Of a stretch of 64,000 bases of DNA, positions 1-64,000 are shown piece by piece. The DNA is from an uncultured Lactobacillus sp. Lineage in GTDB: Bacteria; Bacillota; Bacilli; Lactobacillales; Lactobacillaceae. The notes under the pieces are model-generated. The model did not search any database. It was not told where the DNA came from and saw only the letters and a program-made list of their open reading frames with translations. The stretch spans positions 1 through 64,000 of the forward strand of contig CANOGU010000012.1 of NCBI GenBank assembly GCA_947565635.1, in the 5' to 3' direction. A program made the position numbers and the translations under genes. Numbering within the stretch: the first letter of the stretch is position 1; every line of letters starts with the position of its first letter.

Positions 1-1187
1 TTGATCTTAAAGGTAAAAAAGTTTTAGTTCGTGTTGACTTCAATGTTCCAATTAAAAATGGTGTTATTGGTGATGACAACCGTATCGTTGCTGCTTTGCC
101 AACTATTAAGTACATTATTGAACATGGTGGTAAGGCAATCTTGCTTAGTCACTTGGGTCGTGTAAAATCAGATGCTGACAAGAAAGAATTATCATTACGT
201 CCAGTTGCAGAACGTTTAAGCGAATTATTAGAAAAGCCTGTAACTTTTGTACCAGAAAATGAAGGTAAAGAAGTTGAAGAAACCATCGATAAAATGAAAG
301 ATGGTGACGTTGTTGTTCTTGAAAATACTAGATTCCAAGATATTGACAATGACTTTGGTAAACGTGAATCTAAGAATGATCCAAAACTTGGCGAATACTG
401 GGCAAGTCTTGGCGATGTATTTGTAAATGATGCATTCGGTACTGCTCACAGAAGCCACGCTTCAAATGTTGGTATTGCAACTGCTATGAAGAAGGCAGGT
501 AAGCCTGCAGCAGCTGGTTACTTACTTGAAAAGGAAATTAAGTTCTTAGGTGATGCTGTTGAAAATCCAGTTCACCCATTTGTAACTATTCTTGGTGGTG
601 CAAAAGTATCAGATAAGATTGGTGTTATTGAAAACTTAATTCCTAAGTCAGACCACATTTTAATCGGTGGTGGTATGGCTTACACTTTCTTAGCAGCTCA
701 AGGACACAAGATTGGTAAATCATTATTTGAAGCTGATAAAGTTGAACTTGCAAAAGAATTATTAGAAAAAGCAGGCGACAAGATTGTATTGCCTGTAGAT
801 AACGTTGCAGCAACTGAATTCTCAAACGATGCCCCTCATGAAGTTGTTGGTGATGATATTCCTGACAACGAAATGGGTCTTGACATTGGTCCTAAGACTG
901 TTGAAAAATTCAGAGACATCTTAAAGGATGCTAAGACTGTTGTATGGAATGGACCTATGGGTGCATTCGAAATGCCAAACTACGCAGAGGGTACTTTGGA
1001 AGTTGGTCGCGCATTAGCTGACTTGAAAGATGCTGTAACTATTATCGGTGGTGGTGATTCAACTGCTGCTGCTAAACAATTGGGAATTGCTCCTAAGATT
1101 AGCCACATTTCTACTGGTGGTGGTGCTTCACTTAACTACCTTGAAGGTAAAGAATTACCAGGAATCGCTTGCGTTTCTGACAAGTAA
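1..1187 (+). CDS. pgk: Phosphoglycerate kinase, 5' end cut by window
   Basis: Cytosolic glycolytic enzyme making ATP and 3-phosphoglycerate from 1,3-bisphosphoglycerate and ADP. The open frame enters the window without a start (first whole codon at base 3) and reads the N-terminal motif VRVDFNVP, then [32 protein letters not shown] and the nucleotide-binding GGGDSTAA. Only about a dozen N-terminal residues are missing compared with the usual length of around 400. tpiA follows after 19 bases, with a good ribosome binding site (AGGAGG). Upstream one would expect gap, but it is outside the window. Strong codon bias (few rare codons) fits high expression. Confidence 0.98.
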
Positions 1188-1206
1188 AATTAGGAGGAAT
1201 TTTTAA

Positions 1207-1962
1207 ATGCGTACACCAATTATTGCTGGTAACTGGAAATTACATATGAACCCTGAACAAACTATTGAATTTGTTAACGCAGTTAAGGGTAAGTTACCAG
1301 ACCCAAGTAAAGTAGAATCAGTTATTGCTGCCCCTGCAGTTGATCTTTATGTTTTAAAGAAAACTGCTGAAGGTTCAAATTTACATACTGGTGCAGAAAA
1401 TGCATACTTCGAAGTTGAAGGTGCATTCACTGGTGAAACTTCACCTAAGGTTTTAAACGAAATGGGTATTGACTACTGTATTATTGGCCACTCAGAACGT
1501 CGTGGTTACTTCCACGAAACTGATGAAGACATTAACAAAAAAGCTAAGGCTTTATTTGCTAATGGCGTAACACCAATTATTTGCTGTGGTGAATCTCTTG
1601 AAACTCGTGAAGCTAACAAGCAAGATGAATGGGTAGTTGCTCAAATTAAGGCTGCTTTAGATGGTTTAACTGCAGAACAAGTTTCTAAGCTTGTTATTGC
1701 TTACGAACCAATCTGGGCTATTGGTACTGGTAAGACTGCTTCTGCTGATCAAGCTGAAGAAATGTGCAAGACTATTCGTGAAACTGTAAAAGACTTGTAC
1801 AATGAAGAAACTGCTGAAAACGTTCGTATCCAATACGGTGGTTCAGTAAAACCAGCTAACGTAAAAGAATTAATGTCTAAGCCTGACATTGATGGTGGTT
1901 TAGTTGGTGGTGCTTCTCTTGATCCAGAATCATTCTTAGCATTGGTAAACTACCAAGATTAA
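1207..1962 (+). CDS. tpiA: Triosephosphate isomerase
   Basis: Interconverts dihydroxyacetone phosphate and glyceraldehyde 3-phosphate. The 251-residue length is normal for the family. Visible motifs are the N-terminal NWKLHMN with the catalytic Lys, GHSERR with the catalytic His, the [11 protein letters not shown] active-site Glu and loop 6, and the phosphate-binding GGSVKP and GGLVGGASL near the C-terminus. The ATG start sits 8 bases after AGGAGG. It lies between pgk and eno, very probably in one glycolytic transcript; the 46 bases before eno show no terminator. Confidence 0.98.
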
Positions 1963-1978
1963 TTAACAATTTATTTAA

Positions 1979-3307
<1,329 letters not shown>

Positions 3308-3332
3308 TTTAATTATTGATTAAAACATAAGG

Positions 3333-3366
3333 AAAAGGGGACGTTGCTTTAGGTGACTCCCTTTTT
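3333..3366 (+). terminator. Intrinsic terminator after eno
   Basis: AAAAGGG and CCCTTTTT form a stem around a loop of about 20 bases, with the T-run in the 3' arm and just after it. It closes the pgk-tpiA-eno transcript 25 bases past the enolase stop. Confidence 0.75.
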
Positions 3367-3369
3367 CTT

Positions 3370-3399
3370 TTAGCATTAGCTAGTTAAATATGGTAAAAT
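3370..3399 (+). promoter_or_regulatory. Candidate promoter for secG-rnr-smpB
   Basis: A TTAGCA element (4 of 6 to the -35 consensus) is followed after 18 bases by TAAAAT, preceded by TG at the extended -10 position (TGGTAAAAT). It lies just after the eno terminator and about 40 bases before the secG start. Seen by eye; not scored. Confidence 0.5.
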
Positions 3400-3436
3400 C
3401 ATTACAGTAAGAAATTTAGGTAATGGAGGCAGCGCT

Positions 3437-3670
3437 TTGTATAATATCGTCATGACGCTACTCATCATTGTTAGCTTTTTAATTATTATTGCTACGTTGA
3501 TGCAGCCGCAAAAGCAACAAGATGCCTTAAACGCATTGTCCGGCGGTGCAGTATTTAGCGGCCAGACAAAGAAGCGTGGATTTGAAGCATTAATGGAAAG
3601 GATTACCGCTGTATTATTGGTTCTCTTTTTTGCTCTTGCTTTGATCTTGGCAGTACTTTCATCCAAGTAA
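3437..3670 (+). CDS. secG: Preprotein translocase subunit SecG
   Basis: Small partner of the SecYE channel that stimulates export. It has 77 residues with two membrane segments, about residues 2-20 and 52-74, joined by a short polar loop containing GGAVFSGQTKKRGFE, which resembles the conserved SecG loop. The start is TTG at 3437, placed 6 bases after TGGAGGC; no ATG is better placed. The secG-rnr-smpB order is a familiar Firmicutes arrangement. A terminator sits directly on its stop codon, so rnr may depend on read-through or its own promoter. Confidence 0.93.
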   Translation: MYNIVMTLLIIVSFLIIIATLMQPQKQQDALNALSGGAVFSGQTKKRGFEALMERITAVLLVLFFALALILAVLSSK

Positions 3671-3703
3671 AAAAAGCCTTCCGGTCACAGGAGGGCTTTT
3701 TTA
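3670..3703 (+). terminator. Intrinsic terminator between secG and rnr
   Basis: AAAAAAGCC-TTCC pairs with GGA-GGGCTTTTTT around a 7-base loop, ending in six T. It begins at the secG stop codon. It may attenuate transcription into rnr. Confidence 0.8.
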
Positions 3704-3753
3704 ATTTCTTTTAACTTAACTTATTTTATAAAGAAATTGAGGCAATTTATATA

Positions 3754-6096
3754 ATGACACAGAATGAACGAGTTTTAGCTGATGTTTATGAAACATTTAG
3801 ACATAATCCTCAAGAACAATATGATGTAGATCAACTTGAAAATGATTTAAGTCGCAATCAAAGATTAAACTTTCCAGATCTTGTTAAGGCTCTAACTTTT
3901 TTAGAGCATAGTAAAAAAATCGTAACTGATGGTCAGGGAAAGTATCAATTGAATCAGTTAAATACAGTTGCTGAAGGTACTTTTAAAGCAAATGATAAAG
4001 GATTTGGTTTTGTTAGATTTGATGATGAAAGTATGGAAGATGCTTTTATTGATAAACATAATACTAAGTTCGCTATTGATGGAGATCATGTTAAGGTAAA
4101 GATTATTGCTGGTGCTAACCCATGGAATGGCAAAGGACCAGAAGGTCAAATTGAAGAAATTACGGAACGTGGTGTCGAAACCTTAGTTGGAGAATTTCAT
4201 CCTTATTCTGATGAGCTTGTAAAATCTAGTGGCTTTTATGGATATGTCGTTAGTGAAAATCGTAAATTAAAGAAGTATAAAATTAATATCACTGATAATG
4301 GTGTTAAGCCCCAAATGGGCGATATGGTTAAAGTTTCTATTACTAAGTATCCTGATGAAGATCAACCTGATGAGATGCAAGGTGTAGCTCTTCTCACAAT
4401 TGGTAATAAGAATGATCCTGGCGTAGATATTATGTCAATTGTTGTTGATAATGATATACGTACTGATTGGCCAGAAGAAGCTATGGACCAGGCAAATAGT
4501 ATTCCTGACCATGTTACTGAAGAAGAAAAGGCTAAGCGTGTAGATATTACTGATCAACCTGCAGTAACAATTGATGGGGATGATTCAAAAGACTTTGATG
4601 ATGCTGTTGTAGTTTGGAAATTACCTAATGGAAATTACCATTTAGGTGTGCACATTGCAGATGTTTCTCACTATGTAAAAGAAGGGACTCCATTAGATAA
4701 GGAAGCCCTTGCACGAGGAAATAGTACTTATTTAGTTGACCGCGTTATTCCAATGTTGCCATTTAGATTATCAAATGGTATTTGTTCACTGAATGAAGGT
4801 GTAGAACGTTTAGTACTTTCCTGTGATATGGAAATTACGCCAGAAGGTAAACGTGTTGGCTACCGTATTTATCCGTCGGTAATGAAGTCTCACGGACGTT
4901 TAACATATAATAATGTTAATAAGGTTCTTGATCCAAATAATCATGAAAAATTAGAACAAAAGTATTCTGATGCAGCTCCGATGCTTCATGAAATGGCAGA
5001 TCTACATAATATTTTGTATAAGAAACGTCATCAACGTGGAGCAATTGATTTTGAAGAACCAGAAGCAAAAATTATAGTTGATGATAAGGGTAAGCCAACT
5101 GACATTGTTCTTCATGAACGTGGAACAGCAGAAAAAATGATTGAATCGTTCATGTTAATGGCCAATGAAACTGTTGCGGAAGACTACTATAAGAAACATG
5201 CACCATTTCTTTATCGTGTTCATGAGACTCCCGATCAAGAAAAAATGCAATCATTCTTTGAATTTGTTAGCGCATTTGGCTTAAATGTAAAAACAGATCC
5301 AAATGATGTAAAGCCAAAGGATTTACAAAAGATTGTTGCCAAAACTGAAGGAACTCCAGAGGAAGCTGTTGTTCAAATGATGATGCTTCGTAGTTTGAAG
5401 CAAGCACATTATTCTCCAGAACCCCTTGGTCACTTTGGCTTGGCTGCTAAGTACTATACTCACTTTACTTCACCAATTCGTCGTTATTCTGATTTGATGG
5501 TTCACAGAATGATTCACGAATATGCTGATCAAAATATGGATGAAGGTGTACAAAAGCACTTTAAGTCACAACTTCCTGATGTTGCAGAACAAACTTCAAC
5601 TCAAGAAAGAAAATCAATTGATACTGAACGTAGTGTCAACGATTTGAAGATGACTGAATTTATGGCTGATAAGGTAGGTCAAACTTTTGATGCCATTGTT
5701 TCTTCAGTAACTAGTTTCGGTATGTTTATTCAATTACCGAATACTGTTGAGGGTTTGATTCATATTTCTAATTTGAATGATGATTATTATAATTTTGATG
5801 AAAAATCATTAACTTTAACTGGACGTAATTCACATAAACAATTTAAGATTGGAATGCCAATTAAAGTTAAGTTGATTAGAGCTGATGTGGAGCAACATCA
5901 GTTAGACTTTGAAATTTATGATCCGAATGCACCAAAACGTCCTCAAAGAAGTAATAATCGTGGAAAACGTAGCTTTGATAAAGGACGTAAAAATGGTGGA
6001 AACAAGAGAAATAACAATACTTCTCACGTAAATAATGGCCATAATTTTAAGATTCGTCATCGCAAAACAACAGCTGTCAAGTCCGATAAAAAATAA
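3754..6096 (+). CDS. rnr: Ribonuclease R
   Basis: 3'-to-5' exoribonuclease that degrades structured RNA and, with tmRNA-SmpB, non-stop mRNAs. The 780 residues are typical. Order: an N-terminal winged-helix-like region (about 1-70), cold-shock domains, the RNB catalytic domain with the DSKDFDDA Asp cluster at about residue 278, the [13 protein letters not shown] motif at about 573, an S1 domain at about 645-725, and a basic low-complexity tail rich in Arg, Asn and Lys. It is followed by smpB after 14 bases, so nuclease and tmRNA adaptor are co-transcribed. Confidence 0.97.
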
Positions 6097-6110
6097 TTAG
6101 GAAGAAAACG

Positions 6111-6566
6111 ATGAAACAAAAAGCAGATAATTTGATTGCTCAAAATAAAAAAGCAAGTCATGATTATTTTATTAAGGAAACTCTTGAAGCCGGAATTGCA
6201 TTAACTGGAACGGAGATTAAATCAATTCGTGCACGTAGAATTAATTTACGGGACGGATATGTTCAAATTATTAATGGATCTGCTTTTTTAGAAAATGTTC
6301 ATATTAGTGAATATAAAGAAGGTAATCGCTATAATCATGATCCTTTACGCTCACGGCGCTTATTGCTTCATAAGAAAGAAATCGCTCGTTTAGCTGGAAT
6401 TCAAGCTCAACAAGGGATGGCAATTATTCCTTTAAAAGTATATTTAAAACATGGATTTGCTAAGGTTTTAATTGGAGTAGGACAAGGTAAGAAGCAATAT
6501 GATAAACGCCAAACTATTAAAAAGCGTGATCAAGACCGTGAAATTCATCGTAAGTATGGGATTTAG
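6111..6566 (+). CDS. smpB: SmpB, tmRNA-binding protein
   Basis: Binds the tRNA-like part of tmRNA and brings it to stalled ribosomes. The 151 residues show the family motifs: the N-terminal [40 protein letters not shown] and the basic tail ending in [14 protein letters not shown], which is disordered free and becomes helical in the mRNA channel. The start is ATG after AGGAAG, 14 bases after rnr. Its RNA partner ssrA is in this same window at 34438, split from its neighbourhood only by the prophage on the far side. Confidence 0.97.
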
Positions 6567-6580
6567 TAGGTGAATTATAA

Positions 6581-7150
6581 ATGATTAGAAAGGCAAAATT
6601 AACTGATTTTCCCTTAGTTTATCCAATTTTGAAACAAATCTTTGATGAGATGGATATGAATACTATTAAAGCACTTCCAGAAAGTCAATTTTATGATTTA
6701 ATGAAGCATGGTTTTTATTCTTCTCATTATCGTTATTCTCATAATCGAATGTGGGTTGAAACTGATGAAATGGATCGGCCAATTGGTTTGATTGTAATGT
6801 ATGGTTATGATGATCAAAACTTAATCGATATTTCATTAAAGAGTGCTTATCCAAAAGTTGGCTTGCCACTAGATACGATTGTATTTTCTGATAAAGAAGC
6901 CTTGCCACATGAGTGGTATTTAGATGCAATTGCTGTTTCTCCAAAACATTGGGGAGAAGGGATTGCTCAAAAACTAATTAAGCTTGCACCTGAGATTGCA
7001 AAGCAGAATGGATACAAAAAAGTTAGCTTAAATGTGGATCAAGATAATCCTAGAGCTGCCCGTTTATATGACTATATAGGATTCAAGACAACATCTACTA
7101 TGACGATTGGAGATAGAATATATGATCATATGATCAAAAAAGTAGGTTAA
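6581..7150 (+). CDS. GNAT family N-acetyltransferase
   Basis: Probable acetyl-CoA dependent acetyltransferase, substrate unknown. It has 189 residues; the GNAT core is in the second half, with the strand LDAIAVSPKHWGEGIAQKL (about residues 114-132) carrying a degenerate acetyl-CoA pyrophosphate loop (Q/RxxGxG/A shape) and the following NVDQDNPRAARLYDYIGF, the classic motif-B end of the fold. The gene starts 14 bases after smpB and is followed by a terminator, so it closes the secG-rnr-smpB unit. Confidence 0.85.
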   Translation: MIRKAKLTDFPLVYPILKQIFDEMDMNTIKALPESQFYDLMKHGFYSSHYRYSHNRMWVETDEMDRPIGLIVMYGYDDQNLIDISLKSAYPKVGLPLDTIVFSDKEALPHEWYLDAIAVSPKHWGEGIAQKLIKLAPEIAKQNGYKKVSLNVDQDNPRAARLYDYIGFKTTSTMTIGDRIYDHMIKKVG

Positions 7151-7157
7151 AAAATAA

Positions 7158-7197
7158 AATAGAATCAATTCAATTATGAATTGATTCTATTTTTTTG
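7158..7197 (+). terminator. Intrinsic terminator after GNAT gene
   Basis: AATAGAATCAATTC and GAATTGATTCTATT form a 14-base-pair stem around a 6-base loop, followed by a run of T. It ends the unit that starts with secG. Confidence 0.88.
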
Positions 7198-7333
7198 CTT
7201 AAATTTAAAGAAATATTTAAAAATAACACTATATACATTATTGCTATTGCGTATAATTTTAAAACCTGATAAAGTAAAAAACTGCTTAAAGACTGGGATC
7301 CATTAGTATTTTAGAAAGGAAAAATTATATACC

Positions 7334-7900
7334 ATGTTAGCGGAGATGGAAAGAATTCAAGTAGCTTTACATGATATGTTATCTCAATCTGATGTAAAAA
7401 AAGTAAATATCTCTAAACTCTGTATTGAAGCGAAAATTAGTAGAAAAACTTTTTATTTACGTTACGGAAAAATAAATAATTGTATCGAAGCTTGCATTCT
7501 ATCAGAATTAAGAAAGTTGCGTAAAGAAAAAGGGAGCAGTTTAAAACAGCTCCTTCATAATTTATGTGGTTACATTCAAAAGCATAAACAATATTTTTAT
7601 AACGCATACCATTTGAGTGAAAAAGATTGTATGTGTGAAAAAATGAGAGAACATTTTTTTCAGTATATTCGATCTTATGCTCATAAAAGAGGCAGTTTTT
7701 CCGAACTTATTGTTAAACAGCTAGCCAATATACTATATGACCGAATTTGTTTTTGGATTAGTCATGAATGTAATGAGGACTTTAGCTGTTTATTAGAAGA
7801 CTTAGTAATAATTATTGAATTAATAGATTTTCAAAATCAGCTTTGTTCTTCCCAACATCAAGTTTTCGATTTTTCGCACTATTATTTGAAATTTGATTAA
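7334..7900 (+). CDS. TetR-like transcriptional regulator
   Basis: Protein of 188 residues whose first 60 form a TetR-type helix-turn-helix (VNISKLCIEAKISRKTFYLRYG is split here as VNISKLCIEAK and ISRKTFYLRYG, the recognition helix). The remainder is helical and unusually rich in Cys and His. It resembles the DhaS/TetR_C_8 type of small regulators by general layout only. TATAAT at 7252 is a likely -10 without a clear -35. AGAAAGG stands about 14 bases before the ATG. The neighbours do not reveal a target. Its 3' end overlaps the convergent next gene by 4 bases. Confidence 0.8.
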   Translation: MLAEMERIQVALHDMLSQSDVKKVNISKLCIEAKISRKTFYLRYGKINNCIEACILSELRKLRKEKGSSLKQLLHNLCGYIQKHKQYFYNAYHLSEKDCMCEKMREHFFQYIRSYAHKRGSFSELIVKQLANILYDRICFWISHECNEDFSCLLEDLVIIIELIDFQNQLCSSQHQVFDFSHYYLKFD

Positions 7901-8412
7901 GAAGGAGCACTAATCCTGTTTTGAAAATTAAAAGTGGGTAAAAGTAAAGGCTTAGTATGCCATTGGGTAAATAATAAGCTAATCAAAATAATAAAGGGCA
8001 CATCTTCTGGACGTGATATATCACAAGTCCAAGTGAGACCTGTATCGGTGACTAGTGAATAAACATTAGCCACTTTTTTTATTCCAGAATAGAAACTGTA
8101 TCGTCCTTGTTTTAGACTTCCTTCAACCCAATAATTTAGTCGAGTAATATAAAATAGATTAGTAAAGCGACTATTTAATTTTTTGACTTTAACTAATGAG
8201 TGATTAACTACGTCTACGCTATAACTAGCTAGAATATGGTTAGAATCTAAGTAGAGGCGTCCAATTTCGTTATGATTAATGTCAGTTAAGATAATTGGTT
8301 GATTAAATTCATTTAAATTACCCTTTAAGATATAAACAATTTCTCCCTGTCGATTTTTTACTGGAATTTGACCACAAGTTTGTCCTTGCGTAAGCTGCAC
8401 AGTATAACGCAT
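7897..8412 (-). CDS. LURP-one-related/YxjI-like protein
   Basis: Unknown function; 171 residues. The pattern of short beta strands with repeating polar turns (GEIVYILKG, NEIGRLYLD, VKVKKLNS, YWVEGSLKQGRYSFYS) and a single hydrophobic stretch near the C-terminus (VPFIILISLLFTQW, about residues 139-152) resembles the tubby-like LURP-one-related/YxjI fold, in which a membrane-proximal helix is common. This assignment is by pattern only. It is convergent with the regulator to its left and may share a transcript with the HAD gene to its right, whose stop is 31 bases upstream of its start. Confidence 0.6.
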   Translation of the reverse strand: MRYTVQLTQGQTCGQIPVKNRQGEIVYILKGNLNEFNQPIILTDINHNEIGRLYLDSNHILASYSVDVVNHSLVKVKKLNSRFTNLFYITRLNYWVEGSLKQGRYSFYSGIKKVANVYSLVTDTGLTWTCDISRPEDVPFIILISLLFTQWHTKPLLLPTFNFQNRISAPS

Positions 8413-8443
8413 AATTTCATCTGCCCTTTAAGAAAAATTATGT

Positions 8444-9304
8444 TTATTTACAGAAGTGTCGAATAGCATAGGCAACACCGTTTTCATTATTATTTTTAGT
8501 AATGAAGTTAGCGATTTCTTTAATCGCTGGAGCTGCATTTTCCATTGCAACGCCTACACCAGCCATTCTAATCATTGATTCATCGTTAAGATTATCACCG
8601 ATTGCCATTACTTCATCTGGCTTATAACCTTGCAATTTTGCATAGTCCATTAAAGCAATACCCTTTTGAGCTTTAATATTATTAATTTCGATATTAGTTG
8701 AAGAACTTGCAGTAACAATTAAGTTGCCCATTTTTTTAATTTCTTCGCAAATATGTTCAAATACTTTGGGACCATCTGGATGGAAAGCAACGAATTTCAT
8801 TGCTTCAAATGATGGCTTTTCAAGCAAAGTTTTAAAATCGGGAACATATTTAATTTTCATTATTTCATCAGAACCAGCAGTAAAAGAAACGGCTTTTTTG
8901 AAGGTTAGTTTTTTATTGAGGTTAACTAGAAGATCAGAAAAATTAGCAATTCTTCTTAAGCGAGAATCAGAATAAACATTATCAGCAGCCACAATTTCAA
9001 AGTAAAAACCAGATTTTTTAAGTAATTGGTTAATCTTAATACTTTGTTCTTTGGGAATAGGTTCATCTACGATTAATTTACCAGCAGTATTGAAAACCAT
9101 GGCACCATTTAAATTAATAAAACCAGTATGAAGGCCGGCTTTAGCTAGAATTCCTTGAGATTCAGAAGGAGCTCTTCCTGTAGCTACTAAAAATTCAACA
9201 CCCTTTGCTTGAACTTCTTTAATAGCAGCAATATTTTCAGATGAAATTTGCATTTTTTTGTTTAATAATGTGCCGTCCATATCACTTGCAATGAGTTTAA
9301 TCAT
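8444..9304 (-). CDS. Cof-type HAD phosphatase
   Basis: Sugar-phosphate/FMN-type phosphatase of the HAD IIB (Cof) class. Motif I DMDGTLL is at residues 8-14 with the nucleophile Asp8, motif II VATGR at about 60, motif III Lys in NIKAQKGIAL at about 212 and motif IV GDNLNDESMI at about 237. The 286 residues match the family. The substrate cannot be read from the sequence. It is divergent from ung. It is one of two Cof-type proteins in this window; the other is under the fluoride riboswitch. Confidence 0.92.
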   Translation of the reverse strand: MIKLIASDMDGTLLNKKMQISSENIAAIKEVQAKGVEFLVATGRAPSESQGILAKAGLHTGFINLNGAMVFNTAGKLIVDEPIPKEQSIKINQLLKKSGFYFEIVAADNVYSDSRLRRIANFSDLLVNLNKKLTFKKAVSFTAGSDEIMKIKYVPDFKTLLEKPSFEAMKFVAFHPDGPKVFEHICEEIKKMGNLIVTASSSTNIEINNIKAQKGIALMDYAKLQGYKPDEVMAIGDNLNDESMIRMAGVGVAMENAAPAIKEIANFITKNNNENGVAYAIRHFCK

Positions 9305-9380
9305 TTTAAGTCCTCCAATCTTTTATCTATATGATATCATGAACTTGGATTTCTTAGAGGTATAAGAGGATAGAATAAAT

Positions 9381-10076
9381 ATGAAAAAATTAATTGGCAA
9401 CGATTGGGATGAAATTTTGGCTCCAGCTTTTGAAAGCCAGCAATATCATCAATTACATGATTTTTTAAAAGAAGAATATCAAACAAAGCAGATTTTCCCA
9501 GATATGTATCATATTTTTACTGCTTTTAAACTAACACCTTTTGCGGACACTAAAGTTGTGATTTTGGGTCAAGATCCATATCATAATCCGGGCCAGGCCA
9601 CGGGGATGAGTTTCAGTGTAAATCCTGGAGTATCCCTTCCTCCATCATTAAAAAATATCTATAAGGAATTGTATGATGACGTTGGTGCAATTCCCGTAAA
9701 TCACGGATATTTAAAGAAATGGGCTGATCAGGGAGTATTGCTTTTGAATGCGGTCTTGACAGTACCATATGGTAATGCAAATGGACATCAGGGAAAAGGT
9801 TGGGAGACTATTACAGATGCGGCTATTAAAGCCTTGAGTGATCGAGGAAAAGTAGTGTTTATTTTATGGGGAAGATTTGCCCAAAACAAAATACCTTTAA
9901 TTGATCAAGAAAAAAATGTAATTATTAAATCCCCACATCCAAGTCCTTTTTCAGCAGATCGAGGTTTTTTTGGATCCCGTCCATTTTCTAGATGTAATGA
10001 TGCCTTGATTAAGTTTGGTGAAAGTCCAATTGATTGGCAACTACCACAAGAAGTTAGTCAATCTGATCTAGCATAG
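9381..10076 (+). CDS. ung: Uracil-DNA glycosylase
   Basis: Removes uracil from DNA to start base excision repair. The 231 residues hold the family 1 motifs: the water-activating GQDPYH with its Asp at about residue 64, [24 protein letters not shown] and the DNA-intercalating [13 protein letters not shown] at about 190. The ATG is preceded by GAGGATAGAAT, a weak ribosome binding site. The unit ung-pta-tsaE is a common arrangement in lactobacilli and streptococci. Confidence 0.97.
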
Positions 10077-10147
10077 TTTTTATTTTGAGAAAAAGATCTA
10101 GAATTGTAAAATATTATCTATAAATAAAAAAGGAAGGCTCAATTGAA

Positions 10148-11125
10148 ATGAAAGTATTTGACTCACTTAAGAAAAAAGCAAAAGAATCGAAGAAAGTAAT
10201 TGTTTTCCCAGAAGGAAATGATGAACGGATAATTAGAGCTGCGGTCCGTCTTGATAAAGAAAATATTGTTGAGCCAATTTTATTAGGAAAGCCCGACGAA
10301 GTAATTGAAACTGCTGAAAGGTTAAGTACTGATTTAGGATCAATTGAAATTATTAATCCAACAGTTTATCCAGATTTTGAAAAAATGTGTCAAGATTTTG
10401 TTGAATTGAGAAAAGGAAAGAATACTTTAGCAGAAGCAAAAGAAATTTTACAAGATGTTTCTTACTTTGGCACAATGCTAGTATATGAAGGAAAAGCTGA
10501 TGGAATGGTTTCAGGAGCAACTCATTCAACAGCGAATACTGTTCGGCCTGCTCTTCAAATTATTAAGACTAAAAAGGGAATGGGTCGCGTCTCAGGTGCA
10601 ATGATTATGGAGCGCGGAGATGAAAAGTATATTTTTGCTGACTGTGCCATTAACATTGATCCAGATAGTGAAACTTTAGCTGAAATTGCTTACCAGTCTA
10701 GCAAAACTGCAGAGATGATTGGTCTTGATCCTAAAATTGCAATGCTTAGTTTTTCAACTAAGGGTTCAGCACAAGGGCCAATGGTAACAAAAGTTCAAGA
10801 AGCAAATGACTTAGTACATAAAAAGTATCCTGAATTAATTTGCGATGGTGAACTGCAATTTGATGCTGCAATTGTTCCACGCGTTGGTGAAGCAAAAGCA
10901 CCAGGCTCTGCCGTTGCTGGTCATGCAAATGTCTTTATTTTTCCAGAATTACAATCTGGTAATATCTCCTATAAGGTAGCAGAACGATTAGGTGGCTTTA
11001 GTGCAATTGGGCCTGTATTACAAGGGCTAGCTGCACCAATTAATGATTTATCTCGTGGATGCAAGACAGAGGATGTATATTTGTTAGCTATTTTGACTGC
11101 TGCACAAGCTAATATGGAGAAATAA
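10148..11125 (+). CDS. pta: Phosphate acetyltransferase
   Basis: Exchanges acetyl between CoA and phosphate; with acetate kinase (found here at 33182) it links acetyl-CoA, acetyl phosphate and ATP. The 325-residue short form has VIVFPEGNDERIIRAA in the N-terminal part (quoted here from residues 17-32), MVSGATHSTANTVRPALQ at about 120, and the C-terminal GSAVAGHANVFIFPEL with SRGC near 307. Start ATG follows AAAAAGGAAGG. The gap to tsaE is a single base, implying translational coupling. Confidence 0.97.
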   Translation: MKVFDSLKKKAKESKKVIVFPEGNDERIIRAAVRLDKENIVEPILLGKPDEVIETAERLSTDLGSIEIINPTVYPDFEKMCQDFVELRKGKNTLAEAKEILQDVSYFGTMLVYEGKADGMVSGATHSTANTVRPALQIIKTKKGMGRVSGAMIMERGDEKYIFADCAINIDPDSETLAEIAYQSSKTAEMIGLDPKIAMLSFSTKGSAQGPMVTKVQEANDLVHKKYPELICDGELQFDAAIVPRVGEAKAPGSAVAGHANVFIFPELQSGNISYKVAERLGGFSAIGPVLQGLAAPINDLSRGCKTEDVYLLAILTAAQANMEK

Positions 11126-11126
11126 C

Positions 11127-11603
11127 ATGGAATCATTAGAGATAAATTCTGATGAACAAATGCAAAAACTGGGTAAAGCAATTGGCGAAACTAGTCAAGG
11201 TCATGATCTTTTATTATTAAGTGGAGATTTAGGTGCAGGAAAAACAACTTTAACTAAAGGAATTGCAAGGGTTCTTGGAATAAGACGTCCAGTAAAAAGT
11301 CCGACTTTTACAATTGTAAGAGAGTATCGCGAAGGAAAAATGCCGCTTTTTCACATGGACATGTATCGATTAGAAGATGGAGACTTATCAAGTATTGATA
11401 TGCCTGCATATTTGGCTGAAGATGGTTTAGTAGTAATTGAATGGCCACAATTCATTATTGATGATCTTCCAAAAGATTATCTTGAATTATCGATTAAGCG
11501 CCTAGATGATTCCTGGGATTCAACAAAAAGAATAGTTGAATTTAAACCAGTTGGAGAGAGAAATATGACTTGGTTGTCAGAGATAAAAAAATATTTTGAA
11601 TAA
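11127..11603 (+). CDS. tsaE: TsaE, tRNA t6A synthesis ATPase
   Basis: P-loop ATPase that supports TsaB-TsaD in making N6-threonylcarbamoyladenosine at position 37 of ANN-decoding tRNAs. The 158 residues contain the Walker A motif GDLGAGKTT (about 35-43), the switch region SPTFTIVREY (about 60-69), HMDMYRLEDG and the Walker B-like LVVIEWPQ at about 107. Its start lies one base after the pta stop, so it is translated by coupling; there is no separate strong ribosome binding site. Confidence 0.95.
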   Translation: MESLEINSDEQMQKLGKAIGETSQGHDLLLLSGDLGAGKTTLTKGIARVLGIRRPVKSPTFTIVREYREGKMPLFHMDMYRLEDGDLSSIDMPAYLAEDGLVVIEWPQFIIDDLPKDYLELSIKRLDDSWDSTKRIVEFKPVGERNMTWLSEIKKYFE

Positions 11604-11604
11604 T

Positions 11605-11639
11605 AAAAATGGTTAAGCTTAAATTCGCTTAACCATTTT
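11605..11639. terminator. Bidirectional terminator tsaE / exonuclease
   Basis: AAAAATGGTTAAGC and GCTTAACCATTTT form a 13-pair stem with an 8-base loop, A-rich on the left and T-rich on the right, between two convergent genes. The 3' arm lies inside the last codons of the minus-strand exonuclease gene. Confidence 0.85.
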
Positions 11640-12152
11640 CTTAATTGGAGCATCTCCAACACATTTATTTTCTTCAATTAAGATTTCTGCACATGCTTCA
11701 CTATCGCTTAATGCATTATGATGATGCCAAAGATTAATATTTAAAGCTTCTGAAACTGTATCCAATTTATGATTAGGTAGATCAGGTTCAAAAGCTTTAC
11801 TAGTTGCTAAAGTATCAATTGCAAGGTAATGGGGAGCAGGAATATTGTAGCGTGCTAGTGATTTTTCCATTACTCGGCAATCAAAGCGAGCGTTATGAGC
11901 AGCAACTAGCATCCCCGGTTGATATAGTTTCTTGATTTTTGGCCACACCTCAGCCATTGTAGGTGCATTTTTTACGTCTTCAGCGGTAATGCTATGGATT
12001 CTTATATTGCGACCATCAAAAGGCATTTGTGGGTTAATGACTGTATAAAAGCGATCAACAATTTCATTATTCCGAACCATAACAAGAGCGAGAGAACATG
12101 CACTTTCTGGGCGATTATTCGCCGTTTCAAAGTCCATTGCAGTAAAGTTCAT
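11619..12152 (-). CDS. DnaQ-like 3'-5' exonuclease (DEDDh)
   Basis: Stand-alone exonuclease of the DnaQ/RNase T superfamily, 177 residues. Exo I is FTAMDFETA with Asp and Glu at residues 7 and 9, exo II is AHNARFDCRVME at about 90 (Asp), and exo III is HHNALSDSEACAEI at about 144 with the general-base His and the last Asp. No polymerase or helicase domain is attached, so it is not PolC or DinG. Role probably in DNA repair or RNA turnover; substrate not deducible. Confidence 0.9.
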   Translation of the reverse strand: MNFTAMDFETANNRPESACSLALVMVRNNEIVDRFYTVINPQMPFDGRNIRIHSITAEDVKNAPTMAEVWPKIKKLYQPGMLVAAHNARFDCRVMEKSLARYNIPAPHYLAIDTLATSKAFEPDLPNHKLDTVSEALNINLWHHHNALSDSEACAEILIEENKCVGDAPIKKMVKRI

Positions 12153-12269
12153 CTTTATCCTCGAATTTTTATTATTTTTCTTTTTAGTATAACACTTAAG
12201 GTAGAAAACTAGCTATTTAATGCGGTATGATTAAAGGGATGATTTATTTAAGGAAAAGAGAGATAAAAA

Positions 12270-13175
12270 ATGCAACTGATGGATTTAAAGCAACAAGGAA
12301 TTGACATTCAAGAAAATATTCCATTAAGCCGTTTTACTTTTACTAAGACTGGTGGACCGGCGCAATATCTAGCTTTTCCTAAGAATTTAAAGGAATTAGA
12401 GCTATTAGTAAATACAGTTAAAAGTAATGATATTCCATTAACTGTTATTGGAAATGCATCTAATTTAATTATTAGAGATGGTGGTATTACCGGCTTAGTT
12501 CTAATTTTGACTAAAATGAATGAAATTACGGCAAACAAGGAAAATGCAACTGTTACTGCAGATGCGGGTGCTCGAATTATTGATACATCTGAGGCAGCCT
12601 GTGAAGCAGGTCTTAGTGGATTAGAATTTGCAGCGGGTATTCCTGGTAGTGTCGGTGGTGCAGTATTTATGAATGCTGGCGCTTATGGTGGGGAAACTGA
12701 ATTTGTTATTAAGTCAGTTTGTGTTTTAACTAGAGAAGGCGAATTTAAGACCTATACTCATGATGAGATGGAATTTGGATATCGTCATTCTTTAGTTCAA
12801 GAAACTGGAGACATCGTTGTAAGTGCTACTTTTGGTCTTGAGGTTGGCGATAAATGGGCTGTTAAAGCAAAAATGGAGTACTTTAATGGCTTACGTAGAG
12901 CAAAACAACCACTTGAATATCCATCTTGTGGTAGTGTATTTAAACGTCCAGCTGGCCACTTTGTGGGACCAATGATTATTAAAGCAGGGCTTCAAGGTAA
13001 AAGAATTGGCGGCGCTGAAGACTCAATGAAACATGCAGGTTTTATTGTTAATGTGGGCGGTGCTACAGCTACTGATTACCTAGATTTAATTCATTTGATT
13101 CAAAAAACAATCAAAAAAGATTTTGATGTTGATTTACAAACTGAAGTAAGAATTATTGGAAAAGAGAAAGATTAG
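12270..13175 (+). CDS. murB: UDP-N-acetylmuramate dehydrogenase
   Basis: FAD-dependent reduction of UDP-N-acetylenolpyruvylglucosamine, the second committed step of peptidoglycan precursor synthesis. It has 301 residues of the type IIb class. Motifs are the FAD-binding IGNASNLIIRDGGITGLV, GLEFAAGIPGSVGGAVFMNA, EFGYRHS with the catalytic Tyr and Arg, and YPSCGSVFKRP with the proton-donating Ser. ATG follows AAAAGAGAGA. A terminator follows directly. Confidence 0.97.
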   Translation: MQLMDLKQQGIDIQENIPLSRFTFTKTGGPAQYLAFPKNLKELELLVNTVKSNDIPLTVIGNASNLIIRDGGITGLVLILTKMNEITANKENATVTADAGARIIDTSEAACEAGLSGLEFAAGIPGSVGGAVFMNAGAYGGETEFVIKSVCVLTREGEFKTYTHDEMEFGYRHSLVQETGDIVVSATFGLEVGDKWAVKAKMEYFNGLRRAKQPLEYPSCGSVFKRPAGHFVGPMIIKAGLQGKRIGGAEDSMKHAGFIVNVGGATATDYLDLIHLIQKTIKKDFDVDLQTEVRIIGKEKD

Positions 13176-13180
13176 GAAAG

Positions 13181-13209
13181 AGCTACAAGTAACGGCTTGT
13201 AGCTTTTTT
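13181..13209 (+). terminator. Intrinsic terminator after murB
   Basis: AGCTACAAG and CTTGTAGCT pair perfectly around the 6-base loop TAACGG, followed by T6. It separates murB from the polyamine operon. Confidence 0.87.
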
Positions 13210-13228
13210 GATGAGATGGTGAAAAAAG

Positions 13229-14320
13229 TTGAGCGATATTATTAAGTTAAATCATGTACGCAAAGAATATGATGATGGTTTTGTAGCGTTAAAGGATATT
13301 AATTTAACAATTGAATCTGGAAAATTTTATTCATTACTGGGACCATCAGGATCAGGAAAAACGACTATTTTGAGAATAATTGCCGGATTTAGTGAACCTA
13401 CGAGCGGAAAAGTCTTTTTTGACGGAGATGATATTACTAACCTTGATTCATCTAAGCGAAAAATTAATACTGTTTTTCAAAATTATGCTTTATTTCCACA
13501 TATGAATGTCTTTGAAAATGTGGCTTTTGGCTTACAAATTAAGAAAAAAGATAAGCAAGAAATAAAAATGGCAGTTAAAGAAGCTCTCCACATGGTTCAA
13601 TTAGACGGATTCGCAAATAGAGAAATTTCTGAATTAAGTGGTGGACAACAGCAACGAGTAGCTATTGCACGAGCAATAGTAAACCAACCAAAAGTTTTGC
13701 TTTTAGATGAGTCTTTGTCTGCTCTTGATAAACGCTTGAGAAAGGATATGCAGTTTGAGCTGCGTGAGATTCAAAAAAAGTTGGGTATTACATTTATTTT
13801 TGTTACTCACGATCAAGAAGAAGCTTTGGCAATGAGTGATGAGATTTTTGTATTAAACGAAGGTAAGATTCAACAAAGCGGAAGTCCGGTCGATATTTAT
13901 GATGAGCCAGTTAATGATTTTGTAGCTCGTTTTATTGGTGATTCTAATATCTTAAGTGGTCGAATGATTAAAGATTACGAAGTAGAATTTGGAAATCATC
14001 GTTTTGAATGTGCTGATGCTGGAATAAAACCTGGTGAAAAAGTAGAAGTTGTTTTAAGACCAGAAGATTTGGATATTACTGATATTGAACATGGAAAATT
14101 ACGAGTTATGGTTGAAAGCCAATTGTTTTTAGGTGATCACTTTGAGATTAAAGCTATTGATAGTGATGAGAATGAGTGGTTAATTCATTCTACTAATCCA
14201 ACTAAGATTGGCAAGGAAGTTGGAGTGTATTTCGATCCGGAAGATATTCACGTAATGCGTTTTGGTGAAAGTGAAGCTGAATTTGATAAACGATTAGAGG
14301 CATATGAAGGAGAGGAGTAA
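13229..14320 (+). CDS. potA: Spermidine/putrescine ABC transporter ATPase
   Basis: ATP-hydrolysing subunit of the PotABCD polyamine importer. The 363 residues show Walker [10 protein letters not shown] (about 38-46), the Q-loop FQNYALFPH, signature [15 protein letters not shown] (about 134), Walker [13 protein letters not shown] and the H-loop THD, then a C-terminal TOBE-like regulatory domain (about 250-340). The unusual DES in place of DEP in Walker B is visible; the catalytic Glu is retained. Start is TTG after GGTGA; no ATG lies near. It heads a tight four-gene operon. Confidence 0.96.
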
Positions 14321-14323
14321 GAT

Positions 14324-15136
14324 ATGAAAAAAAGTAAATTATTTTTTCTCATTCCTTATGTTCTGTGGCTTAGCTTATTTGTTATCGCCCCGATTATTTT
14401 GATCACAATTAATGCATTTAAGGGAGAGGATGGCTTTACCTTAAAGAATTTTCAGCAATTTTTTGTTAATGGTACTTTTTTAAGAATGACCCTAAATTCA
14501 TTTTGGTATGCATTCTTAATTACCTTAATTACGCTGCTAATCTCTTATCCAATTGCCTATATTTTAAGCCAAATGAAAAATCAACAATTTTGGTTACTTT
14601 TGATTATTTTACCAACATGGATTAATTTGCTGTTAAAGGCATATGCATTTATAGGAATTTTTAGCAAACATGGCTTGTTAAATAATTTCTTGAAGCTTTT
14701 TGGGATTGCTCCAGCTAATATTTTATTTACAGATTTTGCTTTTATTTTTGTTGCAGCTTATATCGAAATTCCATTTATGATTTTGCCAATTTATAATGCA
14801 ATTTGTGATATTAATCCCGCTGTAATTCAAGCGGCTTACGATTTGGGTGCAAGTAAATGGCAAACATTTATTAAGGTTTTATGGCCACTTTCAAAATCTG
14901 GGGTTGAATCTGGAATACAAGCTGTATTTATTCCCTCATTATCTTTATTTATGTTGACAAGATTAATTGGAGGTAATCGAGTAATTACTCTTGGTACAGC
15001 TATTGAAGAGTACTTTATGACAACAATGAATTGGTCAATGGGATCAACGATTGGGGTTGTTTTAATAGTATTAATGGTAATAGTGATGCTATTTACCTCA
15101 TCTGATCATCATAAAAAGAAGGAGATAAAACTATGA
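14324..15136 (+). CDS. potB: Polyamine ABC transporter permease PotB
   Basis: Membrane subunit with six predicted membrane segments over 270 residues. The EAA-type cytoplasmic loop that docks on PotA is seen as QAAYDLGASKWQTFIKV at about 180-196. The gene starts 3 bases after the potA stop and its last bases overlap potC by 4, so translation is coupled along the operon. Confidence 0.95.
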   Translation: MKKSKLFFLIPYVLWLSLFVIAPIILITINAFKGEDGFTLKNFQQFFVNGTFLRMTLNSFWYAFLITLITLLISYPIAYILSQMKNQQFWLLLIILPTWINLLLKAYAFIGIFSKHGLLNNFLKLFGIAPANILFTDFAFIFVAAYIEIPFMILPIYNAICDINPAVIQAAYDLGASKWQTFIKVLWPLSKSGVESGIQAVFIPSLSLFMLTRLIGGNRVITLGTAIEEYFMTTMNWSMGSTIGVVLIVLMVIVMLFTSSDHHKKKEIKL

Positions 15137-15930
15137 AAAGAATAAAATGGTCTCGAATTTATTTTGGTTTTATCTTAGTTTTAATGTATTTACCAATTTT
15201 TTATCTGATATATTATTCCTTTTCAAGTGGTCATAATATGGATCATTTTGAAAAATTTACTTTTAGCCATTATCAAGATCTTTTTAATGACAATCGCCTA
15301 TTAGCAATCTTTTTGGAAACAATTTTGCTAGCTCTTTTATCAAGTCTGATTGCTACAATAATTGGAACATTTGGTGCGATTGCAATTAGTCAGACCAAAA
15401 ATAAAAAAGGACGTAAAACTTTATTAGCCTTAAATAATGTTTTGATGGTATCGCCAGATGTAATTATTGGAGCGAGTTTTTTAATCTTCTTTACTTTTTT
15501 AGGAATTGGTTTAGGTTTTGGATCTGTTTTATTAAGTCATATTGCTTTTTCAATTCCAATTGTCGTATTAATGGTATTACCTCGTTTAAAAGAATTTGAT
15601 TATTCTTTAGTAGATGCTGCCCGAGATTTAGGTGCATCCACTTGGCAAGTTTATAGTAAGGTAATGATTCCGGCTATTACACCCGGGATTTTAGCTGGCT
15701 TTTTTATGGCTTTGACTTATTCTTTAGATGATTTTGCAGTTACTTTTTTTGTGACGGGAAATGGTTTTTCAACTTTATCTGTAGAAATCTATTCACGTGC
15801 ACGTCAAGGTATTAATTTGGAAATCAATGCTCTAAGTACAATAATGTTTATTTTTGTGATGATTTTAGTATTAATTTATTATGTGATTACTAATCATAAG
15901 ACCCATATTGGTAAGGGACGTGCACAATGA
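15133..15930 (+). CDS. potC: Polyamine ABC transporter permease PotC
   Basis: Second membrane subunit, 265 residues with six membrane segments. The EAA loop is DAARDLGASTWQVYSKV at about 164-180, followed by a proline-rich turn as in the family. It overlaps potB upstream and potD downstream by 4 bases each (ATGA arrangement). Confidence 0.95.
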   Translation: MKRIKWSRIYFGFILVLMYLPIFYLIYYSFSSGHNMDHFEKFTFSHYQDLFNDNRLLAIFLETILLALLSSLIATIIGTFGAIAISQTKNKKGRKTLLALNNVLMVSPDVIIGASFLIFFTFLGIGLGFGSVLLSHIAFSIPIVVLMVLPRLKEFDYSLVDAARDLGASTWQVYSKVMIPAITPGILAGFFMALTYSLDDFAVTFFVTGNGFSTLSVEIYSRARQGINLEINALSTIMFIFVMILVLIYYVITNHKTHIGKGRAQ

Positions 15931-17000
15931 AAAAACTATTAATTGGAATTACGGCTATTTTGTTAGTTTGTCTAGGATTAGAAGTTGGTGCAAAAAAGTT
16001 AAATGATAATGGCATCAGTTCTAATAATAAAAACTTAATTATCTATAATTGGGGCGACTATATTGATCCTAAATTAATCAAAAAATTTGAAAAACAAACA
16101 GGATATCATGTGATTTATGAAACCTTTGATTCAAATGAAGCTATGTATACCAAAATAAAACAAGGTGGAACAGCGTATGATATCTGTGTGCCCTCCGATT
16201 ATATGATTTCAAAAATGAGAAAAGCTAATTTGCTTGATGAAATTGATACGAAAAAAATACCAAACTATAAAAATATTGGAAGTGAATTTTTACATCATTC
16301 ATTTGATCCAAAAAACACCTATTCTGTTCCGTATTTTTGGGGAACTTTAGGAATTGTATATAATGATAAATTTGTAAAGCCTGGTCAAATCAAGCACTGG
16401 AATGATTTGTGGTCAAAAGATTATCGTCATAATATTTTATTAGTTGATTCGGCTAGAGATATTATGGGACTTTCTTTAGCTTCTATGGGAAAGTCGTTAA
16501 ATACAACTAATACTTTAGATCTTAAGCTCGCAAAAACAAAGTTAGATGGCCTAGGACCAAATGTAAAAGCAATTATTTCTGATGAATTAAAAATGTACAT
16601 GATACAAAATGAAGCAGCTGTTGGGGTAACTTGGTCAGGCGAAGCACGTACCATGTTAAACGATAATAAACATTTACATTATGTTGTTCCTCCTGAAGGA
16701 TCAAATTTATGGTTCGACAATTTTGTTATTCCTCGTACTGTAAAAAATAAGGCTGGAGCATATGCTTTTATTAATTTTATGCTTGATCCTAAGAATGCTG
16801 CCCAAAATGCGGAATATATCGGTTATGCAACTCCAAATGTAAAAGCTCAAAAGTTACTACCTAAAGAAATAAGAAATGATAAACAATTTTATCCAAGCGA
16901 ACAGGCTATGAAAAATTTAGAAGTTTATCGAGATCTGGGCCCGAAGAAAATTCAAGAATATAATGATCTCTTTCTTGAATTTAAAATGTATGGTCGGTAA
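15927..17000 (+). CDS. potD: Polyamine-binding protein PotD
   Basis: Extracellular substrate-binding protein of the spermidine/putrescine importer, 357 residues. After a hydrophobic N-terminal segment (about 4-22) comes the family start NLIIYNWGDYIDPKL, then TFDSNEAMYTKIKQGG, YDICVPSDYMI, VPYFWGTLGIVYN and WSGEA. Oddly the only Cys in the signal region is in LLVCLGLE, where the residue before Cys is Val rather than Gly, Ala or Ser, so a standard lipobox is absent; the protein may stay anchored by an uncleaved segment. Last gene of potABCD. Confidence 0.94.
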   Translation: MKKLLIGITAILLVCLGLEVGAKKLNDNGISSNNKNLIIYNWGDYIDPKLIKKFEKQTGYHVIYETFDSNEAMYTKIKQGGTAYDICVPSDYMISKMRKANLLDEIDTKKIPNYKNIGSEFLHHSFDPKNTYSVPYFWGTLGIVYNDKFVKPGQIKHWNDLWSKDYRHNILLVDSARDIMGLSLASMGKSLNTTNTLDLKLAKTKLDGLGPNVKAIISDELKMYMIQNEAAVGVTWSGEARTMLNDNKHLHYVVPPEGSNLWFDNFVIPRTVKNKAGAYAFINFMLDPKNAAQNAEYIGYATPNVKAQKLLPKEIRNDKQFYPSEQAMKNLEVYRDLGPKKIQEYNDLFLEFKMYGR

Positions 17001-17039
17001 ATCAAGAAGTTCGATATAATTATTTTTTAGGAGGGTGCT

Positions 17040-17891
17040 ATGAAGTTTAATATTGAACAGATATTTACCTGGCAGAATCTGATGAATATTATTGATATTT
17101 TAATTGTCTGGTATATCATTTATCGCTTAATTATGTTGGTTAGGGGAACGAAAGCCGTTCAGCTAGTTAAGGGAATATCATTAATTATTTTAGTTAGAAT
17201 TGTTGCTGGCTTATTACATCTACATACGTTAACGTATTTTGTTGATCAAATTCTTTCTTGGTCTGTAATTGGAATAATTGTTATTTTCCAACCTGAAATT
17301 AGGCGTGGACTTGAGCATTTGGGCCGTTCACCTATTTTTGGCGGAACAACAATGACTGAAAAGCAAGCTGCTGAAAAAATGATTGGAGAATTGGATAAAG
17401 CAATCCAATATATGTCTAAAAGAAGAATTGGTGCTTTGATTACAATTCAACAAAATACTGGTCTAGAAGATTATATTGAAACTGGTATTCCAGTAGATGC
17501 GGATATTACTGGGGAGTTATTAATTAATATTTTTATTCCTAATACCCCATTACATGATGGAGCTGTTATTATTCGTAATAATCGGATTGCAGTTGCTGCC
17601 GCTTACTTACCACTTTCTGATAATAGTATGATTCCTAAAAAACTTGGAACTCGTCACCGTGCTGCCGTTGGTATTTCAGAAGTTACAGATGCTATTACAA
17701 TTGTTGTATCTGAAGAAACTGGTGGGGTAACAATTACTCGCAATAGTCAGTTTATGCTTGATTTAACTAGAGAAGAGTATTTGAAATATTTAAATGCTCA
17801 ATTAGTTCCGAAGGAAAAAGAAGACGAAAATCCAAGATGGTATCAACGAATTGTAAATCATATCTGGAACTGGGGGTCAAATAAAAAATGA
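17040..17891 (+). CDS. cdaA: Diadenylate cyclase CdaA
   Basis: Makes cyclic di-AMP from two ATP at the membrane. The 283 residues have three N-terminal membrane segments (within 1-85) and the DAC catalytic domain, with PLHDGAVII (DGA motif at about 172) and GTRHRAAVGISE (RHR motif at about 203). It is followed with a 4-base overlap by cdaR and then glmM, the conserved Firmicutes cluster that couples c-di-AMP to potassium, turgor and wall synthesis. GGAGG lies 5 bases before the ATG. Confidence 0.97.
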   Translation: MKFNIEQIFTWQNLMNIIDILIVWYIIYRLIMLVRGTKAVQLVKGISLIILVRIVAGLLHLHTLTYFVDQILSWSVIGIIVIFQPEIRRGLEHLGRSPIFGGTTMTEKQAAEKMIGELDKAIQYMSKRRIGALITIQQNTGLEDYIETGIPVDADITGELLINIFIPNTPLHDGAVIIRNNRIAVAAAYLPLSDNSMIPKKLGTRHRAAVGISEVTDAITIVVSEETGGVTITRNSQFMLDLTREEYLKYLNAQLVPKEKEDENPRWYQRIVNHIWNWGSNKK

Positions 17892-18856
17892 AAAAATTTT
17901 TTGATAAACCTTGGTTCTATCGAATTGTTGCGTTGATTTTGGCAATTTTGCTTGCTGTATATGTTTCATCTAATCAGCAAGGTTATGTAACTCAAGGACG
18001 ACGCGAAGATACCTTAAAAACTGCTACTAAAACGCAGGTGATTAAAGCACCTTTACAGGTGTCCATTAATACAGATAAATACTATGTAACTGGATATCCT
18101 GAAAAAATAAATTTAACTTTAGAAGGATCAAATGCATTAGTTACATCTACTATTAATACGCAAAATTTTCGGGTCTATATTGATCTAAGTCATTTAAAAA
18201 CGGGAGAACATATTGTACCAATTAAGGTAAATGGGTTGAGCAATCAATTGACTTATAGCATTAGTCCTAGTAAAGTGCATGTGAACATTCAAAAAAGAAA
18301 ATCTCGTACTCTTCCTGTACAAATAGAGTATAATAAGAGTGCTGTATCTCATGGGTATAACTTAGGAACTGCTAAAAGTGAACCAGAAGTGGTTAATATT
18401 ACTGGAGCAAAAAGTGAGGTTAACCAGGTAGACCGTGTAGTGGCTCGAGCAAGTTTACCTAAAGGGATAGACAGCACTTTTGAGCGCGAGGAAATGTTGA
18501 TAGCACTTGATAAAGAGGGACATCAACTTAATGTTGCTATTGATCCAGCGACAGCGCATATTATTATCCCAATTAATTTATCGAAGAAAAAGGTCAAGGT
18601 AAATGTGACTTCGAAAAATGAATCATCGACTCATGTTTATTCTTTGACTGCACAAAAAGAGACAGTTGAGATATACGGTGATGATAATACGCTTAAAAAG
18701 ATAACATCGATACCTTTAAAGGTTGATTTAAGTGGTGTAAATCATGACATTACAAAAAATGTTGCAGTTAAATTACCAAAGGGCGTAGTTAAGGTTTCAC
18801 CATCAGTAATACCAGTTCACATCAAAGTTACTGATACTACTGCTAAAAAGGAATAA
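17888..18856 (+). CDS. cdaR: CdaA regulator CdaR (YbbR domains)
   Basis: Membrane-anchored regulator of CdaA. One N-terminal membrane helix (about 10-28) precedes an extracellular part built of repeated YbbR-type beta domains, visible as recurring patterns such as VNITGAKSEVNQVDRV (about 175) and VEIYGDDNTLKKITSI (about 258). It has 322 residues. Overlaps cdaA by 4 bases and is followed by glmM with its own AGGAAAGG. Confidence 0.94.
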   Translation: MKKFFDKPWFYRIVALILAILLAVYVSSNQQGYVTQGRREDTLKTATKTQVIKAPLQVSINTDKYYVTGYPEKINLTLEGSNALVTSTINTQNFRVYIDLSHLKTGEHIVPIKVNGLSNQLTYSISPSKVHVNIQKRKSRTLPVQIEYNKSAVSHGYNLGTAKSEPEVVNITGAKSEVNQVDRVVARASLPKGIDSTFEREEMLIALDKEGHQLNVAIDPATAHIIIPINLSKKKVKVNVTSKNESSTHVYSLTAQKETVEIYGDDNTLKKITSIPLKVDLSGVNHDITKNVAVKLPKGVVKVSPSVIPVHIKVTDTTAKKE

Positions 18857-18880
18857 AACAAGGAAAGGTTGTTAAAAATT

Positions 18881-20239
18881 ATGCTTAAATATTTTGGAAC
18901 AGATGGTGTACGGGGGGTTGCTAATGCTGGTTTGACTCCAGAAATGGCTTTTAAATTAGGTCGTGATGGAGGTTATGTTCTTACCAAGGATAAGAAAGAT
19001 GGAGAAAGAGCTAAGGTATTAGTTTCTCGTGATACACGTATTTCTGGTCAAATGTTAGAGTATGCATTGATTTCTGGGTTACTTTCCGTTGGAATTGAAG
19101 TTTTAGAAGTTGGTGTAATTACTACTCCTGGTCTTTCTTACTTGGTGCGTGCACAAGATGCAGATGCCGGTGTTCAAATCTCTGCTTCCCATAATCCAGT
19201 TGAAGATAATGGAATTAAGTTTTTTGGTAGCGATGGTTTGAAACTATCCGATGCTAAAGAAGAAGAAATTGAAAAATTGATCGACGCTCCTGAAGATAAA
19301 CTTCCTCGCCCATCTGCAGAAGGCTTGGGTACTGTGACAAATTATCATGAAGGTGCTTCAAAGTACTTACAATTTATTGAAAATACTTTACCTGAAGAAT
19401 TAAGTGGTATAAAAGTAGTTATTGATGGTGCTAATGGTGCAGCAAGTGCATTGATTTCAAGATTATTTGCTGATATGGGGGTTGACTTTACTACTATTGC
19501 AACTCATCCAGACGGGTTAAACATTAATGATCATGTAGGTGCAACTCATACTAAGAAATTACAAGAAGAAGTTGTAAAACAAGGTGCTCAATTAGGTTTA
19601 GCATTTGATGGGGATGCTGATCGTTGTATCGCTGTTGATGAAAAGGGTAATGAAGTTGATGGTGACCACATTATGTACGTCATTGGCTCATATCTTGCTG
19701 ATCATGGACGGTTAAAGAAGGATACCATCGTTACAACTGTAATGAGTAATCTCGGGTTTACTAAGGCTTTAGAGAGACGTGGTCTTAAGAACGTTAGAAC
19801 TCAAGTTGGTGACCGTTATGTTTCAGAAGAAATGAGAGCTAATGGTTACAATCTTGGTGGTGAACAATCTGGACACGTTATTATCAGTGATTACCATAAC
19901 ACTGGTGACGGAATGCTTACTGGTTTACATTTACTATACGTAATGAAGGATACTGGTAAGTCATTGAGCGAATTATTAAGTGACTTTAAGGAATACCCAC
20001 AACGTTTAATCAATGTTCCAGTTAAAAATAAAAAGGATTGGAAAGAACATAAGCGTATTACTGAAGCCATTAATAAGGTTGAAGAAGAATTAAGTGATGA
20101 AGGACGTATTTTTGTTCGTCCATCTGGAACACAAAGTTTACTTAGAGTTATGACTGAAGCTCCAACTCAAGAATTAGCTGATAAATATTGTGAAGAAGTA
20201 GCTAAAGTTGTTGAAGAAGAAATGGGCTCAAATAAATAA
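18881..20239 (+). CDS. glmM: Phosphoglucosamine mutase
   Basis: Converts glucosamine 6-phosphate to glucosamine 1-phosphate for UDP-GlcNAc. Motifs: [10 protein letters not shown] at the N-terminus, the phosphoserine loop [11 protein letters not shown] at about 100, the Mg-binding DGDADR at about 242, GEQSGHV and the C-terminal RPSGTQ phosphate loop. I choose ATG at 18881 (452 residues), not the in-frame TTG 12 bases earlier, because AGGAAAGG abuts that TTG but is 12 bases from the ATG and the family begins M-x-KYFGTDG. GlmM is known to bind and inhibit CdaA, fitting the operon. Confidence 0.97.
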
Positions 20240-20261
20240 GTTCATATTCCATTAAAATGAA

Positions 20262-20350
20262 TAGGTGATGGCGTTCACCAACTTAACTGATTAATAATCT
20301 GACGACGCCTACTTTCTTAATTTCGTAAGGGAGTAATGTCGTCTTTTTTT
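20262..20350 (+). promoter_or_regulatory. Fluoride (crcB) riboswitch with terminator
   Basis: The 5' part reads GGTGATGGCGTTCACC (20264-20279), the conserved opening of the crcB motif, and the 3' part CTGACGACGCCTAC (20299-20312) is the conserved closing segment with one change from CTGATGACGCC. The same GACGAC (20301-20306) pairs with GTCGTC (20338-20343), and within it TACTTTCTTA pairs with TAAGGGAGTA around ATTTCG, ending in T7. So an intrinsic terminator shares bases with the aptamer: fluoride binding should prevent termination. The downstream genes include two fluoride channel subunits, which confirms the call. Confidence 0.93.
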
Positions 20351-20405
20351 ATGTGTTTTTTGTATAATAGAAAGGAAAGTAAACGATTACATAGGAGAAG
20401 AACCA

Positions 20406-21221
20406 ATGAATATAAAATTAATTGCCGTTGATCTTGATGGAACTTTATTAAATGATAAACAAGAAGTAAGTACTAAAACAAAGGAAGCACTTCAAAGGGC
20501 TTCAAAAATGGGAATCAAGATCGTCCCATGTTCCGGGAGACCATTTCCTGGGATTAAGGAATATTTAGATGAATTAGATTTGAAAGATCCTAATCAGTAT
20601 GTGGTTGCATTTAATGGAGCTCTGGTATTAAATTCTGAGGGTAGGCCAATAGTTGAAGAGTTACTTGATTATAATGATTTCATATTTTTTGAAAAAATTG
20701 CGCAGCAGCTGAAAGCTAATTTTCATATTGAAGTTAGAGATAAGTTTATCACTATTGATCATTTTATTAATTATTATTTGTCACGTGAAAGTTGGTTAAC
20801 AAGAATGCCGATTAAAGTATGTGATTTAGGTGATATTGAAGAAGATATTAAATTTACGAAAGCTATGTTTTCAGGATCAGCTGCTGAAATGAGAAAAATA
20901 TATCGAAAATTACCTAAAGAAGTAATTGAAAAGTACAACGTGTCAACGTCGGATGAGACATTAATTGAAATAAATTCGAAAAAAGCTTCAAAAGGAAATG
21001 CTTTAAGAGAATTAGCTAAGAAACTTAATATCAAAGAAGACGAAGTGATGATTTTTGGAGATCAAAAAAATGATATTTCAATGTTTGATATTGCTGGTTT
21101 CTATAAAGTTGCAATGGGAAATGCGGTATCTGAAATAAAGGAACGCGCAAATTATGTTACGAAAACAAATAACGAAGATGGGATTGCATATGCATTAAGA
21201 AGGTTGGTATTTGATGAATAA
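20406..21221 (+). CDS. Cof-type HAD phosphatase (fluoride operon)
   Basis: HAD IIB phosphatase, 271 residues: motif I VDLDGTLL at about 8-15, motif II PCSGRP at about 41, motif III Lys in SKKASKGNAL at about 192 and motif IV FGDQKNDISMF at about 216. It is the first gene after the fluoride riboswitch and its end overlaps crcB, so it is part of the fluoride response. Mg-dependent phosphatases and other phosphoryl-transfer enzymes are fluoride targets, and HAD genes recur in fluoride regulons, but the exact role is unknown. A TATAAT at 20363 downstream of the riboswitch terminator might allow basal expression. Confidence 0.92.
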   Translation: MNIKLIAVDLDGTLLNDKQEVSTKTKEALQRASKMGIKIVPCSGRPFPGIKEYLDELDLKDPNQYVVAFNGALVLNSEGRPIVEELLDYNDFIFFEKIAQQLKANFHIEVRDKFITIDHFINYYLSRESWLTRMPIKVCDLGDIEEDIKFTKAMFSGSAAEMRKIYRKLPKEVIEKYNVSTSDETLIEINSKKASKGNALRELAKKLNIKEDEVMIFGDQKNDISMFDIAGFYKVAMGNAVSEIKERANYVTKTNNEDGIAYALRRLVFDE

Positions 21222-21603
21222 AAAGATAGAAAATTATTTAAGTGTAGGAGTATTTGCTTTTTTTGGAGGTGCATTAAGAGCATATTTAAATTTAGTTTGG
21301 TCTCAGTCGGGGACATTTATTGCTAACATTCTCGGCTGTTTTTTATTGGCATTTTTGACCTATTTCTTTATTGAATTTAGAGAAGGTCGTGACTGGCTAG
21401 TCACGGGATTAAGTACTGGTTTTGTTGGTGCTTTTACGACATTTTCTAGTTTTCATTTAGATACTTTAAAGCAATTAGAAAATGGTATGCATAGTCAAGC
21501 AATCTTGTATTTTTTTAGTTCAATATTTATTGGTTTTTTATGTGCTTATTTAGGAATGATAATCGGTAAAGTACTAGGTAGAAAGTTGGCAATAAAAGCA
21601 TGA
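21214..21603 (+). CDS. crcB: Fluoride channel subunit CrcB/FluC, first copy
   Basis: Small four-helix membrane protein that exports fluoride as a dual-topology dimer. The ATG at 21214 follows a TTG three bases earlier; either gives about 129 residues. Family signatures are GGALRAYLN, NILGCFLLAF and the TGFVGAFTTFSSF segment that carries the Na+ and fluoride sites. Two crcB genes in tandem, as here, normally encode oppositely oriented halves of a heterodimer. Overlaps the HAD gene by 8 bases. Confidence 0.95.
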   Translation: MNKKIENYLSVGVFAFFGGALRAYLNLVWSQSGTFIANILGCFLLAFLTYFFIEFREGRDWLVTGLSTGFVGAFTTFSSFHLDTLKQLENGMHSQAILYFFSSIFIGFLCAYLGMIIGKVLGRKLAIKA

Positions 21604-21962
21604 TTACAACAGTTGTAGTAGCAGGTTTTGGCGCTATTTGGGGTGCACTTTTGAGATATGGAATTACTAATTATGGCAAAAAACATTGGGAACGGGATTT
21701 CCCTTATGCAACTCTGCTAATAAATTTAACCGGTGCCTTTTTATTAGGAGTAGTGTTTGCATGTAAGTTATCTCCATTTATTTATGCCTTAGTTGGGACC
21801 GGAGTTTTAGGTGGATATACTACTTTTTCGACATTAAATGTTGAACTTCTGTCTCATTGGCAAGACCATAACTATGGTACTTTTATTCTTTACGCCTTAC
21901 TTTCTTATGGTGGAGGATTATTTTTAGTATTTATCGGATATAAAGTTGGTATGCTAATCTAA
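21600..21962 (+). CDS. crcB: Fluoride channel subunit CrcB/FluC, second copy
   Basis: Partner of the preceding subunit, 120 residues with four membrane helices. Signatures: GAIWGALLRYGI, NLTGAFLLGVVF, and TGVLGGYTTFSTLNVE. It overlaps the first copy by 4 bases (ATGA), enforcing equal synthesis of the two halves. A strong terminator follows. Confidence 0.95.
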   Translation: MITTVVVAGFGAIWGALLRYGITNYGKKHWERDFPYATLLINLTGAFLLGVVFACKLSPFIYALVGTGVLGGYTTFSTLNVELLSHWQDHNYGTFILYALLSYGGGLFLVFIGYKVGMLI

Positions 21963-21969
21963 TTTTTAG

Positions 21970-22012
21970 AAAAAAGAATGCTGGTAGTTTTTGTTTACCA
22001 GCATTCTTTTTT
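21970..22012. terminator. Bidirectional terminator after crcB pair
   Basis: AAAAAAGAATGCTGGTA and TACCAGCATTCTTTTTT form a 17-pair stem around a 9-base loop. It serves both the fluoride operon and the convergent DUF4097-type gene that ends at 22026. Confidence 0.92.
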
Positions 22013-22025
22013 GTTTGTTAATTAT

Positions 22026-23243
22026 TTAATTTGGATTTTTAATTGAAACTTTTCCCATATCACTTTCAATATTTAGAGAATTATTTGAGTCTTCAGCACC
22101 CACATAGCCTTTGACCTTATCGTAGTCGTCGCTACTGTAAATAATTGAGTTGAGAGGAAGATCAGTTAAACCGATTTTCTTGGTATCAACGTTAAACGTA
22201 AAGGATATGGTATCTGGAATATGGATATGAATATTTCCTATCTTGCTTTGAATAGATAGATTAAATTGGTTGCTTTTATCAAGCGACAAATTTATTTTAC
22301 CGGTATTAGCTTTAACATTACCTTTAGCTTCAATATTATTTAAAGTTATGTTGCCTGAATCAGTTAAGATCTCAATATTTTGACTTTTTAGTTGATTGAC
22401 TGTAATTTTTCCAGTTTTAGTATCAATAAAAAAGCTCTTACTTGAAATATTTTCTAAATCCATATTGCCACTAGTAGTGTGGTAAGAGATTTCTTCTTTG
22501 GCATTAACATTATCAGCTGTAAGCATCCCTGAATGAGCATTAATATGAAATACATTAGCCGATGTTGCAGATACAGCAATATCGCCTGATTTTAGATCCG
22601 CTTGAACTCTTTTGAGAGTGGAATGTGCTAATAGTAAATCACCCGAAACAGCAGTAATATCAATCATACAGTAACTGGGAATTTTATTGATATAAACATC
22701 TCCGCTTTGACTTCGAATAGTTAAAAATCCAGTGAATTCTTTGGGTAAGAATAGTAAAGTTTTATTTTTAAAAATACCTACTAATTTACGCGGACCTTGA
22801 GTGATTTTGAGAACATTTCCGATTTTTTCAACAGTTGAATGGAGATTCTCGATATCACGTGACATAAAGTCGTGCACGATTAAATTTGGTGAATCAGTTG
22901 GTAGAACGAGTATATCACCTAGACGATAGTTTAAATGTATTTCGTCAATTTGATTTAATTTAAGTTTTAGTTCATTAACTAATTTTGAGTCGAAAATTTT
23001 AGCAAAAAAGTCATTATATTTGCTGTAGTCTGTTGCTTCTAAGCTTTTTAGTTGTGAAAGTAGCGTATCAAGGTCAGTTAAATTCAATAGAGCTTTTTGC
23101 TCTGCTTCAATTTGACTTGCTCCATGTTGAAGTTCTTTTTTTATTAAGTTATTGATTTTCTTACTGAGAGTTGTTTGTAAAGGTTTATTTTCCTTTATAT
23201 GAGGAAATTTATTGAAAAATTTTTTTAGTTTTTCATCAATCAT
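22026..23243 (-). CDS. DUF4097-type beta-repeat protein
   Basis: 405 residues. The N-terminal 120 are helical and charged (IKENKPLQTTLSKKINNLIK; IEAEQKALLNL), possibly a short DUF1700-like helical domain. The C-terminal two thirds are a ladder of short strands with recurring SGD/SGN/TGK turns (SQSGDVYINK, AVSGDLLLAH, LKSGDIAVSA, TTSGNMDLEN, KTGKITVNQL), the hallmark of the DUF4097 beta-helix family, often linked to envelope stress modules. No signal peptide or membrane segment is visible. It diverges from the membrane-protein gene at 23356. Confidence 0.8.
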   Translation of the reverse strand: MIDEKLKKFFNKFPHIKENKPLQTTLSKKINNLIKKELQHGASQIEAEQKALLNLTDLDTLLSQLKSLEATDYSKYNDFFAKIFDSKLVNELKLKLNQIDEIHLNYRLGDILVLPTDSPNLIVHDFMSRDIENLHSTVEKIGNVLKITQGPRKLVGIFKNKTLLFLPKEFTGFLTIRSQSGDVYINKIPSYCMIDITAVSGDLLLAHSTLKRVQADLKSGDIAVSATSANVFHINAHSGMLTADNVNAKEEISYHTTSGNMDLENISSKSFFIDTKTGKITVNQLKSQNIEILTDSGNITLNNIEAKGNVKANTGKINLSLDKSNQFNLSIQSKIGNIHIHIPDTISFTFNVDTKKIGLTDLPLNSIIYSSDDYDKVKGYVGAEDSNNSLNIESDMGKVSIKNPN

Positions 23244-23355
23244 ATTGAACTCCTTTAATTTTTGTTACACTTTTATTATATAGCACTAAAAAAGCTGTAT
23301 GTATGTTTTTTATGAGTATTAAAATATAGACTAAATTTTTATTAGGAGAAAAAAC

Positions 23356-24063
23356 TTGAAATTTATAAAATGGATTTGGAGATTAGTAGTTAGTGGCTTG
23401 ATTTTTATCTCCTTGAGCTTGACTTTAACGAGTCCAGTTCAATTAAAAGTAGACAGTACTGCTGGCTTAGTAAAGAGTTCAATTAATAAAGTAGTTGATC
23501 AATCGAATAATAGTGATTTACAGATGGGAGTAAGTTTTTTACAAGATTCTGGAATAGAAGATACACTCTTATCGCAATTACCTAAAAATATTAAGTTACA
23601 AACGTCATATCAAGGCTTAAATAAATTAAGTACGAATTATTTAGCTAATGATAAATTAACAGCTGCTGATTTACAGTTGAATAATGATACACAGCAGGAA
23701 CAGGTTTTTAATCAAGTGATTTTACAATTAGTAAATGAACAATTAAGACAAAATTCGTCTGATGTAAAACAAGCCGCTCAAATTTATCATTTAATATATT
23801 TCTTACTCATCGGCTTTTATATTTTGGCAATAGCATTAGTTTTATTTGGTAAGAAAATTGCAATTATTCCTCTTATTCTTGCTGCGGTTGGATCATATGG
23901 AGTTTTATCATATGCTGCTGGTGTAGCTGCTAGCTCACTTCAACAAAGTGTTTATAGCGGAATTAATGTGAGCTTAAGTAGTGGTTTGAGTCAGGCCTTA
24001 ATTACAGCGATAATTGCAGCGATTGGTTGCCTATTTATTAAGATTAAGAAAGATAGGGAGTAA
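23356..24063 (+). CDS. Membrane protein of unknown function
   Basis: 235 residues; not recognised. It has one N-terminal membrane segment (about 10-28), a Gln/Asn/Ser-rich outside region of about 120 residues, and two or three membrane segments at the C-terminus (about 150-228) ending in basic KIKKDRE. Start is TTG at 23356, 7 bases after TAGGAGA. It is two bases upstream of an alpha/beta hydrolase gene and divergent from the DUF4097-type gene, so these three may form an envelope-related locus. Confidence 0.75.
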   Translation: MKFIKWIWRLVVSGLIFISLSLTLTSPVQLKVDSTAGLVKSSINKVVDQSNNSDLQMGVSFLQDSGIEDTLLSQLPKNIKLQTSYQGLNKLSTNYLANDKLTAADLQLNNDTQQEQVFNQVILQLVNEQLRQNSSDVKQAAQIYHLIYFLLIGFYILAIALVLFGKKIAIIPLILAAVGSYGVLSYAAGVAASSLQQSVYSGINVSLSSGLSQALITAIIAAIGCLFIKIKKDRE

Positions 24064-24065
24064 AA

Positions 24066-24839
24066 ATGCTTTTTAAGACAAGCGATAATGTGAAAATTAG
24101 TTATGAAATAGTAGGAAAAGGAAAACCAATTGTTTTGGTTAACGGCTTTGGCGCTTACCAAGAAATTTGGTCAGCTCAAGTACCTTTTCTAAATAAATTA
24201 GGATATCAAGTTATAACTTATGATCATAGAAATATGGGTAAAAGCCAACGAACCGAAAAGGGACATAATATAGAACGGTTAACGCAAGATTTATTTGAGT
24301 TGGTATCATTTTTGCAGATAAAAAAAGCTATTTTTATGGGACATTCAATGGGTGCATCGATTATCTTTTGCTTGATGAAACATTATCATGATTTAATTAA
24401 ACAAGCTTTAATAATTGATCAATCTCCAAAGATGTTAAATGATAACGAATGGCAGTATGGATTTATGGATTATACAAGAAAAAATTATCTAGAAAAATGT
24501 CAAGAAAGACCGAGTGTTCATGAAACATATGCTGGTTTAGATGATGATGTTTATGCTAAGTTAATGCAGGCTAAACAGGATAATCCATTTAATAGAAAAG
24601 ATAATGTAGATTTACTTGAAAATCATATGTCACTTGATTGGCGTGCGGTCTTAGAAAATACTGAAATTCAGACTACTTTTTTCGTTGCTAAGGAAAGTCC
24701 ATATTATCGAGAAGGTTATGAGAAATGGTTAAAACAAAGAAATATGAAAATAGATAGTTTGATTATGTCGCCAAGTGGTCACGTGATCATGGCAGAAATT
24801 CCTAAACAATTTAATAATAAATTGGGAGCTATTTTATAG
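24066..24839 (+). CDS. Alpha/beta hydrolase
   Basis: Serine hydrolase of the alpha/beta fold, 257 residues. The oxyanion region VNGFGAYQEIW is at about 26-36, the nucleophile elbow GHSMGAS at about 94-100 (Ser96), and the catalytic His is in SGHVIMAE near 239; an acidic member is likely in the region around ESPYYREGY. Substrate unknown. It starts 2 bases after the membrane-protein gene. Confidence 0.9.
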   Translation: MLFKTSDNVKISYEIVGKGKPIVLVNGFGAYQEIWSAQVPFLNKLGYQVITYDHRNMGKSQRTEKGHNIERLTQDLFELVSFLQIKKAIFMGHSMGASIIFCLMKHYHDLIKQALIIDQSPKMLNDNEWQYGFMDYTRKNYLEKCQERPSVHETYAGLDDDVYAKLMQAKQDNPFNRKDNVDLLENHMSLDWRAVLENTEIQTTFFVAKESPYYREGYEKWLKQRNMKIDSLIMSPSGHVIMAEIPKQFNNKLGAIL

Positions 24840-24843
24840 TAAG

Positions 24844-24869
24844 AAAAAAGAGGGGTACCCCTCTTTTTT
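24844..24869. terminator. Bidirectional terminator, perfect palindrome
   Basis: A 26-base perfect palindrome: AAAAAAGAGGGGT followed by its exact complement. It lies between the convergent hydrolase and zinc-binding protein genes and should work both ways. Confidence 0.9.
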
Positions 24870-24872
24870 GAA

Positions 24873-25766
24873 TTATTTCAATTTTTTATTAATATTAGCA
24901 AGATTTTGATAATTTTCTGTCATCCATTCTATATAAGTTGTATCATTTGGAATAGTTTCACGAACTTGCAGAATTGGGATGTTCTTTGCTTTGGCTCGTT
25001 TTACAAAGTTATTTACTGTTGAACTATTTACTTGAGAATTTTTGACAAAGAAAGAAATTCCTCGTTTATCGATAGTTTGGTTCATTTGATGAACAATTTT
25101 AGCACTTGGATCGGTTTCATTTTCAATAGCTTCTTCAAATGCCTTGTCTCCAATCTTGAAGTGAGTAGCTTTTAAAGCATAATCAAAAATAGGCTCACTG
25201 ACATAAACTGGCTTTTGTTTAGCCCCATCAACTGAAGCAGCTATCCTTTTGATCTTATTAATTTTTGCTAGATATTTAGCACCGTTTTCTTTATAGTAGG
25301 CCGCATGTTTCTTATCTATTTTGGCTAGACGTTTTACTAAATAATTAACATATTTAGTAGGCATATTTAAATCAAACCAAATATGAGGATTAGCACCATT
25401 TTTAAGTTTCATAAGGTCTTCACCAACTAAAACGGCAGATTTATTGTTTGATTTAGCTAATTTTGGTAACCAAGAATCATATCCTAAACCATTAGCAATA
25501 ATAATTTTGGCATCTTGAACTTTTTTGGCATCAGCTGTAGTTGGCTCAAAATCGTGAGGATCTGTAGAGCTATTAGTAATGATTGCACTTGCTTTGCCAT
25601 ACTTTCCTAAGACATTTTGTGCAATATTTGCGTAAACGTTAGTACTTGTTACAATTGAAATTTTATTAGATGATGAATTATCTTTTTTCGAACAGCCTGT
25701 CAGGATTAAAATAAGTACAAATGCTGTCAAAAAAATTGTTAGTATTTTTCGGTAATATTTTTTCAT
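24873..25766 (-). CDS. Zinc/manganese ABC substrate-binding lipoprotein
   Basis: Cluster A-I metal-binding protein of the ZnuA/AdcA/PsaA class, 297 residues. The signal peptide ends in the lipobox LTGCSKK (Cys at about 25). Metal-binding His are visible in SSTDPHDFEP (about 70) and GANPHIWFD (about 129), with further conserved positions in SEPIFDYAL and the region near ENETDPSAK. The His-rich loop typical of ZnuA is missing, so zinc versus manganese is open. No permease or ATPase gene is beside it: it is an orphan that must serve transporter subunits elsewhere. Confidence 0.9.
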   Translation of the reverse strand: MKKYYRKILTIFLTAFVLILILTGCSKKDNSSSNKISIVTSTNVYANIAQNVLGKYGKASAIITNSSTDPHDFEPTTADAKKVQDAKIIIANGLGYDSWLPKLAKSNNKSAVLVGEDLMKLKNGANPHIWFDLNMPTKYVNYLVKRLAKIDKKHAAYYKENGAKYLAKINKIKRIAASVDGAKQKPVYVSEPIFDYALKATHFKIGDKAFEEAIENETDPSAKIVHQMNQTIDKRGISFFVKNSQVNSSTVNNFVKRAKAKNIPILQVRETIPNDTTYIEWMTENYQNLANINKKLK

Positions 25767-25876
25767 TAATACATTTATCCTTTCAAATTATAAGATTTAT
25801 CCTTTAATTCAATATAAATCATACCAGAATATGTTAGAATTTTTTATTTGTCAATTATTTTGTATTAATATTCTTG

Positions 25877-25885
25877 TGTTATAGT
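25877..25885 (+). promoter_or_regulatory. Extended -10 promoter for coaBC
   Basis: TGTTATAGT matches an extended -10 (TGnTATAAT with one change) about 33 bases before the coaBC ATG. No good -35 is seen at 17 bases, as is usual for extended -10 promoters. Confidence 0.45.
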
Positions 25886-25917
25886 AGAAAGAAATTACAG
25901 AATTAAGGTAAGAAACA

Positions 25918-27144
25918 ATGAAAGCTACAATATATATCACTGGTAGTATTGCTGCCTATAAAGCAATTAGTGTAGTGCGCGATTTTCAAAAAGCGGGTCA
26001 TGAAGTAAGAGTAGTAATGACTAAGGAAGCAGTTCATTTGACCAGTACTCAAACTTTAGCTGCTTTAACTAAATATCCAGTCTTAACCGACCTATGGGAA
26101 GAAGAGGTAGCTAATAAGATTCCGCACATTGAATTGGCTGATTGGACTGAGATTGCTGTTGTAGTTCCAGCAACTGCAAATTTTATTGCCAAAATCGCAA
26201 ATGGCTTAGCCGATGATGCGGCAAGTACAACTTTTCTAGCTACAGTTGCACCTAAATATGTAGTACCAGCGATGAATAATCATATGTGGAGTAATGCTGC
26301 TTTTCAAAGAAATTTATCTTTTTTAAGACAAGATGGTATTCAAATAATGGATCCAACTATTGGGCGCTTAGCTGAAGGATATAGTGGCAAAGGTAGAATG
26401 CCTGAACCTATTGATATTATGGCATGGATAGATTCGTCCTTAAAAGCAAAAGAAAGATTATCAGGTAAAAAGCTTGTAATTACTGCGGGTGGTACAGTTT
26501 CTCCACTTGATCCAGTTCGTTATCTCGGTAATCGTTCTAGTGGTAAGATGGGCATTGCACTTACTAAAGCTGCTCTTAATGCAGGTGCAGATGTGACTTT
26601 AATTTCAGGTCATATTTCTGTTCCTTTACCAAAATCTCCTAATTTGACCAATATTCGGGTAGAGACGACAGAAGAGATGCTAGAAGCTGTAAAAAAAGAA
26701 TTTTTGAATACGGATGCCTTAATTATGGCAGCTGCTGTGGCTGATTATGAACCAGTAAATTATATTGATCATAAAATTAAGAAGCGAGAACAAGGAAATG
26801 AGTTAAAGATTTTCCTAAAAGAAACTCCTGATATCTTAAAGACAATGGGAAATATAAAACAAGAAAATCAAGTTGTAGTAGGTTTTGCTGCTGAAACAAA
26901 TGATTTACTAAAAAATGCGGCTAAAAAATTGGAAGAAAAAAATGCAGATATGATTGTGGCTAATGATGTGAGTCATGGAGTATTTGGCAGTAATGAGGAT
27001 CAAGTTACAGTTCTTAGAAAAGGTAAGGAAGCAAAAAGTATCAAGGAGACAACTAAAGTTGAAATTGCTAAGCAAATTATTAATTTAGTTGCTGATAAAC
27101 TTGAAAGTAGGAAAGTTAAAAATGAAAAAAACTTTGTTAACTAA
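25918..27144 (+). CDS. coaBC: Bifunctional CoaBC (Dfp), CoA synthesis
   Basis: Joins 4'-phosphopantothenate to cysteine and decarboxylates the product. The N-terminal flavoprotein CoaC part (about 1-175) shows GSIAAYKAI, the catalytic-His region KIPHIELADW, PAMNNHMW and the substrate-clamp SGKGRMPEP; the CoaB part (about 185-400) shows ITAGGTVSPLDPVRYLGN, GKMGIALTKAA and MAAAVADYEP. At 408 residues it is full length. The 3' end overlaps the vanZ-like gene by 23 bases. Confidence 0.96.
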   Translation: MKATIYITGSIAAYKAISVVRDFQKAGHEVRVVMTKEAVHLTSTQTLAALTKYPVLTDLWEEEVANKIPHIELADWTEIAVVVPATANFIAKIANGLADDAASTTFLATVAPKYVVPAMNNHMWSNAAFQRNLSFLRQDGIQIMDPTIGRLAEGYSGKGRMPEPIDIMAWIDSSLKAKERLSGKKLVITAGGTVSPLDPVRYLGNRSSGKMGIALTKAALNAGADVTLISGHISVPLPKSPNLTNIRVETTEEMLEAVKKEFLNTDALIMAAAVADYEPVNYIDHKIKKREQGNELKIFLKETPDILKTMGNIKQENQVVVGFAAETNDLLKNAAKKLEEKNADMIVANDVSHGVFGSNEDQVTVLRKGKEAKSIKETTKVEIAKQIINLVADKLESRKVKNEKNFVN

Positions 27145-27637
27145 GCGAGAACTTATTTTTGTATGTTTAATGTTATTAGTATTGCTAGGACTATTTATTT
27201 CTAGTTCAATGACATATCATGAACAAGAAATGTCCCCAGGATTTATTCATCGTCATTTTCCAATTGTTGAGAGAATTGTTGGTAGATGGAATATATACTA
27301 CGGTGGACGCTGGCATAATGCTGTTTTGGATAATGGTGAAGCGGGGATGACACAATTTGTAATGAGGAAGTTTGCTCATTTTTCATCATATTTTTTAGTA
27401 GGATTATTTGCTTGTTTAGGATTAGATAGATTATTTAAGAAGTGGTGTGGTCCTTTGTTTATTTGGCTAGGAATTATTGGATTGGCTGGATTAGATGAAT
27501 TTCATCAGTATTTAACTGGAGACCGTACTCCAAGTTTACACGATGTTGCACTCGATTCAGCTGGTGCATTATTAGCAATTTTAATTTGTATCTTTGTTTA
27601 TTGGTTAAGACATCGACAAGAAAAACGTAATTCATAA
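27122..27637 (+). CDS. VanZ-like membrane protein
   Basis: 171 residues with four membrane segments and the VanZ-type motifs FAHFSSYFLVGLFAC and LDEFHQYLTGDRTPSLHD, the second being the family's signature. VanZ of Tn1546 gives low-level teicoplanin resistance, but chromosomal members are of unknown role. I place the start at ATG 27122 (after GTAGGAAAG) rather than the in-frame TTG at 27089, which lacks a ribosome binding site. It overlaps the end of coaBC. Confidence 0.88.
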   Translation: MKKTLLTKRELIFVCLMLLVLLGLFISSSMTYHEQEMSPGFIHRHFPIVERIVGRWNIYYGGRWHNAVLDNGEAGMTQFVMRKFAHFSSYFLVGLFACLGLDRLFKKWCGPLFIWLGIIGLAGLDEFHQYLTGDRTPSLHDVALDSAGALLAILICIFVYWLRHRQEKRNS

Positions 27638-27648
27638 TTAATCATAGA

Positions 27649-27677
27649 TTGAATTTAAATCTTGAGTGCGTTATGAT
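27649..27677 (+). promoter_or_regulatory. Candidate promoter for yebC
   Basis: TTGAAT, 17 bases, TATGAT: four and five matches to the consensus hexamers with ideal spacing, about 44 bases before the yebC start. Seen by eye. Confidence 0.55.
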
Positions 27678-27720
27678 TGACAAGGTTAACTATATTAAAT
27701 AAAAAGAAAGAAGGATTCTT

Positions 27721-28446
27721 ATGTCAGGACATTCAAAATGGCACAATATTCAAGGCCGCAAGAATGCGCAAGACGCTAAGAGAGGTAAAGTTTTCCAAAA
27801 ATTATCTCGTGAAATTTATATGGCTGCAAAGAGTGGTGGTCCTGACCCTTCAGGAAATCCTACTTTACGTATGGTTATGGATAAAGCACGTGCAGCTAAC
27901 ATGCCTAAAACCAACATTGAACGCGCTATTAAAAAGGCTGAAGGTAATTCAGATGAACATTACGATGAAATTACATACGAAGGTTACGCTCCAGGCGGTG
28001 TTGCAGTTTTAGTTGAAGCTTTAACTGATAACAAGAACCGTACTGCGTCAGATGTTCGTGTTGCCTTTACTCGTAATGGCGGTTCACTTGGTGCAACTGG
28101 TTCTGTTGCTTACATGTTTGACCGTAAGGGTTACATTGTAATCGATCGTTCAACTACCGATGCAGACGAAGATCAAGTATTACTTGATGTAATGGATGCT
28201 GGTGGCGATGATTTAGAAACTAGTGATGACGCTTTTGAAATCTATACTGATCCTAAGCAATTTACTGCTGTACGTGATGCTTTAGAAAAAGCTGGCTATA
28301 AATTAGCTAATGCTGAATTAACTATGATTCCGCAGAACACCACTCCAGTTCCAGATGATAAAAAAGAGCAATTTGCTCATTTAATTGATGCATTAGAAGA
28401 TAACGATGATGTTTCTAATGTATATACTGCTGCAGACGATGAATAA
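27721..28446 (+). CDS. yebC: YebC/PmpR family protein (TACO1-like)
   Basis: 241-residue member of the YebC/TACO1 family, annotated either as transcription regulators or as translation factors that relieve ribosome stalling at proline runs. The family start is unmistakable: [20 protein letters not shown], then [39 protein letters not shown] and [18 protein letters not shown] follows AAGAAGGA. A monocistronic unit with its own promoter and terminator. Confidence 0.95.
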
Positions 28447-28460
28447 TTTTATTTAATTGA

Positions 28461-28494
28461 AAATAGACTCAGGTTTTCCTGAGTCTATTTTTTT
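28461..28494 (+). terminator. Intrinsic terminator after yebC
   Basis: AAATAGACTCAGG and CCTGAGTCTATTT form a 13-pair stem around TTTT, followed by more T. Confidence 0.92.
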
Positions 28495-28538
28495 GTCCAA
28501 TTTTTATAAAAAATAAAAAAATTCGTCCATTTTTTGCG

Positions 28539-28546
28539 TACTAATA
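28539..28546 (+). promoter_or_regulatory. Candidate competence (cin-box-like) promoter
   Basis: TACTAATA differs in one base from the streptococcal cin-box TACGAATA recognised by the competence sigma factor ComX, and lies 27 bases before the comGA start; no ordinary sigma-A hexamer pair is obvious there. A SigH/ComX-type control of late com genes is known in some lactobacilli. The match is short, so this is inference. Confidence 0.45.
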
Positions 28547-28572
28547 AGTGTATTACAAAGGAGGGATGAAAA

Positions 28573-29547
28573 ATGAATTTATTAGCTAAAGAAGTTTTAG
28601 GAACGGCAGTTGAAGAAAGAGCAAGTGATGTGTTTATTTTTCCTGCTAAAGCAAATTACGAGATAAAATTGCGAACAGCAGCGGGGTTAAGGCAAGTAAA
28701 GGAAATAAATTTTAAAACTGGAAAAGAATTATTGAATTACTTCAAATTTCAAGCACAGATGGACATTGCAGAGCACAGAAGGCCACAGGTAGGTTCATAT
28801 CAAACTATCATAAATTCAGAAAGTGTCTTCTTGCGTTTTTCAAGTATTGGAGAATTTTCTGGCTATGAATCATTAGTAATTAGATTAATTTATGGAGAGA
28901 AAAACAATAACTATTTCTTTCCTGAACAATTAACCCTATTAGAAAATTTAACTCGGCAGCGAGGACTAATAATTACTAGTGGACCAACAGGTTCAGGTAA
29001 GACGTCATCAATGTATGAATTAGCGAGGTTAGCTGGAAAAAATAAAATTGTTATGACAATTGAAGATCCTGTAGAAGTTTGGCAACCAGAGTTTTTACAA
29101 ACACAGGTGAATATAATTGCTGGTATTACTTATCCCGATTTGTTAAAAGCTGCTTTAAGGCACCGACCGGATATTTTAATTATTGGTGAAATTCGGGATA
29201 CAGACACAGCAAGAATTAGTATTAATGCTGCTTTGAGTGGGCACTTAGTTTTTGCAACTGTACACGCTAAAACGGCCTTACAGACAATTTCACGGTTAGA
29301 AGGTTTAGGAATCACTAGGGATGAATTAGAAAATTGTCTAACAGCGGTTTCTTACCAACGTTTATTGCCAATAGAAAATAAAGATAGCTTAGGGTGTTTG
29401 ATGGATGTTGGTTATGGAGAAAGATTATTCGATGCGATAACTAGTAATAATCGAGCTGATCTTGCTGAATGGAAAAATAATTTAGATCAATTAGTTAAGC
29501 GAGGAAAGATTAGTGAAAATACTAGACAGCGTTTTGAACAAGGATAA
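28573..29547 (+). CDS. comGA: Competence pilus assembly ATPase ComGA
   Basis: GspE/PilB-type traffic ATPase driving the competence pseudopilus that takes up DNA. The 324 residues include Walker A SGPTGSGKTSS (about 137), the Asp box TIEDPVEVW (about 163), Walker B ILIIGEIRDTDTA (about 200) and the His box LVFATVHAKTA (about 226). The N-terminal domain of larger PilB proteins is short, as in other ComGA. A strong GGAGGGATG precedes the ATG. First gene of an intact comG operon; its end overlaps comGB by 35 bases. Confidence 0.95.
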   Translation: MNLLAKEVLGTAVEERASDVFIFPAKANYEIKLRTAAGLRQVKEINFKTGKELLNYFKFQAQMDIAEHRRPQVGSYQTIINSESVFLRFSSIGEFSGYESLVIRLIYGEKNNNYFFPEQLTLLENLTRQRGLIITSGPTGSGKTSSMYELARLAGKNKIVMTIEDPVEVWQPEFLQTQVNIIAGITYPDLLKAALRHRPDILIIGEIRDTDTARISINAALSGHLVFATVHAKTALQTISRLEGLGITRDELENCLTAVSYQRLLPIENKDSLGCLMDVGYGERLFDAITSNNRADLAEWKNNLDQLVKRGKISENTRQRFEQG

Positions 29548-30514
29548 ATTAAAGAGCGCAGATCAGCTAATATTTATTGATTATTTAAGGCAAGCGCTCG
29601 TTAATGGGTATTCGTTAAATGCTAGTTTGAGCCTTTTACCTAAAGTTTGGGATGAGCATTCGAATCAGTTAAAGTATGTGAGTAAAAAAGTGGAAGCTGG
29701 CGTTTCTTTAGGAGATGCATTGCATGAAATTGGTTTTTCAAGTACTTTAGCGGCTCAAATACATATGGCTGTTATTGATGGAAATTTATTATCGTGTTTA
29801 GAACAACTTAGTGAATTAATTCGATTAAAAAATAAGCAATTAAAAAAATTAAAAAGTGAATTGGCTTACCCGGCTTTATTAGTTGGGATGATGATTAGTT
29901 TATTAATTTGCATGCAGACCTTTTTAAAAACTGAAATGCTTGATAATGATTGGACTAGTAATTTAATGCTAGGAGGACTATTAATTTTAGTAGTAATTGC
30001 GATTGTTTTTGTTATCAAAACAATACAATTATTAAATCAGCAAGATTATTTTGCTTTAAAAAAATTAACTAAGTTTCCAGTAATTGGTAAAGTTCTTAAT
30101 CTATATGTTCATTATTTAGTTATTTCTGATTTAGCAACTTTATTGATTAATGGATTTTCATTACAGAAAATTTGTCAATTAGCAGCTATGCAGCCAGAAA
30201 ATTCCTTGCAGCAGGTATTAGGTAAAAGAGTAAGGATGCAATTAGAGAGTGGCGTTGAGATTAAGAAAATTATTGAAACAGAATATTTTATTCCAAATAA
30301 TTTAGTTATGCTAATAGAAACAGGTGCGACTAGGAGTGAGATCGGTAAAAGAGCATTGCTCCTTAGTAAGACACTTTTTTATGAATTGAATTTCAAATTA
30401 AACAATTTAATCGTTAATTTGCAACCAATATGTTTTATCTTTATTGGGATTTGTATTTTAGGAATGTATTTAAAAATTTTGATGCCAATGTATCACTTAA
30501 TGGAAATGATGTAG
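29513..30514 (+). CDS. comGB: Competence pilus inner-membrane protein ComGB
   Basis: GspF/PilC-type platform protein. 333 residues with three membrane segments (about 120-136, 158-178 and 305-325) and the two repeated cytoplasmic helical domains of the family (FIDYLRQALVNGYSLNASL and VISDLATLLINGFSLQKIC are the matching repeat starts). Start is GTG at 29513 inside comGA. Confidence 0.92.
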   Translation: MKILDSVLNKDKLKSADQLIFIDYLRQALVNGYSLNASLSLLPKVWDEHSNQLKYVSKKVEAGVSLGDALHEIGFSSTLAAQIHMAVIDGNLLSCLEQLSELIRLKNKQLKKLKSELAYPALLVGMMISLLICMQTFLKTEMLDNDWTSNLMLGGLLILVVIAIVFVIKTIQLLNQQDYFALKKLTKFPVIGKVLNLYVHYLVISDLATLLINGFSLQKICQLAAMQPENSLQQVLGKRVRMQLESGVEIKKIIETEYFIPNNLVMLIETGATRSEIGKRALLLSKTLFYELNFKLNNLIVNLQPICFIFIGICILGMYLKILMPMYHLMEMM

Positions 30515-30527
30515 AGGAGAAAGAAGA

Positions 30528-30824
30528 ATGAAGAAATTAAAGAATTTTATTAATAGAAATAAGCGAGTAAAAGGCTTTACTTTAGTTGAAATGGTAATTG
30601 TAATTGCCATCATTGCGATGTTGATCTTATTAATTGTTCCAGGTTTAAGTAGGCAAAAAGAAAGAGCTACTAGTAAAACTGATGAAGCTTTACGTACGAC
30701 TATTGAGACTCAAAGACAGTTGGCTGAAGATAATGGGGATGGAACATCATTAGAGGAGTTAGTGAAGAAAGAATACATTTCTCAAAAACAGAAAGAAAGA
30801 TATGAAAAATTACCTCAAAAATGA
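30528..30824 (+). CDS. comGC: Competence major pseudopilin ComGC
   Basis: Major pilin of the DNA-uptake pilus, 98 residues. The basic leader ends at VKG and the prepilin peptidase site reads KG-FTLVEMVIVIAIIAML, with the conserved Glu at position 5 of the mature protein, followed by the hydrophobic helix. AGAGGAGAAAG precedes the ATG. It overlaps comGD by 4 bases. Confidence 0.95.
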   Translation: MKKLKNFINRNKRVKGFTLVEMVIVIAIIAMLILLIVPGLSRQKERATSKTDEALRTTIETQRQLAEDNGDGTSLEELVKKEYISQKQKERYEKLPQK

Positions 30825-31237
30825 TTTTGAATAGAATAAAAGGCTTTACTTTAATTGAAACCATAATTACATTGACTGTTACTTGCTTACTCGTATTGAT
30901 GCCCACACTTTATGTGAAAAATATTAAGGAACAGATGATATTAGATAATTCAACGAGACAAATAAAATCAACAATTAACAAATATATGCATTTGGCAACT
31001 GTAGAAAAAAAGAACTATATATTTTTGTATTTTGATAATAATTCGTCAATAGAAATAAAGGGTTCAGATAGAGCATCAAAAATTTATTTGGACCGTCATG
31101 TAAAAGTATATAATCTAGACAATTTATATATTAATAACCACGGAAGAGTTTCACCAAGGACAATCACAGTAAGAAATGGCAATAAGGAAAAGAAAATAAA
31201 ATTACAAATGGCATGGGGAAGAATGATTGAAGAATAA
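30821..31237 (+). CDS. comGD: Competence minor pseudopilin ComGD
   Basis: 138 residues with the type IV pilin leader IKG-FTLIETIITLTVTCLL and a short mature domain with several beta strands. Position second among the pilin genes matches ComGD. It overlaps both neighbours (comGC by 4, comGE by 11 bases). Confidence 0.88.
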   Translation: MILNRIKGFTLIETIITLTVTCLLVLMPTLYVKNIKEQMILDNSTRQIKSTINKYMHLATVEKKNYIFLYFDNNSSIEIKGSDRASKIYLDRHVKVYNLDNLYINNHGRVSPRTITVRNGNKEKKIKLQMAWGRMIEE

Positions 31238-31445
31238 GAGAGTAAAGGGCTTTATTTTATGGGAAGCTTGTGTTGGATTTACAATTGCTTGTTTAGGGGT
31301 GATCCTTTTAGGGATGACCATTAGACAAAATAGGCATACTGAACAGCAAGTTGAGAAACGTGTAGATAAGGCATATGCGGAATATATTTTTCGTCATAGT
31401 GATAAAAAGACACTTTTGGTTCATGATCGACTTTATTATAGGTAA
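31227..31445 (+). CDS. comGE: Competence minor pseudopilin ComGE-like
   Basis: Only 72 residues. The leader VKG-FILWEACVGFTIACLGV has the pilin pattern with Glu at position 5 of the mature form, then about 45 residues outside the membrane helix. Named by position and pilin signature; ComGE proteins are poorly conserved and variable in length. Confidence 0.75.
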   Translation: MKNKRVKGFILWEACVGFTIACLGVILLGMTIRQNRHTEQQVEKRVDKAYAEYIFRHSDKKTLLVHDRLYYR

Positions 31446-31450
31446 AAGTA

Positions 31451-31963
31451 ATGAAGAAAATAAAAGGATTTACTTTATTAGAAGCAGTTTTTGCGATTGC
31501 AGTAACTATAGCTTGCGTTCAAATATTGTTTGGACTTGTAAGTACATTAAGAAAAATTAATCATCAAAAAAGTGGTGTAAATGAAATAACTTATAGTTAT
31601 GTGCAAGTAAATAATTTCTTAAAAGAAAGTGGTCATGTTGAAGTAAGCAGAACTGGATCAGATCCTACTAAAGTGCTGCTAAAGAAGTTATCAAATAAGA
31701 AGAAAAAGAATGGGGATCCGATTTATGATGTTTATGCAATCGATGTAAGTCCGAATGATACTTTAAGAATGAGGACAGATGAGGGTGGACATATGCCTCT
31801 ACTTTTTAAAGTAAAAAGAATAAAGTGTTCCACTACAGATGATTCTTTTACAATTTTAGTAACTGAAAATGATGGTAGACAGAGCGAAATGTTCTTTAAG
31901 ACGAATTTACCAAAAGAGAAGAAAGAATTAAAAAATGATAAAAAGGAAAGCAAGAAGAGTTAA
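31451..31963 (+). CDS. comGF: Competence minor pseudopilin ComGF-like
   Basis: 170 residues. The leader IKG-FTLLEAVFAIAVTIACVQ is a prepilin site, followed by a domain of ComGF type and a long Lys-rich tail (about 150-170). It overlaps the tiny comGG-like gene by 29 bases. Confidence 0.82.
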   Translation: MKKIKGFTLLEAVFAIAVTIACVQILFGLVSTLRKINHQKSGVNEITYSYVQVNNFLKESGHVEVSRTGSDPTKVLLKKLSNKKKKNGDPIYDVYAIDVSPNDTLRMRTDEGGHMPLLFKVKRIKCSTTDDSFTILVTENDGRQSEMFFKTNLPKEKKELKNDKKESKKS

Positions 31964-32090
31964 TGGAAGTGCTTTGATAAGTAGTATTTTGCTAATTAAT
32001 ATCTGTATAGCCTTTGTGATAGGATATCAGCAAATTTTCGCTGAAAATATGGAAAGTAACATAGCTTTAATAAATTATTTTTCTAAGTAA
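31935..32090 (+). CDS. comGG: ComGG-like small membrane protein
   Basis: A 51-residue gene missed by length cut-offs. It starts at ATG 31935 within the comGF end and encodes a basic leader (MIKRKARRVNG) followed by a hydrophobic helix SALISSILLINICIAFVIGY and a short tail. Position and overlap match the last pilin-like gene of comG; ComGG proteins lack the strict peptidase motif. Called by context more than by similarity. Confidence 0.65.
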   Translation: MIKRKARRVNGSALISSILLINICIAFVIGYQQIFAENMESNIALINYFSK

Positions 32091-32159
32091 TAATGATCGC
32101 TTGCCAGTCTTTAAGGATACCTATAAAATATTAGAAGGAATATAAAAGAAGGAAGAAAA

Positions 32160-33161
32160 ATGCAAAAAGTAGAAGAATTGTATCCGAAATTTCAGACAGC
32201 AGTCGAGCATTTGCAAAAAGCGTTAAATGTTTCTTTCTCATCTGCACTAACAGAGACTTTTGATAATTTAGAAAATGGAAAAATCAAAGTTGAGTCAGGT
32301 GCTCCTGATAAGGAAACTGTCGCTAAGTTGACTGAAGAATATCGTCAATTGAATTATGAGAATTTACCACGATCCTTAAAGGTGCAGGTATTCACCTTAT
32401 TAACTTTAAAAGCTATTGCTCAAGACGCTAGTGATTATAATTTAATGCCAACCCCTTCAGTAATTGCTACAGTAATTGCTTTAATTTGGCAAAAAATTGT
32501 CCCAGCTGGAGAAAAGACAGTGGTTGATCCCGCTATTGGAACAGGAAATTTGCTTTATTCGATTATTAGACAATTAATTCAAGAAAATCACTCGCAAAAC
32601 AATTACCATTTGATTGGAATTGATAATGATGAATCGTTATTAGATTTAGCAGATATTGGTGCTCATCTTGAAGATTTGAAAATTGATTTATATTGTCAAG
32701 ATGCGTTAGATCCATGGATGATTCAAAAAGCTGATGTGATAGTAAGTGACATACCAGTTGGTTACTATCCACTAGATAACAATGCTCAACGTTTTGAAAA
32801 TCATGCTAAAGAGGGACATTCTTTTGCTCATACTTTGTTTATTGAACAAATTGTGAATAATCTTAAGCGTGACGGATTTGCATTTTTAGTAGTACCAAAG
32901 TTATTATTTACAGGTAAGGGATCAACTGAATTTATGACTTGGTTAGCTAAAAAAGTAAATATTCAAACAATTGTTGATTTGCCTGATGATATGTTTTCAA
33001 GTAAAGTTCAGCAAAAATCAATTTTAGTTTTCCAAAATCATGGTGAAAAAGCTGTAGAGCGTGAAGTATTGGTAGCTAAGTTAGATTCTTTAAAGAAACC
33101 AGATTCTCTAGTAGCATTTAATATGAAATTAAATGACTGGTATCAAAACGATAAAAAATAA
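32160..33161 (+). CDS. YtxK-like adenine-type methyltransferase
   Basis: SAM-dependent methyltransferase of the N6-adenine DNA methylase fold, 333 residues. Motif I is VVDPAIGTGNLLYSII at about 120-135 and the catalytic-type motif IV is SDIPVGYYP (about 195), a variant of NPPY in which DIP replaces NPP. YtxK homologues sit between comG and ackA in many Firmicutes and are not part of restriction systems; the target is unknown. AAGGAAG precedes the ATG. Confidence 0.88.
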   Translation: MQKVEELYPKFQTAVEHLQKALNVSFSSALTETFDNLENGKIKVESGAPDKETVAKLTEEYRQLNYENLPRSLKVQVFTLLTLKAIAQDASDYNLMPTPSVIATVIALIWQKIVPAGEKTVVDPAIGTGNLLYSIIRQLIQENHSQNNYHLIGIDNDESLLDLADIGAHLEDLKIDLYCQDALDPWMIQKADVIVSDIPVGYYPLDNNAQRFENHAKEGHSFAHTLFIEQIVNNLKRDGFAFLVVPKLLFTGKGSTEFMTWLAKKVNIQTIVDLPDDMFSSKVQQKSILVFQNHGEKAVEREVLVAKLDSLKKPDSLVAFNMKLNDWYQNDKK

Positions 33162-33181
33162 TTTATATAGAGGTATATAAA

Positions 33182-34381
33182 ATGAAAAAAGTTTTAGCAG
33201 TAAACTCAGGTAGCTCATCATTTAAGTACAAATTGTTCTCTCTTGATAATGAAGAAGTAATTGCATCTGGTATGGCTGACCGAGTTGGTTTACCAGGGTC
33301 AGTATTTACAATGACACTAGCAGACGGTAGTCAACATGATGAAGAAAATGATATTGCTACTCAGGAAGAAGCTGTTCAAAAGCTACTTAATTGGCTTAAA
33401 GAATATAACGTTATTGATTCTTTAGATGATATAGCTGGTGTGGGTCACCGTGTTGTTGCTGGTGGTGAGGAATTTACTGACAGTACTATTATTACTAAGG
33501 ATAATCTTTGGAAGATTTATAACATTAGCGATTATGCACCTTTACATAACCCAGCTGAAGCTGATGGAATCTATGCTTTTATGAAAGTTTTACCAAATGT
33601 ACCAGAAGTTGCTGTTTTTGATACTTCTTTCCACCAAACTTTAGATCCAGTTCAATATTTATATTCAGTACCTTATAAATACTATGAAAAATTCCGTGCT
33701 AGAAAATATGGTGCTCACGGAACTTCTGCACGTTATGTTTCTCGTCGTACAGCAGATCTTTTAAATAAGCCTGTAGAAGATTTAAAGATGGTTATTTGCC
33801 ATTTAGGAAGTGGTGCATCAGTTACTGCAATCAAAGATGGGAAATCTTTTGATACTTCTATGGGATTCAGTCCTGTTGCAGGTATTACAATGAGTACTCG
33901 AAGTGGTGACGTTGATCCATCTCTTCTTCAATTTATTATGAAGAAGGGTGATATTGGTAGCTTTAACGAAGTTATTAAAATGCTTAACACCGAATCTGGT
34001 TTACTTGGTCTTTCAGGTGTTTCACCAGATATGAGAGATATTGAAAAAGCTATTAAGAATGGTGATCAACAAGCTAAGCTTACTAAGGATATTTTCATTA
34101 ATAGAATTGTTCGTTATATTGGGGCTTATATGACTGAGATGGGCGGATTAGACGTTTTGGTCTTTACTGCCGGAATTGGTGAACATGATGCAAGTGTTAG
34201 AAAGCAAATTATGGATGGTCTTACTTGGCTTGGACTTAAATATGATGAAGACGCTAATAAAGCTAACCGTGAAGGGAAAATTACTACACCAGATTCAAAA
34301 ATTGATGCAATGATTGTTCCAACCAATGAAGAATTAATGATTGCTAGAGATGTTGTACGTTTGGCTAAATTAGATAAGTAA
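33182..34381 (+). CDS. ackA: Acetate kinase
   Basis: Makes acetate and ATP from acetyl phosphate, partner of pta at 10148. The 399 residues include VLAVNSGSSSFKYKLF at the N-terminus, the catalytic Asp in FDTSFHQT (about 147), CHLGSGASVTAI and MGFSPVAGITMSTRSGD, and the C-terminal VFTAGIGEHD. Encoded 20 bases after the methyltransferase gene, as in related genomes. Confidence 0.97.
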   Translation: MKKVLAVNSGSSSFKYKLFSLDNEEVIASGMADRVGLPGSVFTMTLADGSQHDEENDIATQEEAVQKLLNWLKEYNVIDSLDDIAGVGHRVVAGGEEFTDSTIITKDNLWKIYNISDYAPLHNPAEADGIYAFMKVLPNVPEVAVFDTSFHQTLDPVQYLYSVPYKYYEKFRARKYGAHGTSARYVSRRTADLLNKPVEDLKMVICHLGSGASVTAIKDGKSFDTSMGFSPVAGITMSTRSGDVDPSLLQFIMKKGDIGSFNEVIKMLNTESGLLGLSGVSPDMRDIEKAIKNGDQQAKLTKDIFINRIVRYIGAYMTEMGGLDVLVFTAGIGEHDASVRKQIMDGLTWLGLKYDEDANKANREGKITTPDSKIDAMIVPTNEELMIARDVVRLAKLDK

Positions 34382-34437
34382 TAGAGAATAGTAGTTTGTG
34401 GATTTTTAATTGTGAGTGTGATACCATTGAAGCATCT

Positions 34438-34801
34438 GGGGATGTTTTGGGATTCGACAGGCGTAGATTCGCGTTGACTGCGATTCGTAGGTCACGTCTA
34501 CGTTAAAAACGTCACAGTTAAATTATAACTGCAAATAACGAAAATTCTTACGCAGTAGCTGCTTAGTCAGCCTGCGTGATCCAAAGATGGATTGCTCGTG
34601 TCTATCTACGGGTCTTACCATTTAACGAGCTACGTTTAACTACTTACCTTAATAGTTAGAAATAAGATTCTTAGGTTAGTTTTGATAGTTTAGCCCTGTT
34701 ATATGGCGTTTTATCAAAGCGAAATTTAAGTAATGTAACTATGATCGTAGAGGTTAGCGACGAAATACGTTTGGACAGGGGTTCAATTCCCCTCATCTCC
34801 A
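34438..34801 (+). ncRNA. ssrA: Transfer-messenger RNA (tmRNA)
   Basis: Starts GGGGATGTTTTGGGATTCGA and ends GGTTCAATTCCCCTCATCTCC, so the acceptor stem GGGGATG pairs with CATCTCC and the T-arm is complete. The internal reading frame begins at GCA 34531 and ends at TAG 34564, coding ANNENSYAVAA, a standard AA-ended degradation tag. The CCA end is not encoded after A34801. It works with SmpB (6111) to rescue stalled ribosomes. Its 3' end is the phage attachment site. Confidence 0.96.
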
Positions 34802-34803
34802 TA
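34776..34803. other. Probable attL (tmRNA 3' end)
   Basis: The prophage integrase gene faces the tmRNA gene and ends less than 90 bases from it, and no chromosomal gene lies between, so the crossover must fall in the tmRNA 3' end, as with many tmRNA-using tyrosine integrases. The exact core cannot be fixed without attR, which is outside the window. Confidence 0.7.
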
Positions 34804-34812
34804 GATAAGAAT

Positions 34813-34848
34813 AAAAACCGCTCTATATCAACATTTAGAGCGGTTTTT
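34813..34848. terminator. Bidirectional terminator, tmRNA / int
   Basis: AAAAACCGCTCTA and TAGAGCGGTTTTT pair perfectly (13 pairs) around a 10-base loop. It lies inside the prophage border, ends the tmRNA transcript and also the leftward integrase transcript. The phage therefore supplies a terminator to the gene it disrupts. Confidence 0.9.
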
Positions 34849-34886
34849 ATTTGTTTTTGATACAATTTTGATACAATAAACGATTT

Positions 34887-36005
34887 TTAAATATTTAATG
34901 AGTTCATATAACTTCTGATATTTTCCATGCCTTCTTGGGTGGCATGAGTATAATGTTCAGTCATTTCTATACTGTTATGACCCATGACTGCTTCTACGTC
35001 GGTTCTTTCTTGATTTTTGTTAAGAGTAGCATAGGTATGTCTAAAACCGTGTATGGTAATTTTTTTAAGGGATTTATCAGCATTATAAATTGCTTGTAAC
35101 CATCTATCGGGTTTTGAAAGATTAACGTAATTATTACTAATGCCATGAAAAATTATAGGGCAAATAATTTTTTGCTGTTTTCGATATTCTTTAAGAACGC
35201 TAATCATATGTTCAGTAAGTGGAATTGGCCGATTTGAAGTTAAACTTTTAGGTGTTTGAACAATTAATTTATTATCTATTCCTAAAGCTAAAGTTTTTGT
35301 GATGGAAACAGTTTTGGCTTCCCAGTCAATATCGGACCAAGTTAAAGCTAATGCTTCGGATTTTCTAATTCCTGAAGTAGCTAGCAAGAGAAAATAAGTA
35401 TAGCTACGATAATTTTGTTTTTTTGCAACTTTTAAAAATTGCTTTAATTGATCTAATGTATAGAAATTTTTTTGAATATTTCTACGACGTCTTTTTGTCT
35501 TTCGAGGAATAATAACTGCATTAACTGGATTATATATTTTTTGACAGTATCTTAGTGCGGCCCCATAATCATAAATTTGACTAAATCGATTAATGACTTC
35601 TTTGTACTTAACTAAATTTTTATAAAGTGAGTTAACCCAAGACTGAAATTTGGCAGTATCAATTTGATCTATATAATCATTCCCAAACCATGGCTTGATA
35701 TGCACCTTATAATTAATCGCTGTTTTATTAGCTGTAGATTGTTTAACAGTCTCTTTATAGGCTTCAAACCATACTTTATAAACTTCATCTACTGTATGTT
35801 GTTTAGGCTTAATGTAGCCTTTAACGCCTTTAGCGATAAGTTCATCATAAACTTCCTTAGCTTCATTATAAGTAGCAAATTTTCTTTTAGTGATTTGGAT
35901 AGGTTGCTCGGTTACAGGATCTTTACCTAAATAAGCATGGAACATGTAACGAACATCACCATTTTTTAATTTATATTGTTTTATGTGTTTATCTCTTTTT
36001 GGCAT
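34887..36005 (-). CDS. int: Tyrosine integrase of the prophage
   Basis: 372-residue phage integrase. It has an N-terminal AP2-like/arm-binding region (about 1-60), a SAM-like core-binding domain (about 65-150) and the catalytic domain with Arg in SGIRKSEALALTWSDI (about 213), Lys in the beta hairpin near 240, HGFRHTYATL (His and Arg, about 319), MGHNS (His) and the nucleophile Tyr in TEHYTHAT (about 352). AGGAGGT precedes the ATG. The target is the tmRNA 3' end, judged by position. Confidence 0.96.
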   Translation of the reverse strand: MPKRDKHIKQYKLKNGDVRYMFHAYLGKDPVTEQPIQITKRKFATYNEAKEVYDELIAKGVKGYIKPKQHTVDEVYKVWFEAYKETVKQSTANKTAINYKVHIKPWFGNDYIDQIDTAKFQSWVNSLYKNLVKYKEVINRFSQIYDYGAALRYCQKIYNPVNAVIIPRKTKRRRRNIQKNFYTLDQLKQFLKVAKKQNYRSYTYFLLLATSGIRKSEALALTWSDIDWEAKTVSITKTLALGIDNKLIVQTPKSLTSNRPIPLTEHMISVLKEYRKQQKIICPIIFHGISNNYVNLSKPDRWLQAIYNADKSLKKITIHGFRHTYATLNKNQERTDVEAVMGHNSIEMTEHYTHATQEGMENIRSYMNSLNI

Positions 36006-36020
36006 AATAAAAAACCTCCT

Positions 36021-36166
36021 ATTGTAGCCTAAATAGGAACTCTGCTACAATAAGAGGGCAGAGTCCTAGTTTATGGCTTTGTTAATCGAAAATATTTATG
36101 TTTTGAGCTATTGGCGTAGCTCATTTCCTTATCCCACTGATGTTGGCGCATCGGTGGGATTTTTTG
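36021..36166 (+). ncRNA. Candidate small RNA with twin TTGGCG loops
   Basis: Upstream of int, on the plus strand, are: ATTGTAGC/GCTACAAT (36021-36051) overlapping AGGA-CTCTGC/GCAGAGTCCT (36035-36067), two mutually exclusive hairpins; GAGCTA-TTGGCG-TAGCTC (36105-36122); and ATCCCACTGATG-TTGGCG-CATCGGTGGGAT with a T-run (36131-36166), a strong rightward terminator. The last two share the identical loop. No rightward gene ends here, so the terminator seems to belong to an RNA. No promoter was identified with confidence. A 52-codon frame from ATG 36073 crosses the terminator and is doubtful. Confidence 0.45.
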
Positions 36167-36207
36167 TTTTATCTGGCTTTTATCGTCTTCAAGATATGGG
36201 ACAAAAT

Positions 36208-36534
36208 TTATTTATTATTTTCTTTAAGTAATTTGATTATTTCATCATTTTGCTTAATTAAACGATCATTTTGACGAATCTGCATCCAATTCTGTCGTTC
36301 AAGAACCAATTGTTCAGCATAAATAGTTTTAATGCCTGAATCCTGAAACTGCGAAATAGTTCCTTTAGCTTGACTCATATCAATAATGACATCCATTGGG
36401 ACTTTATTTTCTTCGGCATAAATATCTTTGATTTTATTTTCTTCTAAATATTTATTTCTTTTTTGTTGTTCCTTTATGGCAGTTTCTTCTCTTGCACGTT
36501 TTATACGTTCTTCACGATTTCCAAATAATGACAT
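36208..36534 (-). CDS. Phage coiled-coil protein, unknown
   Basis: 108 residues, not recognised. Highly charged helices at both ends (REERIKRAREETAIKEQQKR at the start; RQNDRLIKQNDEIIKLLKEN at the end) suggest coiled coils around a middle segment VPMDVIIDMSQAKGTISQF. No membrane part. It lies in the leftward lysogeny block between int and the membrane protein, a position often holding genes expressed in the lysogen. Confidence 0.65.
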   Translation of the reverse strand: MSLFGNREERIKRAREETAIKEQQKRNKYLEENKIKDIYAEENKVPMDVIIDMSQAKGTISQFQDSGIKTIYAEQLVLERQNWMQIRQNDRLIKQNDEIIKLLKENNK

Positions 36535-36550
36535 AAAAAATTTCCACCAA

Positions 36551-37354
36551 TTAATAATAAACTATACTTCTTTTTTTCTGTACAATAGTTCTTCCAGTAT
36601 ATAAATGACGACCTTTAGGATTATCACCATGCTTATTATAAATGTAAACATTAGTAATATTTGTTGAAGTATCATCAACTCGTAAAAGGAGTGGGAGATG
36701 GTCACCAGGATTCCATAGAATGTATAGTAAGTCACCATCTTGAGTAGTTTTAAACGCACTTGGATTGTTTTGAATGCTTTCAGATGATTTAGTTCCAAAA
36801 TATTGGGCTGAACTTTTTAGGGAACTTTCTCTACTTTTCGCATTTTTCTTTTTCTGTTGTGCGGCTTTTTCACCTTGTTTTTGAATTTGTGGTGCACCAG
36901 TAGATGCAGCAGTTAATCTTTTATTTTCATCAAAGCCTAAGTCCACTATATCTTTACCATAAGTAAGATTTATAAAACCTCTGTCGTTTTCTTCTTCACT
37001 GGGCTTAACTCGCATAATACTTTTTACTTCATTAAGAGACATACCGTACTTTAATTTTTTTGCTCGTGATAACAGAGTCTCTTTTGAAACAACGTATTTA
37101 TCATCTTGCTTAGATGAATTTGCTTTTTTCTTTTTTTCGGTTTTCTTTTTATTATCAGCTTTTTCCTGTCGCTCTTCTTTAGTAACTTCTTGTTTATATT
37201 CAGGTGTTAAAGTCATTAAACCTGTGAAAACTACAGTCGCTATTACAGAAGCAATTACTAATTTTTTATTATGTCTTTTCAACCAAAAGTAAAATATGCT
37301 TCCAAAGGATAGAACTATTAAAAGTGAAAGTAATGGCCCCATTTTATCCTCCAT
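36551..37354 (-). CDS. Membrane-anchored BamE-like prophage protein
   Basis: 267 residues. Two membrane segments at the N-terminus (about 6-24 and 30-48), a Lys-rich linker (about 60-90), then a small domain LSRAKKLKYGMSLNEVKSIM (about 95-114) with GxxxxEV, the pattern of BamE/SmpA- and DUF3862-like folds, a second Lys-rich linker, and a C-terminal domain with DGDLLYILWNPGDHLPLLLR. It is expressed with the repressor block, as are superinfection-exclusion proteins of Lactobacillales phages such as Ltp of TP-J34, which is also an anchored outside protein. The function is inference from position and layout. Confidence 0.6.
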   Translation of the reverse strand: MEDKMGPLLSLLIVLSFGSIFYFWLKRHNKKLVIASVIATVVFTGLMTLTPEYKQEVTKEERQEKADNKKKTEKKKKANSSKQDDKYVVSKETLLSRAKKLKYGMSLNEVKSIMRVKPSEEENDRGFINLTYGKDIVDLGFDENKRLTAASTGAPQIQKQGEKAAQQKKKNAKSRESSLKSSAQYFGTKSSESIQNNPSAFKTTQDGDLLYILWNPGDHLPLLLRVDDTSTNITNVYIYNKHGDNPKGRHLYTGRTIVQKKRSIVYY

Positions 37355-37399
37355 ACTTATATATTTTTTTAGTTTAACGTCATTGCGGACAATTATTGC

Positions 37400-37804
37400 T
37401 TATAGCGATTTTAAATATTGAATAGTCCAATCTTTATAAGAGGGTGGAATACAGTAATAATACATAAAATTATCTACATTCCATTCTTCTTTAGGAATAT
37501 CCTCAAAATAATAATTGGCAAGAATTTTAATACCTGTTTTATGCGCATTTACTTCTATAGGGGATGAACTACTATCACCACAATAATAAAACTTACCTTT
37601 GTCTCCATTAAAAATATGGCCAATTTCATGAGCTATTTCTAACGGTAAACCTTCTTCGTCATTATTAAGATTAATGACCATTTTTCGGTTAGTAGTATTG
37701 CAACAAGAAGGGGTGCCAGGATGAAGTAAGTGAGTAGCTTCAAATTGAATATTGTGAGCCATCGCAAAATTAAATAAATAAGTAACTGTTAAATTATTCA
37801 TCAT
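37400..37804 (-). CDS. ImmA/IrrE-type metallopeptidase
   Basis: 134 residues with the zinc motif LEIAHEIGHIFNGDKG (HExxH at about 59-63) and a downstream acidic residue in SPIEVNAHKTGIK (about 84) as third ligand. Such proteins cleave or release the partner XRE repressor on DNA damage (ImmA-ImmR of ICEBs1). Its start overlaps the end of the repressor gene by 11 bases, the expected pairing. Confidence 0.88.
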   Translation of the reverse strand: MMNNLTVTYLFNFAMAHNIQFEATHLLHPGTPSCCNTTNRKMVINLNNDEEGLPLEIAHEIGHIFNGDKGKFYYCGDSSSSPIEVNAHKTGIKILANYYFEDIPKEEWNVDNFMYYYCIPPSYKDWTIQYLKSL

Positions 37805-38123
37805 CGTTTTTAAGCAACCTTCTTATAATCTTTAAGTCTTCTGGAGGGATAGGCCTGCCTTGGAAAGTAAAAATAGTGTCATCATCATCTAAATCAGCTT
37901 GAGATTTATTATTAGATGAAGGATTATGATCATCTGTTAATCCTTTTAAATAGTCTGTAGTAGTATTTAACACTTTGGCTACTGCTGCCAGAGCGTCTGA
38001 ACCTGGCTTATTAGTTTTCCATTTGTAAATAGAATTGGTTCCTAATTTTGCCTTATCATTTACCTCACGAAGAGACATTTTCTTTATTTTTGCTAATTTT
38101 TTAGTTCTGTCAAATTCAATCAT
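37794..38123 (-). CDS. CI-like XRE repressor
   Basis: Lysogeny repressor, 109 residues from ATG 38123, which follows GGAG; an in-frame TTG 27 bases upstream lacks a site. The helix-turn-helix is at about residues 10-60 (MSLREVNDKAKLGTNSIYKW; LAAVAKVLNTTTDYLKGL). The C-terminal half is acidic and short with no LexA-like protease domain, so cleavage by the ImmA/IrrE protein encoded next is the likely induction route. It should bind the ATTTAGAA half-sites in the divergent region. Confidence 0.9.
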   Translation of the reverse strand: MIEFDRTKKLAKIKKMSLREVNDKAKLGTNSIYKWKTNKPGSDALAAVAKVLNTTTDYLKGLTDDHNPSSNNKSQADLDDDDTIFTFQGRPIPPEDLKIIRRLLKNDDE

Positions 38124-38154
38124 ATCAAGGGTTTCTCCAATCCTTGACAAAATT

Positions 38155-38370
38155 ATTTAGAAAATATTCTAAATATGTGTTGACTATTTAGAATATTTAG
38201 GCAATAATAGTTTTGTCAACAAGTTACGAAACATTTTTAAAAACAAGTTTATAAATATAATAAATAGCATTTTTCAAGTATGGGGATACTGTTTAAACGC
38301 TTATTTGTTATACATTGATATTAGTAAATTTTCTAAAATATGTCAATAATTTCTAAACTTTTTTCTAAAT
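38155..38370. promoter_or_regulatory. Divergent operator region, ATTTAGAA half-sites
   Basis: A perfect inverted repeat ATTTAGAA-AATA-TTCTAAAT is at 38155-38174. Further copies: ATTTAGAA at 38186-38193, and TTCTAAA at 38331, 38351 and 38363 in direct order. The first cluster covers the putative promoters; the second lies just before the cro-like gene. This fits cooperative binding by the CI-like and Cro-like proteins. The 287 bases between the two genes hold no further gene. Confidence 0.75.
38180..38208 (+). promoter_or_regulatory. Rightward early promoter (PR-like)
   Basis: TTGACT, 17 bases, AATAAT. A half-site ATTTAGAA lies between the two hexamers, so repressor binding would block polymerase. 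The leftward promoter probably uses TTGACA on the other strand (complement of TGTCAA at 38214-38219). The transcript would have a leader of about 190 bases before the cro-like gene. Confidence 0.6.
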
Positions 38371-38410
38371 AAATTTCGAAACGTTAGACAGAAAGAGAGA
38401 TGAAGAATAT

Positions 38411-38620
38411 ATGCCAATTGAGGAGAGATTAGAAAATGCTAAGAATCAGGTTGAAATGGAAATAAAGACAGCTTTGTTAAGTAAGAACATGACTCAATCT
38501 GAGTTAGCAGACTTGTTAGGAGAAAGTAGAACAAGGATTAATTTGGCTATTAAAGGTAATACTAATCCTAGATCAGTTAAGATTCGAAAGAAGATTTACA
38601 AAGTTTTAGGAATGGAGTGA
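38411..38620 (+). CDS. Cro-like XRE regulator
   Basis: 69-residue helix-turn-helix protein (ALLSKNMTQSELADLLGESR; INLAIKGNTNPRS), first gene of the rightward early block and probable antagonist of the CI-like repressor. ATG follows AGAGAGATG-AAG. Four bases separate it from the excisionase-like gene. Confidence 0.85.
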   Translation: MPIEERLENAKNQVEMEIKTALLSKNMTQSELADLLGESRTRINLAIKGNTNPRSVKIRKKIYKVLGME

Positions 38621-38624
38621 TCTC

Positions 38625-38888
38625 ATGGAGGCTATAGAAAAAGCTAATGGCTTAGTAAGCGAGGCTTTTGAATTGGTTTATAAAGATGCTAAATCAAAAG
38701 CTCCAAAATTAAAAAATCCAATGTATGGATATTTTAATAAAACAAAAGCTTCAGTTTACCTAGGTATTAGTCGGACTACGTTCGATGTTTGGCTAAAAAA
38801 ATATCAAATTCCCTACACAATGATTGATGGAATTCGTAGATATGCCAAAAAAGATTTAGATAAATTTATGGAGGAACATAAGCGATGA
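38625..38888 (+). CDS. Excisionase-like winged-helix protein
   Basis: 87 residues; the C-terminal 55 form a MerR/Xis-type DNA-binding domain (NKTKASVYLGISRTTFDVWL; GIRRYAKKDLDKFMEE). In this early position such proteins serve as excisionases or early regulators. The stop overlaps the next small gene (ATGA). Confidence 0.75.
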   Translation: MEAIEKANGLVSEAFELVYKDAKSKAPKLKNPMYGYFNKTKASVYLGISRTTFDVWLKKYQIPYTMIDGIRRYAKKDLDKFMEEHKR

Positions 38889-39034
38889 GTAAATGGATCA
38901 ATTATAAAATTAATGAATTTATGGGTACTGACTTCACAGTGAGGGAAACCGAAATCTTGAGTTTAGGCAGTATTATCACAGCGTTAATGATTTTCACGTT
39001 CGTTATGTATACCGCAATTTTCCCAAACATCTAA
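38885..39034 (+). CDS. Small membrane protein, 49 residues
   Basis: Starts at ATG 38885, overlapping the previous stop by 4 bases. A polar N-terminal half ends in TEILSLGS and one membrane helix follows (IITALMIFTFVMYTAIF). Not recognised; a plausible phage early membrane peptide since the frame is open with coupled translation. Confidence 0.6.
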   Translation: MSKWINYKINEFMGTDFTVRETEILSLGSIITALMIFTFVMYTAIFPNI

Positions 39035-39050
39035 GGAGGTGGGGACAACG

Positions 39051-39179
39051 TTAAGCAAGACAACGATTAATAACTTAATTGCTAACAGTAATGCTTTTAG
39101 CAACGGACAAAAAAAGCCGTTACCTGCGCCAACAGATAACGACCAACAAAGTAAATATATTTATACAAGAGGATTATAA
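39051..39179 (+). other. Small open frame lacking a start codon
   Basis: After a perfect AAGGAGG at 39033-39039 the frame ...LSKTTINNLIANS...KKPLPAPTDNDQQSK...YTRGL runs to TAA at 39177-39179. At the expected start, 11 bases after the ribosome binding site, stands TTA (39051) where TTG would make a start; the only in-frame GTG overlaps the ribosome binding site itself. It may be a small phage gene silenced by one change. Low certainty. Confidence 0.35.
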
Positions 39180-39180
39180 C

Positions 39181-39657
39181 ATGAATGTTTTCGATATTAA
39201 CAACGCCATTGAAGAATTAGAACAAAAAGATTTAGATCCAGAGGTTCTAGTAGATACCATTGAAAGTTTAAAACTCACTAGAGATCAAAAGCTTGATGGT
39301 GCAGCTGGACTATCTGACAAATATGACAGCCAAATAAAATGGGCTAAAGAACGAATGACTGAACTTAGAGAGTTCATAAAAGTGTTAACCAATAAGAAGA
39401 ACCGTCTTAATAGTTTTATTACAGATGCAATGGATAACGCGGGATTAAAAGAGTTACAAACTGAACATCACATCTTAAAGCCACGGAATTATCGTGACTC
39501 GGTGATTGTTGAAGAAATTAAAAAATTGCCAATTGATTATGTCGTTGAAGAAAAGACTATCAAAGCAGATAAGAAGAAACTTTATGAAGATTTAAAAGCT
39601 GGTAAAGAAATTACTGGTGCCCACTTGAAAGCTAACAGAAAGACATTAATTAAGTAA
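39181..39657 (+). CDS. Siphovirus Gp157-like protein
   Basis: 158 residues resembling the Gp157 family of phages of dairy bacteria: helical N-terminus (DINNAIEELEQKDLDPEVLV), a central coiled region and a C-terminal beta part with PIDYVVEEKTIKADKKKLYE and GAHLKANRKTLIK, the family's usual ending. The protein of phage Sfi21 was reported in connection with phage resistance, but its function is unclear. Start ATG 39181 follows AGAGGAT; the longer in-frame version from 39079 has no site. Confidence 0.82.
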   Translation: MNVFDINNAIEELEQKDLDPEVLVDTIESLKLTRDQKLDGAAGLSDKYDSQIKWAKERMTELREFIKVLTNKKNRLNSFITDAMDNAGLKELQTEHHILKPRNYRDSVIVEEIKKLPIDYVVEEKTIKADKKKLYEDLKAGKEITGAHLKANRKTLIK

Positions 39658-39672
39658 AAGAGGTAAAAAATT

Positions 39673-39945
39673 ATGTTTGAAAAAGAATTGAAATTAGATG
39701 CAGAAGATAAGAAACATTTACAAAAACACTTTGATGACATCTTAAATGGTAAAGTTAAGAATTTCGTGATTTTAGGCTTAAACGATGAAACAGGAGAAGT
39801 TGTAAATCATGAATCAGGTCACAGAATTATTCTCAATGGTTTATTACACGATGCCGTAAGAGGTAATGACTATCATGATAATGAAATGGATAAGAATGAA
39901 AGTATTAGTGGTCTAATGAATAGAATTTTCAGTAATGGTGACTAA
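39673..39945 (+). CDS. Phage early protein, unknown
   Basis: 90 residues, acidic, no membrane segment. Not recognised. Found between the Gp157-like gene and the helicase, so probably in the replication/recombination block. ATG follows AGAGGTAAA. Confidence 0.6.
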   Translation: MFEKELKLDAEDKKHLQKHFDDILNGKVKNFVILGLNDETGEVVNHESGHRIILNGLLHDAVRGNDYHDNEMDKNESISGLMNRIFSNGD

Positions 39946-40071
39946 ATGTACGAATTAAGACCCTATCAAACCGATTTAATTAATAAAATTGTCGATTCGA
40001 TGAAGAAAAAACATCGTGTAATTATCGTTCAAAGCCCACCTCGAACAGGTAAGACAGTGAGTAATGGCTGA
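39946..40071 (+). pseudogene. Helicase N-terminal fragment with Walker A
   Basis: Reads MYELRPYQTDLINKI, the typical Q-motif start of SF2 helicases, then VIIVQSPPRTGKTV with Walker A GKT at about residues 36-38, and ends at TGA 40069-40071 after 41 codons. Deleting the single A at 40060 (GTG-A-GTA-ATG-GCT) would join it to the main helicase frame that begins at 40064. So this is the 5' part of a broken helicase gene, or the zero frame of a +1 shift. Confidence 0.8.
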
Positions 40072-41335
40072 GATTGCCAGGAGAACTACTGAAAATAATA
40101 ATCGTGTGATGTTTCTTATCCATAGGCGTGAAGTCTTGGATCAAGCGATTAAAACTTTTAAAAATCAAGAAGTAAATTCTGATTTTTTAACAGCTGGTAT
40201 GGTTCAGACCCTTACACGGAGAGTTGATAGATTACCAGTTCCTGATGTGATTTTAGTTGATGAAGCACATCATGCTTTAGCTAAGTCATATCAAAATATT
40301 TTGAATAGGTTTCCTAACGCAATTATTTTGCTTTTCACGGCTACACCACACAGGACAGGTCGACAGCAGCTTGATCAAATTGCAGATGACATTATTGTTG
40401 GTCAGTCAATTCATAGGCTTACTGAACAAGGATTTCTTGCACCATTTAAGTATTTTCAGCCACCCGGCGATTTTAATGAAAAAGTTTTAAAGCGTGGAAG
40501 TACTGGAGATTACACTGCTGAATCAATGCAGGAAGCTATGTCTACTAAAATTTTTGGTCACATTGTTAAGCAGTATAAAAGAATTGCTAAAGGGATACAG
40601 GCAGTAGTTTATACATATTCGGTTGATTCGGCTATCAAAATAGCTACTGAATTTAATTCTGCGGGGATTTCAGCAATTGAAGTAGATGGAACGACTACAA
40701 AAGAAAAACGTGATAGAGCGGTGCGTAAATTTCGAGATCAAGAAATTAAGATACTGGTTAACGTTAATTTGTTCACTGAAGGTGTGGACCTACCTAATGT
40801 GGATTGTGTCATTATGGCACGTCCTACAGCATCACTCGCATTGTACCTCCAGTTTTCAATGAGGTGTTTAAATCCACGTGAAGGCAAGACGGCCATCATC
40901 ATTGACCACGCTAATAACTTTAAGAAATTTGGCTATCCTGATGATGATCGGGATTGGAAGTTAGCTATTAAATCTGGAAAACAAAAGAGTAAAACATTGC
41001 TTAAAGATCCAGGATTATCAATTGTTACTTGTGATTATTGCTTTGCAGTCGTAAGAGCAGCAGATGTTAAAGATGGTAAATGCCCAATTTGTGGTAAGCC
41101 GATTAAAGTCCATGAAGCTAAGCCTATAAGTGATGTTGATTTAGTTGAAGCAACGAAGGCTAGAAAAGAACATATCAAGAAGATTATTCAAGATCAAGTG
41201 ATGACCAATGTAGTTGATAAGTCTGTTAATGAACTGAAGTCAATGAGTGAACTAGTAGCATACGGAAAATTACATGGTTATAAGCCAGGCTGGGCCTGGT
41301 TTCAAGCTAAAAGAAAGGGTTTGATTAAAGGATGA
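40064..41335 (+). CDS. DEAD/ResIII-type helicase, main part
   Basis: Phage SF2 helicase, 423 residues in this frame. It lacks its own Walker A (in the fragment at 39946) and has motif II VDEAHH (about 67), motif III TATPHRT (about 92), and the C-terminal helicase motifs with VNVNLFTEGVDLPNVD (about 230) and QFSMRCLNPREGK. A Cys4 zinc-knuckle-like CDYCF...CPICG follows at about 325-345. The ATG at 40064 overlaps the upstream stop by 8 bases, so reinitiation is possible, but without Walker A the protein would be inactive alone. Confidence 0.88.
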   Translation: MAEIARRTTENNNRVMFLIHRREVLDQAIKTFKNQEVNSDFLTAGMVQTLTRRVDRLPVPDVILVDEAHHALAKSYQNILNRFPNAIILLFTATPHRTGRQQLDQIADDIIVGQSIHRLTEQGFLAPFKYFQPPGDFNEKVLKRGSTGDYTAESMQEAMSTKIFGHIVKQYKRIAKGIQAVVYTYSVDSAIKIATEFNSAGISAIEVDGTTTKEKRDRAVRKFRDQEIKILVNVNLFTEGVDLPNVDCVIMARPTASLALYLQFSMRCLNPREGKTAIIIDHANNFKKFGYPDDDRDWKLAIKSGKQKSKTLLKDPGLSIVTCDYCFAVVRAADVKDGKCPICGKPIKVHEAKPISDVDLVEATKARKEHIKKIIQDQVMTNVVDKSVNELKSMSELVAYGKLHGYKPGWAWFQAKRKGLIKG

Positions 41336-41532
41336 GAATTAGAGTTCATTGGGAAAACTTAGACATATATGAAAATGAACAAGAACAAGAAGCTAATCAT
41401 GAAGATCTAGTATTAGATGATGATACTTCGCCTGAAGAAATTGAACAAGTAGCTAAAGAAGTGATTAATGATCATTTTGCATGGTCATGGTGGAAGATTG
41501 ACGAAAAGGAATGTGAAAATAATGGCAACTAA
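41332..41532 (+). CDS. Acidic phage protein, 66 residues
   Basis: Very acidic small protein (ENEQEQEANHEDLVLDDDTS) with a C-terminal part rich in Trp and Glu. Overlaps the helicase stop by 4 bases. Not recognised. Strong acidity is reminiscent of DNA mimics, but nothing more can be claimed. Confidence 0.6.
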   Translation: MRIRVHWENLDIYENEQEQEANHEDLVLDDDTSPEEIEQVAKEVINDHFAWSWWKIDEKECENNGN

Positions 41533-41686
41533 AAATATGCATAAAAATGTAGAAGCAATTATTGAAAATATAAAAAATTTTGATAAACAAACAAATTTAA
41601 ATTGGGATCCTATTATTAAAACAAAGACATATATATCAAGTAACCATAAATCAATTGAAATATCGATTGAATACGATGAACTTTAA
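41522..41686 (+). CDS. Small phage protein, 54 residues
   Basis: Starts at ATG 41522 (after AAAAGGAA), overlapping the previous gene by 11 bases; an upstream in-frame ATG at 41468 lies inside that gene without a site. Reads MATKNMHKNVEAIIENIKNF at its start. Not recognised. Confidence 0.55.
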   Translation: MATKNMHKNVEAIIENIKNFDKQTNLNWDPIIKTKTYISSNHKSIEISIEYDEL

Positions 41687-41703
41687 ACAGGAGGATATTT
41701 AAG

Positions 41704-41847
41704 ATGAAAGTAAAAATTATTGGTGGTCTTGATGCATTTGAAGATCGAATTAATGATTTTATCAAGAACAAGAAAGTAATTGATATTAAATATCAAGACA
41801 ATTCAGAAGTAATTTCAGCATTAATCATGTATGAGGAGGACAAATAA
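41704..41847 (+). CDS. Cse60-like small protein, 47 residues
   Basis: MKVKIIGGLDAFEDRINDFI then KNKKVIDIKYQ: the pattern of Cse60-like proteins, small sporulation-named proteins that recur in phages. ATG follows AGGAGGAT. The stop codon is followed at once by the AAA ATPase ATG. Confidence 0.6.
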   Translation: MKVKIIGGLDAFEDRINDFIKNKKVIDIKYQDNSEVISALIMYEEDK

Positions 41848-42615
41848 ATGATTCAATTACCAAAAGTAGCAACGCTAAAGCCTAAATCACAGCCCCACAA
41901 CTTTTTTATCTGGGGTGAAACCATGAGTGGGAAATCTTACTTTTCGAGTTATTTCCCTAATCCATTAGTTTTAAATACTGATGGGAATTCAGAACAAGGT
42001 CAAGCGCCAAGTATTCAAATCCGAAATGTTAGGGATGCAAACGGAAAATTACAACAATCGGCAATTAAGCAGCTAAATGATATTATCACAGCTCTTCAAA
42101 TTGAAAATCCACAGCGCCCAGCAGACCAACGCTTTAAGACAATCGTTATTGATGTTATTGATGATATTTGTGTAATGATTGAGCAAGCCATCTGTTTAGA
42201 TGCAGGTGTGCAAGCTTTATCAGATATTGCATATGGCAAAGGCTATGCAATGTTTAATACAGCTCTTCAACAATTCGTCATGGATCTTAAAGCACTGCCT
42301 ATGAATGTAATCTACATCAGTCGGGAAATCAGTACCACAGATGAAAATACAGGTATTACAACTTACAGACAGTCTTTAAAGGATAAGTATTACAACATGG
42401 TCAATGGAAACTGTGATCTAGTTATTAGAACTTCAAAAGTTGGAGCTGGTCAAAATATTCATTACATGCGTGAAGTAAAAGCAGCTAGAACAAAATATTT
42501 ACCGGGAAACATCACTAACAAGCGAGTGTTAGATCTATTGCTTACTTGTGAGGGAATGTTTAGCGATGAAGTCTTAAAGAAGTATAAAGAAAACAAAAAG
42601 AAGGAGAGTAAGTAA
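41848..42615 (+). CDS. Phage AAA-type nucleotide-binding protein
   Basis: 255-residue P-loop protein of the AAA_24 type found in Lactobacillales phage replication modules. Walker A is WGETMSGKSYFS (about 23-34), Walker B-like KTIVIDVIDDIC (about 97-108) and a sensor region NVIYISRE (about 150). It is upstream of the DUF669 gene, a constant pairing. Its role in recombination is suspected but not settled. Overlaps the next ATG by one base. Confidence 0.85.
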   Translation: MIQLPKVATLKPKSQPHNFFIWGETMSGKSYFSSYFPNPLVLNTDGNSEQGQAPSIQIRNVRDANGKLQQSAIKQLNDIITALQIENPQRPADQRFKTIVIDVIDDICVMIEQAICLDAGVQALSDIAYGKGYAMFNTALQQFVMDLKALPMNVIYISREISTTDENTGITTYRQSLKDKYYNMVNGNCDLVIRTSKVGAGQNIHYMREVKAARTKYLPGNITNKRVLDLLLTCEGMFSDEVLKKYKENKKKESK

Positions 42616-43202
42616 TGGGATTATTAGAAGCATTAAACAAAGTAAAAAGCGAAAAATACGATCCTAAGAAAGATGATATTAGCTCAGGATTTCAGCCTAT
42701 TCCTGATGGAACTTATACAGTAACTTTAAGTGGAGTTAACCACGGTGTTTGGGAGAAAAGTGGAACTGATTTTGTAAGATTTTCTTTTGATGTAGTAACT
42801 GGAGAACAAGCTGGTCGTCAAGAACATATCACACCAATTCTTGCATCTAAAAAGTCGAATGGTGACCCAATGCCAGAATCAGTGCTTGCTCGAAGTATCA
42901 AAATGGTTCAAAAAATTGGCGCTATGGTTGGCTTTGATGTTCCTGATAAGGTTTTTATGGGAGCCAATGAAAGCGAAGATTACGAAATGATTCAAAATGA
43001 GTTTCGTGAAGCTGGCGTTATTGGTAAGTTGCTTAAACTAACAATTAAATCAACCCCAAACAAAAAAGATCCACATAATCCCTGGCGCAACTATAAATTT
43101 GAAGAAGCTGAACAACCTACCACAGCGAACGTTGAAGACCCATTCAAAGATGCAGCTACTGGCATGGAAATTACAGATGACGATCTGCCATTTGGAAAAT
43201 AA
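42615..43202 (+). CDS. DUF669 protein with SSB-like acidic tip
   Basis: 195 residues of the DUF669 family: GFQPIPDGTYTVTLSGVNHG (about 25-44), VRFSFDVVTGEQAGR, then a predicted OB-like beta core and a disordered acidic end EITDDDLPFGK. That tail matches the DDDIPF-type tip by which SSB proteins recruit partners. In these phages it takes the place of an ssb gene. It follows the AAA ATPase directly. Confidence 0.82.
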   Translation: MGLLEALNKVKSEKYDPKKDDISSGFQPIPDGTYTVTLSGVNHGVWEKSGTDFVRFSFDVVTGEQAGRQEHITPILASKKSNGDPMPESVLARSIKMVQKIGAMVGFDVPDKVFMGANESEDYEMIQNEFREAGVIGKLLKLTIKSTPNKKDPHNPWRNYKFEEAEQPTTANVEDPFKDAATGMEITDDDLPFGK

Positions 43203-43213
43203 GGAGGAATTGA

Positions 43214-43525
43214 ATGATGAATATTAAATATCCAAAAACAGAAATAATGATTGTCCTAGGTAGTAAAGTTTATCCACTCTATACTAGTCTTTCTGTTAAC
43301 GAGGTACATGATTTTATGCGTGCAGCACATCGAGAGGATTTCTTGATTTTTCCTACTGCTATTAATAAAGAACATGGTAATGGCCTATGGTATCCAGGAT
43401 GTGGATCAGATCCAATTTGGACAGATTGGGAAGTTAAGAAAAATGCAATTAAATCAATTATTAAATTACCAGAGCCTAAGGTAAGAATTGATTATAACGT
43501 TGATTCTGATAACTATGAGTTCTAA
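43214..43525 (+). CDS. Phage protein of replication block, unknown
   Basis: 103 residues, predicted mixed fold with FLIFPTAINKEHGNGLWYPG. Not recognised. Two ATG in a row; AGGAGGAAT precedes. It lies between DUF669 and the primase. Confidence 0.6.
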   Translation: MMNIKYPKTEIMIVLGSKVYPLYTSLSVNEVHDFMRAAHREDFLIFPTAINKEHGNGLWYPGCGSDPIWTDWEVKKNAIKSIIKLPEPKVRIDYNVDSDNYEF

Positions 43526-43527
43526 TT

Positions 43528-44328
43528 ATGTTAGTTAATTTAGTAAATTATGCTGTGAGCTATGCAAATCGTGGCTTCAGTGTAATCCCAATTGGTCAAA
43601 ATAAAAAGCCACTAATAAAGTTTGCTGGTAAGCCACCGCTTACTCCTAATGAAATTAGAAAGATATGGCAAAAATATCCTCTGGCAAATATTGCACTTAA
43701 AACTGATAAATTTTTCGTAATTGATGTTGATCGTCATGGTGGTGAAGTTGATGGCATGGAGTCAATCAAAAAACTAAATCATGATGAATGGTTTGAAGAT
43801 ACTCTTACAGAAAGAACAGCACACAATGGTTTTCATTTCTTCTTTGCCAAACCTAAAGATATGAAAATTAGTCAAAACATTGGCATCTTACCGAGCGTTG
43901 ACCTTAAAGCTCACGAAAATAACTATGTTGTTGTAGCGCCTAGTAGTTTAGGTGATAAGAAATATCAGTGGCTTAACAATGCACCAATGAAAGCACCCCC
44001 GCAGGGGTTGCTTGATCTGATAAAAGACAAGCAAAGAGATATGCCACCTACTTTAGTTGCTGAAGTTCTGCAAGGAATGCGAAAACGTACTAAGACAACA
44101 GATCTTTTTGAGACTATCGTTCAAGGTTTTGGCGATAAAGGTAAACGTAACGACAATCTGGCAAGTTTTATGGGCGGCTTACTCATGCGGAATGTTGATC
44201 CTTATGCAGCAGCTAAATTAGCGATGATAGCAAATGATAATTCTTCCGATCCATTACCAATAAATGAGGTAGAAAGAACTGTTAATTCGATGATTGAAAA
44301 AGAAAATAGAAAGAGGGGTATTTCGTGA
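43528..44328 (+). CDS. Prim-Pol type DNA primase/polymerase
   Basis: 266 residues of the bifunctional primase-polymerase N-terminal family (AEP). It starts YAVSYANRGFSVIPIGQNKK, typical of Prim-Pol; the metal Asp pair is in FVIDVDRHGG (about 67), followed by HNGFHFFFAKP (about 110, catalytic His) and LKAHENNYVVVAPSSL. The PriCT-like C-terminus is at about 190-260. It overlaps the helicase gene by 4 bases; together they form a split primase-helicase. Confidence 0.9.
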   Translation: MLVNLVNYAVSYANRGFSVIPIGQNKKPLIKFAGKPPLTPNEIRKIWQKYPLANIALKTDKFFVIDVDRHGGEVDGMESIKKLNHDEWFEDTLTERTAHNGFHFFFAKPKDMKISQNIGILPSVDLKAHENNYVVVAPSSLGDKKYQWLNNAPMKAPPQGLLDLIKDKQRDMPPTLVAEVLQGMRKRTKTTDLFETIVQGFGDKGKRNDNLASFMGGLLMRNVDPYAAAKLAMIANDNSSDPLPINEVERTVNSMIEKENRKRGIS

Positions 44329-45644
44329 CAGACAAAAAGATTCTGAACTTAAATAAAGAAGAAGCTGATAAACTTCAAAAAAGTGAAAATAAAAAATCAA
44401 TTTTTGAACGAACTGCAGCTGGTGCTTTGCGAACTACCTCTGTTAAGAATGTTGTCTTAATTCTTAAAACAGATCCTAACTTAAAAGATCTATTTAGGTT
44501 TAATGAGTTTACACAAGAAATCGATGTTGTTAGAGATACCAAGATCAAAACGCAACTAGGATTAATTACGATTAGCACAGGTCAATATACCGATCAGGCA
44601 ATCAACTCCATTGAACTTTATATTGAATCGTCTTCAAAATATAATGGCGCAAGTTTTAAAAATAATGTTATTGATCAAGCAATTACTAATGTTGCTTATA
44701 TGGATTCATATAATCCGGTTATCGATTACATGAATGAAGCTTATGTTAAATGGGATAAAAAAGAGCGGCTTGATAAATTATTTGTTGAGTATCTGGGAGC
44801 ACCATATGATGAAACGACTTTCTTAATTACGGAATTGTGGTTTATGGGAGCAGTAGCCAAGGCTTTTAATCCTAAAACTAAGTTTGACTTTGTACTTGAT
44901 TTAGTAGGTGGTCAAGGTGTAGGTAAAACTTCACTACTTCAAAAGTTAGCGCCGCTAGGTTTATATACTGATCAATTTAATACATTTTCAAATAAAGATG
45001 ACTTTGAAGTTATGAAGAATGCACTAATTGTCAATGATGATGAAATGACAGCAAGTAATTCAGCTAGCTTTGAAGAAATTAAAAAATTCATCACTATGCA
45101 AAGCTTTGAATACCGTAAAGCTTATGCACGTAAGTCAGAAACTTTCTTAAAGAAATTTGTTTTAGCAAGAACTACTAATGAAGTTCGTCACTTAAAAGAC
45201 AGATCAGGTGATAGAAGATTTATTTCAATTTTCGCTAATGGAAAACGACAAAAGAAATCTCCTATTACTGATTTATCTGATGAGTACGTACAACAAGTAT
45301 GGGGCGAAGCGGTTCATTTGTATAAGAGCATTAAAGATCCATTTTTACTTACTGAATATCAACGAGAATTACTTGAAGAGAACCGAAAACAATTCCGTTA
45401 TACTTCTGGGCTTGAAGATGAACTTAATACTGTACTTGAAAATAAATTTAAGGATAAAGAATTTATCCCTAATTATGATTTAGCATTTGAATTATTTGCC
45501 GATCAAGATGCATTAAGTAGAAATTCAAAAGATGCACGAGATATTCGATATTATATGGAGCACTTAGGTTATGAAGTAGGCGCTAGGACAAAAATAAATG
45601 GAAAAATAGTTAGAGGATTTAAGACGGTAGTCAATAAAAACTAG
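44325..45644 (+). CDS. VirE-type replicative helicase
   Basis: Phage superfamily 3-like/VapE ATPase, 439 residues, start GTG 44325. The P-loop is VGGQGVGKTSLLQKLA (about 197-212), Walker B-like ALIVNDDEMTAS (about 235-246), and the arginine finger region DRSGDRRFISI (about 293-303) follows. It unwinds the origin together with the Prim-Pol. The candidate origin lies just 3' of it. Confidence 0.9.
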   Translation: MTDKKILNLNKEEADKLQKSENKKSIFERTAAGALRTTSVKNVVLILKTDPNLKDLFRFNEFTQEIDVVRDTKIKTQLGLITISTGQYTDQAINSIELYIESSSKYNGASFKNNVIDQAITNVAYMDSYNPVIDYMNEAYVKWDKKERLDKLFVEYLGAPYDETTFLITELWFMGAVAKAFNPKTKFDFVLDLVGGQGVGKTSLLQKLAPLGLYTDQFNTFSNKDDFEVMKNALIVNDDEMTASNSASFEEIKKFITMQSFEYRKAYARKSETFLKKFVLARTTNEVRHLKDRSGDRRFISIFANGKRQKKSPITDLSDEYVQQVWGEAVHLYKSIKDPFLLTEYQRELLEENRKQFRYTSGLEDELNTVLENKFKDKEFIPNYDLAFELFADQDALSRNSKDARDIRYYMEHLGYEVGARTKINGKIVRGFKTVVNKN

Positions 45645-45651
45645 TTAGGTG

Positions 45652-45870
45652 ACAGTTACTGTAACCCTTAAAATCCCTAATATTAGTAGACTTATGATGC
45701 TTAATGACACTACTACAGTAAATATCTAATAAAAGTAAATAAATAATATATATATAAATATATAGGGGCTTATAGCTTATAAAGAGTTTTTGAAAAGTTA
45801 CTGTCAATTTTTTGTTAATTAAAGCTTTAAATCTCTTATGGCTGTAGAGATTAAAGGGAGTTACAGTACT
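45652..45870. repeat. AT-rich repeats, possible phage origin
   Basis: The 268 bases between the helicase and the next gene hold ACAGTTACTGTAAC (45652-45665, itself palindromic), AGTTACTGTCA (45796-45806) and the inverse AGTTACAGTACT (45859-45870), flanking a very AT-rich run with alternating TA (about 45749-45772). No gene fits here. The layout (iterated element plus AT-rich stretch beside the initiator helicase) is origin-like. Confidence 0.5.
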
Positions 45871-45912
45871 TCATTTTACTAGCACCCTACCGTTACCTTT
45901 TTGAGGAAAATT

Positions 45913-46233
45913 ATGAGAAAGAAAAGAAAAAAGAGAATATACGCTGAAGAAAAATACAACACTAATGTTCAAAATTACCGAGGTATTAAATTTAAACTAA
46001 TCGTATATACAGAAAATCATTTTGCAGCACTACGTGCTAAGAGATTTTTATTGATATCAGATAAAGAAGACGAACCATCTCAAAATTTCTGGATACCGAA
46101 TTGTTATTTAGAAGCTGACGGTACTCTTAAGCCTAACGTATTTGTTGACTGGATTTTCGTAAAATGTGCTAGAGCTAATAAATTGAAGTATGCGGGGATT
46201 GAAATACCGGACTGGATGCGAGGTAAATTATGA
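45913..46233 (+). CDS. Basic phage protein, unknown
   Basis: 106 residues from ATG 45913, after GAGGAAAA (an in-frame TTG at 45901 overlaps that site). Very basic start MRKKRKKRIYAEEK, then aromatic-rich core including NYRGIKFKLIVYTENHF and FVDWIFVKCARANKL. Not recognised; basicity suggests nucleic-acid contact. Confidence 0.6.
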   Translation: MRKKRKKRIYAEEKYNTNVQNYRGIKFKLIVYTENHFAALRAKRFLLISDKEDEPSQNFWIPNCYLEADGTLKPNVFVDWIFVKCARANKLKYAGIEIPDWMRGKL

Positions 46234-46412
46234 ACATGAAAATGACTGTGAATGATGCAAAAGTGATACTAGGTTTTCTATTATTTATCTCATTGATATG
46301 GGCTGGATATAATTCTGAACATTCAGATAATAAAAGTTTACAAACAGTAACATCATTTTTGTTAGGCTCAATAGTATTTATGCTTATGTTTTATATAGTT
46401 TTTAGTTATTGA
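46230..46412 (+). CDS. Small phage membrane protein, 60 residues
   Basis: Two membrane segments (about 10-26 and 38-58) with a short polar loop NSEHSDNKSLQ. Overlaps the previous gene by 4 bases. Function unknown. Confidence 0.6.
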   Translation: MNMKMTVNDAKVILGFLLFISLIWAGYNSEHSDNKSLQTVTSFLLGSIVFMLMFYIVFSY

Positions 46413-46421
46413 GGTTTATAA

Positions 46422-46661
46422 ATGAAAACTAAATTTAAAATGCCAGAAGTTGGCGATCATATTTTGCTAAAACTAACTATTCATACATTAGAGAATGAAT
46501 GTTTGCTAACTAAACTTGAAGATGAAGAATATTGTGTAATTAATTTGGAAAATGGAAAAGGAATACGTGATGAAAACGATGATTTAATTTGTTCTGATTC
46601 AATTCCAGAGCTTTTAGGAGAATTACAACAATACTATTTTATTTATTTAATGGAGAATTAA
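46422..46661 (+). CDS. Small phage protein, 79 residues
   Basis: Acidic, mostly beta pattern (KMPEVGDHILLKLTIHTL; NGKGIRDENDDLICSDS). Not recognised. TGAGGT precedes the ATG. Confidence 0.55.
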   Translation: MKTKFKMPEVGDHILLKLTIHTLENECLLTKLEDEEYCVINLENGKGIRDENDDLICSDSIPELLGELQQYYFIYLMEN

Positions 46662-46663
46662 TA

Positions 46664-46885
46664 ATGGTAAATAATGCAAATAAAACATTAAACGGACAAC
46701 AACTATCTTTTAATGCAGGGATTGAAAACTTTAAGGCAGACGGCGATATCGTAACAATTACTTTAGATGCTGATGCTAAGCAACTGGATTTAAATATTTT
46801 AAATAAAATTTCTTTAAACCCATTAACTGTTGATTTTACTAGTATTCAAACAGAACTGTTACCTCAAGAAAGTGAGAAAAAATAA
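46664..46885 (+). CDS. Small phage protein, 73 residues
   Basis: Strand-rich protein beginning MVNNANKTLNGQQLSFNAGI with an acidic middle and no membrane part. Not recognised. Two bases after the previous stop, so translation is probably coupled; shares one base with the next start. Confidence 0.55.
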   Translation: MVNNANKTLNGQQLSFNAGIENFKADGDIVTITLDADAKQLDLNILNKISLNPLTVDFTSIQTELLPQESEKK

Positions 46886-47043
46886 TGAAATTATTTGTTT
46901 TTGAATGTAATAATCATATAGATAAATTTATTAAAGATATTAACGATTGGGTAAATTTGCATAAAGAGATTACAATTATCGATTATGACTTTGGATATGA
47001 TAATAACGGTCTTTTAAAAACAGTGGTGGTGAAGTGGAAATGA
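46885..47043 (+). CDS. Small phage protein, 52 residues
   Basis: Overlaps the previous stop by one base and the next start by four. Reads MKLFVFECNNHIDKFIKDIN at its start; the shape resembles the Cse60-like protein at 41704 (short, one helix and two strands). Too short for length-filtered calling. Confidence 0.5.
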   Translation: MKLFVFECNNHIDKFIKDINDWVNLHKEITIIDYDFGYDNNGLLKTVVVKWK

Positions 47044-47204
47044 TTACTGATGCAATATATGAATTAAAAAAGCTATTTTGTCATCATGAATATGTTTATC
47101 GAACAACTCCATATTTTTTACCTTATATGGATTGGTATGAATGTAGAAAATGTGGTCGAAGAGTTTATAATCCACCTAAAGAATTGGTGGTGCATGATGA
47201 CTGA
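47040..47204 (+). CDS. Small zinc-ribbon-like protein, 54 residues
   Basis: Starts at ATG 47040 (ATGA overlap). It has LFCHHEYVYR and, 20 residues later, YECRKCGRRVY, so CxH plus CxxC give a four-ligand zinc ribbon. A common small phage protein class of unknown role. Its end overlaps the VRR-NUC start by 11 bases. Confidence 0.6.
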   Translation: MITDAIYELKKLFCHHEYVYRTTPYFLPYMDWYECRKCGRRVYNPPKELVVHDD

Positions 47205-47532
47205 ACATGAAATTCAAAAATTAATTCAGGTAGCATTATCACAGCATAAATGTAGTGTATTTCGTACAAACGTGGGAAAAGTTCAAACGATTGATAAAAG
47301 GTGGTTTGATACGGGACTACCTCAAGGATTTCCTGATTTAATGGGGTATCGTTGGGTAGATAACCAGATTTTTATGATTGAGGTTAAATCTAAAACGGGA
47401 AAACCTCGTAAGGATCAGTTACGATTTCATGATTTTTTACAATCTCATAATGTAATTCATGGAATTGCTAGGTCAGTGAAAGATGCTTTGATGATTGTTG
47501 ATGGTGGTTTAGTCGGATACGGCTATGATTAG
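47194..47532 (+). CDS. VRR-NUC domain nuclease
   Basis: 112-residue PD-(D/E)XK nuclease: KCSVFRTNVGKVQ, GLPQGFPDLMGYR (Asp at about 50) and FMIEVKSKTGKPRKDQLRF (Glu and Lys at about 65-67), the complete VRR-NUC core. Stand-alone VRR-NUC proteins of phages resolve Holliday-junction-like or cut branched DNA. Start at ATG 47194 (or 47197), inside the end of the previous gene; the longer open frame to 47086 overlaps that gene out of frame and is not used. Confidence 0.88.
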   Translation: MMTEHEIQKLIQVALSQHKCSVFRTNVGKVQTIDKRWFDTGLPQGFPDLMGYRWVDNQIFMIEVKSKTGKPRKDQLRFHDFLQSHNVIHGIARSVKDALMIVDGGLVGYGYD

Positions 47533-47552
47533 TAATGATTGAGGGAGAACAA

Positions 47553-47996
47553 ATGAGTTTTTGGGATTTACCAGATAAAGATGAAACAGCAGCTAATGTT
47601 GATGCCTTTTTAAAGGGCCAGATTTATCGATTAGCTAGACAAGCTGGTTGTAAATTGACTGATATTGCAAGTCCTGATTTCTCTAATCCTTCAGTTACAA
47701 GAAGTAGAAGTAATAATGTAGAAGCTAAGATGTATAAAGGCTTGCAAGCGATCGAAGCTTTACAGGCAATTAGGTATACGATGGATAAGACATATGGTTT
47801 ATCTCCTCAAATTTTAATTAAGTATTATATTCAACATAAGCCAGTTCATGTGATTAATCGTGAATTATTAATTGATCATGATTCATTCAGAACACTTAAG
47901 ACTAAGGCTTTGTGTGAGTTCGCTGATTGTTGGAATAACACCCAAGAAGTATTTGATTGGGATGATGAGGATAAACTTGATTTACAAGTCTACTGA
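47553..47996 (+). CDS. ArpU-like late transcription regulator
   Basis: 147 residues from ATG 47553, which follows GAGGGAGAAC; an upstream in-frame ATG at 47535 has no site. Similar by pattern to ArpU/RinA-type activators encoded just before the packaging genes of Firmicutes phages: helical N-terminus, then QAIRYTMDKTYGLSPQILI and KYYIQHKPVHVINRELLIDH with a sigma-4-like helix-turn-helix at the end. It would switch on late genes starting downstream. Confidence 0.82.
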   Translation: MSFWDLPDKDETAANVDAFLKGQIYRLARQAGCKLTDIASPDFSNPSVTRSRSNNVEAKMYKGLQAIEALQAIRYTMDKTYGLSPQILIKYYIQHKPVHVINRELLIDHDSFRTLKTKALCEFADCWNNTQEVFDWDDEDKLDLQVY

Positions 47997-48252
47997 ACAA
48001 TGACTGAAATTTTACTGAAATTGTTCTGATCTCATCATGATTGCAATCGTGCATAATATGTATTGTGAGTTAATGAAAATTAATTCACAGCATTAATAGA
48101 ATTCCTCTCTATATTTATGTATTTAACATTTATGGCTATTGCTCCGTGTTAGCTGTGCATACACACATTGATTAAATGTCCTTTAAGAGCATAATGATGA
48201 TTAGCTTTAGTTTTGCAATGCTTAGTTTTAAGTCGCTAAAGCTAATCTATAT

Positions 48253-48334
48253 GGCAAAGTGGTCCAGTAGCAACGACAGCGGACTGTAAATCCGTCACCG
48301 AAAGGTTTCATAGGTGCAAGTCCTATCTTTGCCA
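48253..48334 (+). tRNA. tRNA-Tyr (anticodon GTA), phage-encoded, odd elbow
   Basis: Class II tRNA of 82 bases: acceptor GGCAAAG/CTTTGCC, D-arm with 3-pair stem GTC/GAC, anticodon arm GCGGA-CTGTAAA-TCCGT (anticodon GTA), variable arm ACC-GAAA-GGT, T-arm ATAGG-TGCAAGT-CCTAT, discriminator A. No CCA is encoded. The T-loop has G at position 55 and the D-loop has A where the invariant G18 should be, so the normal 18-55 contact is altered on both sides. It lies between the late regulator and the packaging genes; the 256 bases before it hold no gene and probably the late promoter. Confidence 0.88.
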
Positions 48335-48370
48335 TAGTCCTGATTTGGACTAACAATTTATATTCATCTC

Positions 48371-48402
48371 AAAAGTCTGGCATTATATGTCAGGCTTTTT
48401 TA
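48371..48402 (+). terminator. Intrinsic terminator after tRNA-Tyr
   Basis: AAAAGTCTGGCA and TGTCAGGCTTTTTT pair (with two G-T pairs) around a 5-base loop, followed by T-rich sequence. It ends the transcript that includes the tRNA. Confidence 0.75.
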
Positions 48403-48424
48403 TAATTTTTTTTGAGGTGAATAT

Positions 48425-48985
48425 ATTGAAAAAATACCAGATTTATTAGATAAATTTAGTAGATGGGTAGATATACATTTAAAATTATTAATTATATTTA
48501 TTTTGATATTTATGTTATTAGGATTTGGTGAATATTTTTTAATAACTAATAGTCCTTTATTGTTATTGCTGCAACCTTTTACAAACTATTCAATAATCCT
48601 TTTTTTTGTAGTGCTATTACTGATTTATTTAGTTGCAATAGCGCAGAACGTTAGATTCTTTTTATTAGGTTTTTTAATTGTGCTATTGTCATTTTTAGGG
48701 CCATTAGCACTTGTTATTATTGATATAAAAATTTTAATAATTTTATTTTGTATAGGAAATGCACTTATAAGTTATAGAGTAGCTGAAAGATGTAATACGA
48801 TTAGTTTTAAAAAGTTCAGAGAGGTTTTTTATCCAGTAAAAAAAGTAACAAGTAAAAAGTATAGATATGCTGGAAAAGAGATAACAGAAACAACCGAAGA
48901 GAAAAATTATTCCTTTATCTATATATTCTTGTTAATATTGCCAAGTATTATTCAATTTGTAATGAATTGGTTAGGTAAAAAATAA
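48425..48985 (+). CDS. Membrane protein, unusual or damaged start
   Basis: Unknown function. The frame is open from TGA 48413. After a good GAGGTGA (48414-48420) the expected start position holds ATT GAA AAA ATA CCA, giving 186 residues if ATT is used: an amphipathic helix IPDLLDKFSRWVDIHLKL, four to five membrane segments and a charged loop near 140-160 (KKVTSKKYRYAGKEI). Otherwise translation must start at TTG 48503, inside the first membrane segment and with no site. A lost G (TTG-GAA) would explain it. It sits between tRNA and terminase, a usual place for a moron. Confidence 0.6.
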   Translation: MEKIPDLLDKFSRWVDIHLKLLIIFILIFMLLGFGEYFLITNSPLLLLLQPFTNYSIILFFVVLLLIYLVAIAQNVRFFLLGFLIVLLSFLGPLALVIIDIKILIILFCIGNALISYRVAERCNTISFKKFREVFYPVKKVTSKKYRYAGKEITETTEEKNYSFIYIFLLILPSIIQFVMNWLGKK

Positions 48986-48990
48986 AGAAG

Positions 48991-49422
48991 GTGAGTAGCA
49001 TTACCAAATTAACACAAAAACAACGTAGATTTATTGATGAGTACATTATCTCTGGTAATGCTACTCAAGCTGCTATTAAAGCAGGATATTCTAAAAAAAC
49101 TGCCGCAGTAACTGCAACTGAAAACCTAAGAAAACCTAATATTAAAGCCGAGATTGAAAAACGCAATGCTGAAATTCAATCTGAAAAAACAGCAGATATG
49201 ACCGAAGTCATGGAATATCTTACTTCGGTAATGCGTGGCGAACAAACTGAATCAGTCGCAACTTCTAAAGGCGTGTTTCCTGGTGTTGAAGTTTCAGCAA
49301 AAGATAGAATTAAAGCAGCTGAATTGATTGGTAAGCGTAATGGTGCTTGGACCGATAAGAAAGAAATAAATGGCGATTTAAGCATTGAAATAGGAATGGG
49401 GGATTATGATGCCGACAATTAA
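48991..49422 (+). CDS. terS: Terminase small subunit
   Basis: DNA-recognition subunit of the packaging motor, 143 residues, start GTG 48991 after AAGAAGG. The N-terminal helix-turn-helix of the Terminase_2 family is clear: LTQKQRRFIDEYIISGNATQ and AAIKAGYSKKTA. The C-terminal part binds the large subunit. Overlaps terL by about 14 bases. Confidence 0.94.
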   Translation: MSSITKLTQKQRRFIDEYIISGNATQAAIKAGYSKKTAAVTATENLRKPNIKAEIEKRNAEIQSEKTADMTEVMEYLTSVMRGEQTESVATSKGVFPGVEVSAKDRIKAAELIGKRNGAWTDKKEINGDLSIEIGMGDYDADN

Positions 49423-50677
49423 TTTAAACTTCCCTAAGCCCTATAATATTTTTAATAAGCAGATCTTTGATAACCTTTTTGACTATTCTCATTTTACAGA
49501 AGTCTGGTATGGGGAAGCATCCAGTGGCAAATCACATGGAGTAGTTCAAAAAGTAGTCCTTAAAGCTCTTAAAAATTGGTCAACACCTAGAAAAGTTTTA
49601 TGGATGAGAAAAGTTGATAGAAACATTCAAGAATCTATTTTTACTGATGTGATTGATTGTTTATCCAATTGGCAGATATTGCCATTATGTAGAATTAATA
49701 AATCAAACCGTACTATTCATTTACCGAATGGTGCGGTTTTTCTTTTCAAGGGATTAGACGACCCAGAAAAGATTAAATCCATTAAGGGGCTTTCTGATGT
49801 GGTTATGGAAGAAGCGAGTGAATTTAATCATAATGACTACACCCAATTAACGTTGCGCTTACGTGAGCCTAAGCATAAGCAACGACAAATATTTTGTATG
49901 TTTAATCCAGTTAGCAAGCTTAATTGGACTTATACAACCTGGTTTGATCCAGCAGCTGATTATGACCGGTCAAGGGTAGCAATTCATCAATCAACTTACA
50001 AAGACAATAGATTTTTAGATGAAGACAATATCAGAACAATTGAAGAGTTGAAAAACACTAATCCAGCTTATTACAAGATTTATACATTAGGTGAGTTTGC
50101 AACATTAGATAAGCTTGTTTTTCCTTACTTTAAAACTAAACGGTTAAATCCTCGTGATTCTAAATTATTAGCGTTAAATGATTATTTTGGGCTTGATTAT
50201 GGATTTATTAATGATCCAAGTGCTTTTATGCATATCAAGCTAGATATGAAAAATAAAACACTTTACGTAATGGACGAATTCGTTAAAAAAGGATTGCTTA
50301 ATAATCAGCTAGCGCAAGTAATTAAGGATATGGGTTATTCAAAAGAAGTAATTACAGCAGATAGTGCTGAAAAGAAATCAATTGCTGAAATGAAAAGAGA
50401 CGGTATTTATCGCATTAGACCAGCGCTCAAAGGACCTGATTCAATAATTCAAGGTATTCAGTTTCTACAACAATTTAAATGGGTGGTTGATGATCGGTGT
50501 GTTAAGACTATTGAAGAATTGCAAAATTATACATATGTGAAAGATAGGAAGACTGATGAATACACTAATAAGCCGATTGATGCATATAACCACTGTATTG
50601 ATGCTATTCGTTATGCAATAGAAGAAGAGAATGGTCATGGAAGTACGAAAGCTAGAATTATTAAATCATTTATTTAA
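49409..50677 (+). CDS. terL: Terminase large subunit
   Basis: ATPase-nuclease that cuts and packages DNA; 422 residues of the PBSX/Terminase_3 class. ATPase: Walker A YGEASSGKSHGV (about 31-42), Walker B DVVMEEASEF (about 129). RNase H-like nuclease: FGLDYGFINDPSAF with Asp at about 256, TADSAEKKSI at about 314, and a third acid in PIDAYNHCIDAIRY at about 392. Of two adjacent ATG (49406, 49409) the second has better spacing to GGGGG. Confidence 0.96.
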   Translation: MPTINLNFPKPYNIFNKQIFDNLFDYSHFTEVWYGEASSGKSHGVVQKVVLKALKNWSTPRKVLWMRKVDRNIQESIFTDVIDCLSNWQILPLCRINKSNRTIHLPNGAVFLFKGLDDPEKIKSIKGLSDVVMEEASEFNHNDYTQLTLRLREPKHKQRQIFCMFNPVSKLNWTYTTWFDPAADYDRSRVAIHQSTYKDNRFLDEDNIRTIEELKNTNPAYYKIYTLGEFATLDKLVFPYFKTKRLNPRDSKLLALNDYFGLDYGFINDPSAFMHIKLDMKNKTLYVMDEFVKKGLLNNQLAQVIKDMGYSKEVITADSAEKKSIAEMKRDGIYRIRPALKGPDSIIQGIQFLQQFKWVVDDRCVKTIEELQNYTYVKDRKTDEYTNKPIDAYNHCIDAIRYAIEEENGHGSTKARIIKSFI

Positions 50678-50689
50678 GGTGGTGAGATT

Positions 50690-52117
50690 TTGAAGACAAT
50701 TGATTTTGGCAATGATAGAGTGACTCATAATAATCGTTTTATTTATCCTGTAGGACAAAGAATGTCAATAAATGAAATTTTTGGTTTCATCTCTTACAAT
50801 GAAAATACATTAAAACCTCAATATCGTAAAAATATGGAGTACTATTTGGGTAAACATAGTATTCTTGATGATCCAAATAATAAGACAGATAATATTAATA
50901 ATAAATTAATCGATAATAAAATTAAGCCGTTGGAAGATTCATACAACGGCTTTTTTGCTGGCATCCCTCCAGTAATTTCTACTGAAGATAAAAATATTAA
51001 TAAAATTTTACAAGATTGGAATAATGAAAATTCTTTCCAAGATGAGCTTAACGAAATAAGTAAGCAAGCAGATATTTTTGGACGGTCTGTCGTGTTTATT
51101 TATCAAGGCGAAGATAAACTACCACACCTTACTCATTCAAGTCCAGAACGGGCATTTATTATATATGATGATACGGTTGCCCATAATCCATTAGCTTTTG
51201 TTCGATATGAATTAGATGACACAAAGAATTGGACCGATGCAAAAGGCCAAGTGCAATATGCTGATAAGTTTTATATTTTTGAAGGTATGAATCTTGCCGA
51301 AGATCATATAACTAATTCAGAAGGGGTTAATCCATATGGTTTAGTTCCTGCTGTTGAATTTTATGAGAATGAAGAACGGCAATCAGTTTTTGAACAAATC
51401 ATTACACTTCAGGATGAATTGGATCATGTAATGAGTCAGAAAGCCAACCAGATTGCTTATTTTGATAATGCGTATATGTTTATGTTCAATATAACCCTCG
51501 ATGAAGATGATGATGGTAATCCTAAGTTTGATTTTAAGAACAATCGGTTAATTTATGCGCCAACTGTAGATCCAAATAGTGATCCAAAAGTTGGCTTTAT
51601 TCAAAAGCCCGATGCTGACGGAATGCAAGAAAACATGATTGATCATTTGCAAAAGTCAATCTATGAGAATACCGAGATTGCTAATTTACGTGATGAAAAC
51701 TTTGCTAATAATGCCAGTGGTGTAGCAATGCAGTATAAATTGCTTTCAATGCAGAATAAAGCAGATAGTAAAGAGCGTAAATTTACTAAAGCATTGAAGC
51801 AAATGTATAAAATTGTTTTTCAAACTTTGTTTGATAATGATAGTCAAAGAGAGCAATGGTCTACTTTGAAGTTTCATTTTACTCGTAATTTACCAGATGA
51901 TATTTCATCAATGATTTCTGCTGCTAAAAATGCTGAAGGAATGGTATCCCAACAAACTCAACTATCTTTATTACCATTTGTTAAAGATCCGCAAGCTGAA
52001 ATTGAGCAAATCAACAAAGAAAAACAAGAAAATATCAAGAATGCACAACAAGCAGCTGGATCATTGCCTGATTATTTGAATTCTGGTGAAGATGATGCCA
52101 AGTCTGAAACAGAATAA
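50690..52117 (+). CDS. Portal protein (SPP1 gp6-like)
   Basis: Dodecameric portal through which DNA enters the head, 475 residues. Start is TTG 50690 after GGTGGTGAG. Portal_6/SPP1-type features: YNENTLKPQYRKNMEYYLGK at the start, NNKLIDNKIKPLEDSYNGFF, a clip/stem region rich in Asp, and NFANNASGVAMQYKLLSMQN (about 340-360), followed by a C-terminal helical crown with Gln and Glu repeats. Overlaps the MuF gene by about 23 bases. Confidence 0.94.
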   Translation: MKTIDFGNDRVTHNNRFIYPVGQRMSINEIFGFISYNENTLKPQYRKNMEYYLGKHSILDDPNNKTDNINNKLIDNKIKPLEDSYNGFFAGIPPVISTEDKNINKILQDWNNENSFQDELNEISKQADIFGRSVVFIYQGEDKLPHLTHSSPERAFIIYDDTVAHNPLAFVRYELDDTKNWTDAKGQVQYADKFYIFEGMNLAEDHITNSEGVNPYGLVPAVEFYENEERQSVFEQIITLQDELDHVMSQKANQIAYFDNAYMFMFNITLDEDDDGNPKFDFKNNRLIYAPTVDPNSDPKVGFIQKPDADGMQENMIDHLQKSIYENTEIANLRDENFANNASGVAMQYKLLSMQNKADSKERKFTKALKQMYKIVFQTLFDNDSQREQWSTLKFHFTRNLPDDISSMISAAKNAEGMVSQQTQLSLLPFVKDPQAEIEQINKEKQENIKNAQQAAGSLPDYLNSGEDDAKSETE

Positions 52118-53798
52118 GGCCTATTGGGATGCAAGAATTAAAGCTGAGAAAGCATGGCAAGAACTGGCTAAAAAGGACATGGAAAAATACAACCAACATA
52201 TAGTTGGTATGTATAATCAGACAATTTCTGATATAAATCAGCAGATAAAGGCAGATTTAGCTTTATCAGAGGGTAAACTTGTTAAAGCTGATGCAATGAA
52301 AGAGTATGAATCATTAGCTAAACGAGCTGTTGATAAAGCTAAGGAATTAAGAGCTAAAGGTAAGCATGTAACCCGTAAGGATTTTAGCGAAGACGTTAAT
52401 AATCGTTTAAAAGTTTATAATGCGACAATGCGAATTAACCGTAATGAGATTTTAAAAAGTAAAATCGGCGCTAGATTGGTTGAGTTAGGTGTGGAACAAG
52501 AACAGAGTTTAACTAACAAACTCTGGAATGATTATGTTAGGGAAAAAGAACGTCAAGCTGGTATTCTTGGAATTACTGCTAAATCAAACTTATGGACTTC
52601 AAAAGAAGTTCAAGAACAAATAGCCGGTCAAATAGCTGGTGCTAATTTTTCAAAAAGAATATGGGCTGATATAGATGGGTTGAAAGGCCAATTAGATGGA
52701 CTTATATCTAGTGCAGTTATTCGGGGTGAGTCTCCGATTAAGACGGCTAAATGGCTAACTGGAATGGTGTCAGCAAGCATTACTAATCAAGAGTATGCAG
52801 CTGAACGACTGGCGAGAACTGAAACTGCAAGGATTTATTTCACTGCTGAACAAAACTCACTTATGAAATACGGCTACAAATTCGTTAAATGGATTGCAGA
52901 AGGTAATGCTTGTAAAGCATGCCGTGAGATTGCAACTAAAAGCACAGAATACGGTGATGATGGAGTATATCCGATTAGAGAAGTACCTAATATCCCAGTG
53001 CATCCCAATTGTATGTGTTCTATTTCTGCTTACTGGGTAGATGATAATAAATTAAAAGAAGAAGATACTTCAATTGATAATATATCTATATCAAACACTA
53101 AAGAATTCACACAAGCAGTAAGTAAATTAGGAATAACGGAAGTAGAGTCACTTAATAAAATTGATCCTAAAATGTTAGAAAGGATCTATGAAACTATTAA
53201 TAATGAATTTCAAAAACATCCACAACTCAAAGGCTATTTGACTGTTATAAAAGGTGGAAATAGACCTAAAAGTGCTGATGTTGCGTATGTTGCAAGCTAT
53301 GTTAAATATGATAGTGGTAATAATGAAAATGCTAAATATAGATATTATGCAGAGTTAAATTTAAATAAAGCTAAATTGAGTAATATAAACGAGATTAATC
53401 AATTAGTGAAGGAAACTGTTCAGGAGCATTGGTGGTCAAAAAAAATCGATTATACTGGATTAATAAAACATGAAATGGCTCACGCATTAAATTCACGTGC
53501 TAATTATGCAGAAATTTTTGGTAATGATCCAATAAGATTATTGAACTATAATGAAGCTAAAAAACTAATAAAAGCAAGAAAAGATAATTATTTTGCTAAT
53601 GATATTTTATTAGATACTTTTGAAAAGCTAAAGGTTAAGCCTACTAAAGTTAATGTTCAAAAGTATATAAGCAAATATGCAGGAAAAAATATTGAAGAAG
53701 CATTTGCAGAAGCATATTCGGATGAGTCAAAAGCTGAATTTAGTAGAACTTTTGATAAATTACTGAATGAACGTTTAAAGAAGGTGTTTAGACAATGA
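52095..53798 (+). CDS. MuF head protein fused to zincin-like domain
   Basis: 567 residues from ATG 52095. Residues about 1-315 are the SPP1 gp7/MuF minor head domain: helical start, TARIYFTAEQNSLMKYG, and the Cys motif ACKACREIA...HPNCMCSISAYW at about 271-308. A linker of about 40 residues leads to a C-terminal domain (about 350-567) unlike ordinary MuF proteins, containing YTGLIKHEMAHALNSRA (HExxH, His459, Glu460, His463) and EEAFAEAYSDE near 534-544 as a possible third zinc ligand. C-terminal toxin domains on MuF proteins are known in Firmicutes prophages; a metallopeptidase effector injected with the DNA is the inference. The gene ends overlapping a 58-codon gene. Confidence 0.9.
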   Translation: MPSLKQNKAYWDARIKAEKAWQELAKKDMEKYNQHIVGMYNQTISDINQQIKADLALSEGKLVKADAMKEYESLAKRAVDKAKELRAKGKHVTRKDFSEDVNNRLKVYNATMRINRNEILKSKIGARLVELGVEQEQSLTNKLWNDYVREKERQAGILGITAKSNLWTSKEVQEQIAGQIAGANFSKRIWADIDGLKGQLDGLISSAVIRGESPIKTAKWLTGMVSASITNQEYAAERLARTETARIYFTAEQNSLMKYGYKFVKWIAEGNACKACREIATKSTEYGDDGVYPIREVPNIPVHPNCMCSISAYWVDDNKLKEEDTSIDNISISNTKEFTQAVSKLGITEVESLNKIDPKMLERIYETINNEFQKHPQLKGYLTVIKGGNRPKSADVAYVASYVKYDSGNNENAKYRYYAELNLNKAKLSNINEINQLVKETVQEHWWSKKIDYTGLIKHEMAHALNSRANYAEIFGNDPIRLLNYNEAKKLIKARKDNYFANDILLDTFEKLKVKPTKVNVQKYISKYAGKNIEEAFAEAYSDESKAEFSRTFDKLLNERLKKVFRQ

Positions 53799-53971
53799 TT
53801 TTAGCATTACCAAAGGAATTAATTGGAAACTTAGATTTTTCATATGATTTGCCGGTCTTGAAAGACAGTGCAACTGATAAACAGAAAGTAATTTATGCTG
53901 ATTTTATTAAGCAATATATAACCGATCAACATAATGAAGATGATTTATTTATTAAACACGGTAAAAAATAA
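53795..53971 (+). CDS. Small protein after MuF, possible immunity
   Basis: 58 residues, overlapping the MuF-zincin stop by 4 bases (ATGA). Reads MILALPKELIGNLDFSYDLP and then KQKVIYADFIKQYITDQHNEDD; acidic-neutral, soluble, no known motif. Immediately followed by a terminator. Position and coupling suggest a partner of the C-terminal MuF domain, such as an immunity protein or regulator, but the sequence itself shows no such function. Confidence 0.65.
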   Translation: MILALPKELIGNLDFSYDLPVLKDSATDKQKVIYADFIKQYITDQHNEDDLFIKHGKK

Positions 53972-53974
53972 AGT

Positions 53975-54001
53975 AAACGACTATTTAATAGTCGTTTTTA
54001 T
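53975..54001 (+). terminator. Terminator inside head gene cluster
   Basis: AAACGACTAT and ATAGTCGTTT pair perfectly around a 3-base loop, followed by TTATTTT. A terminator between portal/MuF and scaffold is unusual in a late operon. The next 92 bases to the scaffold gene hold no gene, and no clear promoter was found there. Confidence 0.8.
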
Positions 54002-54093
54002 TTTGCCTTTTTCCTTGTGTGCAGGCTTAAAAGAACACCATGTGTTAGTTCCCCGAAACTTTAAAACGTGAGTTATAGAAAGGACATTTAATT

Positions 54094-54660
54094 ATGCCAA
54101 AAGATGATGTGAAAGAGACAGTTGCTACTACTGAACCTGATAAAGCTGCAGCATCGAGTTCAGAAAGTAAAGATAAGCTAGAAAAGATTGATGCTGATTC
54201 ACTTGTAAAGCCTTATATTGATCGAATTACTAAAGAGCAAGCTCAAAAGAATGACTATAAAACTAAATATGAAGATGCTATGAAAGAAATTGAACAATTA
54301 AAGTCTGATAAAGGTAAGTCAGCTAAGGAAATCACTGAAGAAGATGAACGTACTAAAGAAATTGAGTCATTAAAAAAACAGAATGCTGATTTAAATGCTC
54401 AAATTAAACGTTCAAATGATATTAAAGAAGTTAACGGAATATTTAAGAAAGCAGATTTAAATATCGATGAAGATGTTCTTAATATGGTCGTTAATGAAGA
54501 TGCTACTCTTACTGTTTCAAATGCAAAAGCAATTATTAATTTAGTTAATAAGGCACGTGAAGAAGGAAAAAATTCAATCCTTAAAGGAAAAACTCCTACA
54601 TCAAGCGGAAGTAAGATTAAAGCTCCACAAGATGATTTAAAGCGTGCTTTAGGTTTATAG
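54094..54660 (+). CDS. Capsid scaffold protein
   Basis: 188 residues, helical and highly charged, with a disordered acidic start (TTEPDKAAASSSESKDKLEK), a long coiled coil (about 45-110, KTKYEDAMKEIEQLKSDKGK) and the C-terminal KIKAPQDDLKRALGL that likely contacts capsid. Placed directly before the major capsid gene. Related in layout to DUF4355 scaffold proteins. Confidence 0.85.
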   Translation: MPKDDVKETVATTEPDKAAASSSESKDKLEKIDADSLVKPYIDRITKEQAQKNDYKTKYEDAMKEIEQLKSDKGKSAKEITEEDERTKEIESLKKQNADLNAQIKRSNDIKEVNGIFKKADLNIDEDVLNMVVNEDATLTVSNAKAIINLVNKAREEGKNSILKGKTPTSSGSKIKAPQDDLKRALGL

Positions 54661-54675
54661 AAAGGAATTTAGAAT

Positions 54676-55611
54676 ATGCCAACAAATGCAGAAACTAAAG
54701 GCTTCAACTATGTAACAAAAGATGGAGATTTATTAGATCAAAAGATTACTGCAGGTTTATTTACTGCAGCTTTAGGAACGCCAGAGGTTGATTTAGTCAA
54801 TGGAGGACGTTCTTTTACATTAAAGACTATTAGTACTAGTGGATTACAAGCTCATACCCGTGGAAAAGGCTTTAATTCAGGTACAATTTCAGATGAAAAG
54901 ACTATTTATACTATGGGACAAGACCGAGATGTTGAATTCTATCTTGATCGACAAGATGTAGATGAAACAGATAATGAATTAGCAATGGCTAATATTTCTA
55001 ATGTATTTATTACTGAACACGTTCAACCAGAATTAGATTCTTATCGTTTTTCAAAAATTGCTACTTCATTTGATAATCTTGATGGTAACGATACTGAAGG
55101 TGCTTTGTTAGCTAAGACTCATAAGACTGAGGAAACTTTAGACGCAACAAATGCTTACTCACAATTAAAAACAGGTATTGGAAAAGTACGTAAGTATGGT
55201 ACTCAAAACTTAGTGGGTTATGTGTCTAGTGAAGTGATGGATGCATTAGAGCGTTCAAAAGAATTTACTCGAAATATCACTAATCAGAATGTGGGAACTA
55301 CTGCACTTGAATCACGCATTACTTCTATTGATGGTGTGCAATTGATTGAAGTGTATGAATCTAACAGATTCATGACCAAGTACGATTTTACTGATGGTGC
55401 TAAGCCGACTGAAGATGCTAAGGCGATTAACTTCTTAGTTGTTGCAAAACCAGCAGTTATTTCAATTGTGAAAGAAAATGCAGTATTTTTATTTGCTCCA
55501 GGTCAACATACTGACGGTGATGGATATCTATATCAAAACCGTTTATACCATGATTTATTTATTAAAAAGCATAAACGTGATGGTATTTTTGCATCAGTAA
55601 AAAAAGCATAA
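54676..55611 (+). CDS. Major capsid protein
   Basis: 311 residues in the zero frame. HK97-fold type of the N4-gp56/phage capsid class common in lactobacillus phages: VDLVNGGRSFTLKTISTSGL, MGQDRDVEFYLDRQDVDETD (about 77-96), EHVQPELDSYRFSKIA and the end LYHDLFIKKHKRDG. A site at the 3' end (GTAAAAAAAG) should let some ribosomes shift -1 and add 23 residues. Confidence 0.93.
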   Translation: MPTNAETKGFNYVTKDGDLLDQKITAGLFTAALGTPEVDLVNGGRSFTLKTISTSGLQAHTRGKGFNSGTISDEKTIYTMGQDRDVEFYLDRQDVDETDNELAMANISNVFITEHVQPELDSYRFSKIATSFDNLDGNDTEGALLAKTHKTEETLDATNAYSQLKTGIGKVRKYGTQNLVGYVSSEVMDALERSKEFTRNITNQNVGTTALESRITSIDGVQLIEVYESNRFMTKYDFTDGAKPTEDAKAINFLVVAKPAVISIVKENAVFLFAPGQHTDGDGYLYQNRLYHDLFIKKHKRDGIFASVKKA

Positions 55612-55647
55612 CCCCGCAAGGTAATAGGCAACCTACTCCAGGCGGGG
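55599..55647 (+). promoter_or_regulatory. -1 frameshift signal of capsid gene
   Basis: Slippery heptamer A-AAA-AAA (55599-55605) in the zero frame GTA AAA AAA GCA TAA, a 6-base spacer, then a stem CCCCGC (55612-55617)/GCGGGG (55642-55647) with an inner AGGT/ACCT helix. The zero-frame stop is 4 bases after the heptamer. Geometry is that of classic -1 programmed frameshifting. Confidence 0.82.
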
Positions 55648-55676
55648 AAGATAAGAAAGAAGATCAAAATGAATGA
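55605..55676 (+). CDS. Frameshifted C-terminal tail of capsid protein
   Basis: In the -1 frame, reading continues from AGC 55605 as SITPQGNRQPTPGGEDKK then EDQNE and stops at TGA 55674, giving a 333-residue capsid form. The tail is Pro/Gly/Gln rich and acidic, like exposed decoration tails. An analogous longer capsid form made by -1 frameshifting is known for Lactobacillus phage A2. It overlaps the next start by 8 bases. Confidence 0.75.
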   Translation, partial: SITPQGNRQPTPGGEDKKEDQNE

Positions 55677-56022
55677 TGCATTAGATGACCAACTTGAAAA
55701 GCTTAAAACAGCTCTTCAATTGACTGATACTAAACATGATGATCTTCTAAAGCTGTATCTTGAAGATGCTACTGACTTTTTAAAATTAAGGTTATCCGTT
55801 ACTGGCGTAATCCCAACTGAAATGCTTGCTATAGTTCGTGGAGCAGCTGTTAAGAAATTTAATCGTTTTAAAAACGAAGGAATGGCTAGTTATTCTCAAG
55901 ATGGGGAATCGATTACATTTAATTCTTCTGACTTTGACGAGTGGGAAGATGAAATAAATCAATGGCGTAAAGATCATACTGGTTTAAGTCGAGGAATGTG
56001 GGTGAATCCTTATGAGGTATGA
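55669..56022 (+). CDS. Head-tail connector (gp6/gp15-like)
   Basis: 117 residues beginning ALDDQLEKLKTALQLTDTKH, the helical pattern of phage gp6-like/SPP1 gp15-like adaptor proteins that sit under the portal. Overlaps the capsid frameshift tail upstream and the next gene by 11 bases. Confidence 0.82.
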   Translation: MNDALDDQLEKLKTALQLTDTKHDDLLKLYLEDATDFLKLRLSVTGVIPTEMLAIVRGAAVKKFNRFKNEGMASYSQDGESITFNSSDFDEWEDEINQWRKDHTGLSRGMWVNPYEV

Positions 56023-56326
56023 CACAATAGTTAGCTTCTTTAGGGATACAGATGGAAAGTATAATCCAAGAACCCATAAACATAATAGTGAACCTATCTT
56101 TGTCGATTCAGTCTTTGCAAATATCACTGATTTAGGGCTTAAAAACCAAGTACAGCTGCTTGGTGGGATTAAACAGGGATCTAAAATAGTTAGAATGACT
56201 GAAAATTTAGATGAAAACTGGGATTATATGACAATTGATGGTGATGACCGTAAATATCGTTTTATTAGTTCACTCAATGTTCTTAAGGGTCATGCAATGA
56301 TAGTAGGTGAAGACGTTGGGAATTGA
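56012..56326 (+). CDS. Head closure protein (gp16-like)
   Basis: 104 residues with a beta-rich pattern (VSFFRDTDGKYNPRTHKHN; WDYMTIDGDDRKYRFIS). Position between connector and HK97-gp10-like protein matches SPP1 gp16-type stopper proteins. Assignment mainly by order. Confidence 0.75.
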   Translation: MRYDTIVSFFRDTDGKYNPRTHKHNSEPIFVDSVFANITDLGLKNQVQLLGGIKQGSKIVRMTENLDENWDYMTIDGDDRKYRFISSLNVLKGHAMIVGEDVGN

Positions 56327-56678
56327 AGTTAAAATTGAAGGATTAACAGCAGCTATTAGTAAAATTGATGCTAAAAAGTATGCTGGATCTCAAATTCGTA
56401 ACGTAGTTATGAAAAATGGTGCAAAATTGCAAACTTTAACCAAAACCAACATGACCAGAGCCTATAAAAAAGGATATTCAAAGGGAACAACTAAACAAAG
56501 TACTGATTTAACGATTCAAGATAGTGGTATGACGGCTATTGTTGCACCACATACTGAATATTTTCCGTATATTGAATATGGAACGAGATATATGGAAGCA
56601 GAGCCAGCTCTTAATCCAGCTTTTCGGAAAATAAAGCAAGATTTTTATAAAGATGTAATGGATTTGATTAAAAAATGA
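56316..56678 (+). CDS. HK97 gp10-like tail protein
   Basis: About 120 residues. Start is probably TTG 56316, six bases after AGGTGA; an in-frame GTG at 56307 overlaps that site. The family ending is clear: VAPHTEYFPYIEYGTRYMEA followed by PALNPAFRKIKQDF. These proteins belong to the head-tail joining or tail completion step. Overlaps the next gene by 4 bases. Confidence 0.87.
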   Translation: MGIEVKIEGLTAAISKIDAKKYAGSQIRNVVMKNGAKLQTLTKTNMTRAYKKGYSKGTTKQSTDLTIQDSGMTAIVAPHTEYFPYIEYGTRYMEAEPALNPAFRKIKQDFYKDVMDLIKK

Positions 56679-57064
56679 TTTATGTACAAGAAGAGCTTTT
56701 CGATAGGCTCTATTTTTTTGCACAAGATGAGTTAGGTTTTGATACCTATGACTCACTACCAAGAGACGGGACAAAGTACCCGTTTGTTGAAATTGCAGAA
56801 ACAAATTTAGTATCAAATGATTTGAAAAACGCATATTCTGGAGCAATTACTCAAACCATTAATGTTTGGGGCGACCAAGATATGCGTTTTTGGGTTGGAA
56901 AAATGATGAATCAATTATGTATTAATCGAATTAATAGCGATCATTACACATTTAATTTGAAAAATATACAAAAAAGAATATTACCTGACTCAAGTGTTCC
57001 TAATACAATACTATTTCATGGAATTTTGACACTTGAATTTAACTATACGAAAGGAAGAAACTAA
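56675..57064 (+). CDS. Tail terminator/completion protein
   Basis: 129 residues, beginning MIYVQEELFDRLYFFAQDEL, with SLPRDGTKYPFVEIAETNL and a beta core TQTINVWG; this is the pattern of gpU-type/DUF806 tail completion proteins encoded just before the tail tube gene. The next ATG follows its stop directly. Confidence 0.78.
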   Translation: MIYVQEELFDRLYFFAQDELGFDTYDSLPRDGTKYPFVEIAETNLVSNDLKNAYSGAITQTINVWGDQDMRFWVGKMMNQLCINRINSDHYTFNLKNIQKRILPDSSVPNTILFHGILTLEFNYTKGRN

Positions 57065-57670
57065 ATGGCAGAAGTACAGGCGTTAGCTGGTAAGCGTATG
57101 GTCTCCTATTTTCGCTTACTTGAAAAAGAAAAAGCTGAATTAGTACCACTTCAAGGGGATTCTGATATGTCCTTTAAGCGCAGTTCTAAGTCAACAACTA
57201 CTAAGTCTGGAAATATTTCCACTAGTGCGGGACTAACAGCAGAAATTGACCAAACTTTTTATGAAGGTATTAGTAAAGTTTCAGATGAATTTTATGATGC
57301 GATTTTAGAAGACAAAGTTGTTGAATATTGGCTAGTCAATCTTGACAGAGTTAATGATCAAGGTAAATTCTGGGCTATTTATGCACGAGCAAAGGTTACA
57401 GAAGACAAACAAAGCTACAAGGGAGATTCAACGGCTGAACGCTCTCCAAAGATGGAAGTTATTGGTACACCACGCCGTGGTTATCTAACTTTAAGTGATT
57501 ATGACCAAGATATGCTTGCTTACGCATTCCGTGGACTTGATAAGGTCACTGATACACCTAAGGAAGACGGAACAGACGGTAATGGTGTTGCTTACGAAAA
57601 GAGCGACCACACTAAGGATACTGTTCCAACAAATACCACAACTGATACAAATCAAGGAGGTAACGCATAA
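57065..57670 (+). CDS. Major tail tube protein
   Basis: 201 residues of the TP901-1 MTP class: LLEKEKAELVPLQGDSDMSF, the SKSTTTKSGNISTSAGLTAE turn, then VEYWLVNLDRVNDQGKFWAIY. The C-terminal 30 residues (TDTPKEDGTDGNGVAYEKSD and on) are disordered and polar. It shares one base with the start of the tail chaperone gene. Confidence 0.9.
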   Translation: MAEVQALAGKRMVSYFRLLEKEKAELVPLQGDSDMSFKRSSKSTTTKSGNISTSAGLTAEIDQTFYEGISKVSDEFYDAILEDKVVEYWLVNLDRVNDQGKFWAIYARAKVTEDKQSYKGDSTAERSPKMEVIGTPRRGYLTLSDYDQDMLAYAFRGLDKVTDTPKEDGTDGNGVAYEKSDHTKDTVPTNTTTDTNQGGNA

Positions 57671-58056
57671 TGCAAATCAAGATTAATGGTAAAGATTACG
57701 AATTAAACTTTGGCATTCGTTGGGTACTGCTGATGAATAAAGATTATCACTATGAGAATGGTGGTTTAAATCAAGGTATGGGTGTTACTCAAGCTGTAAC
57801 TAGTCTTACTCAATATGAACCAGAAGGATTAGCTAAGGTTTTATTAAATGCAACTTGGATAAATAAGAGTCGTCCTACTATTGCAGACATTTATCAATAC
57901 TTAGAAACAGATGCAGACATTACTAAGCTTTGTGATGCTATCTATAAAGAAATTAAGAATGCTAATGCAACAAAAGCTGCGGTAAAAAAAGTGGTAAAGA
58001 CTATGAATCAAGCACAAGAAAGACTTTCAGAGAAGAATTCCGAGAAATTAGGTTAA
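57670..58056 (+). CDS. Tail assembly chaperone G
   Basis: 128 residues; the zero-frame product of the G/GT pair that coats the tape measure during tail assembly. Begins MQIKINGKDYELNFGIRWVL, typical of the TAC family in Lactobacillales phages. The slippery site A-AAA-AAA at 57984-57990 lies 21 codons before its stop. Confidence 0.88.
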   Translation: MQIKINGKDYELNFGIRWVLLMNKDYHYENGGLNQGMGVTQAVTSLTQYEPEGLAKVLLNATWINKSRPTIADIYQYLETDADITKLCDAIYKEIKNANATKAAVKKVVKTMNQAQERLSEKNSEKLG

Positions 58057-58415
58057 ATTCTCTTGCTTATTTAGGATTTCATAGTCTAAAAGATATTGAT
58101 GCAATGACAATTGCAGAATATGAGTTACGAATGGAGGCATATAACTTACGACGGGTTGAACAGCAATATGATGCTGCGACTTTAGCTTGGATGAGTCGAA
58201 ATGCGCAAGCTTTTGATAAAGATGGTAATGCAGTCTTTAAGGATTTCAATGAATTCTTTGATAGACAAGATGCAATTGACCAAGTTAGAAGCAGTTTTGA
58301 ACCTAATTATCAACCTGAAACAAAAAACAAGAAAAAACGTGCAAGTAAGCAGGACATCATGTTTAAACGTATCAAAGAATACCAAAAACTACACCCACGG
58401 AAAGGAGCTAATTAA
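57990..58415 (+). CDS. Tail chaperone T part (via -1 frameshift)
   Basis: From 57990 the -1 frame reads SGKDYESSTRKTFREEFREI, RLNSLAYLGFHSLKDIDAMT, then IAEYELRMEAYNLRRVEQQY and ends in a basic tail, with no start codon of its own before 58104. A shift at GTAAAAAAAG would make a G-T fusion of about 248 residues, as in lambda gpGT and most siphoviruses. The slippery core is identical to that of the capsid gene. No obvious stem follows it. Confidence 0.85.
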   Translation, partial: SGKDYESSTRKTFREEFREIRLNSLAYLGFHSLKDIDAMTIAEYELRMEAYNLRRVEQQYDAATLAWMSRNAQAFDKDGNAVFKDFNEFFDRQDAIDQVRSSFEPNYQPETKNKKKRASKQDIMFKRIKEYQKLHPRKGAN

Positions 58416-61159
58416 TGACTGGATCAGAAGAAAATTTAAGCATTAAGGCAATACTTTCCGCAGTAGATCAAGGCTATACAGCTGGACTAGATGCAGCAGC
58501 TGCTAAAGCAAAGAGCTTTGGTGATGTAACAAACAATGCTTTTAAAGGCATTGGTACTGGCATGATGATAGCTGGAACAGCGATTACTGCAATTGGTGTA
58601 ACTTCAATTAAATCTTTTGGGCAATTTGAAGCATCCCTTAACCAAGCTGCCGTTGTTGCTGGCGGTACTGCTAAAGATATTGGTCAACTTGATGATTTAG
58701 CAAACAAAATGGGTGCTGATTTACCATTATCAGCTCAAGATTGTGCTGATGCTATGATTGAAATGGCTCGTAATGGTGCATCAATAGGCGATATCAAGAA
58801 ACAGTTTCCTGCAATTGCACAAGCGGCAACTGCTGCTGGTGCTGATATTAAAGCCACAGCTGGTGTTGTTCAAGAAGCAATGAATATTTGGGGTAAATCT
58901 TTAGATAGTCCCCAACAAGCAGCTGCTATTTTAGTTCAGACAGCAAACGCATCTAATGCCAGTGTTGAGGATATGCAACAAGCTTTAGCTACTATTGGTG
59001 GTTCAGCTGGTCAAGCTGGTATGAGTTTGCAGGTAACTTCTGAAGCTATCGGACTTTTGACCAATAAAGGTTTCAGTGCGGCTCAAGCTTCCATGGATTT
59101 AAACCATGCAATTTTGCAAATGATGGCACCATCAAAAGTTGCTAGTGATGCAATGGCTAGCTTGGGTATTAGCTTTACTGACGCTCAAGGAAAAATGAAG
59201 AAATTCCCTGATATTTTGCGTGAATTAAATCAAGCTTTAGATGGATTAAATCCATCAGAAAAAACGCAAAAATTAAAGGCAATGTTTGGAACAGCCGGTA
59301 TGCAAGCTATTGTTCCATTGCTTGACACAGTTAAGAATAAGACTAATGATGCCAAAGTGAGTTGGGATGCTTACGCTAGAGAGCAAGATAAAGCTGCAGG
59401 ATCAACTAAGAAAGCAAACCAGTCTTTGAAAGATCAAGCTAATGAAATGCAAAAAAACGTTGGCTCAAGTATTGAACAACTTGGTGGTAACTGGGAAGCT
59501 CTTAGAAACAAATCTATGAAGTCTGCTCAAGATATTAACGGTTCCTTAATCCAAAATGCTAATGAAGTAATGCAATGGGCAACAACTAGCAATTCTGGAG
59601 TGGCTCAATTTACTCGTGGCTTTATTGGATTAAGCCCTAGCGTTGGCGCCGCAACAGTTGCGGTAGGTGGTTTTTTAAGAAGTGCTGGTGACATTAACAA
59701 ATCTTTAGGTAAAGGAATTACAGGATTAAGCAACTTAGGAAAAACTACACAAATTGTTGCTCAAGGATTAAAAAATGGGCATTCGGCTGCTGAAATAGCT
59801 AAAGATGGATTAAGTGCTCTATCTAAAAATTCTCTAATTGCTGCAACAGCTCAAAAAGCGTTAGCTACCGCTGCATTTATTGCTCAACATGCTATGGCGT
59901 TTGGAATAGTAGGAGCAATTGCAGTTGTGGTTACTGCTTTAACCCTATTTTTTACTAAGACCAAAACCGGACAACAAATGTGGGCTAGCTTTATTGCATG
60001 GTTAAAGAATGCGTGGAACGGTTTATCGCAAGCAGCAACTAAACTTTGGCAATCAATTTTAAAAAGCTTACAGCCTATAATCAAGCAATTACAGGTTCTC
60101 TGGAAGCAATTTCAAATATTCTTTAAAACTATGTGGAATTTGCTTAAGCCAGTTGCTATGCCTGTTTTTAATTTCATCAAGCAGTATATAACCACGGTGA
60201 TGAAAAATATTATGGTCGTTATTAAAACAATGATGAATATTATTAAGACAGCATTTTCAACAGGTTGGAATGCTTTAACAATAATTGTTAGAACGGTTTG
60301 GAGTATCATTCAAACGATCATAAGCACATCTCTGTCAGTAATTACTGGCTTATTAAAAGCTGGTACGGCTTTAATGCGTGGAGACTGGTCTGGCGCTTGG
60401 AATGCAATTAAGGGTGTAGCATCATCAATCTGGAATGGTATTACGTCAATCATTAATACCGCTATGAATGGGCTTGTTAACATTGTTCGAACTATGATGA
60501 ACGGCATGAAAAATATTTTCAGCTCAATCTGGAATGGAATTAAACAAATTTTCCAAAATGATATTAATTTCATCAAATCAATTACTCATATCGATTTAGG
60601 CGCTCAAGGTCGGGCAATCATGGATTCTTTGCTTAGAGGTTTAAAGCAAGCTTGGGAAAATGTTAAGAATTTTGTTGGCGGTATCGGTAACTGGATCAAG
60701 GAACACAAGGGTCCATTATCTTATGATGAACAATTATTGATTCCAGCTGGTTTAGCTATTATGTCTGGTTTGAATGGCGGTTTAACTAACGGATTTAGCG
60801 ATATTCAAGATAATGTTTCTGGAATGGCTGGGGTGATTTCAAGTCAAGTTACAAATGTCATGAATACGGCGCAAGATGCTTTAGACGATGACCGCTTAAC
60901 CATTCCTGCTATCAACTCTCAACAGTACTCTGAATCAATCGACCGACTTAATGGCATGGTTCAGGGCGGTAACTATAGCCAAAATGTAACTATGCAAGAG
61001 AGCGGATTGCAGAAGACTAACACCGAATTGCTTCGTAAGATTGCTAATAAGGATAATACAATGATCCTTGATGATGGTACGCTAGTAGCCAAGACTGCTC
61101 CTCAATACGATGAAACTATTGGCGGTAAAATTAACTTGAAAGATAGGTGGTCAAAATAA
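58415..61159 (+). CDS. Tape measure protein
   Basis: 914 residues; sets tail length and forms the channel. The N-terminal PhageMin_Tail domain (about 55-330) is seen in ALNQAAVVAGGTAKDIGQLD and AAILVQTANASNASVEDMQQ. A membrane-like stretch is at about 480-515 (AFIAQHAMAFGIVGAIAVVV). The central part (about 530-760) is a Trp-rich array with repeating WNGLxxxx/WNAIKG units. By the usual 0.15 nm per residue rule the tail would be near 135 nm. Overlaps Dit by 13 bases. Confidence 0.93.
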   Translation: MTGSEENLSIKAILSAVDQGYTAGLDAAAAKAKSFGDVTNNAFKGIGTGMMIAGTAITAIGVTSIKSFGQFEASLNQAAVVAGGTAKDIGQLDDLANKMGADLPLSAQDCADAMIEMARNGASIGDIKKQFPAIAQAATAAGADIKATAGVVQEAMNIWGKSLDSPQQAAAILVQTANASNASVEDMQQALATIGGSAGQAGMSLQVTSEAIGLLTNKGFSAAQASMDLNHAILQMMAPSKVASDAMASLGISFTDAQGKMKKFPDILRELNQALDGLNPSEKTQKLKAMFGTAGMQAIVPLLDTVKNKTNDAKVSWDAYAREQDKAAGSTKKANQSLKDQANEMQKNVGSSIEQLGGNWEALRNKSMKSAQDINGSLIQNANEVMQWATTSNSGVAQFTRGFIGLSPSVGAATVAVGGFLRSAGDINKSLGKGITGLSNLGKTTQIVAQGLKNGHSAAEIAKDGLSALSKNSLIAATAQKALATAAFIAQHAMAFGIVGAIAVVVTALTLFFTKTKTGQQMWASFIAWLKNAWNGLSQAATKLWQSILKSLQPIIKQLQVLWKQFQIFFKTMWNLLKPVAMPVFNFIKQYITTVMKNIMVVIKTMMNIIKTAFSTGWNALTIIVRTVWSIIQTIISTSLSVITGLLKAGTALMRGDWSGAWNAIKGVASSIWNGITSIINTAMNGLVNIVRTMMNGMKNIFSSIWNGIKQIFQNDINFIKSITHIDLGAQGRAIMDSLLRGLKQAWENVKNFVGGIGNWIKEHKGPLSYDEQLLIPAGLAIMSGLNGGLTNGFSDIQDNVSGMAGVISSQVTNVMNTAQDALDDDRLTIPAINSQQYSESIDRLNGMVQGGNYSQNVTMQESGLQKTNTELLRKIANKDNTMILDDGTLVAKTAPQYDETIGGKINLKDRWSK

Positions 61160-61962
61160 AAGATTTATTCTCACAATTTAATCATCAATACAAAGAGAAT
61201 TATGATTTTCATGATATTGATACAAATTTAGATGTCGATCTTTATATGTCACCTGATGAAGGCTTTACGTTTGCTAACTTTAGTTCTGTTGATAAAGGAT
61301 GGTGGCTTACTAAAAGGGATGCGCCAACGCCTAAGGAAAAAGAGATTACTTACTCAGTTCCTTATTCGCAAGGCGAGGAAGACTTTTCTAACCTTAATAA
61401 TCAGAGATTTTTTGAAGCCCGTGAGATCACTTACGAGCTTCTTTTAGTTGATGAAGATTACTCTTACAGAAAAGCCAAAGAAAAGGAAATCAAGCGTCTA
61501 ATTATGCAAGCAGCAGGATATAGAGAGCTTGATGATACTTTCAATTCTGGCTTTTGTTTTTCGGCTAAGTCCGAAAGCGTGGAGTGTTCAGATGATGAGA
61601 GCAATGGTATTTTGACAGCAACAGTGAAGTTTAAAGCATATCCTTATGCAATTGCTAGAAGTTATGAAGGGTCTGATATCTGGGACGAGATCAATTTTGA
61701 CAATTGGGAATGCCAACAAACTTCTTTTGAAGTTAATAACAATTCTGTTAAGGCTGACCTTGATAATTACGGCTCTAAGCCGGTAGAACTAGGCTTTGCA
61801 GTAACAGGAAAGGTTAAGGTAACAGGATCTACTATCAATCTTGATTTAGATCAAGGTGAAGCAACTAAGATAACGGTAATGCTACCAGTTGGAGTAACTA
61901 GCTTGACTGTTTCAGGAAATGGTACAGTTCACTTTCAATTTAAACGGGAGGAGATGATTTAG
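61147..61962 (+). CDS. Distal tail protein Dit
   Basis: 271 residues, start GTG 61147. Siphovirus Dit family: N-terminal belt-forming domain with FTFANFSSVDKGWWLTKRDA, REITYELLLVDEDYSYRKAK and the C-terminal galectin-like part (about 180-270). It links the tube to the tip protein encoded next, with which it shares one base. Confidence 0.87.
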   Translation: MVKIKDLFSQFNHQYKENYDFHDIDTNLDVDLYMSPDEGFTFANFSSVDKGWWLTKRDAPTPKEKEITYSVPYSQGEEDFSNLNNQRFFEAREITYELLLVDEDYSYRKAKEKEIKRLIMQAAGYRELDDTFNSGFCFSAKSESVECSDDESNGILTATVKFKAYPYAIARSYEGSDIWDEINFDNWECQQTSFEVNNNSVKADLDNYGSKPVELGFAVTGKVKVTGSTINLDLDQGEATKITVMLPVGVTSLTVSGNGTVHFQFKREEMI

Positions 61963-64000
61963 TGGGCTATAGGATTGTGGCATACGATAAGCCAACTGAT
62001 AAGGGTGGATTTATCGTGTATGACCAAAACCTAGCAACAAGGAATTTAGTATCTGGAAGTTTGAATTTAAAATTAACAGATATTGATGATCTTGATCTTA
62101 CTGTTAATCAGTTAAATCCTCTCTATGATCGTGTTGAGCCATTAATAACTCACATTGAAGTTTATGAAGATGATGAGCTTATCTTCCGTGGTCGAGCAAT
62201 TAAGCCAACCAAAGAAATGGCCTCTAATGGTGGATTCACACGGGAGTATGTTTTTGAAGCAATTGATGCTTATTTACTAGATAGCATACAACGCTTTGAC
62301 AATGATTCAGGATCAAGTGCTAAGCAGTACTTACAAAAGTTAATTAAGGTGCATAATAACCAGCTTGATGATAAGTACAAGCACTTTACATTAGGTAAAT
62401 GCGATTTTTCAGATAAAGATGGTATTGTTCAACGTCAAATTGATTATCCAACTACTAAGGAAGCTATAAGTGCGCAACTGATTAATAAAAGTGGTGGTTA
62501 TATTCGTGTAAGGTATGACCATGATAAGCAGATTAACTATCTTGATTACACCAAAACAATAGGAGTATCCCATAAGACGGACACTCCGATTTCTGTTGGT
62601 AAAAATATGCTATCTGCTAAGCAGACTATTGATCCTACTGGAATAATCACTAGATTAATTCCACTTGGTAAGGTTCAACCTGCGCCTAAAACAACGCTAG
62701 GCAATGATGATACAGTCGATGAACACGGTGTTTCTATTTCAGGCACGACCCATGCTGTTAATGGTGATTGGGGGCCTGCTATTAGATATGCTGCTAAGCT
62801 TATGGGTGTAAACGTAACTGATGAGTACGTTAAAAAAATTAAGCGCATGATCCAAGGCGAAAGTGGTGGATCTGAAACTGTTGTTAACACAATAGACAGT
62901 AATGCAGCTGCTGGTCACCCAAGTGCGGGGCTATTGCAATTTATTGAAGAAACTTTTAAGCATTATTGCGTTAAGCCGTTTACTACTTGGAAAGCTGGGT
63001 TCGATCAACTTTTAGCTTTATTCAATATGGACGATTGGCAAGCAGAAGTTGATAAGTGGCAGATCTATCATTCGTGGTCACCTAACGGTAATCCACGCCT
63101 TAAAGAAGTAAGTACTACTACAGTTCAGAAAACATCACAGAATACATGGGGCTGGCCTTTTCCATCAGTTGGTGAAGGTCATTTTATGTCTGCTCAACTT
63201 TTTGGAGTACACCCTGGTAATGGCAGAACTAATAATTTTCATGATGGTCTGGATTTCGGATCAATTGACCACCCTGGAAGTGAAGTTCATGCAATTCATG
63301 GTGGGACAGTAACTAGAATTAGCAGTGATGGTTACATTGGTTGGTATGTTGTTACTCACTCAAGAGATGGCTACGACATTGTTTATCAGGAAGCTTTTTC
63401 TAGTCGTGGCAATATCAAGGTTAATCAGGGACAAACGATTAAGACTGGCGATGTAATTGGAATTCGTGATACTAGCCATGTTCATATCGGGGTTACTAAA
63501 AAATCTTGGTATGAAGGATACACGAAAGGTCACTCATTTGATCCTAACTGGGCTTGGCTAGATCCTTTGAAACTAATCAAAGAAGGCGGTCAGAAAGGCG
63601 ATAAAGATAGCACTAGCACTACTTACGAAGATGAAAGTCCACAGCCTAGATATAACATCTCTAGCGTAAATGGCGGTAAGGATTACATTGAAGATGCTGA
63701 TTTAATACGGCAGTTTGGCGTGATCGAAGGAACGCAGATTTTTGATGACTTGCAAGATCCAGCTCAAATTAAACAAATGGGCGAAAAATGGCTTGCTAAC
63801 GAGAAACAGCACGTCACTAAGAATTCTTTTGAAGTTTCAGCTTTAGAATTACCTGAATTTGATCGTTTTAAGGTTGGCGATTTTTATCAATTCATCAATC
63901 CACAAGTATCTAAGACAGTTCAACTACTTCAAGTGGTCGAAAAAGACATTGATTTTGCGCATGAACGAAATAGCAGCTTGAAGATTGCTGATGTTGCTAA
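61962..64000 (+). CDS. Tail tip lysin (Tal) with two wall domains, 3' cut
   Basis: Start GTG 61962, open to the window end (679 codons and on). Residues about 1-270 are the Tal/gp27-like hub domain (GFIVYDQNLATRNLVSGSLN; GFTREYVFEAIDAYLLDSIQ). At about 288-350 lies a transglycosylase-like domain (IQGESGGSETVVNT with Glu near 300; GHPSAGLLQFIEETF). At about 395-520 is an M23 peptidase (NNFHDGLDFG with HxxxD near 427; SHVHIGV with HxH near 506). The hub fold then resumes (DYIEDADLIRQFGVIEGTQI; VGDFYQFINPQ). So it is hub, two peptidoglycan-cutting domains inserted in a loop, hub. It opens the wall on infection. Confidence 0.92.
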   Translation, partial: MGYRIVAYDKPTDKGGFIVYDQNLATRNLVSGSLNLKLTDIDDLDLTVNQLNPLYDRVEPLITHIEVYEDDELIFRGRAIKPTKEMASNGGFTREYVFEAIDAYLLDSIQRFDNDSGSSAKQYLQKLIKVHNNQLDDKYKHFTLGKCDFSDKDGIVQRQIDYPTTKEAISAQLINKSGGYIRVRYDHDKQINYLDYTKTIGVSHKTDTPISVGKNMLSAKQTIDPTGIITRLIPLGKVQPAPKTTLGNDDTVDEHGVSISGTTHAVNGDWGPAIRYAAKLMGVNVTDEYVKKIKRMIQGESGGSETVVNTIDSNAAAGHPSAGLLQFIEETFKHYCVKPFTTWKAGFDQLLALFNMDDWQAEVDKWQIYHSWSPNGNPRLKEVSTTTVQKTSQNTWGWPFPSVGEGHFMSAQLFGVHPGNGRTNNFHDGLDFGSIDHPGSEVHAIHGGTVTRISSDGYIGWYVVTHSRDGYDIVYQEAFSSRGNIKVNQGQTIKTGDVIGIRDTSHVHIGVTKKSWYEGYTKGHSFDPNWAWLDPLKLIKEGGQKGDKDSTSTTYEDESPQPRYNISSVNGGKDYIEDADLIRQFGVIEGTQIFDDLQDPAQIKQMGEKWLANEKQHVTKNSFEVSALELPEFDRFKVGDFYQFINPQVSKTVQLLQVVEKDIDFAHERNSSLKIADVA

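What the first reader, a model, noticed from the sequence alone, without database searches (positions are those of the whole stretch)
52095..53971. MuF head protein with HEMAH C-terminal domain plus coupled 58-codon gene: a candidate toxin/immunity cassette
Seen: after a normal gp7/MuF domain (Cys motif at about 271-308) the protein goes on for about 250 residues with IKHEMAHALNSRA and EEAFAEAYSDE, a gluzincin-like HExxH plus distant Glu. A 58-codon gene overlaps its stop (ATGA) and a private terminator follows, splitting the late operon between MuF and scaffold. Known: Firmicutes prophage MuF proteins carry diverse C-terminal polymorphic toxin domains, and metallopeptidase toxins exist in that world. 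Inference: the domain is a phage-delivered peptidase effector and the small gene may protect the lysogen. Ordinary MuF proteins end near residue 320.
Basis: partly seen in the sequence, partly recalled or inferred. Interest (0 to 1): 0.9.

Follow-up and report, generated by a model that had tools for sequence, protein, structure and literature searches.

The report
Phage head protease with swappable antidote gene
A phage sitting in a Lactobacillus genome fuses a predicted protein-cutting enzyme to a head protein and pairs it with a tiny gene that moves with it and also turns up alone in other bacteria, which looks like an injected toxin with its antidote.

Summary
The gene at 52095-53798 encodes a MuF (SPP1 gp7-like) head domain plus a zincin-like domain; H459, E460, H463, Y528, E535 and E539 are invariant in a 16-sequence alignment. 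A 58-codon gene overlaps its stop. Domain and small gene behave as one exchangeable cassette: a prophage 92% identical from 53984 onward carries a different one. Among 96 Lactobacillaceae MuF loci the small-gene profile hits behind 8 of 10 zincin-type MuFs (a ninth weakly) and 1 of 86 others, a 3' remnant. Small-gene divergence follows the zincin more than the MuF backbone. New here: in 397 genomes, 11 small-gene homologues lie away from any detected MuF, one 54% identical to this gene, as expected of orphan immunity genes. Best reading: a MuF polymorphic effector (published class; 20% of 191 MuF toxins carry metallopeptidase domains) with an antidote family I did not find described. Not shown: protease activity, toxicity, packaging, neutralisation, fold (structure tool unavailable). 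The terminator is not private to the cassette.

The parts
52095..53042 (+). MuF / SPP1 gp7-like head domain (residues 1-316)
   Evidence: phrog_115 1e-64; TIGR01641 5e-7, below cut-off; 76% DNA identity to phage JNU_P11 ends at 53042
53043..53099 (+). linker and left cassette boundary; a 47-bp stretch 53001-53047 is 87% identical to Lj928, after which the sequences differ
53100..53798 (+). C-terminal zincin-like metallopeptidase domain (residues 336-567) and stop codon
   Evidence: PF15890 4.2e-6; homologues; profile match to solved gluzincin chains
53469..53483 (+). HEMAH (H459, E460, H463): predicted zinc ligands and general base
   Evidence: invariant in 16 of 16 aligned sequences, the window's included
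53676..53711 (+). Y528 ... E535 ... E539: conserved Tyr, predicted third zinc ligand E535 (Tyr+7) and second Glu
   Evidence: invariant in 16 of 16; same spacing in the solved gluzincin aligned
53795..53971 (+). 58-codon small gene, candidate immunity (antidote) gene; ATGA overlap with the MuF stop
   Evidence: family with other zincin-linked small genes: leave-one-out E=0.004 for this one; phrog_19570 3.9e-7; no Pfam match
53975..53997 (+). terminator-like hairpin, 10 pairs then T-rich tail
   Evidence: sequence from 53984 shared with prophages that carry other cassettes
54094..54660 (+). scaffolding protein gene, right-hand context outside the cassette
   Evidence: PF14265 4.4e-17, phrog_2932 8e-49
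34438..36005 (.). tmRNA gene (34438-34801, +) and tyrosine integrase (34887-36005, -): left end of the prophage, shows a temperate phage

Best explanation
The locus is a toxin-immunity cassette of the MuF polymorphic-toxin kind. The MuF domain would carry a C-terminal zinc metallopeptidase into the phage head (a few copies, via the portal), from which it would enter the next cell with the DNA and cut one or more host proteins. The 58-aa protein, made from the overlapping gene, would bind the peptidase and keep it inactive in the cell that builds the phage, and in lysogens if it is expressed there. Shown here: domain make-up, conserved catalytic residues, co-exchange of the two parts as a block, chromosomal copies of the small gene without the toxin. 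Inferred: packaging, injection, proteolysis of a host target, neutralisation.
For: Catalytic signature invariant in 16 aligned sequences; profile match to solved gluzincins, best E=3.4e-5, with HExxH, Tyr and Glu in register. The cassette 53048-53983 is replaced between prophages with conserved flanks: Lj928 92.3% over 53984-56031, G257 92.1%, G192 81.7%. Near-identical pairs: the G138 cassette locus against G056, G087 and G138's own second MuF locus share both breakpoints, with 946 bp against 315, 43 and 43 bp between them. Small gene in 8 of 10 zincin loci (a ninth, L152, weak) and 1 of 86 others, Fisher p=3e-9; 6,2,1,54 and p=2.8e-6 after collapsing MuF domains at 70% identity. The single exception is a 3' remnant beside a short MuF. 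Mantel zincin-small r=0.80, p=5e-5; given the MuF backbone r=0.69, p=7.5e-4 (12 loci). Zincin-linked small genes in loci not used for training: L074 68 bits, L157 58.5 bits. Orphan copies: 11 of 24 places at E<=1e-3. Window against G171: 0-4 differences per 100 bp over 53200-53899, against 22 and 25 in the two preceding windows. Precedent: MuF toxins with tested immunity proteins (Apk2/IapK, PMC12226406; Bxa/Bsi, PMC11699363; passages).
Against: No activity or toxicity data. The small genes were first collected as neighbours of zincins, so the 8-of-10 side of the table is partly circular (leave-one-out, run for eight loci, addresses this; the 1-of-86 side is not circular, though one of the 86, L072, ends 27 bp after its MuF stop and could not show a downstream gene). 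One zincin MuF, G157, has no small gene downstream. The pneumococcal phage small gene shows no pairwise similarity to this one. L152 and L025 small genes match only weakly. MuF distance given zincin distance also keeps some relation to the small gene (r=0.31, p=0.04). The profile search that finds gluzincins also lists an unrelated designed helical protein at E=1e-4, so its E-values are not decisive. No promoter above background for the small gene.
Confidence: 0.74

Rival explanations
1. The injected peptidase is not a toxin but an early host-takeover or anti-defence enzyme (or a lysis-lysogeny modulator); the small protein is its chaperone or keeps it quiet during assembly.
For: Jamet et al. 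suggest that peptidase-type MuF proteins may be mild and steer lysogeny or counter defence (PMC5576092, passages). The same anatomy would be expected.
Against: A chaperone does not by itself explain small genes standing alone in chromosomes with no MuF or clear zincin in the 6-10 kb around them.
Confidence: 0.13
2. The domain is a head-maturation or self-processing protease acting inside the capsid, and the small gene is a structural or regulatory helper.
For: PHROG 595, labelled 'head maturation protease', matches residues 15-533 of the translated query at 3e-34, but it also matches the MuF part of the short JNU_P11 protein at 1.6e-36; the locus lies between portal and scaffold.
Against: Only 10 of 96 MuF loci carry this domain, 38 of 96 have an extension under 90 aa; near-identical head modules exist with and without it; orphan small genes lie outside head modules.
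Confidence: 0.07
3. The small gene is an independent cargo gene whose pairing with the zincin is only physical linkage within a recombining segment.
For: It sits inside a mosaic hot spot, and other small genes occupy the same place.
Against: Pairing holds across MuF domains only 21-42% identical to the window's and from Lactobacillaceae to Propionispora, and small-gene divergence follows the zincin after allowing for the backbone.
Confidence: 0.06

Closest known systems
MuF polymorphic toxins of temperate phages (Jamet et al. 2017, PMC5576092; passages and sections 7-8 read)
   Same: MuF N-terminus, C-terminal enzyme domain, small ORF right downstream, temperate phage of Firmicutes; [quoted passage not shown]
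   Different: In the parts I read no immunity family for the metallopeptidase type is named, and the word orphan does not occur in the main text; the supplementary tables could not be opened, so this domain may be listed there.
Apk2-IapK-Aph1 (PMC12226406) and Bxa-Bsi-BAH (PMC11699363), passages read
   Same: MuF toxin with an adjacent small protein that blocks the toxin by binding.
   Different: Other enzymes ((p)ppApp synthetase, ADP-ribosyltransferase); those pairs were tested at the bench. Their immunity proteins were not compared with this one by sequence.
Gluzincin metallopeptidases: Pfam PF15890 Peptidase_Mx1, PF06167 M90; solved relatives are the anthrax lethal factor catalytic domain and, weakly, myroilysin
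   Same: HExxH, Tyr, and Glu seven residues after it, in register.
   Different: Remote: 3 of 14 members reach PF15890 at E<=0.1 and 4 of 14 PF06167. Superfamily resemblance only; nothing suggests action on animal cells.
Zincin peptidases of polyvalent and polymorphic toxin proteins (PMC5512222, PMC3482391; passages read)
   Same: Zincin domains fused to structural or secreted carriers as predicted effectors.
   Different: The window protein matches no toxin-peptidase model of Pfam or NCBIfam above its cut-off.

Membership tests
MuF polymorphic toxin | N-terminal MuF/gp7 domain in the packaging module next to the portal gene | tested here: met
   portal 50690-52117 upstream, scaffold downstream
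MuF polymorphic toxin | temperate phage | tested here: met
   integrase PF00589 5.6e-22, next to tmRNA gene
MuF polymorphic toxin | variable C-terminal enzyme domain exchanged between otherwise similar MuF proteins | tested here: met
MuF polymorphic toxin | C-terminal domain shared with other polymorphic-toxin carriers | tested here: inconclusive
   class-wide search (9 of 398 genomes incl. own): of 8 other loci 5 were viewed: two HExxH lipoprotein-like ORFs (L024, L026), one phage-like zincin ORF (L025), a fragment and an unrelated ORF; no classical toxin carrier
MuF polymorphic toxin | small downstream gene | tested here: met
   53795-53971; 17 of 18 distinct zincin loci seen have a small ORF there, G157 not; the family pattern is clear in 14, weak in 2, not shown in 1
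MuF polymorphic toxin | toxicity and delivery by the virion | not testable with these tools
   needs bench work
Zincin (gluzincin) metallopeptidase | HExxH plus downstream Glu and Tyr | tested here: met
Zincin (gluzincin) metallopeptidase | zincin fold | tested here: inconclusive
   profile match to solved chains E=3.4e-5, with an unrelated chain at 1e-4; no model could be made
Pfam PF15890 Peptidase_Mx1 | score above the curated cut-off | tested here: inconclusive
   C-terminal part 26.7 bits against 25.6, full-length protein 21.5
Immunity protein of a polymorphic toxin | co-exchange with the toxin domain | tested here: met
Immunity protein of a polymorphic toxin | occurrence as orphan without toxin | tested here: met
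   11 of 24 places at E<=1e-3
Immunity protein of a polymorphic toxin | neutralises its toxin | not testable with these tools
   needs bench work or complex modelling
Head maturation protease | conserved part of the head module | tested here: not met
   10 of 96 MuF loci only; near-identical modules with and without

The most novel reading that the evidence does not exclude
The chromosomal orphan copies are a form of bacterial defence: stand-alone antidotes that neutralise a protein toxin injected by phage heads, so that a MuF peptidase arms race runs between prophages and host chromosomes. The best cases are a G299 gene (window's genus, 54% identical to this antidote, own intergenic region) and a G056 gene (44 of 48 residues identical to the antidote of a G138 prophage, in a strain whose own near-identical MuF locus lacks the toxin).
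Probability: 0.35. Interest if true: 0.78.

Novelty: new member of a known kind. Interest (0 to 1): 0.58.

Why it matters
MuF toxins are candidates for proteins that a temperate phage injects to affect the cell it enters, yet their biological role is unknown (so PMC11699363, passage). This pair gives a small, clean system in lactobacilli: a predicted peptidase, a roughly 50-residue antidote family, natural loci with and without the cassette at identical breakpoints, and chromosomal antidotes that predict which strains should be resistant. It makes delivery directly testable.

Tried and rejected
Self-processing head protease: rejected as main reading (10 of 96 loci, orphan small genes). Private terminator: rejected. 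Rfam element between 51000 and 56000: only one chance-level hit (E=0.86), not at the conserved stretch after the cassette. PADLOC defence family: none. Plasmids: no match for the domain or for a small gene of the second sub-clade. Phages: no tblastn match for the window's small gene at E<=1 or for the second sub-clade gene at E<=0.1, although the L. sakei phage carries a relative, so tblastn is too weak for genes this short. First single-protein viral-contig scan gave only a hit in an ORF that looks ClpP-like by eye. NCBIfam LegC3 on residues 11-85 (5.5e-5, 21.9 bits against a cut-off of 650) was taken as chance helix similarity. A fusion of the small-gene domain to a second small-gene family (L173) was looked for as 'polyimmunity'; the second half scores only 9.9 bits, so not claimed. 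Profile comparison of the two HExxH classes aligns only 15 columns around the motif, so they are not called one family. Weak A6 hits inside roughly 690-aa proteins (E about 0.004-0.1) were treated as chance and not followed. The hit G158:C22 (3.0e-4) was not examined. MuF matches weaker than E=2.2e-51 were not fetched, and that listing was itself cut, so the 96 loci are the stronger part of the matches; a few of the 96 are partial MuF ORFs. Of the eight extra class-level zincin loci three were not viewed.
Full report
What is there. The window is part of a 1.64-Mb assembly; an identical C-terminal domain lies in a public record of an uncultured Lactobacillus MAG. A prophage begins beside a tmRNA gene (34438-34801) with a tyrosine integrase and runs past the window end (by eye). 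In its head module, terminase, SPP1-type portal, MuF, small gene and scaffold follow each other. The MuF gene has a gp7-like domain (phrog_115 1e-64) and a further 230 residues or so.

Is the C-terminal domain a zincin? With PF15890 Peptidase_Mx1 the C-terminal part alone scores 26.7 bits against a cut-off of 25.6, the whole protein 21.5. Across 14 members Pfam at E<=0.1 gives PF06167 M90 in 4, PF15890 in 3, four other metallopeptidase families in one each, and chance families. A profile of 16 sequences finds solved gluzincins, best E=3.4e-5, with HExxH, the Tyr and the Glu seven residues later in register; myroilysin follows at 0.04, but an unrelated designed helical protein also appears at 1e-4. 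In the 16-sequence alignment only six columns are invariant: H459, E460, H463, Y528, E535, E539 in window numbering. HExxH alone occurs in 101 of 20,000 shuffles. Selection keeps the domain: dN 0.025 and dS 0.18 between window and G171, 0.08 and 1.07 between G229 and G003; the small gene of the latter pair has dN 0.16 and dS 0.80. I take the peptidase assignment as likely, not proven.

The small gene is a family. Homologous zincin C-termini were found in 11 of 397 Lactobacillaceae genomes, in an L. sakei phage and five pneumococcal phages, in Propionispora and in IMG/VR contigs. Of 18 distinct zincin loci viewed, 17 have a small ORF of 46-73 aa directly downstream; G157 has none. In G272 and G086 the zincin ORF is short (291 and 183 aa) and no MuF match was reported for those genomes, and the N-terminal part of L025 was not tested as MuF. 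Fourteen of the 17 small genes share the family pattern; L152 and L025 match weakly (12.4 and 10.5 bits); the pneumococcal one shows no pairwise similarity to this one and is included by position. Two sub-patterns recur: PK-E-x-I near the start with a later ATDKQ-like stretch (window type), and PKG-x-x-Y-W with DAP-x-W-A-K-x-E-F-x-E-Y. To limit circularity, eight zincin-linked small genes were each searched with a profile that left out their own training row and near-identical copies (L074 was not in training, so nothing was left out). All eight were found within the top 10 of 2,796 ORFs at E from 8e-20 to 4.4e-3; the window's own and its G171 copy were the weakest at 0.004. L157, from IMG/VR and not used in training, carries a clear member (58.5 bits). 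Pfam gives no significant family for these genes; PHROG 19570, of unknown function, matches 6 of 13 at E<=0.1.

Co-occurrence. From a MuF-domain search of 397 Lactobacillaceae genomes (176 with a match) I fetched the 96 strongest matches with up to 4 kb each. Zincin profile hits: 10 of 96. Small-gene profile hits: 8 of those 10 and 1 of the other 86 (Fisher p=3e-9). One of the 86, L072, ends 27 bp after the MuF stop and cannot show a downstream gene. Of the two misses among the 10, L152 has a weak member and L061 (G157) has none. The single positive among the 86, G158, is a short MuF followed by only the 3' half of a small gene, apparently a deletion scar. After collapsing MuF domains at 70% identity the table is 6, 2, 1, 54 (p=2.8e-6).

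Exchange as a block. Against prophage Lj928 the window is 92.3% identical from 53984 to 56031 and 87% over 53001-53047, with nothing similar found between; G257 (92.1%, and 85% over the same 47 bp) behaves alike, and G192 matches on the right flank at 81.7%. G257 and G192 carry a different C-terminal domain with a JAB-like GMHNHP motif (motif reading from memory). Against JNU_P11 the DNA is 76% identical over 51923-53042, where a short MuF with a different 66-aa gene (no PHROG match) takes over. Between G138's cassette locus and G056, G087 and G138's own second MuF locus, the MuF domains are 97-98% identical; DNA breakpoints are the same in all three, with 946 bp of zincin plus small gene against 315, 43 and 43 bp. 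Between window and G171 differences per 100 bp are 2-25 up to 53199 (with a quiet stretch of 4 and 2 at 52600-52799), fall to 0-4 over 53200-53899, and are 9 at 53900-53999; beyond that the ungapped comparison loses register. This fits a recent exchange of the zincin core with the small gene. In 12 loci small-gene distances follow zincin distances (Mantel r=0.80, p=5e-5) and still do so given the MuF distances (r=0.69, p=7.5e-4); MuF given zincin is weaker (r=0.31, p=0.04) (two of the 12 MuF parts, L017 and L152, were incomplete).

Orphans. In the same 397 genomes the small-gene profile has 24 places at E<=1e-3: 11 zincin-linked, 1 scar, 11 away from any MuF, 1 not examined. In the 6-10 kb regions around those 11 no MuF profile hit and no zincin hit better than E=0.0059 was found; neighbours, judged by eye, are ordinary chromosomal genes (transporters, dehydrogenases, secreted proteins), with a terminase-small-subunit-like ORF near the G157 copy. 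Nine match nearly the full model, two only its second half; the G051 and G157 copies share one site. The G299 copy, in the window's genus, is 54% identical over 50 residues, stands alone between a terminator-like hairpin and the next gene, and its genome showed no zincin (a search that missed G003 and G395, so not exhaustive). The G056 copy is 44 of 48 identical to the small gene of the G138 prophage. A wider search of 395 genomes of the order gave 14 with a match at E<=1e-3, two of them new: one beside an ORF that looks like a relaxase, one fused to a further 60 residues (only 1.5 kb on each side seen). Genes that stand alone in chromosomes are hard to reconcile with a head-assembly role and are a known trait of immunity genes in other toxin systems (polyimmunity loci, cited in PMC11699363, passage).

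Mechanism. SPP1 gp7 is taken into the procapsid in few copies through the portal, is dispensable for assembly but helps infection, and the SPP1 review proposes that toxins fused to gp7-like proteins use this route (PMC6316719, passages). Two MuF toxins have bench-tested binding-type immunity proteins (passages). By analogy the 58-aa protein would block the peptidase in the producing cell. Whether it also guards a lysogen depends on expression outside the late operon; promoter-like sites near it do not exceed shuffles (7 found, mean 7.7). The target of the peptidase is unknown.

Known or new. MuF proteins with metallopeptidase domains and small downstream ORFs are a published class (20% of 191; 89.4%; PMC5576092, sections 7-8). 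So this is a new member of a known kind. What I did not find in the listings and passages seen from searches of the open library (subscription papers and supplements not held) is this antidote family, its co-exchange with a zincin clade, and its chromosomal orphan copies.

Noticed in passing
L077, L078, L088, L094, L096, L101, L104, L107, L109 (MuF ORFs): Nine further HExxH C-terminal extensions not matched by the zincin profile; six of them aligned share HE[FM][AG]H..D ... GH..Y ... E.FAE..S. Eight of the nine loci (not L107) have a different small-gene family downstream, the one the second profile was built from. Profiles of the two classes align only around the motif.
   Followed up: partly
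L116 1031-1162: A short MuF followed by a 43-codon remnant of the second small-gene family (2.9e-6), a second apparent deletion scar.
   Followed up: partly
L173 (G1020) around 1501-1812 of the reversed locus: Small-gene domain fused to about 60 further residues with a very weak likeness (9.9 bits) to the second small-gene family; possible double antidote.
   Followed up: partly
L081 (G257), L086 (G192): At the same site related prophages carry a C-terminal domain with a JAB-like GMHNHPTNIPP motif, in G257 with another small gene behind it.
   Followed up: partly
window 53984-54093: Non-coding stretch between cassette and scaffold gene, within a segment over 92% identical to Lj928 and G257 and partly recognisable in G070; no Rfam match there.
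   Followed up: partly
L171 (G192), about 1740-2530 and 5051-5323: The orphan small gene lies between stretches whose ORFs look like translated CRISPR repeats (PPHTWRI); not tested.
   Followed up: no
L016 (G086) 1914-2108 and 2196-2381: Two tandem small ORFs follow one zincin ORF, as if the antidote were duplicated; the second matches the family only weakly (11.7 bits).
   Followed up: partly
L061 (G157:C36) and L046 (G157:C23): The one zincin MuF without a linked small gene sits in a genome that has an orphan copy elsewhere; an identical orphan protein is in G051, for which one search reported no zincin.
   Followed up: partly
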